A stretch of 64,000 bases of DNA, from NCBI GenBank assembly GCA_020248945.1, contig JADCGQ010000004.1, positions 186,001-250,000 on the forward strand. The letters run 5' to 3'. A model generated the notes under the pieces. That model saw only the letters and a program-made list of their open reading frames with translations, searched no databases and was not told the DNA's origin. The stretch comes from Rubrivivax sp. (lineage in GTDB: Bacteria; Pseudomonadota; Gammaproteobacteria; Burkholderiales; Burkholderiaceae_C). The position numbers and the translations under genes were made by a program. Shown piece after piece: positions 1-64,000 of the stretch (its first letter is position 1; every line of letters begins with the position of its first letter).

Positions 1-960
1 GCTGGTGACGATCTTGCCGACGTGCGCCGTCTTGCGCCGGCCGGTCAGGATGCCGCGTTCGATGAGCGGGATGATGGCGTCGGTGATGACGTCGCTGTGG
101 ATGCCGAGGTCCTGGCGGTCGGCCAGGTGCTTCAGCGCCTCGTTGGTGATGCGGCCGAGGCCGATCTGCAGCGTCGAGCCGTCGTCGATGATGCTGCCCA
201 CATAACGGGCGATCTGCTGCATCGCCGCCTCGGCCACCGGCGGATGGCCGTACTCGATCACCGGCGTGCTCACGGGCACCAGCCAGTCGATCTCGTCGAC
301 ATGCAGCGTGCTGTCGCCCTGGCTGCGTGGCATCTGCGGGTTGACCTCGGCGACCACCATGCGCGCCTTGGCCACCGCGGCCGGCAGCACGTCGACGCTG
401 ACGCCCAGGCTCACGTAGCCGAAGGCATCGGGCGGCGACACCTGCACCAGCGCCACGTCCACCTTGACGCGGCCGATGGCGATGAGCACCGGCAGCCGCG
501 CAATGGACAGCGGCACGTACTCGGCCTGCCCCTGGCGCACGGCGGCCTGGATGTCGCGGCCGACGAAGAAGCTGCGGTGGCGGTAGCTCGTCGTCGCCTG
601 CCCCGCTGCGTCGTGCGGCACGGCGTGGTCGGTGAGGAAGTGCACCAGCTCCACGTCGGACGGCCGCAGCTCGAGTTGCTCGAGGGCGGCCACCAGGGTG
701 CGGGGCGTGGCGCAGGCCGTGCCCACGAAGACATGTTCGCCCGCCCTCACCTGCTGCATGGCCGCGGCGGCCGTGGTGAGCTTGGCGCTGTAGCGTTCGG
801 TCCAGGTTGGCGGGCCGGCAGGGCCGGCAGCGGCCGACGCCGAAGGCGCGGCTTCCAGGCGTTCAGCCGGCGCAGTGCCGGCCGCGGCGCCCCCGAGGGC
901 CTCCTTGACACCATCCACCAGACGGGCCAGCAGCCCGCCCGACGAACCCGACTCGCTCAT
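1..960 (-). CDS. Acetyl-CoA hydrolase/CoA-transferase family protein, C-terminus outside window
   Basis: Reads from an ATG at 960 through the left edge without a stop, so only the first 320 codons are present. After a low-complexity Ala/Gly-rich N-terminus, the segment from about residue 45 (TERYSAKLTTAAAAMQQV) through VFVGTACATP and the later VEVNPQMPRSQGDS and DDGSTLQIGLG stretches matches the acetyl-CoA hydrolase/4-hydroxybutyrate CoA-transferase family, which moves CoA between acetate and other acyl groups through a glutamyl-CoA intermediate. The catalytic Glu lies in the missing part. An inverted repeat CGCCCG/CGGGCG (973-992) and a TATAGT hexamer (minus, 1007-1002) sit upstream. The exact acyl substrate cannot be told. 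Confidence 0.85.
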   Translation of the reverse strand, partial: MSESGSSGGLLARLVDGVKEALGGAAAGTAPAERLEAAPSASAAAGPAGPPTWTERYSAKLTTAAAAMQQVRAGEHVFVGTACATPRTLVAALEQLELRPSDVELVHFLTDHAVPHDAAGQATTSYRHRSFFVGRDIQAAVRQGQAEYVPLSIARLPVLIAIGRVKVDVALVQVSPPDAFGYVSLGVSVDVLPAAVAKARMVVAEVNPQMPRSQGDSTLHVDEIDWLVPVSTPVIEYGHPPVAEAAMQQIARYVGSIIDDGSTLQIGLGRITNEALKHLADRQDLGIHSDVITDAIIPLIERGILTGRRKTAHVGKIVTS

Positions 961-1040
961 GCACGCCCTCCACGCCCGACCGTGTCCGGGCGTCGGCGAC
1001 TATACCGAGCGTGCCTGCAGAAGCAGCCTCGTACCGCGCG

Positions 1041-2387
1041 TCAGAACTTGAAGGCCAGGCGCAAGCCGCCCCAGTGGCGACCCTTGACGACGATAGGCGC
1101 CGCCGCTTCCTTCATGACGACGAACTGGCCGCCGCCCATGTCGCGCCGGTAGGTCTGCAGCAGGAACGGCCGCTGGTTGCGCGCCGAGGCCAGGCCGGTG
1201 CGGTCGTTGAAGACGCGGCGGTTGCGGCAGTTCGCGGTGTTCCAGGCCAGGTCGCCTGCGCGCTGGGGCTGGTTGTACTTCTGGTTGTGGCAGGCGACGT
1301 AGCCGTTGCGGTCGACGGCGATGCCGAAGACCACCTTGTCCGACAAGCCGAGCAGTTTCTCCTGCACCTGCGGGAACAGGCGCTCGGCCAGCGGCACGAA
1401 GCGCGTCATCACCTGCGGCGGGTTGCTGCCCTCGATGGGCTGGTAGCGCTCGTCGAACAACTCGTTCTCGGACAGCGTGCCGGTGCGCACGGCGTCTTCG
1501 AGCAGTTGCGAGATCTGCGCCGCCGCCTGCTGTGCGGCGCGGATGTAGGGCGTGTCCTCGGTCTCGACGCCGCTCTCGGCGACGATCTCCAGCAACTGCT
1601 CGGAGATGCCCAGGAAGGCCTCGGTGCGCTGCAGCGCGCTGTTCAGCACCTGCGTCGTGCGGCCCATCTCGGCTTCGATGCGCACCATCTGCGTCTGCAA
1701 GCCCGCGCAGACCTCGCGGCTGCTCGTGCTGGCGGACTCGATGCGCCGCACCCCGGCCTCGACCTGCTCGAGCGCGCGGTGCACGGCCCCGGGCTCGCTG
1801 CCGTCGCGGCTGACTTCGCGCGCCAGCGTGCCGATGCGCGCATCGAGCTGCTGCACCGTGCCCATGATGGCCTTCGATGACGACTCGACCTTCGCGGCCA
1901 GGTCCTTCACCGCGTCGGCCACGACGCCGAAGCCGCGCCCGGCCTCGCCGGCGCGCTTGGCCTCGACGCTGGCGTTGAAGGCCACGAGGCGGGTCTGCAA
2001 GGCGATCTGCGTGATCTGGTGCGCGGCGTCGCTCACCTGCTTGAGCGTCTGCACCACCGCACCGACCTCGCCGCCCACGCCGTGTACGGCATCGCCGACG
2101 TGGCCGACGGCCTTCAGGCCCGCCTCGACCTCGGCCGCGATGCCCTGCTGCGAACGCACCACCTCGTGCAGCTGGCGCACCAGCTCCTGGGTGGCCGCGG
2201 CTTGCGCGGTGGCGGTCTTCTGCGTGTCTTCCAGCGCACCCCGCACCTCGGCGGCTTCGCGGCCCAGCGTGGATGCCTTGGGTGCGAGGGCCTGCACCAG
2301 GCGCTGGTCGTCATGCACGACGTCGGGCAAGGCAACGCCGCCTTCGGTCGCGTGGTCGGGTACGGCACGGCGAAAAAGTGTCAGCAT
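1041..2387 (-). CDS. Soluble methyl-accepting chemotaxis protein
   Basis: 448 residues with no transmembrane segment. The first two thirds are a long helical MCP signalling domain carrying the hairpin-tip signature (EAKRAGEAGRGFGVVADAVK, about residues 155-175) that contacts CheA and CheW. The last ~150 residues form a globular sensor-like domain with GIAVDRNGYVACHNQKYNQP and a closing GGLRLAFKF, common in cytoplasmic MCPs of Burkholderiales. The start at MLTLFRR is preferred over an upstream ATG because GGAG lies 8 bases before it. It is the last gene of the flhB-to-fliA run, 73 bp behind fliA, so it is probably made with the FliA regulon. The ligand is unknown. Confidence 0.85.
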   Translation of the reverse strand: MLTLFRRAVPDHATEGGVALPDVVHDDQRLVQALAPKASTLGREAAEVRGALEDTQKTATAQAAATQELVRQLHEVVRSQQGIAAEVEAGLKAVGHVGDAVHGVGGEVGAVVQTLKQVSDAAHQITQIALQTRLVAFNASVEAKRAGEAGRGFGVVADAVKDLAAKVESSSKAIMGTVQQLDARIGTLAREVSRDGSEPGAVHRALEQVEAGVRRIESASTSSREVCAGLQTQMVRIEAEMGRTTQVLNSALQRTEAFLGISEQLLEIVAESGVETEDTPYIRAAQQAAAQISQLLEDAVRTGTLSENELFDERYQPIEGSNPPQVMTRFVPLAERLFPQVQEKLLGLSDKVVFGIAVDRNGYVACHNQKYNQPQRAGDLAWNTANCRNRRVFNDRTGLASARNQRPFLLQTYRRDMGGGQFVVMKEAAAPIVVKGRHWGGLRLAFKF

Positions 2388-2460
2388 GGGGCACTCCGGT
2401 TGAATGAGGAAAGAGCGGGCCGGACGATCGGGCACGAAGTCGGCGCAGGCAGCGGCGCCG

Positions 2461-3174
2461 TCACCAGTCGCGCAGCTTGGTGCGCAGCCGCGCGATGCTC
2501 TGGCTGTGCAGCTGGCAGACGCGGCTCTCGGTCACACCCAGCACGGCGGCGATTTCCTTGAGGTTCATGTCGTGCTCGTAGTACATGCTCATCACGTACT
2601 GCTCGCGCTCGGGCAGGTTCTTGATGGCGTCGACGAGCGCCTGGCGCATGCGCTGGTCTTGCAGCCGCGCCACGGGGTTGGCGTCGGCGTCCATGACGTG
2701 GCGGTCGAGGTAGTCGTCGTCGCCGTCGTCGCCGCTCATGTCCTCGAGGTAGATCAGCTGCGTGCCACGCACCTTGCCCAGCAGTTCCTGGTAGTCGGTG
2801 AGCGACAGCCCCATCTCGCGCGCGATCTCGCTTTCGCTCGGGGCGCGGCCAAAGCGCTGCTCGAGCTTGTGCACGGCGGCCTCGATGCTGCGCTGGTGGC
2901 GGCGGTCGCCCCGGCTCATCCAGTCGTTGCCGCGCAGCTCGTCGAGCATGGCGCCGCGGATGCGCTGGGTGGCGAAGGTCTCGAACTGCACGCCCTGGCT
3001 GGCGTCGAAGCGCGACAGCGCGTCGTTGAGGCCGATCATGCCGACCTGGATGAGGTCGTCGAGTTCGACGTTGGCCGGCAGCTTGGCGATCATCTGGTGC
3101 GCGAGGCGGCGCACGAGCGGGCTGTACTGCTTGAGCAGAGCGCCGGAGTCGAGTTGTCCCTTGGCGGTGTACAT
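2461..3174 (-). CDS. fliA: Flagellar sigma factor sigma-28
   Basis: 237 residues, close to E. coli FliA (239). Sigma region 2 is visible around residues 38-82 (DDLIQVGMIGL, FETFATQRIRGAMLDELRG). Region 3 follows (GRAPSESEIAREMGLSL). A region 4 helix-turn-helix lies near the C-terminus (NLKEIAAVLGVTESRVCQLH). It directs RNA polymerase to late flagellar and chemotaxis promoters, several of which are recognisable in this window (upstream of motA, cheY, the HD-domain gene and the small RNA). The start at MYTAKGQ gives the family length; longer upstream starts would run into flhG. It sits 14 bp behind flhG in the flhB-A-F-G-fliA operon. FlgM, its antagonist, is not in the window. Confidence 0.97.
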   Translation of the reverse strand: MYTAKGQLDSGALLKQYSPLVRRLAHQMIAKLPANVELDDLIQVGMIGLNDALSRFDASQGVQFETFATQRIRGAMLDELRGNDWMSRGDRRHQRSIEAAVHKLEQRFGRAPSESEIAREMGLSLTDYQELLGKVRGTQLIYLEDMSGDDGDDDYLDRHVMDADANPVARLQDQRMRQALVDAIKNLPEREQYVMSMYYEHDMNLKEIAAVLGVTESRVCQLHSQSIARLRTKLRDW

Positions 3175-3188
3175 GGTCTTTTGGGCCT

Positions 3189-4088
3189 CTAGCGTTGGGC
3201 GACGGCGCGGCGCGGGCCGGCGGCAGGGGAAAGGGTCTTCGGAGCGGCTTGAGCAGCTGCCTTCGGCGTGTAGCGCGCCACGGTGGTGGACACCGGGGGT
3301 GGCGCAGCGACCGAGGGCACCGCACCAGCGGCCTCGAGCCCCAGCTGGGCGGCCAGCAGGCGCGCCAGGTCGGCGTCGACCGGCGCATCGCTCGCCTGCG
3401 CCGGGTCGATGAGCGCGTGGTGCACCAGCAGCGCGCCCAGGAAATTCTCGGCGCAGCTCGCCAGGCTCTGCACGATGGCCGTGGCGCGGGGCGAACGGGC
3501 CGGCAGCGCCAGCAGCAGATCGAAGGTGAGCAGGTCGCAGCGTGTGGCCAGCAGCTTGGCGCCGGCGTAGGCGTGCTTGATGCTTTCGGGATGGTCGGCG
3601 CCGAGCAGCATCGGCCGCGCGGCGCGGCGCTTGAAGATGCGGGCCAGGTCCATGGCGTCGGCATGCACCACCACGACGTCGGCCGCCGGGTGCGCCCGTT
3701 GCGCGGCGTCGATCAGCCCCGAGGCGTCGCCGCGGGTGTCGACATAGGCCGTGGCCAGGCCGCCGGCCGCAAGATAGGCCACCTGCGGCGCCAGCGTCTC
3801 GATGCACAGCGCGAGGTCGACGGCAGCCAGTTCGGCCGGCGGCGGGCTGTTGGTGGCGGCATCGACCACCAGCACCTGGCGGCCCTGCGCAGCCAGTGCC
3901 GCGGCCACGCGGTCGAGCACGATGCCGCCGAAGGCCACGTGCGGGTTGGCCACCAGCGGCAGCACGGCGCGGCGGCGGCCGGCGAACAGGCGGCGCAGGC
4001 CGTCGGCCTGGTCTTGCGGCACGCGGCCGTCCGTCGGATCGAGCAGATCCAGCGGCATCGGGCGCGACGAGGGGTAGAAGTCGGGCAT
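3189..4088 (-). CDS. flhG: FlhG/FleN-like MinD-family protein lacking a P-loop
   Basis: Occupies the flhG position between flhF and fliA and has about the right length (299 residues). The Walker A signature of MinD-type ATPases (KGGxGKT) is absent. The aligned N-terminal strand-loop-helix reads PLVANPHVAFGGIVLDRVAA, followed by a MinD-like second strand QGRQVLVVDAAT. A DVVVVHADAMDLARIF stretch and a Pro/Ala-rich tail follow. FlhG normally partners FlhF to set flagellar number and placement through an ATP-dependent cycle; this copy probably cannot bind ATP in the usual way. Assignment rests mostly on position and fold-like pattern. A divergent protein that replaced flhG is possible. Confidence 0.65.
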   Translation of the reverse strand: MPDFYPSSRPMPLDLLDPTDGRVPQDQADGLRRLFAGRRRAVLPLVANPHVAFGGIVLDRVAAALAAQGRQVLVVDAATNSPPPAELAAVDLALCIETLAPQVAYLAAGGLATAYVDTRGDASGLIDAAQRAHPAADVVVVHADAMDLARIFKRRAARPMLLGADHPESIKHAYAGAKLLATRCDLLTFDLLLALPARSPRATAIVQSLASCAENFLGALLVHHALIDPAQASDAPVDADLARLLAAQLGLEAAGAVPSVAAPPPVSTTVARYTPKAAAQAAPKTLSPAAGPRRAVAQR

Positions 4089-4108
4089 GGTCGGCGTCGT
4101 GCGTTGCG

Positions 4109-5863
4109 TCAGGCCCGCAGGCCGTTGACCGCGGCAGCCGCCAGCCCGGCGGCCGAGGCGTTGGCGGCCGGCAGGCCGGCGAACACCAGGTTCACTTCCT
4201 GCGCATCCAGGCGCCACGCCGGCGCCGCCACGGCCTTGAGCGCCCGCTGCACCAGCGCGTTGGCCGACAGGCGGTGCCAGTCCTCGGGCACGCGCTGGCC
4301 ATTGGCCACCGCCAGCACCTTCAGGCGATGGCGGATCAGCGCGTCCAGCGCCGGGCCCAGCTTGACGGCCTCGTCGATCTTCGACAGCACGACGCCGCGA
4401 CATTGCGTGCCCGGCTGCGTGGCGGCGTAGCCGGCGATCTGGTCTTCGATGGTCTCGCCCTGGGCCGAGGCGTTCAGCACCAGCAGCTTCTGGATCGAGC
4501 GGTGCGACACCATCTCAAGCAGCTCGCGGGTGCGGGCATCGCGCTGCGCCATGCCGGCGGTGTCGATGAGCACCATGCGCTTGGCGGCCAGCAGGTCGAG
4601 CAGGTCGTCGAGCGAGGCGCGGTCGTGCGCGGTGTGCACCGGCACGCCGAGGATGCGGCCGTAGGTGCGCAACTGCTCCTGCGCGCCCACCCGGTAGGCG
4701 TCGAGCGTCACCAGGCCCAGTTCGGCCGCGCCGTGACGGGCGGCGAAGGCGGCTGCCAGCTTGGCGGTGGAGGTCGTCTTGCCGACGCCCGTGGCGCCGA
4801 TGAGGGCGAACACGCCGCCGGTGTCCTCGAGCGCCTGTTCGCGCTCGCCCGTCATCAGGTTGCGCTCCAGCACGCCGGCGGCCCAGGTGGACTCGTCGAT
4901 GTCGGTGGGCAGGTTGTGCACCAGCTGGCGGATCAGCGCCGGCGAGAACCCGGCGTCGAGCAGGCGCTGCGACAGCTGGGCCTGGCGCGGATGGCGCTGC
5001 AGCTTCTCCATGAAGGCCAGCGCGCCGAAGCGCTGTTCGATCAGGCCGCGCATCGAGCGCAGCTCACCCATCATCTCCTGCTGCTCGATGCGGCTGGCCG
5101 CGGGCTGGGCCGGCACGGGGGTCATCATCGGGGCCATGCCCTTGGCCACGATGGGCTGCGCCGCCAGCGGCGGTTGCACCGTCTGCAGCGGCTGCACTGC
5201 GGCGTCGGCGCCATGCAGTTCCTCGCGCAGCACCGGCACGTCGCGGCCGGCCAGCGGGTCGGCGGCGGCCGGGCCCTGGCCGTCTCGCGCCTGGCGCGCC
5301 GCCGTCAGGCGGGTGCGGGCGGCGGCGATCGGGCTCACGCCCGGGCCTGCCGGCACCGGCTCGGGCTCGGCCGGTGTGGCGCTGGCCTCGGCGGCCAGCT
5401 CGGCCTCGCGCCGCTTCAGCATGCGCTGGCGCACGTAGTCCTGGAAGCTGAGCGTGCTCATCTGCAGTTGCTCGACGTCGCTCTCGACCTCGGCACGGGT
5501 CGAAGGCGCAGCCGGCGCGTCGGCGGCAAAGTCGAAGGCCGGTTCCTGGCGCTCGTAGCCCCGCGGTCCGCTGTGCCGCTCGGGCTCGGCGCGCGCCGGC
5601 AGCACGACGTTGCCACGCGGGCGTGCCGGCTGCGGCCCGGCCGCGGGCTGGGGCGGTTGCGCGGCAGCCGGGGCGGCGCGCACCGACTCGGCGCCGGCCC
5701 GCACACGCTCGAGCTGCTGGATGCTCTCGGGCGCCATCGCCAGCACCTCCACGCCTTCGGCGCAGGGGCGGGTCGACATGACGACGGCGTCGTCGCCGAA
5801 GGCCTGGCGCACCAGGGCCAGGGCGTCGCGCGAGGTGCGGGCAGTGAATCGCTTGACGTTCAT
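4109..5863 (-). CDS. flhF: Flagellar biosynthesis SRP-type GTPase
   Basis: 584 residues. The N-terminal segment starts MNVKRFTARTSRDALALVRQ, typical of FlhF. A long Pro/Ala-rich, low-conservation linker follows, then the NG GTPase domain: P-loop GATGVGKTTSTAKLAAAF near residue 355-372, a VTLDAYRVGAQEQLRTY G2-like stretch, VLIDTAGM (G3) and the VLSKIDEAVKLG region (G4). FlhF is an SRP-family GTPase that recruits early flagellar components to the cell pole. Its start overlaps the flhA stop by 4 bp (ATGA), so the genes are translationally coupled. The flhG-like gene begins 20 bp downstream. Confidence 0.96.
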   Translation of the reverse strand: MNVKRFTARTSRDALALVRQAFGDDAVVMSTRPCAEGVEVLAMAPESIQQLERVRAGAESVRAAPAAAQPPQPAAGPQPARPRGNVVLPARAEPERHSGPRGYERQEPAFDFAADAPAAPSTRAEVESDVEQLQMSTLSFQDYVRQRMLKRREAELAAEASATPAEPEPVPAGPGVSPIAAARTRLTAARQARDGQGPAAADPLAGRDVPVLREELHGADAAVQPLQTVQPPLAAQPIVAKGMAPMMTPVPAQPAASRIEQQEMMGELRSMRGLIEQRFGALAFMEKLQRHPRQAQLSQRLLDAGFSPALIRQLVHNLPTDIDESTWAAGVLERNLMTGEREQALEDTGGVFALIGATGVGKTTSTAKLAAAFAARHGAAELGLVTLDAYRVGAQEQLRTYGRILGVPVHTAHDRASLDDLLDLLAAKRMVLIDTAGMAQRDARTRELLEMVSHRSIQKLLVLNASAQGETIEDQIAGYAATQPGTQCRGVVLSKIDEAVKLGPALDALIRHRLKVLAVANGQRVPEDWHRLSANALVQRALKAVAAPAWRLDAQEVNLVFAGLPAANASAAGLAAAAVNGLRA

Positions 5864-7977
5864 GACGCGGTTCCGAGTTGACCGACGCGGTGGCCGATGA
5901 CCGAGCCGATGCGGATGGAGTGGGTTTCAGGAATCTCGCTGTGCCCGAGCACCTTCAGACGCGGCGCGCTGCGCTTGAGCAGGCGCGACAAGGGCGCGCG
6001 GATGAGGTCCGGCACCAGCAGGCAGGCCGGCAGTCCCATGTCCTCCTGGCGCTTGGCGGTATCGGCAGCGTTGCGGGTGAGGGTGTCGGCCACGCCGGGG
6101 TCGAGCGCGGCGCCGTGCGGGCTGGACAGGGCGTGAGCCACCAGGCGCTCGAGCTCGGGGTCGAGCGCGATGACGTCCAGCTCCTTGGTCGAGCCATAGA
6201 TCTGCTGCACGATGGCCGGCGCCAGGTGCACGCGGATGCGGCGCGCCAGTTCGGCCGGGTCGGTGGCGGTGGCGGCGTGCTCGGCCAGACACTCGATGAT
6301 CGAGCGCATGTCGCGGATGTGCACGCCTTCCTCCAGCAGCAGCTGGAGCACTCGTTGCAGGGTGGCGATTCCGACCATCTTGGGTACGACGTCTTCGATG
6401 AGCTTGGGGGCGAGCTTGGTGACGTGTTCGACGAGGCTCTGGGTCTCGACGCGGCCCAGCAGACGGGCCGCATTCACTTGCATCAAGTGTGAGAGGTGGG
6501 TCGCCACGACGGTGGCGCAATCAACGACCGTAAATCCGGCCATTTGGGCTGCTTCCTTGTGGCGCTCGTCGATCCACACCGCGGGCAGGCCGAAGGCCGG
6601 GTCGATGGTGCGCTGGCCGGGCAGCTGCTGGGTGGCTCCGCCCGGATTGATGGCCAGCCACTGGCCCGGGAAGGCCTCGCCCTCGCCCACCACGGCGCCG
6701 CGCAGCATGACGCGGTACATGCTGGGCTTGAGCTCGACCAGGTTGTCGCGGATGTGCACCGGCGGCGGCAGGAAGCCGACGTCCTGCGCGAACTTCTTGC
6801 GCACGCCCTTGATGCGCGCCAGCAGATCACCGTTGCGCGCCTTGTCGACCAGCGCGATGAGCCGGTAGCCGACCTCCAGGCCCAGCGTGTCGACGGGCGT
6901 GAGGTCGTCCCAGGTGGCTTCGGTGGAAGCCGGCTGCACGTCGGTGCCGCTGGCCTGCGCGGGCGCCTCGGCGGCCTTCTTGCGCGCTCGCGAGAGCTGC
7001 CAGGCCAGCAAGCCCAGCCCGCCGGCGACGAGCAGGAACACCAGGTGCGGCATGCCCGGCACCAGGCCGAGCAGGCCGATGATCCCGGCCGCCACGCCCA
7101 GCGCCTGGGGCGAATCGAACACCTGGCCACGGATCTGCGTGCCGATGTCGGCTTCCTTGCCCACGCGCGACACCACCATGGCGCTGGCCACGCTGATCAG
7201 CAGCGCCGGGATCTGCGCCACCAGCGCGTCGCCCACGGCCAGCGTCACGTAGCTCTGCGCGGCCTCGCCGGCGCTCATGCTGTGGCTGATCATGCCGATG
7301 GCGAAGCCGCCGACGATGGTGATGAACAGGATCAGCAGGCCGGCCATCGCGTCGCCACGCACGTACTTGCTGGCGCCGTCCATGCTGCCGAAGAAGTCGG
7401 CTTCTTCCGCCACTTCCAGGCGGCGCTGGCGCGCCATCTTCTCGTCGATGAGACCGGCGTTGAGGTCGGCGTCGATGGCCATCTGCTTGCCGGGCATGGC
7501 GTCGAGCGCGAATCGCGCGCCGACCTCGGCAATGCGCTCGGCGCCCTTGGTGACGACGACGAAGTTGATCGTCACGAGGATCGCAAACACGATCAGGCCG
7601 ACGGCGAAGTTGCCGCCGATGATGAAGTGGCCGAAGGCCTCGATCACCTGCCCTGCGGCGCCGGGGCCGGTGTGGCCCTCCATCAGCACCAGGCGCGTGG
7701 AGGCCACGTTCAGGCTCAGGCGCAGCAGCGTGGCCAGCATCAGCACGTTGGGCAGCGCCGAGAAGTCCAGCGGCTTCACCATGCGGGCCGAGACCATGAT
7801 GATCACCAGCGCCATCGCGATGTTGAAGGTGAACAGCACGTCGAGCACGAAGCCCGGCAGCGGCAGCACCATCATCGCCAGCATCATGATGATGAAGACC
7901 GGCAGCACCATCTGCTTGACGGCATTGGCGCGCGCGCCGCCGAACCAGCTGTTCAGTTGTTGCGCCAGGCCGTTCAC
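5860..7977 (-). CDS. flhA: Flagellar type III export gate protein
   Basis: 705 residues, normal for FlhA. The N-terminal half has seven to eight hydrophobic segments (from VLPVFIIMMLAMMVLPL on) and the FHIPEP-family signature loop (MPGKQMAIDADLNAGLIDEKMARQ region, near residues 155-180). The C-terminal half, after about residue 350, is the soluble domain that docks chaperone-substrate complexes. It forms the nonameric ring of the flagellar export gate in the inner membrane. Its start overlaps flhB and its end overlaps flhF, each by 4 bp. Confidence 0.98.
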   Translation of the reverse strand: MNGLAQQLNSWFGGARANAVKQMVLPVFIIMMLAMMVLPLPGFVLDVLFTFNIAMALVIIMVSARMVKPLDFSALPNVLMLATLLRLSLNVASTRLVLMEGHTGPGAAGQVIEAFGHFIIGGNFAVGLIVFAILVTINFVVVTKGAERIAEVGARFALDAMPGKQMAIDADLNAGLIDEKMARQRRLEVAEEADFFGSMDGASKYVRGDAMAGLLILFITIVGGFAIGMISHSMSAGEAAQSYVTLAVGDALVAQIPALLISVASAMVVSRVGKEADIGTQIRGQVFDSPQALGVAAGIIGLLGLVPGMPHLVFLLVAGGLGLLAWQLSRARKKAAEAPAQASGTDVQPASTEATWDDLTPVDTLGLEVGYRLIALVDKARNGDLLARIKGVRKKFAQDVGFLPPPVHIRDNLVELKPSMYRVMLRGAVVGEGEAFPGQWLAINPGGATQQLPGQRTIDPAFGLPAVWIDERHKEAAQMAGFTVVDCATVVATHLSHLMQVNAARLLGRVETQSLVEHVTKLAPKLIEDVVPKMVGIATLQRVLQLLLEEGVHIRDMRSIIECLAEHAATATDPAELARRIRVHLAPAIVQQIYGSTKELDVIALDPELERLVAHALSSPHGAALDPGVADTLTRNAADTAKRQEDMGLPACLLVPDLIRAPLSRLLKRSAPRLKVLGHSEIPETHSIRIGSVIGHRVGQLGTAS

Positions 7978-9152
7978 AGCGGCGGCTCCTCAGTGCGGCG
8001 GCCGGATGCGGCAGCCGGGGGGTTGTTGAGCGGGTCCAGGTCGTCCGGCACCTCGGGCACCGGCGCCGGCGGCGTGCTGGCATGCACGGCCATGGCATCG
8101 CGCACCTGGTAGACCCAGGCCAGCACCTGCGCCACCGCCGTGAACAGCCGCGCCGGCACCTCGTGGTCGAGCTCGCAGTGCGTGTACAGCGCCCGCGCCA
8201 GCGGCGGCGCCTGCAGCACCGGCACCTGGTGCTCGCGTGCCAGATCGCGGATCTTGAAGGCCAGCAGGTCGGCGCCCTTGGCCACCACGCGCGGCGCGGC
8301 CATCGTGGCCTCGTCGTACTTCAATGCCACCGCGAAGTGGGTCGGGTTCATGACCACGAGGTCGGCCTGCGGCACCGCGGCGAGCATGCGGCGGTTGGCC
8401 ATCTCGCGCATCTTCAGCTTCAGCTTGGCCTTGACTTCGGCGTTGCCCTCGACCTCCTTGTATTCCTTCTTCATTTCCTCGACGCTCATGCGCAGACGGC
8501 GCATCAGCAGCTGGCGCTGCAGCGGCACGTCGACCAGCGCAAAGAGCGCCAGCACCACCAGCACCAGCAGCAGGCCGCCCATCACCAGGCGGCCGCTCTC
8601 GGCCAGTGCAGCCGGCAGTGGCAGCGTCAGCAAGGCGGCGTGCTCCATCCAGTGCTGCCCCAGGTACACCGCGCCGACCACGCCCAGCACCACGGCCAGC
8701 AGGCAGGCCTTCAGCGTGGTGGCCAGTTGCTGCAGCGAGAACAGGCGCCCGAAGCCGCTGAGCGGGTTGATCTTGTCGAAGGTGGGCTCGAGCGCCTTCA
8801 ACGAGAAGTTCCACCCGCCCGCCAGCAGCCCGGAGGCCAGCGCCGCGACGACGACGATGCCGAACACCGGCGCCAGCAGCCACATCATCTGGGCGCCCTG
8901 CTCCGCCAGGTGCTCCACCATCGCGGCCGGCGTGGCCAGCCGGGTGGCATCAAAGCGCAGGCCGGCGGCGAGCAGCCGGCCGCTGGCGTCGACCAGCGTG
9001 CCGCCCGTCAGGGCCAGCAGCGCGATGCCCAGGCCGAGGGCGCCCAGGTGGCCGAGGTCGCGCGAGCGCGCCACCTGGCCTTCGCGGCGCGCCTTGTCGA
9101 TCTTGCGCTGCGTGGCAGGTAAGTTGCGGTCTTGTGACTGGTCTTCGGCCAT
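7974..9152 (-). CDS. flhB: Flagellar type III export switch protein
   Basis: 392 residues: a charged N-terminus, four transmembrane segments to about residue 215, and a cytoplasmic domain with the autocleavage motif NPTH (Asn269). FlhB switches substrate specificity from hook to filament export after self-cleavage at this Asn-Pro bond. The C-terminal tail is unusually Pro-rich (PPAPVPEVPDDLDPLNNPP). It is the first gene of the flhB-flhA-flhF-flhG-fliA-MCP run. The only good Shine-Dalgarno (GGAG, 9 bases before ATG) lies inside the 3' arm of the terminator-like hairpin listed at 9155-9188, so its translation may depend on how that RNA folds. Confidence 0.97.
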   Translation of the reverse strand: MAEDQSQDRNLPATQRKIDKARREGQVARSRDLGHLGALGLGIALLALTGGTLVDASGRLLAAGLRFDATRLATPAAMVEHLAEQGAQMMWLLAPVFGIVVVAALASGLLAGGWNFSLKALEPTFDKINPLSGFGRLFSLQQLATTLKACLLAVVLGVVGAVYLGQHWMEHAALLTLPLPAALAESGRLVMGGLLLVLVVLALFALVDVPLQRQLLMRRLRMSVEEMKKEYKEVEGNAEVKAKLKLKMREMANRRMLAAVPQADLVVMNPTHFAVALKYDEATMAAPRVVAKGADLLAFKIRDLAREHQVPVLQAPPLARALYTHCELDHEVPARLFTAVAQVLAWVYQVRDAMAVHASTPPAPVPEVPDDLDPLNNPPAAASGRRTEEPPL

Positions 9153-9154
9153 GG

Positions 9155-9188
9155 AAAAAGGCTCCAGTCCTCAGGGGACAGGAGCCTT
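9155..9188 (-). terminator. Rho-independent terminator after cheZ that contains the flhB ribosome-binding site
   Basis: On the minus strand an 8-bp stem AAGGCTCC/GGAGCCTT (arms 9188-9181 and 9165-9158) is followed by a run of five T. GTCC and GGAC inside the loop can extend pairing. This has the form of an intrinsic terminator for the cheY-cheZ transcript. The flhB ATG (9152-9150) lies 2 bases after the T run, and the GGAG of the 3' arm is its only apparent ribosome-binding site. Two further inverted repeats lie just upstream: CCGCGG/CCGCGG (9198-9214) and ATAAGCG/CGCTTAT (9225-9250). Confidence 0.75.
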
Positions 9189-9275
9189 CTCATGGTGCCG
9201 CGGGGCTGCCGCGGCTTGAGCCGGATAAGCGGTGGTTCGGGGGCGCTTATGGCGCTGCCGGGCCCCGCCTGCCGC

Positions 9276-9908
9276 TCAGAAACCGAGACTGGCGAGCAGG
9301 TCGTCGACCTCGCCCTGGTTGCTGACCACGTCGGCACGGCCCTCGGGGTTCACCACCGGGCCGTTGAGCACGTTCGGATCGACCTTCTCGCGCTGATCGG
9401 GCGGCACCACCTGCACCAGCAGCTTGACGAGGCTGTCCTCGAGGTCGTTGGCCAGCGCCACCACCTTGGCCACGACCTGGCCGGTGAGGTCGTGGAAGTC
9501 CTGCGCCATCATGATGTCGGTGAGATGGCCGTCGATGGAGGCCGTGCGCGTCTCGACGTCGTGCACGAAGTTCATCACCTGGCCGCTGGCGACGGCCTTG
9601 ACGGGGTCGGCGACGATGGCGCGGGCCATCTCGCGCGTGGCCTCGCTGATGGCGGCATGCTCGAGCTTGGCCTGGTCGACCGAGTTCAGCACCTTGTCGG
9701 CGGCGGCGGCCGTCTTGGTGGCGATGTAGCTCAGCCGGCTGCGCGCATCGGGCAGGCCGTCGGTGGCCACCTGCAGCTTGGGCATCACGCCCAGTTGCTG
9801 CATCGTGTCGTGCAAGAGGCGCGTGATGCTGCCCAGCTGCTGAAAGACCTCGGGGGACACGGCCAGCGTCTCGGCGGGCCTGAGTTGTTCTGCGGCGTCC
9901 ATCTTCAT
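9276..9908 (-). CDS. cheZ: CheY-P phosphatase
   Basis: 210 residues, matching CheZ length. The active-site helix is present (DIMMAQDFHDLTGQVV, residues 131-146), with Asp140 and Gln144 at the positions that place water for CheY-P hydrolysis. The C-terminus ends in DDLLASLGF, the CheY-binding peptide typical of CheZ. It ends the chemotaxis response by dephosphorylating CheY. It starts 35 bp after cheY on the same strand and should share its transcript; a strong hairpin with a T run follows before flhB. Confidence 0.97.
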   Translation of the reverse strand: MKMDAAEQLRPAETLAVSPEVFQQLGSITRLLHDTMQQLGVMPKLQVATDGLPDARSRLSYIATKTAAAADKVLNSVDQAKLEHAAISEATREMARAIVADPVKAVASGQVMNFVHDVETRTASIDGHLTDIMMAQDFHDLTGQVVAKVVALANDLEDSLVKLLVQVVPPDQREKVDPNVLNGPVVNPEGRADVVSNQGEVDDLLASLGF

Positions 9909-9943
9909 GGGGTGGTTCTCCGTGGGGGCTGGGGCGGGCGTGG

Positions 9944-10339
9944 TCAGGCGGGCGTGGCCAGCTTCTGCAGGATCTTCTGCACCTTCTCTTCCAAGGTGGC
10001 CTTGGTGAAGGGCTTGACGATGTAGCCGGCGGCGCCGCTTTGCGCCGCCATCACGATGTCTTCCTTGCGCGCCTCGGCCGTGACCATCAGCACCGGGATG
10101 TGGCGCAGCGATTCGTCGGCCTTCACGGCCTTGAGCAGATCGAAGCCGTTCATGTTGGGCATGTTGATGTCCGAAACGACGAAGTCGAACTTGCTGTTCT
10201 TCAGCATGTTCAGCGCCACGGCGCCGTCTTCGGCCTCGTCGGCGTTGTTGCAGCCCATCTCCTTCAACAGTCCCCGGACGATGCGGCGCATCGTGGAGAA
10301 GTCGTCGACGATCAGGAACTTCAGGTCGGTGGTGTTCAT
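9944..10339 (-). CDS. cheY: Chemotaxis response regulator
   Basis: 131-residue single-domain receiver. All key residues are in place: acidic pair Asp12/Asp13, phosphoacceptor Asp57 ([12 protein letters not shown]), Thr87, Tyr106 and Lys109 (IVKPF). Phospho-CheY binds the FliM switch to reverse flagellar rotation. It is followed by cheZ and preceded 48 bp upstream by motB, whose stop codon overlaps a FliA-type -10 element (10414-10388), so cheYZ probably has its own late-flagellar promoter. The kinase genes (cheA, cheW) are not in the window. Confidence 0.98.
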
Positions 10340-10387
10340 GGACGAGGCCTTGGCCGGGAGAGGTGGGCGGGTGGGGTCTTCAGGGGT

Positions 10388-10414
10388 TTATCGGGCGCTG
10401 CCGTCCGGACTTGA
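10388..10414 (-). promoter_or_regulatory. FliA (sigma-28) promoter for cheY-cheZ
   Basis: TCAAG (10414-10410), 14-base spacer, CCCGATAA (10395-10388), against the enterobacterial FliA consensus TAAAG-N14-GCCGATAA. It lies about 50 bp upstream of the cheY start. The TAA of the -10 is also the stop codon of motB. Confidence 0.65.
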
Positions 10415-11326
10415 GTCGGCAGCGGCAGCGGGCGCCGCCTGCGGCACCTGCGGGCCGCGGAACACACGTTCCTCGGCTTCGCGCGTCATCACGACGATGC
10501 TGATGCGGCGGTTGGTGGGGGCCAGCGGGTCGCGGCGGTCGAAGGGGTGGCTGGCGGCCAGGCCCTGCACGCGCAGCACCTGGTCTTCGGGCATGCCGCC
10601 GACCAGCAGTTCGCGCCGCGAGGCGTTGGCACGGTCGGCGCTGAGTTCCCAGTTGCTGTAGGCCCGATCGCCGGCGGCGAACGGCTGCGCGTCGGTGTGG
10701 CCTTCGAGCGTGAGCCGGTTGGGCACGGTGGCCAGGATGCCCCCCATGGCCTGCAGCAGCCGCCGCATGTAGGGCTGCACGCCCGCGCTGCCGCTGGCGA
10801 ACATCGGCCGGCCGTCTTCGTCGAGGATCTGGATGCGCAGGCCGTCGGCCGTCATCTCCATGCGGATCTGCGCCGACAGCGCCTTGAGTTCGGGGTTGGC
10901 GGCCAGCGCCTCCTCGACCTTCTTCTGCAGGTTCTCCAGGCGCGCCACCTCGGCGCGGACCTGCTCGGCCTTGAGCTGGTGGATGTTGACGGTATCGCGT
11001 TGCACTTCCACTTCACCCCGCTTGACCTGGCCTGTGGAACGCGTGAGATCCTGGCCGCCGCCCTTGATGACGTGGGCGGCATCGCCGGCGCCGGAGCCGC
11101 TGGCCATCAGCGCCAGCTTCAGCGGGCTGGCGAAGTAGTCGGCGATGCCCTTCTTGTCGCCTTCGGTGGTGCTGCCCAGCAGCCACATCAGCAGGAAGAA
11201 GGCCATCATGGCCGTCACGAAGTCGGCATAGGCGATCTTCCACGCGCCACCATGGGCGGCATGGCCGCCCTTCTTGACGCGCTTGATGATGATCAGCTGC
11301 AGCTTCTTCGCGTCTCCAGCCATCAT
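10388..11326 (-). CDS. motB: Flagellar stator protein with OmpA-type peptidoglycan-binding domain
   Basis: 312 residues. A basic cytoplasmic N-terminus precedes one transmembrane helix (AYADFVTAMMAFFLLMWLLG) carrying the proton-accepting Asp35. A plug/linker region follows, then an OmpA/MotB domain (LTLEGHTDAQPF, SADRANASRRELL) that anchors the stator to peptidoglycan. With MotA it forms the proton channel that drives the motor. Two adjacent ATG codons (11326 and 11323) could serve as the start. The motA-motB spacer carries one copy of a dispersed hairpin repeat. Confidence 0.97.
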   Translation of the reverse strand: MMAGDAKKLQLIIIKRVKKGGHAAHGGAWKIAYADFVTAMMAFFLLMWLLGSTTEGDKKGIADYFASPLKLALMASGSGAGDAAHVIKGGGQDLTRSTGQVKRGEVEVQRDTVNIHQLKAEQVRAEVARLENLQKKVEEALAANPELKALSAQIRMEMTADGLRIQILDEDGRPMFASGSAGVQPYMRRLLQAMGGILATVPNRLTLEGHTDAQPFAAGDRAYSNWELSADRANASRRELLVGGMPEDQVLRVQGLAASHPFDRRDPLAPTNRRISIVVMTREAEERVFRGPQVPQAAPAAAADSSPDGSAR

Positions 11327-11327
11327 G

Positions 11328-11415
11328 TGCCCCCAGGCTGCGGTCGCGGCTGCGCCGCCGTCCTCGCCACCCCCCGAGGGGGCTCATGCAGCGGCCCGGC
11401 GAAGCCGGTTCCGCG
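11328..11415 (-). repeat. Dispersed double-hairpin repeat, copy A (motA-motB spacer)
   Basis: Read on the minus strand: CGCGGAACCGGCTTCGCCGG, a GGCCGCTG box, a second hairpin core CCCCCTCGGGGGG (11382-11370) and a closing TGGGGGC motif next to the motB start. The same order of elements occurs in the flhD-flhC spacer and the livM-livH spacer. The palindromes CCGGC-TTC-GCCGG and CCCCC-T-CGGGGG would form two stem-loops in the mRNA. Confidence 0.75.
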
Positions 11416-11441
11416 CATGCCCTCGGCCACGAGCGGCGGGG

Positions 11442-12302
11442 TCACTTCTTGCCTTTCACGTGGCTCTCGAGCTCCAGGAAGGTGGGCCGGGCGGTGCTCA
11501 GCAGCACCTTGCGGCCGAATTCAATCGCCACCTGCGGGGCGTAGCCCTGCATGCTGGCCAGCAGCGTGGTCTTGATGCACTGCAGCTCCTTGCCGCTTTC
11601 CTCGACCTTCTGTTCCAGCAGGCCGGCCAGGGGCTCGGCAAAGGCATAGGCCAGCAAGATGCCGAGGAAGGTGCCGACGAGCGCCGAGCCGATCATCGCG
11701 CCGAGCACGGCCGGCGGCTGGCCCACCGAGCCCATGGTCTTGATCACGCCCAGCACCGCGGCCACGATGCCGAAGGCCGGCAGGCCGCCGGCCACACGCT
11801 GGATGGCCGCCACTGGCGCGTGCGCCTCGTGGTGGTGGGTCTCGATCTCGCTGTCCATCAGCGACTCGATCTCGTGCGCGTTGAGGTTGCCCGAAACCAT
11901 CATTCGCAGGTAGTCGGTGATGAACTCGGTGACGTGGTGGTCGTTGCCCACGGCCGGGTACTTCTGGAACAGTGGCGAGCTGTGCGGGTCCTCGACGTCC
12001 TTCTCGATGGACATCAGGCCTTCCTTGCGCGCCTTCTGCAGGATGTCGTAGAGCAGCGCCAGCAGCTCCATGTAGCGCGCCTTGGTGTACTTGCTGCCCT
12101 TGAAGCAGCTCAGCGCGCCGGAGATCGTGCCCTTGATCACCGTCATCTGGTTGTTCACCAGGAAGGCGCCCAAGGTGGCGCCGCCGATCATGGCCATTTC
12201 CCAGGGCAGCGCTTTCAGGATGGGGCCCATGTTGCCCCCGTGGGCGATGAACACCCCGAAGACGCAACCCATCACGACGACCCAACCGATGATGACGAAC
12301 AT
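11442..12302 (-). CDS. motA: Flagellar stator proton channel subunit
   Basis: 286 residues, normal MotA length. Four transmembrane segments: residues 1-20 and about 30-50, then two after residue 165 (GGLPAFGIVAAVLGVIKTMG and MIGSALVGTFLGILLAYAF). A cytoplasmic loop carries the charged motor-contact region (KARKEGLMSIEKDVEDP). Pro residues of the channel helices are kept. It forms the stator with MotB, encoded 115 bp downstream. A FliA-type promoter lies 55-80 bp upstream, overlapping the end of the preceding gene. Confidence 0.98.
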   Translation of the reverse strand: MFVIIGWVVVMGCVFGVFIAHGGNMGPILKALPWEMAMIGGATLGAFLVNNQMTVIKGTISGALSCFKGSKYTKARYMELLALLYDILQKARKEGLMSIEKDVEDPHSSPLFQKYPAVGNDHHVTEFITDYLRMMVSGNLNAHEIESLMDSEIETHHHEAHAPVAAIQRVAGGLPAFGIVAAVLGVIKTMGSVGQPPAVLGAMIGSALVGTFLGILLAYAFAEPLAGLLEQKVEESGKELQCIKTTLLASMQGYAPQVAIEFGRKVLLSTARPTFLELESHVKGKK

Positions 12303-12356
12303 GTAGTTTGTTCCGCGAGAGCAGCCGCCCCCACCGGGGAGGCCGCATTCCGAGGG

Positions 12357-12383
12357 TTATCGGCAAGCCGCTGCGGCCATTGA
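12357..12383 (-). promoter_or_regulatory. FliA (sigma-28) promoter for motA-motB
   Basis: TCAAT (12383-12379), 14-base spacer, then a perfect GCCGATAA -10 (12364-12357). The motA start lies 55 bp downstream. The TAA of the -10 element is the stop codon of the upstream methyltransferase-like gene, so the promoter is embedded in that gene's 3' end. Confidence 0.8.
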
Positions 12384-13214
12384 GCCCGGCAGGCTGCCAG
12401 GCACTCGGTACAGCCACAGCGGCCGCCCGTCGGCCCCGGGCAGCTGCGCCCGGGGCGTCACGCCGGGCACCACGAACTCCAGGCTCGCGAGCCAGCCGCC
12501 GGGCATCTCGGCACAGGCCTTGGCCCAGGCGCGCGGCATGCTCTCGGGGCGCTGGAACAGGTAGACGAGCTCGTACGCGCCCCAGGGCTCGGCCCAGATG
12601 TCGCCGCGGCGCACGGTGGCGTCGCGCCGGCGCAGGCGCGCCAGCAGGGCCAGCAGCGGGCTCCACTCCAGGCCCACCAACTCGGCCCTCGGAAACTCCT
12701 GGCGCAACGCAGCCAGGCCGTGGCCGAGGCCGCAACCGGCCTCGAGCACCCGGGCGGGTTCACCGGTCAGCGCGCGCAGGCCCTGCAAGGCGGCTGCGGG
12801 CGTGGGAAAGAACGGCGCATCCCGCCAGGCGCGCACCGGGTAGGCCAGCAAGAGCGGCAGCAAGGCCACGAGCCAGGCCCAGGCCGGCAGGGCCGAGGTT
12901 GCGCCGAGCGCCAGCGCCGAGGCCGGAAACCCTGCCAACACCAGCAGGCGGCGCCAGCGCCCCTGCACCCGCGCCGCGGCCAGGGCGCTGGCCGCCAGCG
13001 CGAGCGCGAAGCCCAGCACCGGCCAGGCCAGCGCCGCCGCGGCCGCGAACAGCGTCCAGGCCAGCAGCCAGGCCGCCAGGGCCGGCAAGGGCCACGGCCA
13101 GGCCGTGCGGGAACGGCCAGCCGGCGCCAGCGGGAGATCGGGGCTCATCACCGCAGTGTCTGCCGAGGGCCGCCGCGCCGAGCGCCGGATATGCGGCGGC
13201 GGCCGGGGATTCAT
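12357..13214 (-). CDS. Membrane-anchored SAM-dependent methyltransferase-like protein
   Basis: 285 residues. After a short Arg-rich leader, the region about residues 38-130 has three to four hydrophobic Ala/Leu/Trp-rich helices. The C-terminal half is a class I methyltransferase-like domain with motif I VLEAGCGLGHGL near residue 152 and an acidic strand end LVGLEWSPL. It may methylate a membrane or lipid substrate, but the target is unknown. The start at MNPRPPP is preferred because GAGG lies 5 bases upstream; an internal ATG at 13148 is possible. It sits between an HD-domain gene and motA and is probably co-transcribed with the former. Confidence 0.65.
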   Translation of the reverse strand: MNPRPPPHIRRSARRPSADTAVMSPDLPLAPAGRSRTAWPWPLPALAAWLLAWTLFAAAAALAWPVLGFALALAASALAAARVQGRWRRLLVLAGFPASALALGATSALPAWAWLVALLPLLLAYPVRAWRDAPFFPTPAAALQGLRALTGEPARVLEAGCGLGHGLAALRQEFPRAELVGLEWSPLLALLARLRRRDATVRRGDIWAEPWGAYELVYLFQRPESMPRAWAKACAEMPGGWLASLEFVVPGVTPRAQLPGADGRPLWLYRVPGSLPGSMAAAACR

Positions 13215-13245
13215 CGGCGCCTCACTCCGGGCGCACGCCGGACTC

Positions 13246-14469
13246 TCAGTGCAGCCGCGAGGCCGCAGCCGCCAGCGCCAGCACCTTCTCGTGCACGAAA
13301 CGCACCTTCACGCGCTCGGGCAACACCGCGGCCTTGACGGCATGGCGCTGCTCGAGGGTGTCGCGCAGCATGGGCTCGGCGTAGACATCGCCATTGGCCG
13401 AGATGAGCGCCGCAACCAGCGGCAGGTTGGCCCGCCGGCCGCGCGAGACGACGATGCCGATCTCGCCACTGGCGAGCTCCACGAAGCTGCCGGGCGGGTA
13501 CAGGCCCACGCTGCGCAGCAAGGCACTGCCCACCTCGTCGGGCTGGCCGTTCGGCCCCAGGCAGGCCTGGCGCGCCGCCATCAGGGGCGACATCGCCGGG
13601 CGCGCGGCTCGACGGCGGATCTTGGCGCCGAAGATGTCGACGCGGCGCAGCAACCGCGCCAGGCGCCGGGCCGGCGGCTGGCTGGAGAGCGGCTCGTTGT
13701 CGGTGCTCGCGTCGTGGTGGTGCAGCACCGCCTCGATGGCCAGCATGTCGGCCAGACCGGCGCCTGACAGTTGCGCGGCGCTGCGTGCGGCATGGGTGTC
13801 GATCTCCCGCCGCTGGTGGGGCGTGGGCGGCGCATGCGCCATGGCGAGCTGGTCCTGCAGGCGCAGCATCGACACGTTCATGGTCAGTGCGGCCAGGCCC
13901 AGGCTGTCGATCTCAGCCTGCGGCCAGCCCAGCATGCGGGCCACCCGCTCGGCCACCACCTGTGTGATCCAGGCATGGTGGGCACTGTAGTGCTCGGTGA
14001 AGTGCACCCCTTCGTACACGAGGTAGTAGAGCGATTCATCGAAGCGCTTGTCCGTCATGGCGCGCGAACGGGCGTGCAGCTCCTGCAGGCGCGAGCGCCA
14101 ATCGGTGTCGGGGCGCAGCTCGCGCAGCGTGGTGTCGAGCCGGCTGCGCAGCTCGAACCAGTGCTCGCCGGTGGACAGCGTGCGCGCCACGGGCTCGCGC
14201 GGGGCGGCGTCGGGCAGCGCGCGCACCACGTCCTTCAGGGCAGCGCCCTGGCGCAGCTGCTGGTCCATGGCCGCCGCCACGCGGCGCCGCCATTCCGCGC
14301 AGTGGTGCTCTTCGGCGAACAGCGGCTGCTCCAGCAGCTCCTGGCGCTGGCGATCATCGGTCACCGTGGTGCCGGCACCCAGCAGCAGCCGGCCGCTGGC
14401 GTCGCGCAGCGCAAACGGCAGTGCGCGGTCAAGGGGCAGGTCCTGGAAGTTGACGGAAACGAGCTTCAC
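13246..14469 (-). CDS. Degenerate HD-GYP-type protein in the flagellar region
   Basis: 407 residues from a GTG. Layout resembles Burkholderiales HD-GYP proteins: an N-terminal DUF3391-like part, a central helical domain (YYLVYEGVHFTEHYSAHHAW, then VLHHHDAS) and a C-terminal YPPGSFVELASGEIGIVVSR segment. The metal-binding HDxxK box is replaced by ALTMNVSMLR, and HHExxDGxGYP is reduced to HHHDASTDNE. It is therefore unlikely to hydrolyse cyclic di-GMP, but could sense it or act as a scaffold for motility control. A FliA-type promoter lies immediately upstream, with a predicted start at or next to the GTG, suggesting a leaderless mRNA. Confidence 0.65.
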   Translation of the reverse strand: MKLVSVNFQDLPLDRALPFALRDASGRLLLGAGTTVTDDRQRQELLEQPLFAEEHHCAEWRRRVAAAMDQQLRQGAALKDVVRALPDAAPREPVARTLSTGEHWFELRSRLDTTLRELRPDTDWRSRLQELHARSRAMTDKRFDESLYYLVYEGVHFTEHYSAHHAWITQVVAERVARMLGWPQAEIDSLGLAALTMNVSMLRLQDQLAMAHAPPTPHQRREIDTHAARSAAQLSGAGLADMLAIEAVLHHHDASTDNEPLSSQPPARRLARLLRRVDIFGAKIRRRAARPAMSPLMAARQACLGPNGQPDEVGSALLRSVGLYPPGSFVELASGEIGIVVSRGRRANLPLVAALISANGDVYAEPMLRDTLEQRHAVKAAVLPERVKVRFVHEKVLALAAAASRLH

Positions 14470-14476
14470 AGGTGGG

Positions 14477-14504
14477 CTATCGGCACGGCCACCCCAATGC
14501 TGTA
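14477..14504 (-). promoter_or_regulatory. Possible FliA promoter for the HD-domain gene
   Basis: TACAG (14504-14500), 15-base spacer, GCCGATAG (14484-14477). Transcription would begin about 7 bases downstream, at or beside the GTG start (14469). This implies a leaderless transcript unless the true start codon differs. Confidence 0.5.
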
Positions 14505-14560
14505 GCGAAGGGGGCCTTCGCGCGGCCACCTGGGTGGCTGCTGCCTGGGAGGAGGCCCCC

Positions 14561-14587
14561 AAAAAAAGCGGGCCCCGAGGGGCCCGC
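14561..14587 (-). terminator. Rho-independent terminator
   Basis: Stem GCGGGCCCC/GGGGCCCGC with a 2-3 base loop (arms 14587-14579 and 14576-14568), followed on the minus strand by seven T (14567-14561). It would end both the flhDC transcript and the candidate small RNA. Confidence 0.85.
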
Positions 14588-14645
14588 GCAAAAGCACAGA
14601 GAACTGTGCCAGGAGGAGACGAACAATGAAAAATCACCCGAACTG
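14561..14645 (-). ncRNA. Candidate sigma-28-dependent small RNA with anti-Shine-Dalgarno segment
   Basis: Between flhC and the HD-domain gene the minus strand carries, in order: a FliA-type promoter (TCAAG-N15-GCCGATAC, 14679-14652); about 40 bases of unpaired sequence containing GUCUCCUCCUGGC; a small hairpin GCACAG-UUCU-CUGUGC; and a strong terminator (9-bp GC stem, then seven T). The predicted transcript is about 85 nt. The CUCCUCCU stretch is the complement of a full Shine-Dalgarno sequence and would be free to pair with target mRNAs. No protein is encoded on this strand here. The boundaries are inferred from promoter and terminator spacing. Confidence 0.5.
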
Positions 14646-14651
14646 TTCAGG

Positions 14652-14679
14652 GTATCGGCGGCGGCGGGCGCGGTCTTGA
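14652..14679 (-). promoter_or_regulatory. FliA (sigma-28) promoter of the candidate small RNA
   Basis: TCAAG (14679-14675), 15-base spacer, GCCGATAC (14659-14652), about 30 bp beyond the flhC stop. The only thing between it and the terminator at 14561-14587 is the small-RNA segment. Confidence 0.6.
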
Positions 14680-14707
14680 GGGTACGAATTCGTGACGTGT
14701 TCCGCGC

Positions 14708-15259
14708 TCAATGCGCGTGCGCGCCGATGCGCAGCGAGCCCGCGGCCTTGCCCTTGCCGGCGCGCGCCGGCGGGTTGCACAAGCCGCACACGTAGTGGCG
14801 GGCGATCTCGTGCGGGTGCGTCACGAAGTGGCCACCGCACTTGCTGCAGGCCGTCATCGTCAGCATGCCGTTGTCGACGAACTTCACCAGGCGCCAGGCG
14901 CGTGTCACGCTCAGCAGCGGCTCCAGGCCTTCGGACTGCATCTGTTCCAGGTACAGCTGGTAGGCCTTGATGACGGTGTCGATCTCGTCGAGCGCCGCCA
15001 CCTTGTTGAGGTACTCGTGCATGTTCAGGAACAGGCTCGAGTGGATGTTGGGCTGCCAGGTCATGAACCAGTCGGTCGAGAACGGCAGCTGGCCCTTGCT
15101 GGGGCTCTTGCCGGCAACCTCTTTGTACAGGCGCAGCAGGCGCTCGTAGCTGAGGTCGGTTTCGCTTTCCAGCACCTGCAGCCGTGCGCCGAGGTGGATC
15201 AGCGTGACGGCACGCTCGATCTGCCGGGCTTCGGTGAGGATGCTCTTGGTTCGTGCCAT
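14708..15259 (-). CDS. flhC: Flagellar master regulator subunit FlhC
   Basis: 183 residues from MARTKSILTE. The zinc site is intact: Cys138, Cys141, Cys158 and Cys161 (ACSKCGGHF and YVCGLCNPP). FlhC pairs with FlhD as FlhD4C2 and activates class II flagellar promoters. An upstream in-frame ATG would add 12 residues, but the family start matches this one. It follows flhD after a 121-bp spacer that holds a copy of the dispersed hairpin repeat, so relative FlhC output could be tuned by that structure. Confidence 0.97.
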   Translation of the reverse strand: MARTKSILTEARQIERAVTLIHLGARLQVLESETDLSYERLLRLYKEVAGKSPSKGQLPFSTDWFMTWQPNIHSSLFLNMHEYLNKVAALDEIDTVIKAYQLYLEQMQSEGLEPLLSVTRAWRLVKFVDNGMLTMTACSKCGGHFVTHPHEIARHYVCGLCNPPARAGKGKAAGSLRIGAHAH

Positions 15260-15303
15260 GGTGAAGTTCTCCGTCCTGTGTGTTTGTTCAGCCAAGACGC
15301 TGG

Positions 15304-15378
15304 CGCGGATCCGGCTCCGCCGGGCCGCTGCCAGAGCCCCCTCGGGGGGCAGCGACCGGGAGGGAGCGTGGGGGCTCT
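15304..15378 (+). repeat. Dispersed double-hairpin repeat, copy B (flhD-flhC spacer)
   Basis: Same elements as the other copies: CCGGCTCCGCCGG (15311-15323), GGCCGCTG, CCCCCTCGGGGGG (15337-15349) and a terminal GTGGGGGCTC. It ends 2 bases before the flhD stop codon (read from the minus strand) and lies inside the flhDC operon. Confidence 0.75.
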
Positions 15379-15380
15379 CC

Positions 15381-15704
15381 TTACGCCGCTTCCTGATGGC
15401 GACCGGCCATCAGGATGCTGGCGTGCAGGCGGCTCATGCCGTCGTTGGCAGCGCCCTTGCCGTGGCTGGTGATGAGGTTCCAGACCAGGTCGTCGTCCAT
15501 GCGGAAGCGGCACAGCAGCGTGTTGCCCGAGGCGATCTTCATCATCTGCGCCGGCGTCAGCGTGTTGATGAGGTTGGCGTTGTCCTCGCTCAGGCCGAGG
15601 CGGAACAGGGCCTGCTCCTTGTCGTGGCGCACCAGGCTCTGGGCCAGCATCAGGTAGCTGAGGTTGGCTTCGCGGATTTCGGCGAGGATCTGTTCGGAGG
15701 TCAT
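15381..15704 (-). CDS. flhD: Flagellar master regulator subunit FlhD
   Basis: 107 residues from MTSEQILAEI, typical of FlhD. It shows the conserved helical core (ANLSYLMLAQSLVRHDKEQALFRLG and the LTPAQMMKIAS stretch; shown in parts). FlhD forms the heterohexamer FlhD4C2 with FlhC at the top of the flagellar cascade. Longer in-frame starts upstream give a low-complexity extension and are rejected. The upstream 265 bp would hold the class I promoter; a CRP-type palindrome lies 160 bp before the start. Confidence 0.96.
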   Translation of the reverse strand: MTSEQILAEIREANLSYLMLAQSLVRHDKEQALFRLGLSEDNANLINTLTPAQMMKIASGNTLLCRFRMDDDLVWNLITSHGKGAANDGMSRLHASILMAGRHQEAA

Positions 15705-15863
15705 GGTGAGGGTCCTGCTGTGTGCGGTGGAAGGTGGCGGGGGCCGGTCGATGGAATGAACTGTAGGCAGCACAGAAGCACCTGCCCATGGGGCCAGTTC
15801 CGTGGCTGGAGTCCCGCTTCTTCCCCGCGTCTTGTCAGGCAAATTCCTACAAGGTGTTTGGCG

Positions 15864-15879
15864 TGTGACGAAGTGCACA
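15864..15879. promoter_or_regulatory. CRP-type operator upstream of flhD
   Basis: TGTGA-CGAAGT-GCACA differs from the CRP consensus TGTGA-N6-TCACA at one position and lies about 160 bp upstream of flhD. In enterobacteria flhDC is activated by cAMP-CRP. The -10/-35 elements themselves could not be assigned. Confidence 0.45.
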
Positions 15880-15922
15880 CCCTGCAGGCCTCGCGCGCCA
15901 TGAAGCCCGCCCCAGAAGCGAC

Positions 15923-15945
15923 AAGCCCCGCTCGAGGCGGGGCTT
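15923..15945 (-). terminator. Stem-loop after the TonB receptor gene
   Basis: AAGCCCCGC/GCGGGGCTT, 9-bp stem and 5-base loop, begins 25 bases after the receptor stop. It has no long T run on the minus strand, so it may be a weak terminator or an mRNA-stabilising hairpin. Confidence 0.5.
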
Positions 15946-15969
15946 GCAGCAGGCACCGGGCGGTGCGCG

Positions 15970-18729
15970 TCAGTTGAACCGGTACTGCAGGTTCAGGTAG
16001 ACCGAACGACCACGCGGATCGCCGTAGGTCGAGTCCCAGGTCACCTGGAAGTAACGCGCCTGGTTGGTGAACGGGGGCGCGGTGTCCAGCAGGTTCAGCA
16101 CGCCGGCGCGCAGGCGCAGGCTCTTCGAGAAGCGGTAGCTGCCGCTCAGGTCCCACAGCGAGTAGGCCTCGACGTCGCGGTTGTTCCACTCCGGCGCCGC
16201 CAGGCCGTCGACGTTCTGGTCGCGGTAGCCCGACAGGTAGGTGTTGGCCAGCGTCAGGCCGACATCACCGAAGTCCCAGTCGACGTTGAGCTTGTGACGC
16301 CAGCGCTGCACGGCCTTGTCGTCGCGGAAGCGGCCGAGGCCGTCGACCAGCGGCGAGCGCGGATCGGTGGAGAACTTGTACTCCGTGACCAGCGTGCCCA
16401 CGAGGCCGGCACCGAAGCGGCCATAGGCGCCGCTCTCGCCCGTCCAGCGCACCGCCAGGTCGACGCCGGAGGTGTTGAGCTTGCCGCGGTTCTCTTTCTT
16501 CACCGTGATCACGTCGACGAAGCCACCGCTCGTGCGCCGCACGATGGCGGGGTCGTTGTAGTAGACCGGGTTGCTGAAGATCGTCTCTTCGCCGATCTCC
16601 GAGATGATGTCGGTCTTGCGGATCGTCCAATAGTCGAGGCTGCCGCTCCAGTTGCGCGAGGGCTCGAACACCACACCCAGGCTGAACTGCTTCGACTTCT
16701 CGGGCTTCAGCGCGGCGTTGGAGAAGCGGTCGACGAACAGCTGGCCGATCTCACCCGACACCGGGTCGCGCACGAAGCTGGCCGTGACGCCGGCGCGCAC
16801 CGGGCGGAACAGCTCCGAGATCGACGGCGCGCGGAAGCCCGTGCCGAACGAGGCGCGTGCGAGCAGCGTGCGGTCGGGGCGGTAGCTGAGGCCGAGCTTG
16901 GGGTTCGTGCTGCTCAGCTTGGGCGAAGTGGCGTTGGTGGCCGTGTCGAAGACACCGCCGTAGCGGTCGTGGCGCAGCGCGAACTGCGCTTCCCACTGCT
17001 TGGTGAGCGGGGCCACCAGCTCGGCGTAGAGGCCCTGCACGTCACGCTCGTGGCTCGTGTCGGCCAGCAGCGCGCCCGAGGTCGAGCGGTCGCCGACGAC
17101 GTCGTTGCTCTTGAGCACGTCGGTGGAGCGGAACTCGGTTTCTTCCTTGCGGGCTTCCAGGCCCACGGCCAGCACCATGTCGCCACCGGCCAGCCGCCCG
17201 AGTGCGCGCGAGAACTTGCCATCGACGATGGTGGTGGTGCCTTCGGCCACACGCGCCGCGCCGCTGAGCTGGATCGAGTCCATGAAGGCCTTGCCCGCGG
17301 CCGTCTGCGGCACGAACGGGTTGTAGGCGCCACTGGCCAGGCCGGCGCGCATGCGGCTGTTCGACACCCAGCCCGAGAGGTTCTGATCGGTGGCCTTGTT
17401 GACGCTGCGGTTCAGCGCCGCGTCGTAGTCCCACCCGGCCACGCTGCCGGTGGCACCCAGCAGCAGCCGCGTGGCTTCGCTCTCGACACGGCTGGTGCGT
17501 GCGCCGGCGTCCGACAGCCGGAAGCGGAAGGCCACCGGCGTGGTGATGCCCGTCACCGCCTGCAGCGACGCCGGCAGCGTCACGCCTACGCTGGCGGCGA
17601 TGTTGCCCGAGGTGGCCGGCGACGCGGCGTAGTCGGTCTCGGTCTTGCTGAACAGGGCTTCGGCGAACAGCTGGTGGTTTTCGCTCAGCTGGAAGGTGGC
17701 GCGGCTGATCAGGTTGGCCTTGTCCGACTTCGGGTAGATCTCGGTGTCGCCCATGTAGTTGTAGGCGCAGCCCTCGGTGCCGCCCAGCGAGGTGGGGGCC
17801 ACCGAGTTGGGGTTGGCGCCGCCGGTGCAGGAGCCCTTGGCGAAGTTCACGCGGCGCGCCGACGATCCAGGCACCACCGGCACCCAGCTGCCGCCGGGGC
17901 CCGAACCGCGCAGCGCGGTGGTCGGGTTGGCCGCGACGAAGGCGTTCAGCGCGGCGAGCTGCGCCGCCGTGAGGTCGACGTTGGCCGGAAACGGGTTGCT
18001 CGAGAGCTGCGGCGCCAGGCGCCCGGGCAGGTCGTACTCCTGGATGAAGTCGCGCTGGCCGGAGCGCAGCGGGTCGAGCTTCTGCAGATCGACCGCGGCA
18101 AAGACGTTGAAGCGGTCCTTGGCCAGGTCGCCGAAGCCGGCCGAGAGGTTGACGCTGGTCTTGCCGGCGCCGCCTTGCTGCGTCTTCAGCGCGTAGATGC
18201 CGAGGTCGACACCCTGGTAGTCCTTGCGCGTGATGAAGTTGATCACGCCGCCCATGGCGTCGGTGCCGTAGATGGCCGAGGCGCCGTCCTTCAGCACCTC
18301 CACGCGCTGGATGGCGCCCGACGGGATGTTGTTCAGGTCGACGCCGGCGTTGTCGCCAGGGCTGGCGAAGTTGGCCAGGCGCCGGCCGTTGAGCAGCACC
18401 AGCGTGCTCGAGACACCGAGGCCGCGCAGGTTGGCGCCGTTGAAGCCGCGCTGCGCGCCCGACTGGTCGGTGATGCTCACGCCGTCGGTCAGGCCGCCGA
18501 CGTTGGAGGTGATCTTCTGCAGCAGCTCGGCAGCGGTGGTGACACCGAGCTTGTTGATGTCTTCGCGGCGGATCGTCTCCACCGGCAGCACCGACTCGCC
18601 GTCGATGCGCTTGATGCTCGAGCCGGTGATCTCGACGCGGGTGCCGGCGGCGTCTTGCGCGGCGGCGGAGCCGCCGGCCAGCAAGGCCGCCAGCGTGAGG
18701 GTGGAGAGGGCGAATCGACGGGCGTGCAT
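15970..18729 (-). CDS. TonB-dependent outer-membrane receptor
   Basis: 919 residues from MHARRFALST, with a signal peptide ending near GSAAAQ. The plug domain is clear (VLPVETIRREDINKLGVTT, LRGLGVSSTLVLLNGRRL, RVEVLKDGASAIYGTDAMGG), followed by a long beta-barrel ending in an aromatic residue pattern (YLNLQYRFN). Such receptors import large or scarce substrates using TonB energy. GAAGGAA lies upstream of the chosen ATG; the longer reading frame has no support. It is divergent from a secreted cyanophycinase-like gene and an arginine-type uptake and degradation cluster, so a role in importing peptide fragments is inferred. The substrate is not proven. Confidence 0.9.
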   Translation of the reverse strand: MHARRFALSTLTLAALLAGGSAAAQDAAGTRVEITGSSIKRIDGESVLPVETIRREDINKLGVTTAAELLQKITSNVGGLTDGVSITDQSGAQRGFNGANLRGLGVSSTLVLLNGRRLANFASPGDNAGVDLNNIPSGAIQRVEVLKDGASAIYGTDAMGGVINFITRKDYQGVDLGIYALKTQQGGAGKTSVNLSAGFGDLAKDRFNVFAAVDLQKLDPLRSGQRDFIQEYDLPGRLAPQLSSNPFPANVDLTAAQLAALNAFVAANPTTALRGSGPGGSWVPVVPGSSARRVNFAKGSCTGGANPNSVAPTSLGGTEGCAYNYMGDTEIYPKSDKANLISRATFQLSENHQLFAEALFSKTETDYAASPATSGNIAASVGVTLPASLQAVTGITTPVAFRFRLSDAGARTSRVESEATRLLLGATGSVAGWDYDAALNRSVNKATDQNLSGWVSNSRMRAGLASGAYNPFVPQTAAGKAFMDSIQLSGAARVAEGTTTIVDGKFSRALGRLAGGDMVLAVGLEARKEETEFRSTDVLKSNDVVGDRSTSGALLADTSHERDVQGLYAELVAPLTKQWEAQFALRHDRYGGVFDTATNATSPKLSSTNPKLGLSYRPDRTLLARASFGTGFRAPSISELFRPVRAGVTASFVRDPVSGEIGQLFVDRFSNAALKPEKSKQFSLGVVFEPSRNWSGSLDYWTIRKTDIISEIGEETIFSNPVYYNDPAIVRRTSGGFVDVITVKKENRGKLNTSGVDLAVRWTGESGAYGRFGAGLVGTLVTEYKFSTDPRSPLVDGLGRFRDDKAVQRWRHKLNVDWDFGDVGLTLANTYLSGYRDQNVDGLAAPEWNNRDVEAYSLWDLSGSYRFSKSLRLRAGVLNLLDTAPPFTNQARYFQVTWDSTYGDPRGRSVYLNLQYRFN

Positions 18730-18919
18730 GCAGGTTTCCTTCGCGAGCGGCCGGCACGGCGGGCGGATCCCGGCGGCCTTGCTGGCGGCGCAATGTAGGC
18801 AGCCGTTACCGGCGCCACCAGAGGGTGATGGCGTGTCGGTCGCGGTGGGACAAGTGGGTGTCGCTTGGGCGCAGGTCGGCGGGTGCAGGCTGTTCCGCAG
18901 CGGTGACACCATCGCGGCC

Positions 18920-20173
18920 ATGCTTCAGAAGCTGCTTCTCGGTGCGCTGCTCGGACTGGCGGCGCTGCTGCCCGCCATGCCCGCCCATGCCGGCACCACC
19001 GTGGCCATCGGCGGCGCGCTGCAGGACGGCACGGCCGCGATCTGGCAGCGCCTGGCCACCCTCGTGCAGGCCGCGCCGGCCGGGCGCGACTGCTGGCACG
19101 TCATCACCATCGCCTCGGCCGAGCCCGACGAGGCCGCGGCGCGTGTCGTCGCCAACCTGGCCCACCATGGCGCGCGTGGCCGGCACCTGCGCGTGGGCCC
19201 GCGTGTGGCCGGCACCGACGCGGGCGATGCCCGCTGGGCCGACGAGCTGCGCCGCTGCCACGGCGTCTACATGACCGGCGGCGCGCAGGCGCGGCTCGTC
19301 GACACCCTGCGCCCCGGCGGCGTGCCCACGCCGCTGCTGCGCGCGATGCAGGCGCTGTGGGCGGAAGGCGGCGCCGTGGCCGGCAGCAGCGCCGGCACGG
19401 CGGTGCTGAGCGCGGTGATGTTCCGCGATGCGCCCGACCCGCTGGCGGCCATGAAGGGCCGGCTGCGCGAAGGCCAGGAGTGGGACCGCGGCTTCGGCCT
19501 GCTGCCCGTCGGCGTGGTGGTGGACCAGCACGCCGTGCGGCGCGGGCGCATCGCGCGCCTCTTGCCGCTGCTGCACGCCAGCGCCGGCACGCTGGGCGTG
19601 GCGGTGGAGGAAAACTCGGCCGCCGTCTTCACGCCCGGCGGCTTCGAGGTGCTGGCGGGCAGCGGCGGCGGCGTACTGGTGGTGGAGCCCGGGCAGCGCA
19701 CGCCGCAACCCGGCGACGCGTTCGGCCTGCAGGGCGCCACGCTGCACTGGCTGGACAGCGGCGACCGCTACGACATCGCCACGCGCCGCATCACGCCCTC
19801 GGCCGCGCGCCGCGCCGGCACGCTGCTGCAGCCGCTGGACCCGGCCCACCGCGGCTACCGGCGTGGCGCCTGGTACTACGCCGACATGCTCGGCGATGGC
19901 GTCATCGTCACCGCGATGAAGCGCCTCGTCGATGGCGACCAGCGCCAGCTGCAGGGCCTGGCGTTTTCGGGCCACCCGGTCGGGCCGGTGGAGCCTGACG
20001 ACCCCGACCCGACGCTCGCCTTCGAGTGGACGCTGCGCCTGGACGCCGCCACGCGGGCCTGGCTCGTCACCAGCCCCGAGGGCTACACGGTGGAGGGCGT
20101 GAAACTCGATATCGTCCCGGTGCGGTTGCAGCGACCGCTGTTCCGGCCGCTGGCTGCGCCACAAGGACGATGA
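18920..20173 (+). CDS. Secreted cyanophycinase-like serine peptidase (S51 family)
   Basis: 417 residues. A signal peptide (MLQKLLLGALLGLAALLPAM to PAHA) precedes a class-I-glutamine-amidotransferase-like fold with the nucleophile elbow GSSAGTAVLS near residue 155. GGALQDG and GVYMTGGAQARLVDTL match cyanophycinase and related S51 peptidases. Cyanophycinase cuts the Asp-Arg polymer cyanophycin to beta-Asp-Arg dipeptides. The predicted export would make this an external or periplasmic enzyme. Its ATGA end overlaps the region where the amino-acid binding-protein gene begins. Another peptide or ester substrate cannot be ruled out. Confidence 0.75.
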   Translation: MLQKLLLGALLGLAALLPAMPAHAGTTVAIGGALQDGTAAIWQRLATLVQAAPAGRDCWHVITIASAEPDEAAARVVANLAHHGARGRHLRVGPRVAGTDAGDARWADELRRCHGVYMTGGAQARLVDTLRPGGVPTPLLRAMQALWAEGGAVAGSSAGTAVLSAVMFRDAPDPLAAMKGRLREGQEWDRGFGLLPVGVVVDQHAVRRGRIARLLPLLHASAGTLGVAVEENSAAVFTPGGFEVLAGSGGGVLVVEPGQRTPQPGDAFGLQGATLHWLDSGDRYDIATRRITPSAARRAGTLLQPLDPAHRGYRRGAWYYADMLGDGVIVTAMKRLVDGDQRQLQGLAFSGHPVGPVEPDDPDPTLAFEWTLRLDAATRAWLVTSPEGYTVEGVKLDIVPVRLQRPLFRPLAAPQGR

Positions 20174-20175
20174 CG

Positions 20176-20961
20176 ATGCGACGCAAGCTTTTCCCCGTCG
20201 GCTGGGCCCTCGCCCTGGCCATGACCCTGCCGGCCTTCGCGCAGGAGACGCTGCGACTGGGCGTCGAGGCGGCCTACCCACCGTTCTCGGAGCTGGCGCC
20301 CGACGGCACCATCAAGGGCTTCGACATCGACATCGGCATGGCCGTGTGCGAGCGCCTGAAGGCCAGGTGCACCCTCGTGCAGAGCGAGTTCGACGCCATG
20401 ATCCCGGCGCTGGCGGCGCGCAAGTTCGACGCCATCGTCGCCAGCATGTCCATCACGCCCGAGCGCAGCAAGGCGGTGCGCTTCAGCAAGGTCTACTACG
20501 AGAGCGCGGCGCGCTTTGTCGTGAAGGCCAGCTCGCCCATCGCCATCACGCCCGAGGGCCTCAAGGGCAAGGCCATCGGCGTGCAGCGCAACACCATCCA
20601 CGAGAAGTTCGCGGTCGCGCAGTTCCCGGGTGCCCGGATCGTGCGCTATGCCAAGCAGGACGAAGCCTTCCTCGACCTCGTGGCCGGTCGCATCGATGCC
20701 TCGCTGGCCGACGTGATCGCCATCGACCAGGGCTTCCTGAAGCGGCCCTCGGGCAAGGGCTTCGAGCTGCGCGGCCCGAGCTACGACGACCCGAAGTGGT
20801 TCGGCCTCGGCCCCGGCATCGCCGTGCGCAAGGCCGACGAGAAGCTGGCCGCGCGCATCGACGAGGCGCTCACCGCCATCGTGGCCGACGGCACCTACGC
20901 CAGGCTGGCGCAGCGCTACTTCTCGGTCGACATCACGCCGGCCTGGGGCCGCAAGAAGTAG
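20176..20961 (+). CDS. Periplasmic cationic amino-acid binding protein (ABC transporter)
   Basis: 261 residues with a signal peptide (MRRKLFPVGWALALAM to PAFAQ). It is a type II periplasmic binding fold of the ArgT/HisJ group: LRLGVEAAYPPFSELAPDG, FDIDIGMAVCERL, FDAIVASMSITPERSKAVRF, and DASLADVIAID in the second lobe. It likely binds arginine, lysine or ornithine. The second ATG is chosen because AAGGA sits 8 bases upstream; a first ATG 6 bases earlier overlaps the cyanophycinase stop. No permease or ATPase gene lies next to it, so it must use a transporter encoded elsewhere. Confidence 0.85.
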   Translation: MRRKLFPVGWALALAMTLPAFAQETLRLGVEAAYPPFSELAPDGTIKGFDIDIGMAVCERLKARCTLVQSEFDAMIPALAARKFDAIVASMSITPERSKAVRFSKVYYESAARFVVKASSPIAITPEGLKGKAIGVQRNTIHEKFAVAQFPGARIVRYAKQDEAFLDLVAGRIDASLADVIAIDQGFLKRPSGKGFELRGPSYDDPKWFGLGPGIAVRKADEKLAARIDEALTAIVADGTYARLAQRYFSVDITPAWGRKK

Positions 20962-20974
20962 CCCGCCTTCCCTC

Positions 20975-22081
20975 GTGTCGACTGCCGCGCCCAGCCCGCC
21001 CACCCCACCGCAGCGCCACGCCTTCGTGCTGCTGCCACAGTTTCCCTTGCTGGGGCTGGCCGGCGCGCGCGAGGCGCTGGCCGCCGCCAACGAGGTGCTG
21101 GAGCAGCCGGCCTACGCCAGCCTCGTGATCACGCCCGACGGCCAGCCGGCGCGCGCCAGCTGCGGCACACGCGTGGCGGCCGATGCCGCACTGGTGGCCA
21201 TGGGCTCGACCCCGCCGCTGGACGCCGTGTTCGTGGTGGCCGGCGGCCCCTACCCCGAACCCGTGCGCGACGGCCACGCGCCGTTGCACGCCTGGCTGCG
21301 CCAGCGCGCCGCCGCCGGCTGCGTGCTGGGCGGCATCGGCACCGGCAGCGCGGTGCTGGCACAGGCCGGGCTGCTGGCGCGCCACCGCGCCACGCTGCCC
21401 TGGGCGCTGGTGTCGCAGATGGGCGAGGCGCATCCCGACATCGTCGTCACCAGCCACCTGCATGAGATCGATGGCGCGCGCCTGTCGTGCACCACCGGCA
21501 CCGCCAGCCTCGACCTGATGCTCGCCTGGCTCGCGCAGCGCCACGGCGAGCGCGTGCTGCAGGGCCTGCTGGCGCAGCTGGGCCTGGAGCGCCTGCGCCC
21601 GGCCGGCGAGCGCCAGCGCGCCCCGGTGGCCGGCCGCGTGGGCGGTGCCGGTGCACTCACCAACGCCAAGCTGGCCGAGGCCGTGGCATTGATGGAGGCC
21701 AACCTGGGCGAGCCGCTGGCCACCGAAGACATCGCACAGCTCGTGGGCGTGTCGCGCCGGCAGCTCGAGCGCCTGTTCAAGCAGCACCTCGACGAGCTGC
21801 CCAGCCGCTACTACGCCGAGCTGCGCCTGGCGCGCGCGCGGCGCCTGTTGCAGCAGACCAGCCAGTCCATCCTGCAGATCGGCCTGGCCTGCGGCTTTGC
21901 CAACGGCTCGCACTTCAGCAACGCCTACCGCGCCCGCTTTGGCCGCACGCCACGCGACGAACGCAGCCCGCGCGCTGTGGCCTGGGAGGCTGCGTCGCAC
22001 GAAGTCCCTGATCCCGCCTCCGCCCCCGCACCCACCTCCGCCACCCCGGCGGACGTTCCCCCGCAGGAGCCCCTGCCATGA
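20975..22081 (+). CDS. ArgR-type GlxA/AraC-family transcriptional regulator
   Basis: 368 residues from a GTG. An N-terminal DJ-1/PfpI-like domain (FVLLPQFPLLGLAGAREALA to about residue 190) is joined to a C-terminal AraC HTH pair: LATEDIAQLVGVSRRQLERLF and the second helix set ILQIGLACGFANGSHFSNAYR. This is the architecture of Pseudomonas ArgR, which activates arginine uptake and the AST pathway in response to arginine. It sits between an arginine-type binding protein and astA, and its end overlaps astA by 4 bp. Both facts support control of this cluster. Confidence 0.85.
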   Translation: MSTAAPSPPTPPQRHAFVLLPQFPLLGLAGAREALAAANEVLEQPAYASLVITPDGQPARASCGTRVAADAALVAMGSTPPLDAVFVVAGGPYPEPVRDGHAPLHAWLRQRAAAGCVLGGIGTGSAVLAQAGLLARHRATLPWALVSQMGEAHPDIVVTSHLHEIDGARLSCTTGTASLDLMLAWLAQRHGERVLQGLLAQLGLERLRPAGERQRAPVAGRVGGAGALTNAKLAEAVALMEANLGEPLATEDIAQLVGVSRRQLERLFKQHLDELPSRYYAELRLARARRLLQQTSQSILQIGLACGFANGSHFSNAYRARFGRTPRDERSPRAVAWEAASHEVPDPASAPAPTSATPADVPPQEPLP

Positions 22082-23139
22082 ACCCGACGAGATTCCTCTT
22101 CCGCGCCGCCGGCCCGGCCGACATCGACGCCTTCGAGCGCGCCGCCGCCGACAGCGTGATTGGCATCACCACGCTGCCGGCCGACCGCGCGCGCCTGGCC
22201 GAGCGGCTGGAGCGCTCGGCCGCGGCCTTTGCCTCGGCCGATGACGCCAGCGGCGAGGAGATCCACCTCTTCGTCGTCGAAGACCTCGAGCGCCCGCCCG
22301 GCCAGCGCGTGGTGGGCACCAGCGGCATCGCGGCCAGCGCCGGCTTTGCCGACCGCTTCTACTGCTACCGCAACGAGATGGTGGTGCACCACAGCGCGGC
22401 GCTGAACGCCGGCAACCGCATCCACACACTGCACCTGTGCCACGACCTCACCGGCCACACGTTGCTCACCAGCTTCTGGATCGATCCGGCCTACGCCGAC
22501 ACCGCCGCGCCACAGTTGCTGAGCCGCGCGCGGCTGCTCTTCATCGCCGAGTTCGCCGAGCGCTTTTCGGACCGCATCGCCGCCGAGAGCCCGGGCCTGG
22601 CCGACGAGGCCGGCCGCTGCCCCTTCTGGGACGCCGTGGGCCGCCGCTTCTTCGACATGGACTACCCGCAGATCGAGCGCCTCACCGGCGGCCGCAGCAA
22701 GGCCTTCATTGCCGAGCTGATGCCGCATAGCCCCATCTACGTGCCGCTGCTGCCCGATGAGGCGCAATGGGCCATCGGCCAGATGCACCCGGTGGCGGAG
22801 CTGCCGTTTTCCATCCTGCTCGACGAGGGCTTCGACACCGAGACCTACGTCGACATCTTCGACGGCGGGCCCACCGTGGACGCGCGCGTGGCGATGCTCA
22901 AGACGGTGGCGGCGTCGCGGCGCGGGCCCTGGCGCGAGGCGTCCGCCGCCGGCGGCGCGGCCACCGACTGGCAGCTGGTGGCCACCACGCGGCGGGCCGA
23001 CTTCGCCGCGCTGCTGGTGCCAGGCGCAGCCGCCGATGACGCCCTGCCCTTGCCAGCAGGCGCCGCCGCGCACCTGCGCCTGGCCCCCGGCGAGGCGGTG
23101 CGCAGCGCCGCCTTCGCGCCGGCTGGAGTGAACGCATGA
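22078..23139 (+). CDS. astA: Arginine N-succinyltransferase, AstA family
   Basis: 353 residues, the usual AstA length. Family landmarks: RAAGPADIDAFERAA, GITTLPADRARLAERL, FYCYRNEMVVHHSAALNAGN, LTGHTLLTSFWIDPAY and FDIDYPQ-like FFDMDYPQIERLTGGRSKAFIAE. It transfers succinyl from succinyl-CoA to the alpha-amino group of arginine, the first AST pathway step. The coding sequence overlaps the ArgR-type regulator before it and a second AstA-like gene after it by 4 bp each. The other AST genes (astB, D, E, C) are not in this window. Confidence 0.9.
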   Translation: MNPTRFLFRAAGPADIDAFERAAADSVIGITTLPADRARLAERLERSAAAFASADDASGEEIHLFVVEDLERPPGQRVVGTSGIAASAGFADRFYCYRNEMVVHHSAALNAGNRIHTLHLCHDLTGHTLLTSFWIDPAYADTAAPQLLSRARLLFIAEFAERFSDRIAAESPGLADEAGRCPFWDAVGRRFFDMDYPQIERLTGGRSKAFIAELMPHSPIYVPLLPDEAQWAIGQMHPVAELPFSILLDEGFDTETYVDIFDGGPTVDARVAMLKTVAASRRGPWREASAAGGAATDWQLVATTRRADFAALLVPGAAADDALPLPAGAAAHLRLAPGEAVRSAAFAPAGVNA

Positions 23140-23888
23140 ACACCAGCGCTTCGATGCTGCAGCGGCGAGATGCCGACGCGGCCGACTTCCCCTTCATCGC
23201 CACCTGGCTCGGCCGCCCGGTAACGCCGACCGAACACGGCGAACGCTGGCGTGTCGTGGCCGCAGCAGACGGCATGCCGCGGGCCGCGCTGCGCCTGGTG
23301 CCGGCCATCGGCCTGACGCTGCCGCGCGTGAGCTTCCACGTCGGCTGCGTGGTGCACGCGGCGCGCGAGCTGGGCCTGTTCCACCGCCAGCGCACGCTGC
23401 AGCTGGGCCACGACCACACCGGCGCCAGCGAACTGGCCGACATCGCCTGGGCGCGTGATCACCAGGGAACGGGCCTGGGCCTGCCCGAGCAGGCCGCCGC
23501 GCTGCGCGCGCTGCTGGCCGACGCGCTGGACTGCATCGTGCAGCAGCGCGGGCGTTACGCGCCGACGCTCATCGCCGAGTTGCCCGGCCCGCGCGATGCG
23601 GCCGGGCACTCGCCGCTGTGGCTGGGCCTGGGCCGCCACTTCTACCGCGGCGACCCGGCGGCCGCGTGGGCCACGCACGGGCCGGCCTGGCGCAGCCACC
23701 TGGCGCCGCTGCTGCCGCAGCAGATGGTCTACACCTCGTTCCTGCCGCCGGTCGCCGAGGCCGCCATCGGCGGGGTGGCCGAACCTGCACGGCTGCTGCT
23801 GGAGTTGCTCGAGGACGCCGGCTTTCGCTATGGCCACCACGTGAACGTGGAAGACGGGGGGCCGATCATGGAACGGGCCTTGGACTGA
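23136..23888 (+). CDS. Short AstA-like N-succinyltransferase subunit
   Basis: 250 residues, about 100 shorter than AstA. The C-terminal half keeps the family pattern (LIAELPGPRDAAGHSPLWLG, GRHFYRGD, LLELLEDAGFRYGHHVNVED-like ending, INDGGP-type VEDGGPI), while the N-terminal GNAT-like half is divergent. It is translationally coupled to the full-length astA. Pseudomonas uses two AstA-family subunits (AruF and AruG) as one arginine/ornithine N-succinyltransferase; here the partner is a shortened paralogue. Whether it is catalytic or a structural subunit is not clear. Confidence 0.7.
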   Translation: MNTSASMLQRRDADAADFPFIATWLGRPVTPTEHGERWRVVAAADGMPRAALRLVPAIGLTLPRVSFHVGCVVHAARELGLFHRQRTLQLGHDHTGASELADIAWARDHQGTGLGLPEQAAALRALLADALDCIVQQRGRYAPTLIAELPGPRDAAGHSPLWLGLGRHFYRGDPAAAWATHGPAWRSHLAPLLPQQMVYTSFLPPVAEAAIGGVAEPARLLLELLEDAGFRYGHHVNVEDGGPIMERALD

Positions 23889-23963
23889 GCAGGCGGCGGC
23901 GCTGGCCTGCTTGCCGCAGCCCGCGTGGGGCGCTGTGAAAGAACGGGCATCATCGTCACCACC

Positions 23964-24854
23964 ATGCCCAGTTCCGCCTTCTTCGCCGTCTTTCGCAACG
24001 TCGCCAAGCTCGCGGCTGCCGCCGCCGACGACGTGGCCGCCCAGGGCCTGAAGCTCGCCGCCGCGGCTGACGACGTGGCCCTGATGACCGGCCGTGCTGC
24101 CGCCAAGACGGCAGGCATCGCGGCCGACGACCTCGCCGTGGGCGCATCGAAGATGACCGGCGTCTCGCCGGCCCAGGAACTGCCCGCCATCTGGCGCATC
24201 TTCCGGGCCAGTGCCCTGAACAAGATCTGGCTGATCGCGCTCGTGCTGGCGGTCGACGCGCTGTTTCCGCTGGGCATCCAGCTCGCCCTGGTCGCCGGCG
24301 GCCTGTACCTCGCCTTCGAAGGCGGCAAGGCGGTGCTGGAGCGGCTGGGCTGGGGCAGCGGCCCGGCCGAAGCGCCGCTCACCGACGAGCAGCGCATCCG
24401 CGGTGCCATCGTCACCGACATCGTGCTGAGCCTGGAGATCCTGGTCATCTCGCTCACCGTGTCCGCGCAGGCGCCGTTCGAGCAGAAGCTCGTCGTGCTC
24501 ATCGCCATGAGCGTGGTGATGACCGTGGGCATCTACGGGCTCATCGCCGCGCTCGTGCGCCTGGACGACATCGGCCTGGCCTTGGTGCGCGCACCCGATG
24601 CCGCACGCCAGGCGATGGGCCGGCGGATCGTGTGGGCGGCACCGCGCATCCTGGGCGCACTGGGGCCGATCGGCATGGTGGCCATGCTGGCGGTGGCCGG
24701 CGGCATCTTCACCCACCTCGTGCACTTCAAGGCGCCGCACTGGACGCTGGGCATGGCGGCCGACATCGCCGTTGGCGCCATCGTGGGCGTGGTGCTGGCG
24801 GCCGCGGGGGCGGGGGTCCAGCGCCTGGTGTCCCGCTCGGCCCGAACCGGCTGA
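23964..24854 (+). CDS. DUF808 inner-membrane protein
   Basis: 296 residues. The N-terminus has the repeated DD-V-A pattern of the DUF808/YedI family (AAAADDVAAQGLKLAAAADD), followed by six or so hydrophobic segments (IWLIALVLAVDALFPLG, TDIVLSLEILVISLTV, VVMTVGIYGLIAALV, ILGALGPIGMVAMLAVAGGI). The function of the family is unknown. It starts 75 bp after the AstA-like gene on the same strand and may or may not share its transcript. Confidence 0.85.
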   Translation: MPSSAFFAVFRNVAKLAAAAADDVAAQGLKLAAAADDVALMTGRAAAKTAGIAADDLAVGASKMTGVSPAQELPAIWRIFRASALNKIWLIALVLAVDALFPLGIQLALVAGGLYLAFEGGKAVLERLGWGSGPAEAPLTDEQRIRGAIVTDIVLSLEILVISLTVSAQAPFEQKLVVLIAMSVVMTVGIYGLIAALVRLDDIGLALVRAPDAARQAMGRRIVWAAPRILGALGPIGMVAMLAVAGGIFTHLVHFKAPHWTLGMAADIAVGAIVGVVLAAAGAGVQRLVSRSARTG

Positions 24855-25104
24855 GCGGGCTGAGGCGGCGGCAGCGGCGTCGCCCAACGCTCTGCGATGC
24901 GTGAACGGGCCGCCTGCGTGCGCAGAAGGACAGACGCGCGGCGAAGCCCGCACAGACACTGCCGCGACCGCGCGCCGTCGCCTTGCGGAGCAGCGCCAAG
25001 CCCCACGTGGTCGAGGACGCCCCTGTCACGCCAGCGCGAGACCGCTGCGCCTTGACCGCCACCGCCAGCCTGCAACCCCGACCTGGAACCTGGAAGTCGC
25101 AACC

Positions 25105-25369
25105 ATGAACCGCTATGTCGCCGCGTACGCCGGCACCGCCACCGTGATGGTGGCCCTGGACCTGTTGTGGCTGGGCGTCATCGCCAAGCCGCTGTACCAG
25201 CAGGGCATCGGCCACCTGATGGCCGAGCAGCCCGTGGTGCCGGTACCTGGCCACGCTGAAGGGCTGGCCACTGGGGCTGTTGCTGATCGACATGGCCTGG
25301 GGCACGGTGGTCAGCATGGCCTCGGCGGCCGGCGGCAAGGCGGCGCTGGGCTGGGCGACGCGGGGCTGA
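25105..25369 (+). pseudogene. DUF2177 membrane protein remnant (internal deletion and frame change)
   Basis: The first ~43 codons give a normal DUF2177 start (MNRYVAAYAGTATVMVALDL, then LGHLM-like GIGHLMAEQP). Immediately after, in a different frame, comes the normal family C-terminus (YLATLKGWPLGLLLIDMAWG, then TVVSMASAAGG to a TGA at 25369). The middle, about two transmembrane helices, is missing. The join is near 25230. The gene cannot make a complete protein. It appears recent, because both halves are still well conserved. Confidence 0.8.
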
Positions 25370-25494
25370 TCCGCGCCGCGGCGGGCGTCTGGCGCGTCCA
25401 GGCCATGATCGTTCAAGAGGACTCTGGATGGTCGTCCCATCGCCTCTGCTTGCAACTCTTTGCTGCGTGTCGAGGCGGTGTGCTTCGCAAGCTC

Positions 25495-26508
25495 TCAGGG
25501 CGCCACGCCCGTCACCCAGGCCTTGCGGATGAGGCGCCCGCAGTTGGCCGATTCGATGCCCGAGCCCGCCGCGGCCTGGCGCGCCAGCACGCCGTACCAG
25601 CTGCGCGTGGCATCGATCCATGGGTAGAAGCCGAAGGCGCCGGCGCTGTTGAAGGCGCCGTCGCCCACCACCGGGTCGGTTTCCACCCAGTGCCCCAGCG
25701 AGTAGCTCCAGCTCTCGGTGCGCGGCACGGGTGTGGCCAGCGCGTTGGGGCAGGTGTCGGGGTTGGTGCACACCGCGTTGCTGCCGAGCTGTGCGCCCAG
25801 CCGCAGCTGGCCGGCCAGCATCCTGCGCAGGAAGCGCGTGTAGGCGGCCGGCGTGCTCTCTGCGCCGCCGGCGAGCTGGGGTTGGTTGAAGCTGATGGGC
25901 ACGTCGTCGTCCAGCACCGCGCGGAACTCGGTGGCGAGTTCGCCGTTGCCCATGTGGCCCAGGCCGATCAGGCTGCCCAGCTTCTGCATGTGGCCGCCGC
26001 CGTAGAAGAAGCGGCCGTCGGTGTCAGCGCTGTACTGGCCGTTGCTGGCCGGGAAGGCCAGACAGCCGTCCACCGTCTGCCCCTGCAGGCAGATCGAGAA
26101 GTTGGTATAGCCGCTGCGGAGGGTGAGGTGGCGCACGTCTTCGGCCGAGAGCGTGCCGGCGCGCTTTTCCACCACGTAGGCACCAAAGAGCCACTTGGTG
26201 GCCGAGGCCAGCGCCATCGAGGTGTTGGCCGTGTAAACCGTCGAACTGCCGGCGCGGCTGACCGACCCACTGGCGCGAGCGCCGTCACGGTTGCCTAACT
26301 CCCAATAGAAAGGGGCCACCGCGGTGCACAGCGCGTGGTTGTTGGCGGTGGTGGTGGCCGCTGCGATGCGCTGCGCCTCGGTGGGGCCAGAAGACGGCGG
26401 TGACGCCGGTGCGGGGTCGGAGCCGCCCCCGCCGCCGCAGGCGCTCAGGCCCGCGCACAACATGGCCAGCGTGGCCAAGGTGGTGCTGATGAAGAACCCG
26501 CTTTTCAT
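25495..26508 (-). CDS. Lipoprotein with serine beta-lactamase/PBP-like fold
   Basis: 337 residues from MKSGFF. A lipoprotein signal peptide ends in LSACGGGGGSD, with the lipid-carrying Cys near residue 24, followed by a Pro/Ser linker. An SxxK motif (LASATKWLFG) near residue 95 matches the nucleophile motif of penicillin-binding-protein/class C beta-lactamase-like enzymes. YSLGHW and later Cys pairs (ICLQGQTVDGC, VCTNPDTC) suggest disulfides. Substrate unknown; it could be a DD-peptidase-like or esterase enzyme. A hairpin (26523-26540) lies in the leader just before the start. Confidence 0.65.
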   Translation of the reverse strand: MKSGFFISTTLATLAMLCAGLSACGGGGGSDPAPASPPSSGPTEAQRIAAATTTANNHALCTAVAPFYWELGNRDGARASGSVSRAGSSTVYTANTSMALASATKWLFGAYVVEKRAGTLSAEDVRHLTLRSGYTNFSICLQGQTVDGCLAFPASNGQYSADTDGRFFYGGGHMQKLGSLIGLGHMGNGELATEFRAVLDDDVPISFNQPQLAGGAESTPAAYTRFLRRMLAGQLRLGAQLGSNAVCTNPDTCPNALATPVPRTESWSYSLGHWVETDPVVGDGAFNSAGAFGFYPWIDATRSWYGVLARQAAAGSGIESANCGRLIRKAWVTGVAP

Positions 26509-26995
26509 GGCGTTCTCTCTTTGGGCCTGTTTGTAGGCCCGGCGCCCGACGCACAGCGCATCTGCCGTGTAAAGCTGCGTAGCTGCCTGTAGCGTGATGT
26601 CAGGGCAGGATAGTCGGCACCGCCAGCCGTGCATGTGCTTCGCAACACCCGTCGCGTGCAAGTCTTCATTACCGCCGCCCGCGTACTCAGCCCGTAAAGG
26701 TCCATCCAGTGCCTGGCCCGCGCGTTGACACCAAACCGGCCCGCATCCCAAGTCGGGGAAGGGGCAAACACGCCCGAGTGCGCGGCCCCACGCCCACTCA
26801 GCGCATCAAGCGCCACGTTGACGGGCCCGCGACCCACAAAGGCCGCCCAATTGGCACCGTCGAGCGATCCTGTGATCCGATCGTGAAACATCCGGGTGGG
26901 TCCATCGCTGCACGGCAGAAAAGGAGACAACGACAAGTCGGTTGCACGCCAGGAAGATCTCGCCTCTGAAAGAGGTACCGCTGAGCGCGCGAAGC
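26509..26995. other. 487-bp spacer with no recognised gene
   Basis: Lies between two minus-strand genes. It is visibly less GC-rich than its surroundings. It holds an inverted repeat GGGCCT/AGGCCC (26523-26540) in the leader of the lipoprotein gene. A minus-strand open frame runs through most of it, but it has no recognised domain, no good ribosome site and atypical codon use. No RNA gene or terminator was recognised. Confidence 0.5.
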
Positions 26996-28123
26996 TCAGA
27001 CCGAGTGCGTTTGCCCCGATCGCTCGGGCAAGGACGCCATAGCCCGCTCGTGCGGCCCCTGCCCCACCCAGCCGGATCCCCAAGCCCAAGCCGCCGCCAG
27101 CCCCAGCGCGGCGGCCACCGCGGCCATCGCCGTGGCAGGTGGGCCGGGCCAGACGACGAGGCCTGCGCCCAGCACCAGCACCGCCAGCGCGCCCCCTGCC
27201 CCGTGCGCACGTGGCACCGTGCCCTGCCCCGGCACCACGGCATCGCGCCACACGCAGCCCCAGGCCGCCGCCTGCAGCGCCATGCCCAGCATCAAGCCGC
27301 TGCCACCCGGCAAGACCAGCGCACACACGCCGCCAGCCACCAGCAGGCCGGCCACGCCGGCCGCCGGCACGGCGCGCGGCCACCAGGCCGGCAGCAGCAT
27401 GGCCAGCAGGTGCAGTGCCACGGCCGTGCGCGGTCCGAAGGCCCACAAACCGGCCTCGCTGCGGCAGGCCTCCAGCATCCACGGCAGCAGGGCCATCATC
27501 GGCAGCATGGCCAGCGCCGCCACGGCACGCAGGCGGCCTTGCGGCGTGGCCCTGGCGGCCCAGGGCGGCAAGCCGAGCGCGCAGTCGAACAGGCCGCTGC
27601 GGCAGCCGGCGCGTGCTGGGGCTGGCGGGCCTAGCGGCACCACGCATGCAAGCGCCGCCGCCAGCACGGCCGGCAGCGCCGCCATCGCGGCCATCGCGCC
27701 GCCGGCCAGCGGGTCACCCACCACCACCGCCGCGCACAAGGCGGCCAGCAGGGCCGGCCCGCGTGGCGACGCAGCCCGGCCCGGCGACGCGCCGCGCCCG
27801 TGCGGCACCACGGTGGAGGCCGCCGCCAGCAGCACGCCCCAGCTCAGCGCCGCCGGCACCCATGCGTTCGATGCCACACCCGCAGCCGCCACCGCGCCGG
27901 CGGCAACCAGCCCGCCGCGCAAGGCCCAGGGCCCGGGCGGATGGCGCAGCAGCCCCTGCTGCGCCAGCGCCACCGAACCCAGCCACAGCGCCAGCGGTGC
28001 GAACTGCAGCGCGCCCGCCGGGCCGTGGTGCAGCGCCAGCGTGCCCAGCACCAGCCAGCCGCCGAACAGCAGCGTCCAGGCCGCCGTGCGCGCCGCGAAC
28101 AGCATCGCCGCAGCCGTGTTCAT
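26996..28123 (-). CDS. Polytopic membrane protein of unknown function
   Basis: 375 residues, almost entirely hydrophobic Ala/Leu/Gly/Val-rich helices, about ten transmembrane segments (for example TLLFGGWLVLGTLAL, LLAALCAAVVVGDPLAGG, LAMLPMMALLPWMLEA, LLVAGGVCALVLPGG). No family was recognised. Its ATG overlaps the stop of the 2OG-oxygenase gene by 4 bp, so the two are probably translated together at the 3' end of the cox-mocA run. A transporter or a membrane subunit is possible, but nothing in the sequence decides it. Confidence 0.6.
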   Translation of the reverse strand: MNTAAAMLFAARTAAWTLLFGGWLVLGTLALHHGPAGALQFAPLALWLGSVALAQQGLLRHPPGPWALRGGLVAAGAVAAAGVASNAWVPAALSWGVLLAAASTVVPHGRGASPGRAASPRGPALLAALCAAVVVGDPLAGGAMAAMAALPAVLAAALACVVPLGPPAPARAGCRSGLFDCALGLPPWAARATPQGRLRAVAALAMLPMMALLPWMLEACRSEAGLWAFGPRTAVALHLLAMLLPAWWPRAVPAAGVAGLLVAGGVCALVLPGGSGLMLGMALQAAAWGCVWRDAVVPGQGTVPRAHGAGGALAVLVLGAGLVVWPGPPATAMAAVAAALGLAAAWAWGSGWVGQGPHERAMASLPERSGQTHSV

Positions 28124-28839
28124 CGGGGCGCGTAGCCGTGCAGGCGGTCGTTGCCGGGCCCGCTGGCGTGGTGCACGCGGGCGTTGAAGGACAGGATCAC
28201 GCGCTCCTGCTCGCCCGCATAGGGCAAGGCCTGGTGCGCCAGCCAGGCCGGGAACAGCACCAGCTGCCCCGGCACTGGCGCCACATCCACGTGCGGCGGC
28301 TGCAGGTAGGCGTTGCCCAGGTCCACGTGCGCGCCGCCCAGGGCCTGGAACGGCGGGCCGTAGAAGCGCGTCACGCCGTTGGCGGGGCCGTACACGGGGT
28401 GCTGCTCGCGCGCCGCGGGCTCGTCCACCTGCAGCACGTACACCGCCGACCACGAGGCGTTTCCATGCGTGTGCACGTCGTGGAAGGCGCCGTCGCGGCT
28501 GGTCTGGAACCACATGCCGTCGATGGCCACCTGCAGCGGCACGCCGCCCTCGCGCCAGGCTGCGGGCCACGAGGCGGCGTTGGCGGCCGTGACCGTGTCG
28601 CGCAGGCAGCCCACGAGCCACTGCACGAAGGCTTGCCACTCGGGCAGCTTCACGCGCTGCAGCAGGTCGTCGTCACTCGCGAAGAAGGCGCGCTCGGGCT
28701 CGCCGCGGGCGTGGCGCTGGGTGGCGCGCAGGGCCGCAAACACACGCACCAGCAGCGGGTTGATCGATTCCGGATCGGCGTGCCGGTGCACCGCCAGCGG
28801 CACCGGCCACAGCAGGTGGTGGCCGGGGCCCAGGCTCAC
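28120..28839 (-). CDS. Putative 2OG-Fe(II) oxygenase family protein
   Basis: 239 residues from a GTG that overlaps the mocA stop (GTGA). The central FHDVHTHGNASWSAVYVLQV carries the His/Asp and tryptophan pattern of a small 2-oxoglutarate/Fe(II) dioxygenase family (double-stranded beta-helix), and a late LVLFPAWLAHQALPY supplies the second metal His. QERVILSFNARV gives the 2OG-binding Arg region. Substrate unknown. The position, coupled to mocA and a membrane protein behind the cox genes, suggests a shared transcript but not necessarily a role in CO oxidation. Confidence 0.7.
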   Translation of the reverse strand: MSLGPGHHLLWPVPLAVHRHADPESINPLLVRVFAALRATQRHARGEPERAFFASDDDLLQRVKLPEWQAFVQWLVGCLRDTVTAANAASWPAAWREGGVPLQVAIDGMWFQTSRDGAFHDVHTHGNASWSAVYVLQVDEPAAREQHPVYGPANGVTRFYGPPFQALGGAHVDLGNAYLQPPHVDVAPVPGQLVLFPAWLAHQALPYAGEQERVILSFNARVHHASGPGNDRLHGYAPR

Positions 28840-29516
28840 ACGGGCTCCGTCAGCGCCGCCGGCCAGCGCAGCACGTGGCCGGTGTCGCGCTCGAAGGCGG
28901 CGATGTCTTCGGGCGTGTCGATGTCGACGCGGTAGCGGCGGTTGTCGCTGGCCCAGGCCAGCACCTGCTCGGGGTGCGCGGCCTGCCACTGGCGGCAGCC
29001 GGTGTTCAGCTGGCCGGCGATGATGTCGTCGCGCACGCTGGCATCGAAGATCACCGGGTTGGCGCGCTCGCCGCCCACGTGCGGCTGCACCACGCGCGTG
29101 CCTTCGGGCCGCTTCTTCCAGGCGCCGATGAGCGCGGTGATGTCGGCGGCGCCGAGCAAGGGCTGGTCGGCCAGCACCACCATCACGGCATCGAGCTTGC
29201 CGGCGAGTGCGGCCAGGCCGACACGCTGCGAGGAGACGATGCCGTCGTCGGGCTGCGGGTTGCGCGCCAGCGTCACCGGGAAGTCCTGCACAAGCGGCTC
29301 GATCAGCTCGGCGTGGTGGCCGAGCACCACCACGACCTCATCGACACCGGCGCCCGACAGCGCGATGAGCGTGCGGCGGATGAGCGGCACGCCGCCGAGC
29401 TCGAGCAGGCATTTGGGGCGGTGGCCGAGGCGCGAGCCCGCGCCTGCGGCCAGCACCACGGCGCCCACAACCACGCGGCTGTAGAGGCCGCCGCCGCCTT
29501 TGAGGATGCATCCCAT
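28836..29516 (-). CDS. mocA: Molybdenum cofactor cytidylyltransferase-like protein
   Basis: 226 residues. The nucleotidyltransferase signature VVLAAGAGSRLGHRPKCLLE lies near residues 20-40, with VVLADQPLLGAADI and a C-terminal YRVDIDTPEDIAAFE, as in MobA/MocA-like enzymes. MocA joins CMP to molybdopterin, giving the MCD cofactor used by xanthine-oxidase-family enzymes including CO dehydrogenase, which fits its place after the cox genes. GAGG precedes the ATG by 7 bases. It starts 15 bp after coxF. Confidence 0.85.
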   Translation of the reverse strand: MGCILKGGGGLYSRVVVGAVVLAAGAGSRLGHRPKCLLELGGVPLIRRTLIALSGAGVDEVVVVLGHHAELIEPLVQDFPVTLARNPQPDDGIVSSQRVGLAALAGKLDAVMVVLADQPLLGAADITALIGAWKKRPEGTRVVQPHVGGERANPVIFDASVRDDIIAGQLNTGCRQWQAAHPEQVLAWASDNRRYRVDIDTPEDIAAFERDTGHVLRWPAALTEPV

Positions 29517-29531
29517 GGGTGTGCCTCGGGG

Positions 29532-30563
29532 TCAGCTGCCGCAGCAGGAGCCTTTGATGGGGGGGATGACGGGGAGGGGTGGGGGTGCGGGGGTGTCTTT
29601 CCGATCGTCCTGAGCTTGTCGAAGGGCAGGCTCAGCCCGACCCTTCGACAGGCTCAGGGCGAGCGGGGGGGCTTCGACAAGCTCAGCCCGAACGGGAGGT
29701 GTCGGGGCCGAGGCTGCAGTTTCCGTTTGCGGCCGAGCCGCACCCTCCGTTCGCGCTGAGCCTGTCGAAGCGCCCGCGCCGCGCCGCGCGGCCACCACCG
29801 TGGCCAGCACCGACAGGGCAATCTCCTCCGGCGTCTGCGCGCCAATGGGCTCGCCCGCCGGCGCCACGATGGCGTTCACCGCGGCGGCGTCGTGCCCGGC
29901 CTCCACCAGCGCCGCCTTCAGCACCGCCGCCTTGCGCGCACTGGCCACGAAGAACACCTGCCGCGCCGCCAGCGACAGCGCGGCGCGCAGCCCCTGCACA
30001 TCGCGCCGGCCCTGCGTGGCCACCACCACGAAGGCGCCCGGCGCCACCTGCTCGGCCAAGGCCGCGGCATCATCGCTGGCCACCACCTGCCCGGCATCGG
30101 CAAAGCGCTCCGCCTCGGCCCCGTGCGCCACCACCGTGACAGGTAGCCCCACGCGCGGCGCCAGCGCCGACAGCGCCAGCGCCAGCGGCGAATCGCCCAC
30201 CACCACGAGCCGCGCGCGCGGCAGCACGGGGTCGACGAACAGCTCCAGCGTGCCGCCGCTGTGGCAGGCCATGCCGAACTCGAGCACGTCCTGCAGCTCG
30301 CGCTCGGTGCCCTCTTCCGACGGCGTGATGCGGATCAAGCGCGAGCGCCCGTCGGCCAGCGCATGCCGCACCGTGCGCAGCACCGCGGGTTGCGCGCAGC
30401 CGCCGCCGATCCAGCCGCCCTCGATGCGCTGGGCACTGACCACGGCCTTGTCGCCGGGCCGCGCCGAGGCCGGAGCCTGCACGCGCAGCACGCTGACCAG
30501 GCAGAAGGGCTCGCCCTGGCTTTGCAGGCGCTGGGCATGGGCAAGGACGTCGAGGCTGGACAT
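29532..30563 (-). CDS. coxF: XdhC/CoxF-family cofactor insertion protein with repeat-derived insert
   Basis: 343 residues. The N-terminal XdhC/CoxI domain has the GGGCAQPAVL motif (usual GGCxE/QP) near residue 55; a Rossmann-like C-terminal part follows (RLVVVGDSPLALALSALA, GAFVVVATQGRRDVQGL). The end is GSCCGS. XdhC-type proteins bind and sulfurate the Mo cofactor and insert it in the enzyme. Residues about 270-325 (STGSARTEG, RAELVEAPPLALSLSKG, RAEPALRQAQDD) are the translation of dispersed palindromic DNA repeats read in frame; they are unlikely to belong to the fold. Confidence 0.85.
   Translation of the reverse strand: MSSLDVLAHAQRLQSQGEPFCLVSVLRVQAPASARPGDKAVVSAQRIEGGWIGGGCAQPAVLRTVRHALADGRSRLIRITPSEEGTERELQDVLEFGMACHSGGTLELFVDPVLPRARLVVVGDSPLALALSALAPRVGLPVTVVAHGAEAERFADAGQVVASDDAAALAEQVAPGAFVVVATQGRRDVQGLRAALSLAARQVFFVASARKAAVLKAALVEAGHDAAAVNAIVAPAGEPIGAQTPEEIALSVLATVVAARRGAGASTGSARTEGAARPQTETAASAPTPPVRAELVEAPPLALSLSKGRAEPALRQAQDDRKDTPAPPPLPVIPPIKGSCCGS
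29603..29770. repeat. Cluster of dispersed CTTCGACAGGCTCAG-type repeats inside coxF
   Basis: Four copies, in both orientations, of the core CTTCGACA(A/G)GCTCAG and its complement CTGAGC(C/T)TGTCGAAG, flanked by CCCGA/GGGCGA boxes, at 29603-29623, 29642-29666, 29671-29690 and 29745-29770. This family of palindromic repeats is common between genes in many proteobacteria. Here it lies within the coding sequence. Confidence 0.85.
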
Positions 30564-30575
30564 GGGAGCTCCCGT

Positions 30576-31859
30576 TCAATCGATGAGGTCGGCGGCCGAG
30601 GCCAAATCGCGCAGCGAGGCCAGGCGCACGAAGCGCTGCACGTGGCTGCGCGCGGCCTGCAGCGCGGCAGAGGCCGGCACCGCAGGCGAAGGGTGGAACC
30701 AGGTGATGCGCGCCCCGCGCCCACGCACGGTGGCCAGCGCCTCGGCCAGGCGGTGTGGCTCGTCGGCGTCGAAGCCGTCGGACAGCACCCACACCTGCGC
30801 GCGGCGGCCCAGCTGCGCGCGGGCGTGCACGCGGTGGAAATCCTCCAGGCTGGTGGCGATGCGCGTGCCGCCGGCAAAGCCTGCCGTCACGGCGTTCACC
30901 TTCTCCTGCACGGTGCCGCTGTCGCGTTGCAAGAGTGGCGTCACTTCGGCAAGGCGCGTGTGGAACACGAACACACGCGCCTGCGCCGCCACCACGAAGG
31001 CGCGCGCGATGCGCAGGAAGAGCTGCGCGTGCGTTTCCATCGAGCGGCTCACGTCGACGAGCACGAAGAGCCGCGGTCGCTCACGGCGCGGTTGGCGCCA
31101 GGCGGGGGCCAGTGGCACGCCGCCGGTAGCCAGGCTCGCACGCAGCGTGCGGCGCAGGTCGAGCCGGCGGCCTTGCGGGTGCGTGTGCCAGCGGCGCATG
31201 AGGCGGCGGCGCAGTCGCGAGGCGATGCGTTCGGCCAGTTGCTGCAGCAGCGCCAGGTCTTGCGGCAGCCACTCGTGCAGGCTGCGGTCGTGCAGGGCCT
31301 CGGTGCGGCTGGCGCCGCCCTGGTGGCGGCTCAGGGCATCGCCTTCGGCGGGGCTGTCGGCGAGGGCCGTGTCGGCGGCGCTGGCGCCGGGGCGCGTGTT
31401 GCCGTCGCCGAGCGTGTCTTGCAGCTGCTGCACGAGCTGGCGGATGTCGCGCGGCGGTCGGGTGCGGCCGCTGACGCGGGTGCTGCCGGTGCTGCGCTCG
31501 GGGCGCCAGTAGCGGTCGAAGAGCTCGGGCCAGCGGCGCCAGTCGCGGGCGCCGTGGCAGGCAATGGCGCGCCAGGCTTCGGCCACGCGGGCGGGGCGCT
31601 GCAGGGCGTCGGGCAGGCGCAGCACGGCTTGCAGCATGGCCTGCTGCTCGGCCACGCCGACGGCGAAGCCGTGTTCGCGCAGGTGGGCGGCGAAGCCGGC
31701 CATGGCGGCCAGGGGGTGGGCTTCGACAGGCTCAACCCGACCCTTCGACAGGCTCAGGGCGAGCGGGGGGGCTTCGACAGGCTCAGCCCGACCCTTCGAC
31801 GGGCTCAGGGCGAGCGGGGGGGCTTCGACAGGCTCAGCCCGAACGGAGGGTGGGGTCAT
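30576..31859 (-). CDS. coxE: CoxE-family VWA-domain protein
   Basis: 427 residues. The C-terminal half is a von Willebrand A domain with the metal-site motif DVSRS (FVLVDVSRSMETHAQL) and later TGFAGGT-like AGFAGGTRIATSL; the middle is the CoxE helical region. CoxE works with the AAA+ protein CoxD in building the Mo-Cu centre of CO dehydrogenase. The ATG overlaps the coxD stop by 4 bp. The first ~52 residues are encoded by 51-bp palindromic repeats (RAEPVEAPPLALSxSKG). MAGFAAHL at 31703 may be where the conserved protein begins. Confidence 0.85.
   Translation of the reverse strand: MTPPSVRAEPVEAPPLALSPSKGRAEPVEAPPLALSLSKGRVEPVEAHPLAAMAGFAAHLREHGFAVGVAEQQAMLQAVLRLPDALQRPARVAEAWRAIACHGARDWRRWPELFDRYWRPERSTGSTRVSGRTRPPRDIRQLVQQLQDTLGDGNTRPGASAADTALADSPAEGDALSRHQGGASRTEALHDRSLHEWLPQDLALLQQLAERIASRLRRRLMRRWHTHPQGRRLDLRRTLRASLATGGVPLAPAWRQPRRERPRLFVLVDVSRSMETHAQLFLRIARAFVVAAQARVFVFHTRLAEVTPLLQRDSGTVQEKVNAVTAGFAGGTRIATSLEDFHRVHARAQLGRRAQVWVLSDGFDADEPHRLAEALATVRGRGARITWFHPSPAVPASAALQAARSHVQRFVRLASLRDLASAADLID
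31720..31852 (-). repeat. Tandem 51-bp repeat in the 5' end of coxE
   Basis: About two and a half copies of a 51-bp unit, each made of two CTTCGACRGGCTCA cores (starting at 31721, 31772 and 31823 on the plus strand). 51 bp equals 17 codons, so each unit adds the same 17-residue peptide without shifting frame. It begins a few codons after the coxE ATG. Confidence 0.85.
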
Positions 31860-32782
31860 GGCACAGGTACTGCGGCCTTCACGGCCACGCCGTCGCCGCC
31901 GGCCTTGCGGCCTTCGAGCACCGGCAGCAGACGCTCGGCGGTGAACTGGAAGCGGTCATCGCGGGTCTTCAGCAGGCAGGCCAGCACGTGCGCCAGCGCG
32001 GCCGGCTCGTCGGGCATGCGGGTGTGGCCCAGGCGGTGCAGCGCGCGCACGAAGTCCAGGCTTTCGGCCACGCCGGGGGTCTTGCCCAGGTCTTCGCGGC
32101 GCAGGCGCTGCACGAAAGCCACCGCCTGCTCCACCAGCGCGCCTTCGGCGTCGGGCAGCGTGGCGCGCACGATGGCGATCTCGCGGGCCAGCGTCGGGTA
32201 GTCGAGCCAGTGGTACAGGCAGCGCCGCCGCAGCGCATCGCTCAGCTCGCGTGTGCCGTTGCTGGTGAGCACGGCGCGTGGCACGTGGCGCGCGGTGATG
32301 GTGCCGAGCTCGGGCACCGTGATCTGCCAGTCGGCCAGCACCTCGAGCAGAAACGCCTCGAAGGCCTCGTCGGCGCGGTCGATCTCGTCGATGAGCAGCA
32401 CGCAGGGCTCGTCGCTGGCAATCGCCTGCAGCAACGGACGCTGCAGCAGGTAGTCGCGGGCGAAGAGATCGGCCTCACGCGCACCCGCATCGCGCCCCTC
32501 GTGCAGGCGGATGGCCAGCAGCTGGCGGCCGTAGTTCCACTCGTAGGCGGCCTGTGCGAGATCGAGTCCCTCGAAGCACTGCAGCCGCACGAGCCGCCGG
32601 CCTTCGGCCTTGGCCAAGGCCTGGGCCAGCGCCGTCTTGCCGACGCCGGCATCGCCTTCCGCCAGCAGCGGGCGCTGGAGTGAGCCGGCCAGCCACAGCG
32701 TGGTGGCCAGCGCCTCGTCGGCGATGTACCCGGCGCGGTGCAGCGATTCACGCAGGACTTGCGGGCTGGCCTCCGTCGTCAT
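31856..32782 (-). CDS. coxD: CoxD/MoxR-family AAA+ ATPase
   Basis: About 308 residues from MTTEASPQ (an in-frame start 36 bases upstream is possible). Walker A is GDAGVGKTALAQALA; Walker B is VLLIDEIDRADEAFEAFLLE; sensor and arginine positions follow (VLTSNGTRELSDALRRRCLYHW). CoxD is the MoxR-type chaperone ATPase that helps mature the sulfur-bridged Mo-Cu site of CO dehydrogenase. It is coupled to coxE by a 4-bp overlap and follows coxG by 19 bp. Confidence 0.9.
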   Translation of the reverse strand: MTTEASPQVLRESLHRAGYIADEALATTLWLAGSLQRPLLAEGDAGVGKTALAQALAKAEGRRLVRLQCFEGLDLAQAAYEWNYGRQLLAIRLHEGRDAGAREADLFARDYLLQRPLLQAIASDEPCVLLIDEIDRADEAFEAFLLEVLADWQITVPELGTITARHVPRAVLTSNGTRELSDALRRRCLYHWLDYPTLAREIAIVRATLPDAEGALVEQAVAFVQRLRREDLGKTPGVAESLDFVRALHRLGHTRMPDEPAALAHVLACLLKTRDDRFQFTAERLLPVLEGRKAGGDGVAVKAAVPVP

Positions 32783-32801
32783 GCGCCTCCGTTGCGGGTT
32801 G

Positions 32802-33524
32802 TCAGCTCTTCTTGCCAAACAGGCCGGCGAACCAGCCCTTGATGACGGTCCACATCAGCGCCAGCGCGTTGAGCTCCTTCACCGGCGCCGCGGGCGGGCG
32901 CGGCATCGGGGGGCGCGGTGCGGCCACCGGCGCCGGGGCGGGTGCTGCCGTTGCTGCCGTCGCGGCCATAACGGCCGACTCAGGCAAGGCCACCGGCATC
33001 GCCCCCGGCGCCTCGGCGGCCTGCACCATGCGGATCTCGGTGCTCTCTTCCGCTGGCGGCGCGGCGTTCACGGCCAAGGCCGCGGCGCGGAAGTTGTCGG
33101 CGAACTGCGCCAGCATCGCATCCGACACCGGCACCAGCAGCCGGCTGCCGAACTGCGCCAGCTTGCCGCTGACGATGATGGTGGCCACGCCGGCCAGCAC
33201 GCAGCCACCGCCTTCGGCTGCCGGTTCGAGGTGCGCGGTGAGCTGCATCGAGGCCGACGAGCCGCTCTTGTCGGCGCCCTTGCCGAGCATCTTGAGCTCC
33301 TTGGCGGCGGCATCGAGCCCTTGCAGCTCGATGTCGCCGTTGAAGGTCATGACCGCCGGGCCGACCTTGCTCCTGACCGTGCCCTTGAAGTGCGTGGCAT
33401 CGATCTGCTCGGTGATCTGGGCACCGGGCATGCACGCGGCCGTGGCAAAGATGTCGGACAAGACCGTCCACGCCTGTTCGAGCGTGGCGGCCACCGGGTA
33501 ACGCTTGTCGAGTTTGACTTCCAT
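32802..33524 (-). CDS. coxG: CoxG-family SRPBCC protein
   Basis: 240 residues. The N-terminal ~150 form the CoxG/SRPBCC domain (YPVAATLEQAWTVLSDIFAT, CMPGAQITEQIDATHFKG, VKVGPAVMTFNGDI-like segment). A Pro/Ala-rich linker leads to a C-terminal amphipathic or hydrophobic helix (LALMWTVIKGWFAGLFGKKS). CoxG is thought to attach CO dehydrogenase to the cytoplasmic membrane for electron transfer; the C-terminal helix fits that. It lies between coxL and coxD, whereas in Oligotropha it follows coxF. Confidence 0.88.
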   Translation of the reverse strand: MEVKLDKRYPVAATLEQAWTVLSDIFATAACMPGAQITEQIDATHFKGTVRSKVGPAVMTFNGDIELQGLDAAAKELKMLGKGADKSGSSASMQLTAHLEPAAEGGGCVLAGVATIIVSGKLAQFGSRLLVPVSDAMLAQFADNFRAAALAVNAAPPAEESTEIRMVQAAEAPGAMPVALPESAVMAATAATAAPAPAPVAAPRPPMPRPPAAPVKELNALALMWTVIKGWFAGLFGKKS

Positions 33525-33547
33525 CGTCGAATGATGACCCGGATCCG

Positions 33548-36447
<2,900 letters not shown>

Positions 36448-36461
36448 GTTCGTGTGCTCCT

Positions 36462-37325
36462 TCAGGCGCAGCGCGCCGCTGCGGCCGCAATGGCGCGCTT
36501 GACCATCTGGCCCGCCATCGCCGTCTTGTATTCCTCGTCGCCGCGCAAGTCGGCCGCGGGCTGGCACACGGCCATCGCGGCGTCGGCCGCGGCCTGCAGC
36601 GTGGCCGGCGTCACCGCCTGGCCGAGCAGCGCCTTCTCGGCGTCGTGCGCGCGGATGGCCGTGGGCGCCAGGTTGGTGAGCGCGATGCGCACCTGGCTCA
36701 CGGTGCCGCCGCTCATCTTCATGACCACCGCCGCGCCGGCCGTGGCCCAGTCGCCCGTCTTGCGCTTGAGCTTCTCGTAGGCCCAGCCCGTGCCGGCGGC
36801 AAAGGCCGGCACGCGGATGGCGGTGAGGATCTCGTCCTCGGCCAGCGCCGTGGCATAGAGGCCCAGGTAGAAGTCGTCGGCCTTCACGGCACGCCGGCCG
36901 CCGCGGCCTTCGATGTGCATCGTGGCATCGAGCGCCAGGCTGATGGCCGGGTGGTCGTTGCCGGGGTCGCCGTGGGCGATGTCGCCGCCGATGGTGCCGC
37001 GGTTGCGCACCTGCGGGTCGGCGATGAGCTTGGGCGCCTCGGCCAGCAGCGGCACCTTGGCGCGCAGGATGGGGCTGGCGATGAGCTCGTTTTCGCTCGT
37101 CATCGCGCCGATCACGACATCACTGCCGTCTTCGCAGATGCCGCGCAGCTCAGGGATGCGGTTGAGGTCGATCAGGTGCGCCGGCTGCGCGAAGCGCAGT
37201 TTCATCATCGGCAGCAGGCTGTGGCCGCCGGCCAGCAGCTTGGCGTCTTGCCCCAGGCTGCCGAGCAGCCCGAGTGCCTCGCCCACGGATTTGGGCGCGT
37301 GGTAATCGAATGACGGGGGGATCAC
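36462..37325 (-). CDS. coxM: CO dehydrogenase medium (FAD) subunit
   Basis: 287 residues from a GTG with AAGGAG 6 bases upstream; the length equals Oligotropha CoxM (288). The two FAD-binding motifs are present: [10 protein letters not shown] near residue 32 and [16 protein letters not shown] near residue 110. It takes electrons from CoxS and passes them to quinone or cytochromes. It is the first structural gene of the cluster; the 247-bp spacer to rcoM carries three spaced direct repeats that could be regulator sites. Confidence 0.95.
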
Positions 37326-37346
37326 GAAGGTCTCCTTGTGTCGGGC

Positions 37347-37367
37347 GGCCCTCTTTGACGGAGGGCC
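37347..37367 (-). promoter_or_regulatory. Hairpin in the coxM leader
   Basis: GGCCCTC-N7-GAGGGCC, a perfect 7-bp stem, ends about 20 bases before the coxM start and close to its ribosome-binding site. No T run follows, so it is not an intrinsic terminator; it may affect translation or mRNA stability. Confidence 0.4.
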
Positions 37368-37469
37368 TGGCGTCGGCAATCGCAGCCGCTGGCGATGCTG
37401 GCGGCAAGCGAATACCGGGGCAATGGCGCGGGACATGCCGCGCCAAGGCCCGGTCAGGCCCCGGTTTCG

Positions 37470-37516
37470 CACGAACGGTAGCTCGCGCTGCACGAGTGGC
37501 AGGCTGCGCACCGCAA
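37470..37516 (-). promoter_or_regulatory. Three phased direct repeats upstream of coxM, candidate RcoM sites
   Basis: On the minus strand TTGCGG (37516-37511), CTCGTG (37496-37491) and TTCGTG (37475-37470) are spaced 20 and 21 bp apart, that is, on one DNA face. LytTR domains bind direct repeats at about this spacing, and RcoM sites are remembered as repeats of TTnnnG; two of the three copies fit exactly. The last copy is 145 bp before coxM. Confidence 0.45.
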
Positions 37517-37572
37517 CCGGCAGGGCGGATCATCGGACCCGAGCACGAGCCCGGGAAAGTCCCAGGGCCTCG

Positions 37573-38373
37573 TTAACCCTGATCGGCCGTCGCCGGCACC
37601 GCGCCCGCGGGCAGGCCCAGGCGCCGCAGCACCTCGGCACTGCTGCTGCGCGACACCGGCACCGGCTCGGCCAGCCCACGCAGTTCGAGCATGAGGCGGC
37701 TGCCCTGGCGCTGCAGCTGCACCACGCAGCCCAGGTTGACGATGTGGCTGCGGTGCACGCGCATGAAGAGCCCGGGGTCGAGACGGCCTTCGAGATCAGA
37801 GATGGCCAGGTTGCAGAAGCGCCGCCCCTCGGCCGTGGCCACCTGCGTGTAATGGCCTTCGGACTGCAGGTGCACGATGTCGTCGGCATCGACCAGCACG
37901 ATGCGCTGGCCCGCCGAGGTGGGCACCTTCAGCAGCCGGCGGCGCGGCGGCGTGCCGCCATCCGTTGCAACTGCGACGCTGCCGGCCATGGCCGCATCGC
38001 CCACCGCCACCACCTCGGTGATGTCGTAGAACACGAGCACGTAGCCGCGCGTGGCGCCGTCGCCGCCGGCCATGCGCGTGACCTTGATCAGCAGCACCCG
38101 CTCGGGGATGTTGATGATCATCGTCATCGGCGGCGGGTTGCTCACCGGGCACTGCGCACTGGCCGCGGCCTGCGCAAGCAGGAAGTCGACCTTGGGCTGC
38201 GAGCGCTCGGGGTGGAAGCTCAGCACCATGCGATCGAAGGGCTGCTTCTCTTCGACCGGCAGCACGCGGCGCGCGAAGTCGTTCATGGCCACCACGTGGC
38301 GCTCGGCGTCGAGCTCGATCACGCCGACATCGAAGCGTTCGAGCAGGTACAGCGGCGAGACCGGGGCGTCCAT
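37573..38373 (-). CDS. rcoM: RcoM-like CO-sensing regulator (PAS-LytTR)
   Basis: 266 residues from the ATG at 38373 (a GTG 18 bases upstream is possible; neither has a strong ribosome site). The N-terminal PAS domain contains SFHPERSQPK and CPVSNPPPMTMIINIPERVL, closely matching Burkholderia RcoM around its haem ligands: His54, Cys75 and Met85 correspond to His74, Cys94 and Met104. The C-terminal LytTR DNA-binding domain follows (DDIVHLQSEGHYTQV, LFMRVHRSHIVNLG). RcoM activates cox genes when its haem binds CO. It sits directly upstream of coxM on the same strand. Confidence 0.9.
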   Translation of the reverse strand: MDAPVSPLYLLERFDVGVIELDAERHVVAMNDFARRVLPVEEKQPFDRMVLSFHPERSQPKVDFLLAQAAASAQCPVSNPPPMTMIINIPERVLLIKVTRMAGGDGATRGYVLVFYDITEVVAVGDAAMAGSVAVATDGGTPPRRRLLKVPTSAGQRIVLVDADDIVHLQSEGHYTQVATAEGRRFCNLAISDLEGRLDPGLFMRVHRSHIVNLGCVVQLQRQGSRLMLELRGLAEPVPVSRSSSAEVLRRLGLPAGAVPATADQG

Positions 38374-38400
38374 GGGGGGCGATTGCAACACGGGCCGCGC

Positions 38401-39153
38401 TCAGCGCAGCCCGCCTGAATCGAGCACCGGGCGCAGCCCGAACAACGATGCGTAGCGCACACCGATCAACGCGTGCTCGCGCACCAGCGCCTCGGCGCGC
38501 GCGCCCTCGCCTGCCAGCAGCGCGTCGACGATCAGCCGGTGCTGCATCTGCGCCACCTGCAGCTTGCGGGTCTCGGCGCCCAGCTGCTCGGCCTCGAAGG
38601 TGATGCTGTCGGCGCTGGCGAACGGCAGGTGGTCGTTGCGGGCGATGGCATCGGCCACCACGCGGCTGCCGGCACCGGCCACGAGTGCGGCGTGGAAGCG
38701 CGCGTTCAGCGCGCTCCAGCACTCGATGTCGTCGGCATGCAGCTGGCCGCGCGCGAGGAGGGCGTCGCCGTCGGCCAGGCACTGCTCGAACAGCGCGCGC
38801 GTGGCCGCATCGAGGCCGCGCTCGCACAGCCGGCGTGCGGCCAGGCCCTCAAGCGCGCCGCGCACCTCGACCGCGCAGCGCACGTCGTCGGCCGAGAACG
38901 CGCGCACGACGTAGCCGCGCTTGCCGGCGCTTTCGAGCAGGCCCTCCTGCGCCAGCGTGCGAAACGCCAGCCGCACTGGCGTGCGCGAGACACCGAGGTC
39001 CTGCGCCACGGTCTCTTCGGCGAGCCGGCTGCCGGCGGCATAGCGGCCCTCGGCCAGCCAGCGCCGCAGCTGGGCCACCAGCGAACCGGCGCGCGCCTCG
39101 CCCACGGATTCGTGACCTAGGGTTTTCACCACTTTGGATCCATTCAATGGCAT
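38401..39153 (-). CDS. vanR: GntR/FCD-family repressor, probable VanR
   Basis: 250 residues from MPLNGSK. Winged HTH near residues 25-85 (AAGSRLAEETVAQDLGVSRT, VRLAFRTLAQEGLLE) followed by an all-helical FCD effector domain with metal-site residues (ARFHAALVAGAG, the IVDALLAGEGARAEALVREH helix). It is divergent from vanA. The intergenic region contains ATTGGATCCAAT, identical to the vanillate operator known from Caulobacter VanR, and a second near copy overlaps its own codons 4-7, which suggests autorepression. Effector: probably vanillate. Confidence 0.85.
   Translation of the reverse strand: MPLNGSKVVKTLGHESVGEARAGSLVAQLRRWLAEGRYAAGSRLAEETVAQDLGVSRTPVRLAFRTLAQEGLLESAGKRGYVVRAFSADDVRCAVEVRGALEGLAARRLCERGLDAATRALFEQCLADGDALLARGQLHADDIECWSALNARFHAALVAGAGSRVVADAIARNDHLPFASADSITFEAEQLGAETRKLQVAQMQHRLIVDALLAGEGARAEALVREHALIGVRYASLFGLRPVLDSGGLR
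39133..39144. promoter_or_regulatory. Secondary VanR-type operator
   Basis: TTTGGATCCATT, 10 of 12 matches to the VanR operator ATTGGATCCAAT. It lies over codons 4-7 of vanR and could block its own transcription. Confidence 0.55.
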
Positions 39154-39183
39154 TCTGGTTGACCGAGCCTCATGATCGCCTAA

Positions 39184-39199
39184 GAATTGGATCCAATTC
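39184..39199. promoter_or_regulatory. VanR operator in the vanR-vanA spacer
   Basis: A perfect 16-bp palindrome GAATTGGATCCAATTC containing the vanillate operator ATTGGATCCAAT (39186-39197), centred about 40 bp before the vanA start. Confidence 0.8.
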
Positions 39200-39231
39200 A
39201 AGTCTCCCAGACCCGACTTCGCACCCTGATC

Positions 39232-40314
39232 ATGTTCATCCGCAACGCCTGGTACGTGGCCGCCACGCCCAATGAGATCGATCCGCTCGGGGCGGGCCAG
39301 CCGCTGGCGCGCCAAGTGTGCGGCGAACGCATGGTGCTGTTCCGCGGCCCCGGTGGGGCCATCTCCGCCCTGGAGGACTTCTGCCCGCACCGCGGTGCGC
39401 CGCTCTCACTGGGCCGCGTGTGCGACGGCGAGCTCGTCTGCGGCTACCACGGCCTGCGCATGGGGTGCGACGGCCGCACAGTGGCGATGCCCGGGCAGCG
39501 CGTGCGCGGCTTCCCGGCCATCCGCGCCTGGCCGGTGGCCGAGTACGCCGGCTTCGTGTGGGTGTGGCCGGGCGACCCCGCGCTGGCGTCGCACGAACAG
39601 CTGCCCGCCCTGCCCTGGGCCGACGGCGCCGCCGTCAAGCCCGGCTGGGCCTACGGCGGCGGGCACTACGAGATCGCCTGCGAGTGGCGGCTGATGATCG
39701 ACAACCTGATGGACCTGACGCACGAGACCTACGTGCACGCCGACAGCATCGGCCAGCCCGAGATCGACGAAACACCGAGCCAGACACGCGTGGTCGGCGA
39801 CGAGGTCATCACCAGCCGCACCATGAACGCGATCCAGGCGCCGCCCTTCTGGCAGCAGGCGCTGGCGATGAACGGGCTGCCCACCGACCAGCCGGTGGAC
39901 CGCTGGCAGGTGTGCCACTTCACGCCGCCCAGCCACGTGATGATCGAGGTCGGCGTGGCGCTGGCCGGCCGCGGCGGCATCGATGCCCCCGACGACGCGA
40001 AGGCGGCCACCATCGTGGTCGACTTCATCACCCCCGAGACGGCCGGCTCGATTCACTACTTCTGGGGCATGGCCCGACGCTTCCGCGCCGACGACGCCGA
40101 GCTCACCGCGCGCATCCGCGAAGGCCAGGGCCGCATCTTCAGCGAAGACCGCGCCATGCTCGAGCAGCAGCAGCGCAACCTGGCGGCGCACCCGACACGC
40201 GATCTGCTCAAGCTCAACATCGACAGCGGCGGCGTGATGTCGCGGCGGCTGATCGACCGTCTGCTCGCCGCCGAAGCCGCGGCGGCATCGGCCCAGATCC
40301 CCGCCGCCGCCTGA
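39232..40314 (+). CDS. vanA: Vanillate O-demethylase oxygenase subunit
   Basis: 360 residues from MFIRNAWYVAAT, the usual VanA start. Rieske centre: Cys51, His53, Cys70, His73 (CPHRGAPLSLGRVCDG and CGYHG). Mononuclear iron region DNLMDLTHETYVH with His164 and His169. With VanB it demethylates vanillate to protocatechuate and formaldehyde. The VanR operator lies just upstream. vanB begins within the vanA stop codon (TGATG). An upstream in-frame ATG (39187) lies inside the operator and is not favoured. Confidence 0.93.
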   Translation: MFIRNAWYVAATPNEIDPLGAGQPLARQVCGERMVLFRGPGGAISALEDFCPHRGAPLSLGRVCDGELVCGYHGLRMGCDGRTVAMPGQRVRGFPAIRAWPVAEYAGFVWVWPGDPALASHEQLPALPWADGAAVKPGWAYGGGHYEIACEWRLMIDNLMDLTHETYVHADSIGQPEIDETPSQTRVVGDEVITSRTMNAIQAPPFWQQALAMNGLPTDQPVDRWQVCHFTPPSHVMIEVGVALAGRGGIDAPDDAKAATIVVDFITPETAGSIHYFWGMARRFRADDAELTARIREGQGRIFSEDRAMLEQQQRNLAAHPTRDLLKLNIDSGGVMSRRLIDRLLAAEAAAASAQIPAAA

Positions 40315-41300
40315 TGAGCACCCCGGCAAACGAAGCGCCACTGGCGCTGACCGTGGCCGCGCGCCAGACGCTGGCCGAGGGCATCGACCTCTTCGAGCTG
40401 CACCCGCCGCCGGGGCAGGTGCTGCCGCCGTTCACGGCCGGGGCGCACATCGAGCTGCAGCTGCAGCACGAAGGCCGCCCGCTGGTGCGGCCCTATTCGC
40501 TGTGCAACGCACCCGGCGAGACCCACCGCTGGCAGATTACCGTGCTGCGCGTGCCGGCCTCGCGCGGCGGCTCGGCGGCCGTGCACGCGCAGCTGCAACC
40601 CGGCAGCCGCGTGCACACCTCGCGCCCGCGCAACCTGTTCGAACTCGTGCCCGGCGCGCGCCACAGCGTGCTGCTGGCCGGTGGCATCGGCATCACACCG
40701 TTGCTGGCCATGGCCGAAGCCCTGCACGCGGCCGGCGCCGGCTTCCGCCTGCACCACGCCACGCGATCCCTGGCCCGCACGCCCTTCATCGAGCGGCTCG
40801 ACCAGGCCCCCTGGCGCGACCGCGTCGTGCGCCATCTCGACGACGGCGACGAAGCCCAGCGCCTGGAGTTCGACCGTCTGCTCGCCCGGCCCGAGCCCGG
40901 CACCCACCTCTACGTGTGCGGGCCGCAAGGCTTCATGGACGCCGCGCTGGCCCGCGCCCGCACCCTGGGCTGGCCCGAGGCGCAGCTGCACTGGGAAAGC
41001 TTTGGCGGCGACACCGCGCCGCAGGCTGGCGACCGGGCTTTCACGCTGGTGCTGGCGCGCAGCGGCGTCACACTGCAGGTGCCCGCCGGCTGCACCGCGG
41101 CGCAGGCGATCGCCGACGCCGGCGTGTTCCTGGCCACCAGCTGCGAACAAGGCGTCTGCGGCACCTGCCTGACGCCGGTGCTCGAAGGCCGGCCCGAGCA
41201 CCGCGACCACTACCTCACGCCCGAAGAGCAGGCCGCGGGCGACCAGTTCACGCCCTGCTGCTCGCGGGCGCTGAGCGAGCGCCTCGTCATCGATCTCTAG
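40314..41300 (+). CDS. vanB: Vanillate O-demethylase reductase subunit
   Basis: 328 residues. FMN/flavin domain with RPYSLCNAPGE, NAD-binding domain LLAGGIGITPLLAMAEAL and YVCGPQGFMDA, and a C-terminal plant-type [2Fe-2S] domain (TSCEQGVCGTCLTPVLEG with a later CCSRA). It carries electrons from NADH to the VanA Rieske centre. The start overlaps the vanA stop by one base, giving strict coupling. Confidence 0.93.
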   Translation: MSTPANEAPLALTVAARQTLAEGIDLFELHPPPGQVLPPFTAGAHIELQLQHEGRPLVRPYSLCNAPGETHRWQITVLRVPASRGGSAAVHAQLQPGSRVHTSRPRNLFELVPGARHSVLLAGGIGITPLLAMAEALHAAGAGFRLHHATRSLARTPFIERLDQAPWRDRVVRHLDDGDEAQRLEFDRLLARPEPGTHLYVCGPQGFMDAALARARTLGWPEAQLHWESFGGDTAPQAGDRAFTLVLARSGVTLQVPAGCTAAQAIADAGVFLATSCEQGVCGTCLTPVLEGRPEHRDHYLTPEEQAAGDQFTPCCSRALSERLVIDL

Positions 41301-41345
41301 AACCTACCGCACCGGCCAACCGGGCACACCTTACGGAGACAGACC

Positions 41346-42338
41346 ATGCAAGACCCCCGCTTCAACCGCCGCCAACTGCTGAGCTCGGGCCTGGCCCTGG
41401 CCGGGCTCTCGGCCCTGCCCGCCCACGCCCAGACGCCCGCCTGGCCGGCGGCCAAGCCGATCCGCCTGATCGTCAACTTTCCGGCCGGGGGCTCGCCCGA
41501 CGCGGTGGCGCGCGCCGTGGCCGGCCCGGTGTCGGCGGCCATCGGGCAGCAGATCGTGGTCGACAACCGCGGCGGTGCCGGCGGCATCATCGGCGCCGAT
41601 GCGGTGGCCAAGAGTCCGGCCGACGGCTACACCTTCCTGCTGAGCTCGGGCAGCGCGGCGGCCATCGTGCCGCTGCTGAACAACAAGATGCCCTACGACG
41701 CGGCCAAGGACCTCATCCCCGTGGCCGCCGGTGCCCGGCTCGAGCTGTTCCTGGTGGTGCGTGCCGATGCGCCGTACAAGACCTACGCCGAGTTCGTCGC
41801 TCACGCCAAGCGCAACCCCGGCCGGCTGAGCTACGGCTCGCCGGGCAACGGCACCAGCCCGCACATCGCCGGCGAGATGCTCAAGTCGCAGGCCGGCATC
41901 TTCACGGTGCACATCCCGTACCGCGGCTCGGCGGCGGTGCTGCAAGACCTGCTGGCCGGCAGTCTGGACTACACCTTCGACCCCGGCATCGCGTTTTCGC
42001 ACGTGCGTTCGGGCCGGCTGCGCCTGCTGGCCGTGGGCTCGGTGAAGCGCACGCCGATGTTCCCCGACGCGCCCACGCTCATCGAGCTCGGCCTGCCGGG
42101 CTTCGACGCCGGCACCACCCACGGCTTCTGGGCGCCGGCGGGCACGCCGCCGGAGATCGTCGACCGCATGAACCGCGAGATCAACCGCGCGCTTGGCACG
42201 CAACCCGTGATCGACGTGATCCGCTCGCTCGGCGCCGAGCCGCAGCCCATCACCCCGCGGCAGTTCAGCGAGGTCATCCGCGCCGACATGGCGCGCTACG
42301 CGAAGATCATCCAGGAACGCAAGATCACGCAGGACTGA
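41346..42338 (+). CDS. Bug/TctC-family periplasmic binding protein
   Basis: 330 residues. The N-terminus has a twin-arginine-like signal (RRQLLSSGLALAGLSALPAH). The mature part shows Bug-family landmarks: KPIRLIVNFPAGGSPDAVAR, VVDNRGGAGGIIGADAVAKS and DGYTFLLSSGSA. Such proteins bind carboxylates for tripartite tricarboxylate transporters or act in signalling. Next to vanAB and fcs it probably binds an aromatic acid. No TctA or TctB gene is nearby, a common situation in Burkholderiales. Confidence 0.88.
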   Translation: MQDPRFNRRQLLSSGLALAGLSALPAHAQTPAWPAAKPIRLIVNFPAGGSPDAVARAVAGPVSAAIGQQIVVDNRGGAGGIIGADAVAKSPADGYTFLLSSGSAAAIVPLLNNKMPYDAAKDLIPVAAGARLELFLVVRADAPYKTYAEFVAHAKRNPGRLSYGSPGNGTSPHIAGEMLKSQAGIFTVHIPYRGSAAVLQDLLAGSLDYTFDPGIAFSHVRSGRLRLLAVGSVKRTPMFPDAPTLIELGLPGFDAGTTHGFWAPAGTPPEIVDRMNREINRALGTQPVIDVIRSLGAEPQPITPRQFSEVIRADMARYAKIIQERKITQD

Positions 42339-42367
42339 TCGCGCATGAACGGCTGCCTGTGCCTGCC

Positions 42368-44233
42368 ATGACGGCGCCGAGCTACCGCCCTGCCCGCTTC
42401 GGCGGCTGCCTGCAGGCCACGGTGGAGCCGCGCGACGACGGCTGTCGCGTGTGGCGCTCCACCGAGGCCCTGGACGCCTATCCGCGGGTGCTGACGGACC
42501 GGCTGGCGCACTGGGCCGAACACGCCCCGGATCGCGTGTTCGCCGCCGAGCGCGGCGCCGACGGCGCGTGGCAGACGCTGAGCTACGCGCAGCTGCGCGA
42601 CGAGGCGCAGCGCATCGGCCAGGCCCTGCTCGCCCACGGCCTGAGCGCCGAGCGGCCCTTGCTGCTGCTGGCCGACAACAGCCTCGACCACCTGCGCATC
42701 GCCTTCGGCGCGCTGTGGATCGGCGTGCCGTTTGCGCCCGTGTCGCCGGCCTACGCGCTGGTGGCCACCGACCACGCCAAGCTGCGGCACATCGTCGACA
42801 CGCTGACGCCGGGCCTGGTGTTCGTGGCCGACGGCGTGGCCTACGCGCGGGCGCTGGCGGCCTGTGTGGCGAGCGACGTGCCCGTGGTGACGGCCGGCGC
42901 GCCGGTGCCGGGCCGCAGCAGCATCGCGTTCGACACGCTGCGTGCCGTGCCCGCCGGCCCCGAAAGCGCCGCGGCCCACGCCGCACTCGGCCCCGACACC
43001 ATCGCCAAGTTCCTGTTCACCTCGGGCTCGACCAAGATGCCCAAGGCGGTGGTCAACACCCATCGCATGTGGTGCGCCAACCTGCAGCAGATCCGCCAGG
43101 CCTTCCCGTTCTTGGCCGACGAGCCGCCGGTGCTGGTGGACTGGCTGCCCTGGAACCACACCTTCGGCGGCAACCACAACATCGGCATCACGCTCTACAA
43201 CGGCGGCACGCTGTACCTGGACGGCGGCAAGCCCACGCCCAAGGGCATCGAGCAGACCGTGCAGAACCTGCGCGAGATCGCGCCGACGATGTACTTCAAC
43301 GTGCCCAAGGGCTTTGAAGAACTCTGCCGCGCGATGGACCACGACACGGCCCTGCGCAACTCGCTGTTTTCGCGCGTGCAGGCCTTCATGTACGCCGGCG
43401 CCGGCCTGAGCCAGGGCGTGTGGGACCACCTCGACCGCCATGCCGAAGCCGCCGCGGGCGAACGCATCTGCATGACCACCGGCCTGGGCATGACCGAGAC
43501 CGCGCCCTCGTGCACCTTCGCGCTGGGTGCCGGCGTGCGCTCGGGCCACATCGGGCTGCCGGTGCCGGGCGTGGAGGTGAAGCTCGTACCGGATGCCGAC
43601 AGCGGCAAGCACGAGATCCGCTTCCGTGGCCCCAACGTGATGCCCGGCTACTGGCGCAACCCCGAGGCCACGGCCGCGGCCTTCGATGAGGAAGGCTTCT
43701 ATTGCACCGGTGACGCGGCCCGCTGCATCGACGAGGCCGAACCCGAGCGCGGCCTCGTGTTCGACGGCCGCATCGCCGAGGACTTCAAGCTCTCCAGCGG
43801 CACCTTCGTCAGCGTCGGGCCGCTGCGCGCGAAGGTGACGATGGCGGGCGACCCGTACGTGCAGGACGTGGTCGTGGCCGGCATCGACCGCGATGCGATC
43901 GGCCTCTTGATCCTTCCGCGCATCGACGACATCCGCCGCCACTTCGGGCTGGACACGGCCTCGTATCGCAGAAATGCCGAGGTGCTGGCTGCCACCGCCG
44001 TGCGCGGCTTTTTCCAGGCCCTGGCCGACCGCCTGTGGCGCGAGGGCACCGGCAGCGCCACGCGCCCGGCACGCTGGCTTCTGCTGGCCGAGCCGCCGTC
44101 CATCGACGGCGGCGAGCTCACCGACAAGAACTCGATCAACCAGCGCGCAGTGCTGGCGGCCCGCGCGCTTCTGGTCGAGCAACTGTTTGCCGAACCCCCG
44201 CCGCCGGACGTGATCGTACCGGCCGGCGCCTGA
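42368..44233 (+). CDS. fcs: Feruloyl-CoA synthetase-like AMP-forming ligase
   Basis: 621 residues. ANL-superfamily core motifs: FLFTSGSTKMPKAVVNTH (A3), MTTGLGMTETAPS (A5), YCTGDAARCID (A7) and the later FDGRIAEDFKLSSGTFVSVG (A8). The last stretch, with WLPWNHTFGGNHN, is characteristic of feruloyl-CoA synthetases. The enzyme activates ferulate, coumarate or caffeate to CoA thioesters. The C-terminal Lys-bearing motif reads ELTDKNSINQRAVL. It lies in the vanAB operon; the hydratase-aldolase gene (ech) that would release vanillin is not in the window. Confidence 0.88.
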   Translation: MTAPSYRPARFGGCLQATVEPRDDGCRVWRSTEALDAYPRVLTDRLAHWAEHAPDRVFAAERGADGAWQTLSYAQLRDEAQRIGQALLAHGLSAERPLLLLADNSLDHLRIAFGALWIGVPFAPVSPAYALVATDHAKLRHIVDTLTPGLVFVADGVAYARALAACVASDVPVVTAGAPVPGRSSIAFDTLRAVPAGPESAAAHAALGPDTIAKFLFTSGSTKMPKAVVNTHRMWCANLQQIRQAFPFLADEPPVLVDWLPWNHTFGGNHNIGITLYNGGTLYLDGGKPTPKGIEQTVQNLREIAPTMYFNVPKGFEELCRAMDHDTALRNSLFSRVQAFMYAGAGLSQGVWDHLDRHAEAAAGERICMTTGLGMTETAPSCTFALGAGVRSGHIGLPVPGVEVKLVPDADSGKHEIRFRGPNVMPGYWRNPEATAAAFDEEGFYCTGDAARCIDEAEPERGLVFDGRIAEDFKLSSGTFVSVGPLRAKVTMAGDPYVQDVVVAGIDRDAIGLLILPRIDDIRRHFGLDTASYRRNAEVLAATAVRGFFQALADRLWREGTGSATRPARWLLLAEPPSIDGGELTDKNSINQRAVLAARALLVEQLFAEPPPPDVIVPAGA

Positions 44234-44258
44234 CCCCCTTCATCGACGAGAGACCTTC

Positions 44259-45383
44259 ATGACCACCCGCACCCTGCCGCCCTTCCGCGCCGACCACGTC
44301 GGCAGCTTCCTGCGCCCGGCCTACCTGCTGGAGGCGCGCGCGCAAAAGGCGCGTGGCGACATCACCCCGGCGCAGCTGCGCGCCGTGGAAGACCGCGCCA
44401 TCACCGAGATCGTGCAGTTCCAGCGCGACTGCGGCCTGACCAGCATCACCGACGGCGAGTTCCGCCGCACCTACTTCCACATCGACTTTCTCGAGCAGAT
44501 GGGCGGCGTGCACACCGACATCCCGGTGACGGTGCGGCGCGCCGACGGCACCGAAGAGCTGGCGCCACCGGTCATCAAGGTGGTCGACAAGGTGCGCCAC
44601 GTGAAGGACATCCAGCGCGCCGACTTCGAGTACCTGAAGGCGCAGATCGAGCAGCACGCGCCGGGTGCCACGCCCAAGGTGACGATTCCGAGCCCGACCA
44701 TGCTGCACTTCCGCGGCGGCCGCGCCGGCATCAGCCGCACCGCCTACCCCGAGCTCGACCCCGTGTTCTACGACGACGTGGCGCAGGCCTACGCCGACGA
44801 GCTGCAGAGCCTGTTCGACGCCGGCTGCCGCTACGTGCAGATGGACGACACCAACATGGCCTACCTCTGCGACGAGAAGATGCGCGAGGCGGCACGCCAG
44901 CGCGGCGACGACCCCAACGAGCTGCCGCACCGCTACGCCGCCTTCATCAACAAGGTGGTGGCCAAGAAGCCCGCCGGCATGACGCTGGCGATGCACCTGT
45001 GCAAAGGCAACTTCAAGAGCACGTTTGCTGCGGCCGGCAACTACGAGCCGGTGGCCGAGGCGCTGCTGTCGGAGATGAACCTCGACGCCATCTTCATGGA
45101 GTACGACGACGACCGCTCTGGCGACTTCCGACCGCTGCGCTTCCTGAAGCCCGGCCGCATCGTCGTGCTGGGCCTGGTCACCACCAAGTTCGGTCAGCTC
45201 GAGACGAAGGAAAGCCTGAAGCGCCGCATCCAGCAGGCCGCGGAGTACGCGCCGCTGGAGCAGCTGGCGCTGAGCCCGCAGTGCGGCTTCAGCAGCACCG
45301 TTCACGGCAACAACATCGCGGTCGAAGACCAGAAGCGCAAGCTGCAGCTGGTCGTGGAGGTGGCAAACGAGGTGTGGGGTTGA
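44259..45383 (+). CDS. Cobalamin-independent methionine-synthase-core (MetE C-terminal-like) protein
   Basis: 374 residues, corresponding to the C-terminal catalytic half of MetE only. It starts FRADHVGSFLRPAYL, has SITDGEFRRTYFHIDFLEQM and keeps the zinc ligands: His-x-Cys in MHLCKGNF and a late Cys in SPQCGFSS. Stand-alone MetE cores transfer methyl groups to homocysteine or other thiols. In the van/fcs operon its role is unclear: VanAB releases formaldehyde, not a methyl group. It could salvage methyl groups from a methoxylated compound. It overlaps the next gene by 4 bp. Confidence 0.85.
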   Translation: MTTRTLPPFRADHVGSFLRPAYLLEARAQKARGDITPAQLRAVEDRAITEIVQFQRDCGLTSITDGEFRRTYFHIDFLEQMGGVHTDIPVTVRRADGTEELAPPVIKVVDKVRHVKDIQRADFEYLKAQIEQHAPGATPKVTIPSPTMLHFRGGRAGISRTAYPELDPVFYDDVAQAYADELQSLFDAGCRYVQMDDTNMAYLCDEKMREAARQRGDDPNELPHRYAAFINKVVAKKPAGMTLAMHLCKGNFKSTFAAAGNYEPVAEALLSEMNLDAIFMEYDDDRSGDFRPLRFLKPGRIVVLGLVTTKFGQLETKESLKRRIQQAAEYAPLEQLALSPQCGFSSTVHGNNIAVEDQKRKLQLVVEVANEVWG

Positions 45384-46972
45384 TCCCCGTCCGCGAAGCC
45401 ACCTGGGCGCTGATGCGCGCCCACGGCATGACCACCGTGTTCGGCAACCCCGGCTCCACCGAGCTCGGCTTCTTCCTCGGCTGGCCGGCCGACTTCCACT
45501 ACGTGTTGGGCCTGCAGGAGAGCGTCGTCGTCGGCATGGCCGACGGCTACGCGCAGGCCACCGGCCAGGCGGCCTTCGTCAACCTGCACTCGGCCGTGGG
45601 CGTGGGCCATGCGATGGGGGCCATCTTCACGGCCTTCAAGAACCGCACGCCGATGGTGATCACGGCCGGGCAGCAGGCGCGCTCCATCCTGCCTTTCGAT
45701 CCGTTCCTGCACAGCGCCGAGGCCACGACCCTGCCCAAGCCCTACGTGAAGTGGGCCGTGGAGCCGGCGCGGGGTGAAGACGTGCCCTTGGCCATCGAGC
45801 GCGCTTACCACCTGGCGATGACGCCACCGCGCGGGCCGGTGCTCGTGAGCGTGCCGGCCGACGACTGGGCACAGCCCTGCGAGCCCTTGCCGCCGCGCCG
45901 CGTGAGCCAGGCGCTGCGGCCCGACCCGGCCACGCTGGCGGCCATCGGCGACGCGCTCGATGCCGCCGCGCGGCCGGCCTTCGTCATCGGCCCCGCGGTC
46001 GACCGCGACGGCGCCTGGCCCCTGGCGCGCGAACTCGCCGAGCGCCACCGCGCGCGCGTGTTCGGCGCGCCGATGAGCGGCCGAGCCGGCTTTCCGGAAG
46101 ACCACCCGCAGTTCGCCGGCTGGCTGCCGGCGATGCGCGAGAAGATCGTCGACGCCCTCGCCGGCCACGACCTGATCGTCGCGCTCGGCGCCAACGCCTT
46201 CACCTACCACGTGCAGGGCGAAGGCCCGCACGCACCAGCCGGCGCCGCGGTGGTGCAGCTTACCGACGACCCGCAGGCCGCCGCCTGGGCGCCGCTGGGC
46301 ACCAGCGTGATCGCCAGCCTGTCGCTGGCGCTGGCCGACCTGCTGGCGCGCCCGGAACCGGCCATCGCGCGTGCCATGCCGCCGGCGCGCGAGCCCGCGC
46401 CCCGGCAGCCCGTGCCGGCGCCCGGCGAGCGCATCCCGGTGCCGTTCTTCATGCAGACGCTGGCCGAGGTGCGCCCGCGCGACAGCATCGTGTTCGAAGA
46501 AGCACCCAGCGCACGCGGCGCGATGCAGCGCCACCTGCCCATCTTCGAGCCCGGCACCTACTGGACGATGGACAGCGGAGGCCTCGGCCACGGCCTGGCG
46601 GCGGCCATGGGCGTGGCGCTGGCGCAGCAGCAGCAAGGTGGACGCCAGCGCGTGATCGCGATGATCGGTGACGGCTCGGCGATGTACTCGATCCAGGCGC
46701 TGTGGAACGCGGCGCAGCTGCGGCTGCCGGTGACGGTGCTCACCCTCAACAACCGCCGCTACGGCGCGCTGCAGAACTTTGCGCCGCACTTCGGCTTCGA
46801 GCCCGGCGCGCCGCTGGTGGGCACCGATCTGCCAGCGCTGGACTTCGTGGCGCTGGCGGCCGGGCACGGCCTGCCCGCGTCGCGCGTGAGCGATGGGGCC
46901 GAGCTGGCCGACGCCCTGCGCCGGGCCTTGGCGGCAGAAGGCCCGGTGCTGCTCGAGGTGGCGGTGGCGTGA
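45380..46972 (+). CDS. mdlC: Benzoylformate decarboxylase-like ThDP enzyme
   Basis: 530 residues from a TTG that overlaps the preceding stop (a GTG six bases earlier is possible; GAGG spacing favours the TTG). With this start, key residues fall on benzoylformate decarboxylase numbers: Ser26 (PGSTE), Glu47 (LQESVVVG) and His70 (NLHSAVG), and a YH pair (FTYHVQGEG) matches the His281 region. The ThDP/Mg motif is IGDGSAMYSIQALWNAA to LNNRRYG. It would convert a phenylglyoxylate-type 2-oxo acid to an aldehyde, and the aldehyde dehydrogenase at 52.9 kb could then oxidise the product. The exact substrate is uncertain. Confidence 0.82.
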   Translation: MIPVREATWALMRAHGMTTVFGNPGSTELGFFLGWPADFHYVLGLQESVVVGMADGYAQATGQAAFVNLHSAVGVGHAMGAIFTAFKNRTPMVITAGQQARSILPFDPFLHSAEATTLPKPYVKWAVEPARGEDVPLAIERAYHLAMTPPRGPVLVSVPADDWAQPCEPLPPRRVSQALRPDPATLAAIGDALDAAARPAFVIGPAVDRDGAWPLARELAERHRARVFGAPMSGRAGFPEDHPQFAGWLPAMREKIVDALAGHDLIVALGANAFTYHVQGEGPHAPAGAAVVQLTDDPQAAAWAPLGTSVIASLSLALADLLARPEPAIARAMPPAREPAPRQPVPAPGERIPVPFFMQTLAEVRPRDSIVFEEAPSARGAMQRHLPIFEPGTYWTMDSGGLGHGLAAAMGVALAQQQQGGRQRVIAMIGDGSAMYSIQALWNAAQLRLPVTVLTLNNRRYGALQNFAPHFGFEPGAPLVGTDLPALDFVALAAGHGLPASRVSDGAELADALRRALAAEGPVLLEVAVA

Positions 46973-46984
46973 CAAGATGGCGCC

Positions 46985-47476
46985 ATGCTGAAGACGCTGC
47001 GCGAGCTTTTCGACACCCTGCTGCCCCCACCCGGCGCCGCCGTGGCCGCCGACGATGAACACCGCCTGCGCCTGGCCACCGCCGTGCTGCTGGTGGAGGT
47101 GATGCGCGCCGACGGCCACTTCGGCGCCGCCGAGCAGGCCACGGTGCGGCAGGCGCTGGTGGAGAAGTTCGAGCTCGATGCCGACGAGGCCGAGCGCCTG
47201 GTGGAACTGGCCACGTCCACGGCCAAGGAAGCCACCGATCTGTTCGGCTTCACGACGCGCCTGAACGAGCGCTTCTCCGACGCGCAGAAGCTGCGCATGG
47301 TGGAGTTGATGTGGGCCGTGGCCTATGCCGACGGCGTGCTGGCCGACCACGAGCGCCATGTGCTGTGGCGCGTGGCCGATCTGCTGCACGTGCCGCAGGG
47401 GGCGTATGTGCTGGCGCGGCAGCGGGCGGCCCAACGGGCCGGTCTGGCAGGTCAGTCCGGCCGCGAGTCAGCCTGA
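46985..47476 (+). CDS. TerB-family protein
   Basis: 163 residues, helical. Two TerB-like repeats are seen: LATAVLLVEVMRADGHFGAAE (residues ~30-50) and VELMWAVAYADGVLADHERH (~105-125), each with an acidic metal-binding-type loop. TerB-like proteins occur in tellurite and general stress systems and as accessory domains. It begins 12 bp after mdlC and may be carried on that transcript, although it has no obvious link to aromatic catabolism. Its end overlaps the convergent PIN gene by 9 bp. Confidence 0.8.
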   Translation: MLKTLRELFDTLLPPPGAAVAADDEHRLRLATAVLLVEVMRADGHFGAAEQATVRQALVEKFELDADEAERLVELATSTAKEATDLFGFTTRLNERFSDAQKLRMVELMWAVAYADGVLADHERHVLWRVADLLHVPQGAYVLARQRAAQRAGLAGQSGRESA

Positions 47477-47881
47477 GCCGACGACGCGGCGCCTCACCGC
47501 CGGCACGGCGCCGTCGTGCCTGTAGGCCAGCCGCACGCCGGGATCTGACGCAAGCACGTGGTCGGGGTCGGCAGTGACCCAGGGCAGCTGGTTCACCACG
47601 GCGCTGGCCCACACGGTGGCGCGCGGCAGCGGCAGGCCGGGCCGCAGGCGCACGAGGCGCAGCGCCTCGTCGGCGATCGACTCGCTCACCGACAGGCGCT
47701 CGAACCCGCGCAGAAAGGCCCGCGTCGGCTCGATCAGCCCGGGTGGGCAACGGGCCATGAGCTCCAGCCAGCTGACGACGCTGATGGCACGGTGCGGGTA
47801 CGGCGCCAGGGCTTGCCGGGCGCGGCTGTCGCCCATCAGGTAGTCGTACAGCACGCCGGTGTCGATCAGGGCACTGGGCAT
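47468..47881 (-). CDS. PIN-domain (VapC-like) toxin with a missing acidic residue
   Basis: 137 residues. PIN nuclease pattern: Asp7 (LIDTGVLYDYL), Glu40 (SWLELMA) and Asp105 (VTADPDH). At the position of the third catalytic acid (usually LPDAxIxATA) the sequence is LPRATVWASA, with Arg87 in place of Asp. VapC-type toxins cleave tRNA or rRNA; this copy may be weak or inactive. It lies 6 bp after a ribbon-helix-helix antitoxin gene. Confidence 0.8.
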   Translation of the reverse strand: MPSALIDTGVLYDYLMGDSRARQALAPYPHRAISVVSWLELMARCPPGLIEPTRAFLRGFERLSVSESIADEALRLVRLRPGLPLPRATVWASAVVNQLPWVTADPDHVLASDPGVRLAYRHDGAVPAVRRRVVGSG

Positions 47882-47887
47882 GGGGCA

Positions 47888-48115
47888 TCACCTCCGCTCG
47901 GCGCCGCGCTTGCGGCTGCCATCGGCCCCGGCCTTGTTGTCCGCCTCCTGGTGGGCCCACAGGCCGAATCCATCGGTGCTCACGGACTCGTTCCGCTTCA
48001 GGAACTCGCGCAGCGCCCGCCGCACCACTTCCGCCCGCGACACACCCAGCCGTTGGCACAGTTCGTCGGCCTCGTGCAGCAGCGGGGCCGGGATGTCGAT
48101 GATGGTGCGGGACAC
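47888..48115 (-). CDS. Ribbon-helix-helix (CopG-like) antitoxin
   Basis: 75 residues. The N-terminal MSRTIIDIPAPLLHEADELC, then GVSRAEVVRRALREFL, is a ribbon-helix-helix DNA-binding domain. The C-terminal ~30 residues are charged and disordered, as expected for the part that blocks a PIN toxin. It is the first gene of the pair and probably autoregulates. Confidence 0.85.
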   Translation of the reverse strand: MSRTIIDIPAPLLHEADELCQRLGVSRAEVVRRALREFLKRNESVSTDGFGLWAHQEADNKAGADGSRKRGAERR

Positions 48116-48129
48116 GGCAAGGGCCCCCT

Positions 48130-48798
48130 TCAGGGCGCCAGGAAGTCGGGTTGGCGGAACTTCATCTCGAGGAACTGGCCATTGGCCAGCAGCGCCTGCG
48201 CGTCGGCACCGGCCACGTTGGCGACGATCTCGCGCAGCTTGTCATCGAGCAGTGCAAGCTGCTCGGCCAGCAGCTGGCGCGCGGTCTTGCCCTCTTTCAG
48301 CGCGTGTGTGCTGCGGAACACCGGCGGCAGCGCCACGTAGTTGGCCAGCGTCTCGGGCAGGTAGCGCAGCACCGTCTCGCGCACGGTATAGAGGTCGTTG
48401 TCGAAGTGGCGACCACCCACCAGGCGTGGCAAGACCTCGGCCACCGAGCTGCGCACGCTGGCCAGGTGCGAGTTCATCTCGGCCGTGAGCTGCGGCCTCA
48501 CGCGCATGACCAGCGTGTCCAGCTGCTCCAGCGTCTGCTCCACCGTCAGGCTGGCCTCGATGCGGCGCTCGAGCTCCGGAGCGCGTCCGAAGGCCGAGCC
48601 AAGCAGCGCGCCCACGCCGTAGAGGCCAGCCGTGATCAGCAGCCAGCCCGGGCCGATGACGCCGGCAAACAGCAGCGCCGGCCCCAGCAAGGCCAGCGCG
48701 CAGCCGGCGATGTTGGCGGTGCCGTACAGCGCCAGCAGCAGGCGCAGCTTCAGCGTCCGGCCGGCCGCTGGGGCAGGAGGCGTTGGCAGATTCGTCAC
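48130..48798 (-). CDS. Membrane protein of the TelA operon (XpaC-like)
   Basis: 222 residues. Two hydrophobic hairpin helices near the N-terminus (ALYGTANIAGCALALLGPAL and GWLLITAGLYGVGALLGSAF) are followed by a long helical cytoplasmic domain (EASLTVEQTLEQLDTLVMRV to the C-terminus). The arrangement recalls XpaC-type proteins often encoded beside telA; family membership is not certain. It overlaps the upstream VWA gene by 4 bp. Function unknown. Confidence 0.6.
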   Translation of the reverse strand: MTNLPTPPAPAAGRTLKLRLLLALYGTANIAGCALALLGPALLFAGVIGPGWLLITAGLYGVGALLGSAFGRAPELERRIEASLTVEQTLEQLDTLVMRVRPQLTAEMNSHLASVRSSVAEVLPRLVGGRHFDNDLYTVRETVLRYLPETLANYVALPPVFRSTHALKEGKTARQLLAEQLALLDDKLREIVANVAGADAQALLANGQFLEMKFRQPDFLAP

Positions 48799-50375
48799 TG
48801 GTAGCCCCGGATCTCCTTGAACACCAGGCCCAGGGCTGCCTTGCGGCCGTCGAACACGCGCCCCCCGGTGGCCTGGGCCAGCTCATCCATCTCGGCGTTG
48901 TTGGCCTCGCCGAAGAGGATGGGAAAGACGCGCGCTGCCGAAGCCGCGCCCTGCCGCTGGCGGAACTCCTTCAGGTCAGGGCCGGTGGTGTTCTCGCCGT
49001 CGGTCAGCAGCACGATGCTGACGTAGCGCTGCGGATCGCGCGCCTGCTCCTCCGCGGCCAGGGCCTGCGCGCGCAGCAGCGCCGCGTAGATGCCGGTGCC
49101 GCCCTTGGTCTGCAGGGCGTCGGCATAGCCGAGCACGCGGCTGCGGGCCTGCTCCAGCGAGGCGGGCGCGAAGTCCACCAGTTGCGGCTCATCGACGCGG
49201 TCGGAGAACGTGATCAGCTGCACCCGTTCGCGGCTCTGGAAGCGGGCGTAGCGCGCGCTGGCCGTGCTCGCCTCGGCACCGGCCAGCACCTTCAGCGCCG
49301 CGCGCATGGCCTCCAGCCGGCCGCCCTTCATCGAGCCGCTCACGTCGAGCACGAAGATCGACGTGGCGGGCCGTCGCCAGCTGCCCTGGTACGAGGCCAG
49401 CACGGCATCGATCACCTCGAGCCGGTTCGGGAACGCCAGTTCGGCGACCGCCGCCGATGAGAGCCCGGCCGGCAGCGGCAGGCCGGGCGCCGAAGGCCGC
49501 AGGAAGGCCGCCGCGGCGGCCTGCCCCTGGAAGGCCGGCGCCTTGAACGCAGCCACCAGCTTGTCGTAGTCGGCCCTGCGTTCGGCAGCCAGCAGCATCA
49601 GCGGATGGTCGGCGGTGATGACACCGTCCTTCGGCTCGATCAGCAGCAGCCGCTCGGACTCGGGCAGCTTCGCGTTCAGCCGCAGCAGCACGGCTTCGTA
49701 GTTGACCATCGCGTCCAGGCCCGCGGCGTCCTTCAGGTAGGCGTCGGCCAGCCAGCCCGAGCTGCCGGCGGTGAGCTTCTGGCCCTTGAGGAAGGCCGTC
49801 AGCACCTGGGCATCCACTTCGTCGGCCGACAGGTCTTCGGTCTTGCCGGCCACCGCCGAGGCCACCGCAAACAGCGCGCTCATGCCGGTGTTGGAGCTGG
49901 CGGGGTTGGTCATGGCGTAGCGCAATTGCCCGCTGCCGGCGGCCTGCGCGATCTGCGCCCAGCTCGGCGGCTGCTGCTGCCAGCCCAGCTCGCGCACCTT
50001 GGCCGCCTTCACGCCCAGCACCACGCGCGAATAGAAAAGCTTCTCTCGTGCCAGCGGCTTGGTGGCCAGCGCCAGCGAAGGGTAGGCGCCGTTGGCCGGC
50101 AGGATGGCGTCGAAGCGCTCACCGCCGTTGATGCGCTCGACGATGTCCAGCGTGCCGGCGTAGCTGAGCTTGAGCGTCACGCCCGCCGTGCGCGCGGCCT
50201 GCACGAGCGCCGGCTCGATGTCGCGCACCTCCGAGCCGGCCAGCACGGTGAAGGCCGCTGCATCAGCCGCCGGTGGCGGTGGCGCATCGGTCTTGCCCTT
50301 GCCACAGCCGGCCAGCAGCAGCGCCGCAGCCGCGCACAGCCCAGCCAGGGCGGCCGGCCAGCCGCGCCGTGTCAC
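48795..50375 (-). CDS. Lipoprotein fusing a periplasmic binding-protein domain to a VWA domain
   Basis: 526 residues. Lipoprotein signal MTRRGWPAALAGLCAAAALL ending at AGCGKG. Residues ~40-310 look like a type II binding protein (FTVLAGSEVRDIEPALVQAA, RFDAILPANGAYPSLAL). Residues ~340-526 form a VWA domain with an intact metal site DVSGSM and later LLTDGENTTG. The protein would sit on the outer face of the membrane, sensing or holding a ligand with metal-dependent partner binding. It overlaps telA upstream and the membrane gene downstream, 4 bp each. Confidence 0.8.
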   Translation of the reverse strand: MTRRGWPAALAGLCAAAALLLAGCGKGKTDAPPPPAADAAAFTVLAGSEVRDIEPALVQAARTAGVTLKLSYAGTLDIVERINGGERFDAILPANGAYPSLALATKPLAREKLFYSRVVLGVKAAKVRELGWQQQPPSWAQIAQAAGSGQLRYAMTNPASSNTGMSALFAVASAVAGKTEDLSADEVDAQVLTAFLKGQKLTAGSSGWLADAYLKDAAGLDAMVNYEAVLLRLNAKLPESERLLLIEPKDGVITADHPLMLLAAERRADYDKLVAAFKAPAFQGQAAAAAFLRPSAPGLPLPAGLSSAAVAELAFPNRLEVIDAVLASYQGSWRRPATSIFVLDVSGSMKGGRLEAMRAALKVLAGAEASTASARYARFQSRERVQLITFSDRVDEPQLVDFAPASLEQARSRVLGYADALQTKGGTGIYAALLRAQALAAEEQARDPQRYVSIVLLTDGENTTGPDLKEFRQRQGAASAARVFPILFGEANNAEMDELAQATGGRVFDGRKAALGLVFKEIRGYQ

Positions 50376-51598
50376 AGCCGGACCTCGCCCGCGGCGAGCA
50401 CCGCCTGCGCGCTTTCCTGGTTGCGCACGCGGTCGAGGTAGGTGCGCGACTTGGTGATCTCCTGGCCCAGCGAGTCCACCGTGGTCTGCATCGACGCCAG
50501 CGCCTTGGTCTTGAAGTCGGCGATCGTGTCCATCGTCTGGTAGATGTTGGCGAAGGCCTTCTGCAGCTGCGCGATGTCGATGGTGCTGCTGGCCGCCTGC
50601 TGATGGATGGCCGCGCTCTGGTCGCGCAGCATCTCGCTCGTGCTGGCGATGAGGTTGCCGGTGGTGGTGTTGAGCGCGCTGATCTGGTCCAGCACCAGCT
50701 TCTGGTTGGCCAGCGCCTGCGCCACGATCACCGCCGTGCGCAGCGCGCTCACCGTGGTGGTGGTGGCGCGGTCCACGCCCTTCATCAGCTCGAGGTTGTT
50801 CTTGCGGATGAGGTCCAGCGCCAGGTAGCCCTGGATGTTGACGCTCATCTGCGTCAGCAGGTCCATCACCTTCTGGCGCGTGTAGAAGAGCATCTCCTCG
50901 CGCACCACGCGCGCCTTCTCGGGGTCTTGTGCGTCGAGCGCGCGCGCCTTGGCATCGAGTTCGGCGTCGAGCTTCTTGCCGATGTGGATGTACTTCTCGA
51001 GCCGTTCCATCAGGCCCCAGAGGTTGGTCTTCTCCTGCTCGATGGCGGCGTTGTCGCGCAGCAGCTCGTCCTTGCCGCGCTTGAGCGACTCGATGATGGC
51101 GTTGAGGTGCGCCTGGCTGCTCTGGTAACGGTCGAAGTAGTCGACGAGCTTGTTGCCCATCGGGATGAAGCCCAGCAGCTTGCGCGCCGAGAACAGATCG
51201 CCCTGGCGCGAGGGGTCGAGATCCTCGATGGTGCGGCGCAGGTCGATCAGGCCCTTGCCGATTTCGGAGCCCTGGTCGAAGAGACCGTTGTCGAGCGACT
51301 TCACCGGCCGCTCCAGCATGCGGTTGGACACCGCCGCGGAGGCCTCGACGTCCTTGTTGCCCATGGAATGGATGCGCGCGACGGCCTCCTTGAACTTCGG
51401 GTCCTGGCTGTCGTGCGCGGTGATGTCGTCGATGAACTGGCGCACCTGGGCATCGAGTTCGGCCACGGCCTCGGGCTTCAGGCGCACGCGGCCGCTGGCC
51501 GACTCCACCGGCACCGCGACCACCGGCTGCGGCGGCTCGAGCGTGAAGGCATCAGGCGGCGAGAGTTCCTGCGTCGTGGTCTGCTGCGGCTGGTTCAT
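50372..51598 (-). CDS. telA: TelA-family toxic-anion resistance protein
   Basis: 408 residues from MNQPQQTTTQ. Mostly helical and coiled-coil, with family landmarks GFIPMGNKLVDYFDRYQSSQ, LEKYIHIGKKLDAELD, ALRTAVIVAQALANQKLVLD and NTTTGNLIASTSEML. TelA proteins are linked to resistance to tellurite and cell-envelope stress; the mechanism is unknown. It lies between two binding-protein-like genes, 11 bp after one and overlapping the other, so it probably acts with them at the membrane. Confidence 0.9.
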   Translation of the reverse strand: MNQPQQTTTQELSPPDAFTLEPPQPVVAVPVESASGRVRLKPEAVAELDAQVRQFIDDITAHDSQDPKFKEAVARIHSMGNKDVEASAAVSNRMLERPVKSLDNGLFDQGSEIGKGLIDLRRTIEDLDPSRQGDLFSARKLLGFIPMGNKLVDYFDRYQSSQAHLNAIIESLKRGKDELLRDNAAIEQEKTNLWGLMERLEKYIHIGKKLDAELDAKARALDAQDPEKARVVREEMLFYTRQKVMDLLTQMSVNIQGYLALDLIRKNNLELMKGVDRATTTTVSALRTAVIVAQALANQKLVLDQISALNTTTGNLIASTSEMLRDQSAAIHQQAASSTIDIAQLQKAFANIYQTMDTIADFKTKALASMQTTVDSLGQEITKSRTYLDRVRNQESAQAVLAAGEVRL

Positions 51599-51609
51599 GC
51601 GGGGCTCCT

Positions 51610-52734
51610 TTACTTGAATCGGGCCTCGATGGCCACGATCATGCGTTCCAGCCACTCGTGGCTGGGCGGGTCGATCACATCCACCAGCAGCTCGGGCACG
51701 GCGATGCCGCGCTGCTTCCAGAGCTCAGGGCCCTTGGCTTCGCCACCGGTGCGAAATCCGTACTCGTGTGCCAGCGCGCGCAGCTGGGGGTCGTTCTCCA
51801 GCGCCTGGCCCAGCCGCACGCCGGCCGGCGTGTAGGGCACCAGCACGTGCTTGGAAAACACGGTGGGGCGTGGGTAGAGGATGACCATGTCGCTCTTGAT
51901 CTTGTCGGGGTGCTTGAGCCAGAACTCGAGCATCTGCGACTCGTAGGCCATCAGGAGCGGCGCCTTGCCCATGCCGAGGGCCAGGTAGTCCTCGAACGGC
52001 CCGGCCGACGACTGCTCCTGGAAGCCCTGGCGCAGGAAGAGCGGCGCCACCTGCGGCAGCACGCGGTCCACGTCTTCGGCGCTCTGCACCACCTGCTGGT
52101 TGTTGGCCAGGTAGCTGGCCAGCGCCAGGTACATGGCCGCACTGTTGGAGGTGCGCACGTCGGTGGAGTTGACGAGCACGGCCTTGCCGGTGGCGAAGGC
52201 CTGGCTGCCCTTCAGGTCGCGCCAGCGCGCGCCCTTGTCGATGAGCGCCATCAGCGCCGGCAGGTCGACGATGTAGTAGATGTCGCCCTGGCGCTGGGCG
52301 ATGCCGTTGGCCACCAGGATGTCGGCAATGGGCCGCCAGCTGGCCACCACCATCGGCGTGTAGAAGGGCGTGAACACCGCCGCGGCCTTGGCCTGCTGCC
52401 GCAGCTGCGCGGCGGCCGGCGCGCCCGAGGGGAAGCCGAAGTCGTAGGCCTTGGCGTCGTAGCGGCCGGCAATGGCACGCGAGCCCGCCTTTTCCACCGC
52501 CACCGTGATGCCCTGCGCGGCCAGTGCCCGCTGCACCCGCATGTCGGCAAAGAAGGCTTCCTTCTCCGAGCCGATGAGGCCGCGCACGCTGACGGCCTGC
52601 GCCTGCGCGCTGCGCGCGGCCTGCGCGGCCGTGTGCTCGTCAGTGACCTTCAGGTTGGAGTACCAGACGCCGCCGCCAACCGCCACCAGCAGCAGCGCCG
52701 CCAGGGCCGGAGCCACGAACTTGCGGATCTCCAT
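51610..52734 (-). CDS. Membrane-anchored substrate-binding-like protein of the TelA operon
   Basis: 374 residues. An N-terminal helix (FVAPALAALLLVAVGGGVWY) without a clear cleavage site anchors a periplasmic domain with type II binding-protein features (VSVRGLIGSEKEAFFADMRV, KAYDFGFPSGAPAAAQLRQQ, GKAVLVNSTDVRTSNSAAMY, LMAYESQMLEFWLKH). It resembles the binding domain of the VWA lipoprotein two genes downstream. First gene of the four-gene operon. Ligand unknown. Confidence 0.75.
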   Translation of the reverse strand: MEIRKFVAPALAALLLVAVGGGVWYSNLKVTDEHTAAQAARSAQAQAVSVRGLIGSEKEAFFADMRVQRALAAQGITVAVEKAGSRAIAGRYDAKAYDFGFPSGAPAAAQLRQQAKAAAVFTPFYTPMVVASWRPIADILVANGIAQRQGDIYYIVDLPALMALIDKGARWRDLKGSQAFATGKAVLVNSTDVRTSNSAAMYLALASYLANNQQVVQSAEDVDRVLPQVAPLFLRQGFQEQSSAGPFEDYLALGMGKAPLLMAYESQMLEFWLKHPDKIKSDMVILYPRPTVFSKHVLVPYTPAGVRLGQALENDPQLRALAHEYGFRTGGEAKGPELWKQRGIAVPELLVDVIDPPSHEWLERMIVAIEARFK

Positions 52735-52783
52735 CGTTCAGTCCTTTGCCAATGCGCGCGGCCGGGCCACACACCATGCCCCG

Positions 52784-52806
52784 ATGATGACGTCATATGA
52801 TGACGA
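52784..52806. promoter_or_regulatory. Palindrome and short direct repeats upstream of the TelA operon
   Basis: ATGACGTCAT (52787-52796) is a perfect 10-bp palindrome; the unit ATGATGACG occurs on both sides of it. It is centred about 57 bp upstream of the first operon gene and could bind a dimeric regulator. No -35/-10 pair was assigned. Confidence 0.35.
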
Positions 52807-52895
52807 TGTCGAGGCAGGCCGACGCTAGGGCTGTGCAGTCCTGACGTCAAGAGCACGCAGAAGCACCAGGGCCATGCCGGCCCCGCAGGCTCGGA

Positions 52896-55881
<2,986 letters not shown>

Positions 55882-55885
<4 letters not shown>

Positions 55886-56877
55886 GACAAGGCCTCCTTG
55901 TCGCGCGCGGCCTTGCTGCGTCGCAGATCGGCCCACCAGGCCCGCGTGTCGTCGCGCCAGCCGCGGAAGGTGGCCCAGCGCAGCGAGGCCAGGCCGCCGG
56001 GCAGGTAAAGCACGCTCAGGATCAGCAGCACGCCCAGCGTCATCAGGTACAGCTGCGGCGCCTGCAGCCGCAGCGTCTCGGCCAGCAGGCTGAAGACGAT
56101 GGCGGCGATCAGCGGGCCCCAGAGCGTGGCCACGCCACCGATCAGCGCGATCAGCACGGTCTGGAAGCCGATGAAGGGGTTGAAGACGGTGCTCGGGTCG
56201 ATGTAGGTCCAGCGCACGCTCATCGCGGCGCCCACGGCGCCGGCAAAGGCCGCGGTGAGCATGAAGCCGCCGATCTTGACGAGCTTGGTGTTCACGCCCA
56301 GCGTCTGCGCCCGCTGCTCATCCGAGCCGATGCCGGCCAGCGCCAGGCCGAAGCGCGTGCGCCGGATCACGATGCTGGTGGCCACGGCCAGCACGGCCAG
56401 CAGCAGCACCGTGAGGTAGATGGTGTCGCGCTCGGGCACCACCGTGAGCACGCGGCCCACGGTGCCGGTGACCTGCTTTTCCCAGTAGGTGATGGCGTGG
56501 CGGATCAGCTCCGTCATGCCGAAGGTGAGCACCGCGAAGTAGGTGCCACGCAGGTGCAGCACGGCGGCGCCCATCACCAGCGCCACCAGGGCCGCGACGC
56601 CGGCGCCGGCCGCGATGACACCGGCCCAGCCCAGGTCCTCGATGAAGATGGCGCTGAAGTAGGCACCGATGCCGAAGAAGGCCGCCGTGGCCAGCGACAG
56701 GTAGCGCGTGGTGCCGCAGAACAGCGTCCAGCTGGTGGCCAGCGCCACGTACATCAGGCAGGTGAGCGCCATCGACACCGCGAACTCGCTGCCCCAGTGC
56801 GGCACGGCCATCGCCCAGCCGGCCAGCGCGAACAGCACCAGCACGTCGCGGCCGAGCAGCGTCTTGTCGAGCAGCAT
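55882..56877 (-). CDS. livM: Branched-chain-type ABC transporter permease
   Basis: 331 residues from ATG at MLLDKTLLGRD with GGAG 7 bases upstream; a TTG 21 bases earlier is less likely. Eight to nine hydrophobic segments with the LivM signature around LRGTYFAVLTFGMTELIRHA and GGFMLTAAFAGAVGAAMS. Partner of LivH in the membrane. Between the genes lies a copy of the dispersed hairpin repeat. Confidence 0.92.
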
Positions 56878-56912
56878 CAGTGCACTCCGGAGCCGCAAGG
56901 CCCAGCAGAAGC

Positions 56913-56988
56913 CGCGGAACCGGCTTCGCCGGGCCGCTGGCGAACGGCCCCCTCGGGGGGTAGCGAGCGAAAGCGAGCTTGGGGGCTC
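56913..56988 (+). repeat. Dispersed double-hairpin repeat, copy C (livH-livM spacer)
   Basis: CGCGGAACCGGCTTCGCCGG (56913-56932), GGCCGCTG, CCCCCTCGGGGGG (56948-56960) and TTGGGGGCTC at the end, which overlaps the livH stop codon. It is nearly identical over its first 30 bases to copy A in the motAB operon. Confidence 0.75.
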
Positions 56989-57877
56989 ATGTCTTCTTGT
57001 TGAACAGGCCGTTGGGCTTCCACAGCAGCACGCCGATGAACACGGCGTAGCTCAGCAGGCTCTTCAGCGAGGGGTTGGTGAAGTGCATGCCCACGGCCTC
57101 GATGACACCCAGCGCCAGCCCGCCGGCGAGCGCGCCGCCCATGCTGCCGAAGCCGCCGAGCGTGATGACGATCAGCGCCGTCACCGTGTAGGGCTCGCCC
57201 ATCGACGGCGTGATGGTGTAGGCCATGCTCAGCAGGCATCCGGCCACACCACTGAGGCCCAGGCCCACGCCGAACATCAGCGGGTGCAGCCGCTCGGTGT
57301 CGATGCCCACCAGCTGCGCGCCGGTGGGGCTTTGCATCAGCGCGCGCACGCCCTTGCCGAGCAGCGTCTGCTTCAGCAGCACGATGAGGCCGACGCTGAA
57401 CAGCAGGCTCAAGCCCAGCAGCAGCAGCTTGTTGCCGGCGAACTGCGCGCCGCCCTCACCGCCCAGGCGCACGGGATCGGTCATGTAGTCGTAGCCGCGC
57501 AGGTCGGCGCCCCACACGCTCTGGGCGAAGTTCTGCACCAGGAACATCAGGCCAAAGGCCACCATCAGGCCGCGGGCCTCGAAGATGTCGACGCTGGGGC
57601 TCGTCCTGGCCAGGCGGCGGAAGGTGAGCCGGTGCACCACCACGCCCACGGCCATCAGCACGGCAAAGCTGATGGGCACCATCAGCAGCGGGCTCAGGCC
57701 GAGCGCGCTGTGCGCCATCCAGGTGAGGAAGGCGCCCACCATCAGGAACTCGCCGTGCGCGATGTTCAGGATGCGCATGAGCCCGTACTGCAGGTTCAGG
57801 CCCAGCCCCACCAGCGCGTACACCGCGCCGGTGATCAGGCCGGAGGCGATCAGCTCGAACCAGGCGCCGAGGCTCAT
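56987..57877 (-). CDS. livH: Branched-chain-type ABC transporter permease
   Basis: 296 residues, polytopic, starting SLGAWFELIASGLITGAVYAL with the LivH loop GLMRILNIAHGEFLMVGAF and the conserved GGFGSMGGALAGGLALGVIE near the C-terminus. It forms the membrane channel with LivM. It follows the binding-protein gene by 16 bp. Confidence 0.94.
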   Translation of the reverse strand: MSLGAWFELIASGLITGAVYALVGLGLNLQYGLMRILNIAHGEFLMVGAFLTWMAHSALGLSPLLMVPISFAVLMAVGVVVHRLTFRRLARTSPSVDIFEARGLMVAFGLMFLVQNFAQSVWGADLRGYDYMTDPVRLGGEGGAQFAGNKLLLLGLSLLFSVGLIVLLKQTLLGKGVRALMQSPTGAQLVGIDTERLHPLMFGVGLGLSGVAGCLLSMAYTITPSMGEPYTVTALIVITLGGFGSMGGALAGGLALGVIEAVGMHFTNPSLKSLLSYAVFIGVLLWKPNGLFNKKT

Positions 57878-57893
57878 GTCGTGGGCGGCAGGC

Positions 57894-59087
57894 TCAGACC
57901 CAGGCGGGCTTGGCCGGATTCAGCGGCGCCGTGGCGCGGCTGCGCGGCCACACGACCTCGAATTCGCCCTTCTGCCACTGGCTCACGGTGCCGGGCACGC
58001 CGACGTTTTCGCTGCCGTTGAAGCGGATGTCGCCGAGGATCGTCTTGTGTGTGCCGCCGGCCACGAAGTCGCGGATGGCCTTTTTGTCCAGGCCCACCTT
58101 GGCCACCGCGGCCGTGAGGATCTCCAGCCCCGCCCAGGTGGCGCCGCTGGCCCAGCGGTCGGGCTCCTTGGCGGCGCCGAACTTCTTCACGTGGGCGTCG
58201 AAGTAGGCCTTGGCCGCCGGGCTCGTCTTGCCGTTCCAGCTGCCCATGCCCAGCACACCCTCGGCACCCGCCTGCATGACGTTGCGGTACAGCTGGAAGG
58301 CCGTGCCCACGCTGGCGTAGAAGAACTTCGGGTTGAAGCCGATCTCCTTGCTCTGGCGGCTGGCCAGGATGGTGTCCGGCGGGTACGTGAGGCCGATGAA
58401 GGCGTCGGGGTTCTTGTCCTTGAAGCCGCGCAGCACGGGGCTCAGGTCCTTCACGCCCAGCGGGTAGCTCTTGTCCTCGACGATGCTGATGCCGCTGCCG
58501 GCCAGCGCCACCTTCAGCGCGGCGTAGTTCTCCAGGCCGAAGAGGTCGTCCACGTAGATCACGGCGGCCGTCTTCGCGCCGTTGGCCTTGAGCATGTCGA
58601 CCAGCGCGTCCATCATCGGCTTGGGCTGCTGCAGCAACAGGAAGAAGTACGGCAGCTTCATCTCCACCAGCCGCCGGCTCAGCGCCGTGGGCGCCAGGAA
58701 CGGGTACTGGAAGCGGTTGGCCAGCGGCGCGACGGCGAAGTTGGCGTTGCTGCCCCAGGGCGGCAGCACGAGGTCGACCTTGTCGCTGCCCATCAGCTTT
58801 TCGTAGGTGCGGACGCAGGTCTCGATGTTGCTCTGGTCGTCGCTGCTGATCAGCTCGATGGGGCGCTTCGTGCCGCGCACATCGAGCCCGCCAGCGGCGT
58901 TGACCTGCTCGGCCCAGAGCAGGTAGTTCGGCTCCTGGCTCGTCTGCGCGCCCACGCTCCACGGGCCGGTGCGGGCCATCGCGTAGCCGATGCGCACGGG
59001 CGCCGTGCCTTGCGCGAAGGCGGGGAGTGCCGTGGTGGCGGCCGTGGAGGCCAGGGCTTGTACGACGGTGCGGCGGTTCAAGGTCAT
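57894..59087 (-). CDS. Periplasmic binding protein of the Liv-type transporter
   Basis: 397 residues from MTLNRRTVVQ, with an RR-containing signal peptide ending near PAFAQG. Type I periplasmic binding fold (RIGYAMARTGPWSVGAQTSQ, ELISSDDQSNIETCVRTYEK, TAAVIYVDDLFGLENY, FIGLTYPPDT). It selects the substrate of the livHMGF system. First gene of the operon, 229 bp from the divergent AraC regulator, with tandem 21-bp repeats between them. Confidence 0.9.
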   Translation of the reverse strand: MTLNRRTVVQALASTAATTALPAFAQGTAPVRIGYAMARTGPWSVGAQTSQEPNYLLWAEQVNAAGGLDVRGTKRPIELISSDDQSNIETCVRTYEKLMGSDKVDLVLPPWGSNANFAVAPLANRFQYPFLAPTALSRRLVEMKLPYFFLLLQQPKPMMDALVDMLKANGAKTAAVIYVDDLFGLENYAALKVALAGSGISIVEDKSYPLGVKDLSPVLRGFKDKNPDAFIGLTYPPDTILASRQSKEIGFNPKFFYASVGTAFQLYRNVMQAGAEGVLGMGSWNGKTSPAAKAYFDAHVKKFGAAKEPDRWASGATWAGLEILTAAVAKVGLDKKAIRDFVAGGTHKTILGDIRFNGSENVGVPGTVSQWQKGEFEVVWPRSRATAPLNPAKPAWV

Positions 59088-59143
59088 GGCTTGTCTCCTC
59101 GTTGGGGTGTGCGGCGGATTGTTCGCGGCCGCCCCAGGGCTGT

Positions 59144-59185
59144 CTTGACCGCGCGTGCACGGCGCTTGACCGCGTGTGCACGGCG
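59144..59185. promoter_or_regulatory. Tandem 21-bp direct repeat, probable AraC-family operator
   Basis: Two adjacent 21-bp units, TTGACCGCGYGTGCACGGCG preceded by C, at 59144-59164 and 59165-59185, differ at one position. A 21-bp pitch (two helical turns) is the classic arrangement for AraC-type regulators with two HTH motifs. It lies 57 bp upstream of the binding-protein gene and 130 bp upstream of the regulator gene. Confidence 0.75.
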
Positions 59186-59316
59186 GCTCGGGACTTTCCC
59201 GGCTGATTGACCCACCCGCGCACGGGCCGGCCCTTCCGGCGCTACGCTCGCGCCGCGCAAACCCGCCCCCAGAGGCCCGATCCAGGGCCCGAACCAGGGC
59301 CCACCGGAGACAAGCC

Positions 59317-60282
59317 ATGGCCACACCCCCCGAGCTGATGGACACCGACGCCGTGCCCGCGCCCGAGCGCCTGGGCCTGTGGACCGACTGGCTCGGCCGG
59401 CTCTTCCAGGGCCTGAAGTCCGACCAGTACGGCGACACCGATTTCGACGGCCGTGCGCGCACGCTGCGCGCCGGCGACGTGGTGCTCACGCGGCTGGAGG
59501 CCACGCGCCACCGCGTCACCCGCTCCACCTCGGCGGCACGCGCCACCGAGTTGCCTTACCTGAAGATCGTCGCGCCCTGGAAGGGCTGCGCCGGCGTCGA
59601 GCAGAAGGGCCGCGAGACCTGGGTGACGCCGGGCCAGTGGAGCATCTACGACACCACCGACAGCTACGCCGTGGCCAACCCCGAGCGCGTGGAGCACCTG
59701 ATCGTGATGCTGCCCAAGCCGCTGCTGGCCGAGCGCGGCGTCAGCTCAGCGCAGCTCGACGCGCTGATGGCGCGGCGCCTGGGCGGCAGCGGCGGCATCT
59801 CCACGCTGGCGCTGCAGACCATGCGCAACGCCTTCGCCGAGCTGCCCAGCATGCCGGAGGCGGCGGCGCGTGGCGTGGGCGAGGCCATTGCGCAGCTCGT
59901 GCACCTGAGCCTGCTCGACCTGGCCGGCCAGGCCACGGCGCAGACGCAGCGCGAGGCGCTGCGCGAGCGCATCAAGCAGCACGTGGCGCAGCACCTGGCC
60001 GACCCGGGGCTGAGCGTGGACGCGCTGGCGCGGGCGCTCAACTGCAGCCGGCGCCAGCTGTACAACGCCTTTGCCGAAGAGCCCGATGGCGTGGCCGGCT
60101 ACATCCTGGCGCAGCGTCTGGCAGCGTGCCGGCGCCTGCTGGTCGACCGCGCACAGGCGCACCGCAGCCTGACCGACATCGCGCTCGGGCTGGGCTTCCA
60201 GAACATGGCGCACTTCAGCCGCGTGTTCCGCGCGCATGGCGGCATGGCGCCGAGCGACTATCGCAAGGCGGCGTTCGGCTGA
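59317..60282 (+). CDS. AraC-family transcriptional regulator of the Liv/dehydrogenase operon
   Basis: 321 residues from MATPPELMD with CGGAG 9 bases upstream. The N-terminal ~170 residues are an AraC-binding-like domain (WVTPGQWSIYDTTDSYAVAN). The C-terminal HTH pair is LSVDALARALNCSRRQLYNAF and SLTDIALGLGFQNMAHFSRVF. This architecture is shared with FeaR-type activators of aromatic catabolism. Divergent from the liv-vdh operon and next to a tandem 21-bp site, it is the likely activator of that operon. Effector unknown. Confidence 0.88.
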   Translation: MATPPELMDTDAVPAPERLGLWTDWLGRLFQGLKSDQYGDTDFDGRARTLRAGDVVLTRLEATRHRVTRSTSAARATELPYLKIVAPWKGCAGVEQKGRETWVTPGQWSIYDTTDSYAVANPERVEHLIVMLPKPLLAERGVSSAQLDALMARRLGGSGGISTLALQTMRNAFAELPSMPEAAARGVGEAIAQLVHLSLLDLAGQATAQTQREALRERIKQHVAQHLADPGLSVDALARALNCSRRQLYNAFAEEPDGVAGYILAQRLAACRRLLVDRAQAHRSLTDIALGLGFQNMAHFSRVFRAHGGMAPSDYRKAAFG

Positions 60283-60314
60283 GGCGGGGACGACGCGCGC
60301 GCAGTGGCGCTGGA

Positions 60315-61127
60315 TCACCCGCGCTCGATGCGCGCGTAGGCCGAGTGGTTGTGGATGGACTCGAAGTTCTCGACGTCGACCGCATACGCCCCCACGCGCG
60401 CATCAGCGTTCAGCGCCAGCGCCACGTCGCGCACCAGGTCCTCGACGAACTTCGGGTTCTCGTAGGCGCGCTCGGTCACCCACTTCTCGTCGGGGCGCTT
60501 GAGCATCGGCCAGATCTCGCTGGGCGCGGCGTCTTCGGCAAAGCGCACCAGCTGCTCCCAGGGCAGCTCGCCCGCAGCGCCCTCGCGCAGCTCGACGCGG
60601 ATCGTCACCAGCGAGCGCTGGTTGTGCGCGCCGTAGTCGCTGATCTCCTTGCTGCAGGGGCACAGGCTCTTCACCGGCACCGCCACCTCGGCCCACACGC
60701 GCGTGGTGCCGGCACGGGTTTCGCTGATCCAGCGGCCCTGGTAATCGAGCAGGCTCTGCAGCCCCGACACCGGCGCGCGCTTCCTCACGAAGAAGCTGAA
60801 CGCGGCTTCGATGCGGCCCTCGGTGGCGCCGAGCTTGTCGAGCATGGCCGCGTGGCGGGTGCGCAGGCCGGCGGCATCGAGCGCCGCGCCCGACATCGCC
60901 AGCTCGTCGAGCCAGGCGACGAAGCGAGACATGTGCGTGCCCTTCTTCTCGGCCGGCAGCGCCACGTCCAGCGTCCACAGCGCGGCGGTGGTCTGCACAG
61001 CGCCCGAGACGCGCAGCGCCAGCGGGTAGCGCACGTCCTTCACGCCCACGCGCTGGATGGCCAGGTGGCGCACATCGGGCGCACTCTGCGTGTCGGGGAT
61101 GTGCAAAACGTCGGTGAGCTTGTTCAT
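60315..61127 (-). CDS. folE2: GTP cyclohydrolase I, type IB
   Basis: 270 residues from [10 protein letters not shown]. FolE2 family: MRLxVxL-like region with [10 protein letters not shown], the catalytic Cys in [19 protein letters not shown] and the metal-binding [12 protein letters not shown]. It converts GTP to dihydroneopterin triphosphate, the first step of folate synthesis. FolE2 enzymes are often used when zinc is short, but no Zur site was recognised. It follows dxs by 99 bp on the same strand. Confidence 0.95.
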
Positions 61128-61226
61128 CGTCGGGGCGGAGCATGCCACTTCCACGATCGCCGGGATGTCACCCGGGTGAACCGCCGCGGGGCGGCACGTC
61201 GAATCGAGGCGCGTGGGTCGCCGTGC

Positions 61227-63125
61227 TCAGGCATTCACGGCCGCCAGCGACGGCCGGCCGCCCGAGGCGTCGCGAAAGCGCTGCACGATGCTGGCTTCGA
61301 TGCCGGCGGCGTCGAGCCCGCACAGCGCGAGCAGCTTGGCCGGGTCGCCGTGTTCGACAAAGCGATCGGGCAAGCCCAGCGTCAGGGCTGGCGTGGCCAC
61401 GCCGTGGGCCGCCAGGCACTCGAGCACCGCACTGCCCGCACCGCCCATCAGGCTGCCTTCCTCGATCGTGACGATGGCCTCGTGGCTGCGTGCCAGCTGC
61501 AGCACGAGCTCTTCATCGAGCGGCTTCACGAAGCGCATGTCGGCCACCGTGGCGCCCAGCTTCTCGGCCGCGGCCAGCGCCGGTTGCAACAGCGTGCCGA
61601 AGGCGAGGATGGCGATGCGGCTGCCCTGGCGGCGCACCACGCCCTTGCCCCAGGGCCAGGCCAGCAGTTCCTTCTCGATGGCCACGCCCGTGCCCGTGCC
61701 CCGCGGGTAGCGCACGGCCACGGCGTGGTCGGCGCGGAAGGCCGTGGTCAGCGCCATGCGGCACTCGTTTTCGTCCGACGGCGTCAGCATCGAGCAGTTC
61801 GGGATGCAGCGCACGTAGGCGATGTCGTAGGCGCCGGCGTGCGTGGGGCCGTCGGCACCCACGAGGCCGGCGCGGTCGAGCGCAAACACCACGGGCAGGT
61901 TCTGCAGCGCCACGTCGTGGATCAGCTGGTCGTAGCCGCGCTGCAGGAAGGTGCTGTAGATCGCGACCACGGGCTTCAGGCCCTCGCAGGCCAGGCCGGC
62001 GGCAAAGGTGACGGCGTGCTGCTCGGCAATGCCGACGTCGTGGTAACGCTTCGGAAAGCGCTTGTGGAACTCCACCATGCCCGAGCCTTCGCGCATGGCC
62101 GGCGTGATGGCGACGAGCTTGTCGTCGACCTCGGCCATGTCGCACAGCCACTGGCCGAAGACATGCATGAAGCTGGGCTTGCTGGGCTTGCTGGGCGGGA
62201 AGCCTTCCGACGGGTTGAACTTGACCGAGGCGGCGTGGTACTTCACCGGGTCGGCCTCGGCCAGCTTGTAGCCGTAGCCCTTTTTCGTGACGACGTGCAG
62301 GAACTGCGCGCCGCGCTTGCCGCGCAGGTTTTCGAGCGTCGGGATCAGCGCGTCGAGGTCGTGGCCGTCGATGGGGCCGACGTAGTTGAAGCCGAATTCC
62401 TCGAAGATGGTGCCGGGCACGACCATGCCCTTGGCGTGCTCTTCGAAGCGCCGCGCCAGCTCGAACAGGGGCGGCGCATTCTTCAGCACCGCCTTGGCGC
62501 CTTCGCGCGCGGCCTCGTAGAAGTTGCCGCTCATCAGTCGCGCCAGGTACTTGTTCAGCGCGCCCACCGGCGGGCTGATCGACATGTCGTTGTCGTTGAG
62601 CACCACCAGCAGGTCGGGCACCTGGCCCTCGTGCGGCACGCCGGCGTTGTTCATGGCCTCGAAGGCCATGCCGGCGCTCATGGCGCCGTCGCCGATCACA
62701 GCCACGGCCTTGCGGGCCTCGCCCTTGAGCTGCGCCGCCATCGCCATGCCCAGGGCGGCGCTGATGCTGGTGGAGCTGTGCGCCGTGCCGAAGGTGTCGT
62801 ACTCGCTCTCGTCACGGCGCGGAAAGCCGCCGATGCCGCCCAGTTGCCGCAGCGTGTGCATGCGGTCGCGCCGGCCGGTGAGCACCTTGTGCGGGTAGGT
62901 CTGGTGGCCGACGTCCCAGACGATGCGGTCGTGCGGCGTGTCGAACACGTAGTGCAGCGCGATGGTGAGTTCCACCGTGCCCAGGTTGCTGCCGAGGTGG
63001 CCGCCGGTCTGGCTGACGGTCTGCAGCACGAACTCGCGCAGTTCCTTGGCCAGCGCGGGCAGATCCGTGCGCGGCAGGCGGCGCAGGTCGGCGGGGCTGT
63101 CGATCTGGTGCAGCAATCCGGTCAT
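61227..63125 (-). CDS. dxs: 1-deoxy-D-xylulose-5-phosphate synthase
   Basis: 632 residues. ThDP enzyme with [20 protein letters not shown], the ThDP/Mg motif [18 protein letters not shown] and the catalytic Glu in [17 protein letters not shown]; the transketolase C-terminal domain completes it. It condenses pyruvate and glyceraldehyde 3-phosphate in the first step of the MEP isoprenoid pathway. It begins 4 bp after ispA. Confidence 0.98.
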
Positions 63126-63129
63126 GGCA

Positions 63130-64000
63130 TCAATTCTCGCGCTCCACCACCTTGTCGGCCAGCACGGCGAGCCAGGCCGCCGCCGCGCCCAGGCCGCTGG
63201 CGGCCAGCGCCTCGTGCGCCTGGCGCCGCAGCGTCTGGGCATGCGTGCGCGCGGCGCCCAGGCCGAGCACCGACACATAGGTGGGTTTGTTGTCGTTCTG
63301 GTCCTTGCCGGCGGTCTTGCCCAGCTTGGCGGCGGATTGCGTGACGTCGAGGATGTCGTCGACGACCTGGAAGGCCACGCCCGTGGCCCAGCCGTAATCG
63401 GACAGCGCCGCGCGCACGGCGGGGGTGGTGTCGCCGCAGGCTGCGCCCATCATCACGCTGGCCTGCAGCAGCGCACCGGTCTTGCGGCGGTGCATGTCAC
63501 GCAGTTCGGCTTCGTCAAGGCCATGGCCGATGCTCGCCAGGTCGATCGCCTGGCCGCCGGCCATGCCGGCGTGGCCGGCAGAGCGCGCCAGCAGCGAGAC
63601 CAGACGGGCCTGCTGGGCAGGGGCCATGCCGCCGCTGTCGGGGGTGAGCACCTCGAACGCCAGCGCCTGCATGGCGTCACCGGCCAGCATGGCCTGGGCC
63701 TCGCCGTACTTCACGTGCACCGTCGGCTTGCCGCGGCGCAGCACGTCGTTGTCCATGCAGGGCATGTCGTCGTGCACCAGGCTGTAGGCGTGGATCAGTT
63801 CCACGGCCACGGCGGCACGCATCGCGGCACTGCGCTCACCACCCACCGCACGGCAGGCGGCCAGCACCAGCAGCGGCCGCAGCCGCTTGCCCCCGTCGAG
63901 CACGCCGTAGCGAATGGCCTCGCCGAGCCCGGCCGGGGCATCGGCAGGCACCCAGGCGTCGAGGGCGGCCTCGACGGCGGCGAGTTCGTCGCGCGCCCAG
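63130..64000 (-). CDS. ispA: Farnesyl diphosphate synthase, N-terminus outside window
   Basis: 290 codons are present; the frame continues past the right edge without a start. Both aspartate-rich motifs are intact: [12 protein letters not shown] and [12 protein letters not shown], with GGKRLRPLL and KPTYVSVLG. It makes farnesyl diphosphate from IPP and DMAPP, downstream of Dxs in isoprenoid synthesis. The usual gene order ispA-dxs is conserved. Confidence 0.96.

Follow-up and report, generated by a model that had tools for sequence, protein, structure and literature searches.

The window, the whole 64,000-nucleotide stretch of DNA that was analysed, derives from a Rubrivivax-like betaproteobacterium; among the matches listed, the best relative of its FlhC is 98% identical and belongs to a Rubrivivax MAG. 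One predicted small RNA (sRNA) of ∼85–90 nt is located on the 3′ side of flhC (Table 1). It is followed by a gene without any Pfam match, a methyltransferase-like gene, motA and motB, with two other genes lying between the sRNA and motA. The gap between the end of flhC and the promoter-like site of the sRNA is 28 bp on the minus strand. Two further FliA-like sites are present on the same strand: TACAG-N15-GCCGATA, which agrees at 10 of 12 positions and stops 5 nt short of the GTG that starts the next gene, and TCAAT-N14-GCCGATA, which agrees at 11 of 12 positions and is located 55 nt 5′ of the motA start. With the site before motA, the flhC–motA interval contains three successive FliA-like sites.

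Table 1. Positions of the genes and predicted elements, in window numbering
Feature	Position	Strand	Evidence or remark
flhC, gene upstream of the sRNA	14708..15259	minus	Pfam FlhC, 285 bits; translation
Sigma-28 (FliA)-type promoter	14653..14679	minus	−35 TCAAG 14675-14679, 15-bp spacer, −10 GCCGATA 14653-14659; pattern count and scoring of relatives
Predicted sRNA, ∼85–90 nt	14561..14650	minus	fold z −5.1; covariance model R1, 82.4 bits
Anti-Shine-Dalgarno seed GUCUCCUCC	14612..14620	minus	CUCCUCCU = 14611-14618
Hairpin 1, GGCACAG-UUCU-CUGUGCU, 7 bp	14593..14610	minus	fold, alignment, covariation
Intrinsic terminator	14561..14587	minus	8-bp all-GC stem 14568-14587 and seven T 14561-14567; terminator search, fold
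Gene downstream of the sRNA, GTG start	13246..14472	minus	no Pfam match; own FliA-like site 14478-14504
motA	11442..12302	minus	Pfam MotA_N, 117.8 bits; FliA-like site upstream, 12358-12383
fliA, sigma-28 gene	2473..3138	minus	TIGR02479, 280 bits, above cut-off; = G000:C34:188473-189138
Putative target site AGGAGACAAGCCATG preceding the gene of a periplasmic binding protein	59085..59099	minus	prediction only

The sRNA is predicted to start a few nucleotides 3′ of the −10 box, and its terminator is probably also that of the flhDC mRNA. The sequence-only reading of this DNA had placed a sigma-28-type promoter, about 40 unpaired bases, a small hairpin and a strong terminator with seven T on one strand. 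The promoter was found as TCAAG-N15-GCCGATA, and the hairpin and terminator as a 7-bp hairpin and an 8-bp GC stem on that strand. The unpaired stretch holds only in part: in the minimum-energy fold much of the 5′ leader is paired, but CUCCUCC of the seed is not; its predicted unpaired probability averages 0.95 (window RNA, leader cut at 30 nt). Over 66 sequences, the predicted accessibility of the seed has a median of 0.69 and a minimum of 0.16, and is above 0.8 in 25, all with an arbitrary 30-nt leader. The fold of the 90-nt RNA has an energy of −36.9 kcal/mol (z −5.1), which was equalled by none of 200 shuffles. It had also been stated that the stretch encodes no protein; one open frame does run from a GTG at 14637 across the RNA into the next gene, but this frame is not kept. 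The distances from the core to the T run, taken modulo three, fall in all three remainders (24, 24 and 18 of the 66 sequences), so no reading frame is conserved. A coding origin was rejected, as neither the minus-strand frame nor a 17-codon plus-strand frame is kept in relatives.

Conservation of the RNA and its promoter

We compared 80 flhC loci, the best 80 among the matches listed; they are close relatives and not independent samples. Besides the window, the core and terminator were found downstream of flhC in 65 of these 80 loci by pattern. The sequence-only reading had proposed a covariance search of related genomes; model R1, built on the new RNA, adds four loci (L003, L037, L053 and L057), which brings the RNA core downstream of flhC to 69 of the best 80 among the matches listed. 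Two of the 11 remaining loci (L039 and L064) stop at a contig end, and no RNA was found near flhC in the other nine, including Sphaerotilus natans, Azohydromonas lata and a Mitsuaria; L074 gave a 17-bit match only. The RNA is present in Rubrivivax gelatinosus and R. benzoatilyticus (L013 and L015). By R1, it has a single copy in the genome of the window, at 82.4 bits, the next match having an E value of only 3.8.

In the alignment of 66 sequences, which come from the best 80 flhC loci among the matches listed, GTCTCCTCC is intact in 60. The anti-Shine-Dalgarno (anti-SD) segment is the best-conserved element of the RNA in close relatives, and hairpin 1 is also kept. The pattern expected of a mere flhDC terminator, namely loss of the promoter and the anti-SD segment while the terminator stays, is not what these close relatives display. 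The 5′ leader varies among relatives, which argues for little target specificity outside the seed. Eight of the 12 consensus pairs changed on both sides. Most of the compensation is carried by the terminator stem (seven of eight modelled pairs changed on both sides); of the four modelled pairs in hairpin 1, one changed on both sides and three vary on one side only. Paired cells amount to 95.8%, versus 90.0% in shuffles, none of 500 shuffles being as high. When the partners were slid, pairing fell to 26–55%, a control that favours a structure drawn from the same sequences.

Promoters were scored against TCAAG-N14..16-GCCGATA (12 positions) over 110 nt 5′ of the core; since the template is the window's own site, the window scores 12/12 by construction. 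The count covers 63 of the 66 sequences, window included, L043, L048 and L077 being excluded for short upstream DNA. A score of at least 10/12 was observed in 42 of the 63 upstream regions (relatives from the best 80 listed), versus ∼0.5% of 1260 shuffles, and in 0 of 63 on the antisense strand; eight regions scored 8 or below. The promoter-like site is usually 22–57 nt 5′ of the core. The DNA 3′ of the terminator was rejected as a neutral control, 27 of 63 loci having a FliA-like site of at least 10 there; because this DNA itself carries such sites, the antisense strand was taken instead. In L131, L155 and L186, the core lies 21–25 nt past the end of the flhC match, and the best promoter scores are 9, 8 and 8, respectively. 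As the promoter is not universal (these three loci; eight of 63), sigma-28 would not be the sole route to the RNA, which in L131, L155 and L186 may come from the flhDC mRNA.

The exact string TCAAG-N15-GCCGATA occurs seven times in the genome of the window, versus 0 for the reversed pattern; TCAAG-N14/15-GCCGAWA occurs 23 times, versus one. Pfam was run on nine proteins downstream of the 23 sites. FliD, FliS, CheW, CheD and one YcgR-like PilZN protein stand behind five of them; the others are one protein with an Hpt domain, two HDOD-like proteins (one below cut-off) and one without match. We read TCAAG-N14/15-GCCGAWA as the putative sigma-28 consensus of the host, which also possesses fliA (Table 1). 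At the level of sequence, anatomy, conservation, covariation and promoter enrichment support the sequence-only reading of a separate sRNA gene behind a FliA-type promoter of its own, and the anti-SD segment it carries is conserved. We regard the gene as almost certainly real, and its expression in the host is very likely driven by sigma-28.

Beyond the 80 loci, 66 of 200 family genomes match the model at E ≤0.01, and flhC was found in 141 of the 200. Same-strand matches within 300 nt downstream of flhC number 39 and come from 37 of the 200 sampled genomes. This count took only flhC matches of at least 83% identity (69 genomes), and in 32 of these 69 no model match was found within 300 nt of flhC. 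Among the matches of at least 46 bits, 36 of 42 are flhC-adjacent; four of the other six are located 0.8–2.1 kb from flhC, directly 5′ of motA (G305, G351, G383 and G445), and a TAAAG-N14-GTCGAAA site is retained in G351 and G445 despite that distance. Promoter sites are also retained in L053, L057, L180 and L181, where the RNA moved off flhC. Among the weaker matches away from flhC are canonical RF02278 RNAs, as tests of L183 and L184 showed. In 23 distant family genomes (flhC 68–80% identical), CUCCUCC does not occur in the 300 nt after flhC, where no match to the model exceeds 9.6 bits; a FliA-like site of at least 10 is present there in three of these genomes, and some, by eye, show just a terminator-like hairpin 3′ of flhC. 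Owing to the lack of a match near flhC in 32 of 69 genomes and its absence from the 23 distant ones, the RNA unit marks part of the family and not every flhDC bearer.

Two loci outside this pattern were observed. Genome G366 has four model matches, and its copy L182 lies behind an NAD-binding epimerase-type gene (by eye), with a promoter score of 7/12. In G327, a 44.8-bit match (L177) lies behind a phasin-like gene (by eye), and flhC was not found in that genome at E 1e-10; L177 is possibly a relative of the sRNA outside the flagellar locus.

Relation to described RNA families

At Rfam gathering thresholds, no family matched in the window or in ten relatives. The RF02278 class (Betaproteobacteria toxic small RNA; NcS03, NcS05, NcS27 and NcS62 of Burkholderia cenocepacia) consists of short RNAs with two hairpins, in which a UGUCUCCUCC-type sequence, complementary to ribosome-binding sites, is left unpaired. 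Like them, the window RNA has a GUCUCCUCC-type stretch, predicted to be unpaired and varying among members, 5′ of two hairpins, the second of which is the terminator. Different from them, its hairpin 1 has no second CU tract (CCUCC), which is found in the first hairpin of a canonical copy in the same genome and of most distant loci read; the window RNA also adjoins flhC, carries a sigma-28-type promoter and coexists with that canonical copy. The latter (L236, G000:C23:42447-42509) scores 64.4 bits and is the sole RF02278 match there; across the family, RF02278 is over its cut-off in 144 of 200 genomes. Membership of the window RNA was rejected at 15.9 bits against a gathering cut-off of 50, and the RF02278 model gave no match at E up to 0.5 on the flhC-side members L128 and L099. 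Because of this score, the single CU tract and the separate canonical copy, the RNA would act like the RF02278 class without being a member of the Rfam family. As so few bases are compared, the likeness of the seeds may reflect either common descent or convergence. Across the order, R1 matched in 69 of 299 genomes, with up to 49 bits in other families, for example RNAs like TTGTCTCCTCCACCCTCCTCCTTTGGTGGATT; all seven such loci tested are RF02278 over cut-off (57.6–68.6 bits).

Two other Rfam models gave sub-threshold matches. Bp1_781 (RF02423, NcS02 of Burkholderia) was rejected, with 22.1 bits in the window and 27.8 for L182 against a cut-off of 80 for its 230-position model; the likeness is weak and local, consisting of GUCUCCUC followed by a GCGGG terminator. 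In L128, positions 1663-1729 on the minus strand match an IRES family at 24.7 bits (cut-off 40), probably by chance.

Double-hairpin RNAs of this kind have been studied in related bacteria. In excerpts of PMC5688073, the B. cenocepacia RNA NcS27 and its homologues are short, with two hairpins and a CU-rich stretch that by prediction masks ribosome-binding sites, and a processing site is given for NcS27; an excerpt of a review (PMC10987360) adds that NcS27 alters phenylalanine/tyrosine catabolism and carbohydrate transport. A similar RNA is S17 of Bordetella pertussis; according to PMC11722255, it is processed, it represses one gene directly in a reporter test, and its processed form S17S is non-toxic in exponential E. 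coli. In these excerpts, the sites of action of double-hairpin RNAs, by prediction or by experiment, are ribosome-binding sites (PMC5688073, PMC11722255), and overexpression of RF02278 members inhibits growth (passages of PMC4603805 and PMC5688073). The earlier remark that the RNA belongs to no described family therefore stands for Rfam at cut-off but has to be amended, as anti-SD double-hairpin RNAs (RF02278, NcS27, S17) are described in the same bacterial class. On our best reading, the sRNA belongs to the anti-SD sRNA class as a variant confined to one clade and controlled by sigma-28.

In its genomic position the RNA resembles MotR. According to excerpts of PMC10578931, sigma-28-dependent sRNAs are known in E. 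coli, and MotR is one whose promoter also serves motAB-cheAW; it pairs with fliC and rpsJ and raises flagella number. Like MotR of E. coli K-12, the window RNA has a FliA-type promoter at the flhC end, is short, ends at an intrinsic terminator and occupies the flhC–motA slot, where the window has both a sigma-28-type promoter and a terminator. MotR differs in having no CUCCUCC. Homology was rejected, since R1 on the E. coli flhDC–motA region scores only 3.5 bits at MotR (E 2.2).

Candidate targets, proposed function and alternative explanations

AGGAGAC is exactly complementary to GUCUCCU. AGGAGAC-N4-9-ATG occurs 74 times in the genome of the window versus two for the reversed pattern, which indicates that AGGAGAC is a real type of ribosome-binding site. 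Of the 74 rows, two record a single site and a third is the RNA's own antisense, leaving 72 further distinct sites. Eighteen were opened; as they were picked for longer complementarity, their functions are an unfair sample. Seventeen begin frames of at least 120 aa (L231 has only 37 residues), and Pfam was run on 16 of these 17, L239 being left out. The 16 comprise 11 enzymes or redox proteins, two transport binding proteins and three regulators. The enzymes and redox proteins are an acyl-CoA dehydrogenase, a 4-hydroxyphenylpyruvate dioxygenase, a glutathione transferase, a dienelactone hydrolase, an FMN-dependent dehydrogenase, an enoyl-CoA hydratase, two short-chain dehydrogenases, an isocitrate/isopropylmalate-type dehydrogenase, a molybdopterin oxidoreductase and a SoxA-type cytochrome; the regulators are two response regulators and one of AraC type. 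These candidates, chosen sites without an enrichment background, resemble the target classes reported for NcS27 and S17. The sequence-only reading had envisaged a feedback onto class I/II flagellar genes; this finds no backing, as none of the 18 chosen sites precedes a recognised flagellar gene (16 tested with Pfam).

For a longer complement, GGAGGAGAC-N3-9-ATG, the genome has just two occurrences, including the antisense of the RNA itself, which points to few strong targets or to short pairing. The candidate start of the enoyl-CoA hydratase gene carries GGAGGAGAC. With a 20-mer complement and up to three mismatches, only the RNA's own site was found in its own genome. CATTG, the complement of a start codon, is present in 20 of 66 sequences. 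From these two results, a single dedicated target with a conserved complement to its Shine-Dalgarno sequence and start codon was rejected. We consider it fairly probable that the RNA represses several mRNAs through its anti-SD segment; that the targets are mainly metabolic and transport genes is possible, if somewhat doubtful.

Late in flagellar assembly, export of FlgM frees sigma-28. Once FliA is freed in this way, sigma-28 polymerase would transcribe the sRNA; as a second source, the RNA would probably also be released from the 3′ end of the flhDC mRNA, which has the same strand and terminator, and it may be processed and aided by Hfq. GUCUCCUCC would be exposed ahead of the two hairpins, pair with (A)GGAGAC-type Shine-Dalgarno sequences and block ribosome binding on several mRNAs. 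Once the flagellum is complete, a set of metabolic and transport genes would then likely be translated less. As a whole, this sigma-28-driven anti-SD sRNA at the MotR slot is our best explanation, and we judge it probable.

Since the unit is directly 3′ of flhC on the same strand, it would end the flhDC mRNA, and several of the 23 distant relatives show by eye just a terminator-like hairpin; the whole could then be the flhDC terminator with a chance promoter-like string and no function in trans. This is very unlikely, because the unpaired GUCUCCUCC, of no use in termination, is the best-conserved element (60 of 66), hairpin 1 persists, promoter-like sites are far commoner than in shuffles or on the antisense strand, and in four genomes the unit is 0.8–2.1 kb from flhC, just 5′ of motA. 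An RNA cut from the 3′UTR of the flhDC mRNA would instead report class I transcription, the FliA site being minor. Only one terminator-like site is listed on the same strand in the flhC–RNA interval, a weak one of six pairs inside the leader (14637-14651); members without a good promoter exist (L131, L155 and L186), and excerpts record processing for S17S (PMC11722255) and a processing site for NcS27 (PMC5688073). We hold this origin to be unlikely as the main one: the FliA-type site is conserved in most members at its usual distance from the core, and it was kept in L053, L057, L180 and L181 after the RNA had left flhC.

The slot and the promoter–terminator plan shared with E. coli MotR would also suit a regulator of a few flagellar or ribosomal-protein mRNAs, in which the CU segment faces one conserved partner and not many Shine-Dalgarno sequences. 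MotR lacks CUCCUCC and scores 3.5 bits with R1, however, and the 20-mer search (up to three mismatches) gave no other strongly complementary site in the own genome, which makes this quite improbable. On the plus strand, AGGAGGAGACGAACAATG (within 14611-14679) provides a perfect Shine-Dalgarno sequence and an ATG for the 17-codon frame opening at 14626, and conservation of the minus strand could be the shadow of such a small ORF. The chance of this is negligible: the ATG complement is present in only 20 of 66 sequences, and the 20 frames range from 6 to 31 residues, 12 of them still open where the stretch ends, and diverge in sequence after the first residues.

Sigma-28 sRNAs (E. coli) and anti-SD double-hairpin RNAs (Burkholderia, Bordetella) are known separately; searches of open-licence PMC papers listed no report joining both, nor any anti-SD RNA dependent on sigma-28 or any sRNA next to flhDC in the Rubrivivax-like group. 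We tentatively propose, as a reading with slightly less than even odds, that the MotR slot of the Rubrivivax group and related bacteria holds a metabolic-shutdown anti-SD RNA, a hard-wired link through which completion of the flagellum, by way of free sigma-28, and possibly the flhDC mRNA, would repress translation of metabolic and transport genes with (A)GGAGAC sites; it would represent an sRNA family missing from Rfam and, judged by the same searches, the first sigma-28-controlled double-hairpin member. If so, the regulatory RNAs in the flhC–motA slot have quite different seeds from one lineage to another, and the flagellar-completion checkpoint here commands a repressor that acts broadly on translation. 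In these non-pathogenic bacteria, the implied trade-off between the costs of motility and metabolism would be testable by one small deletion.
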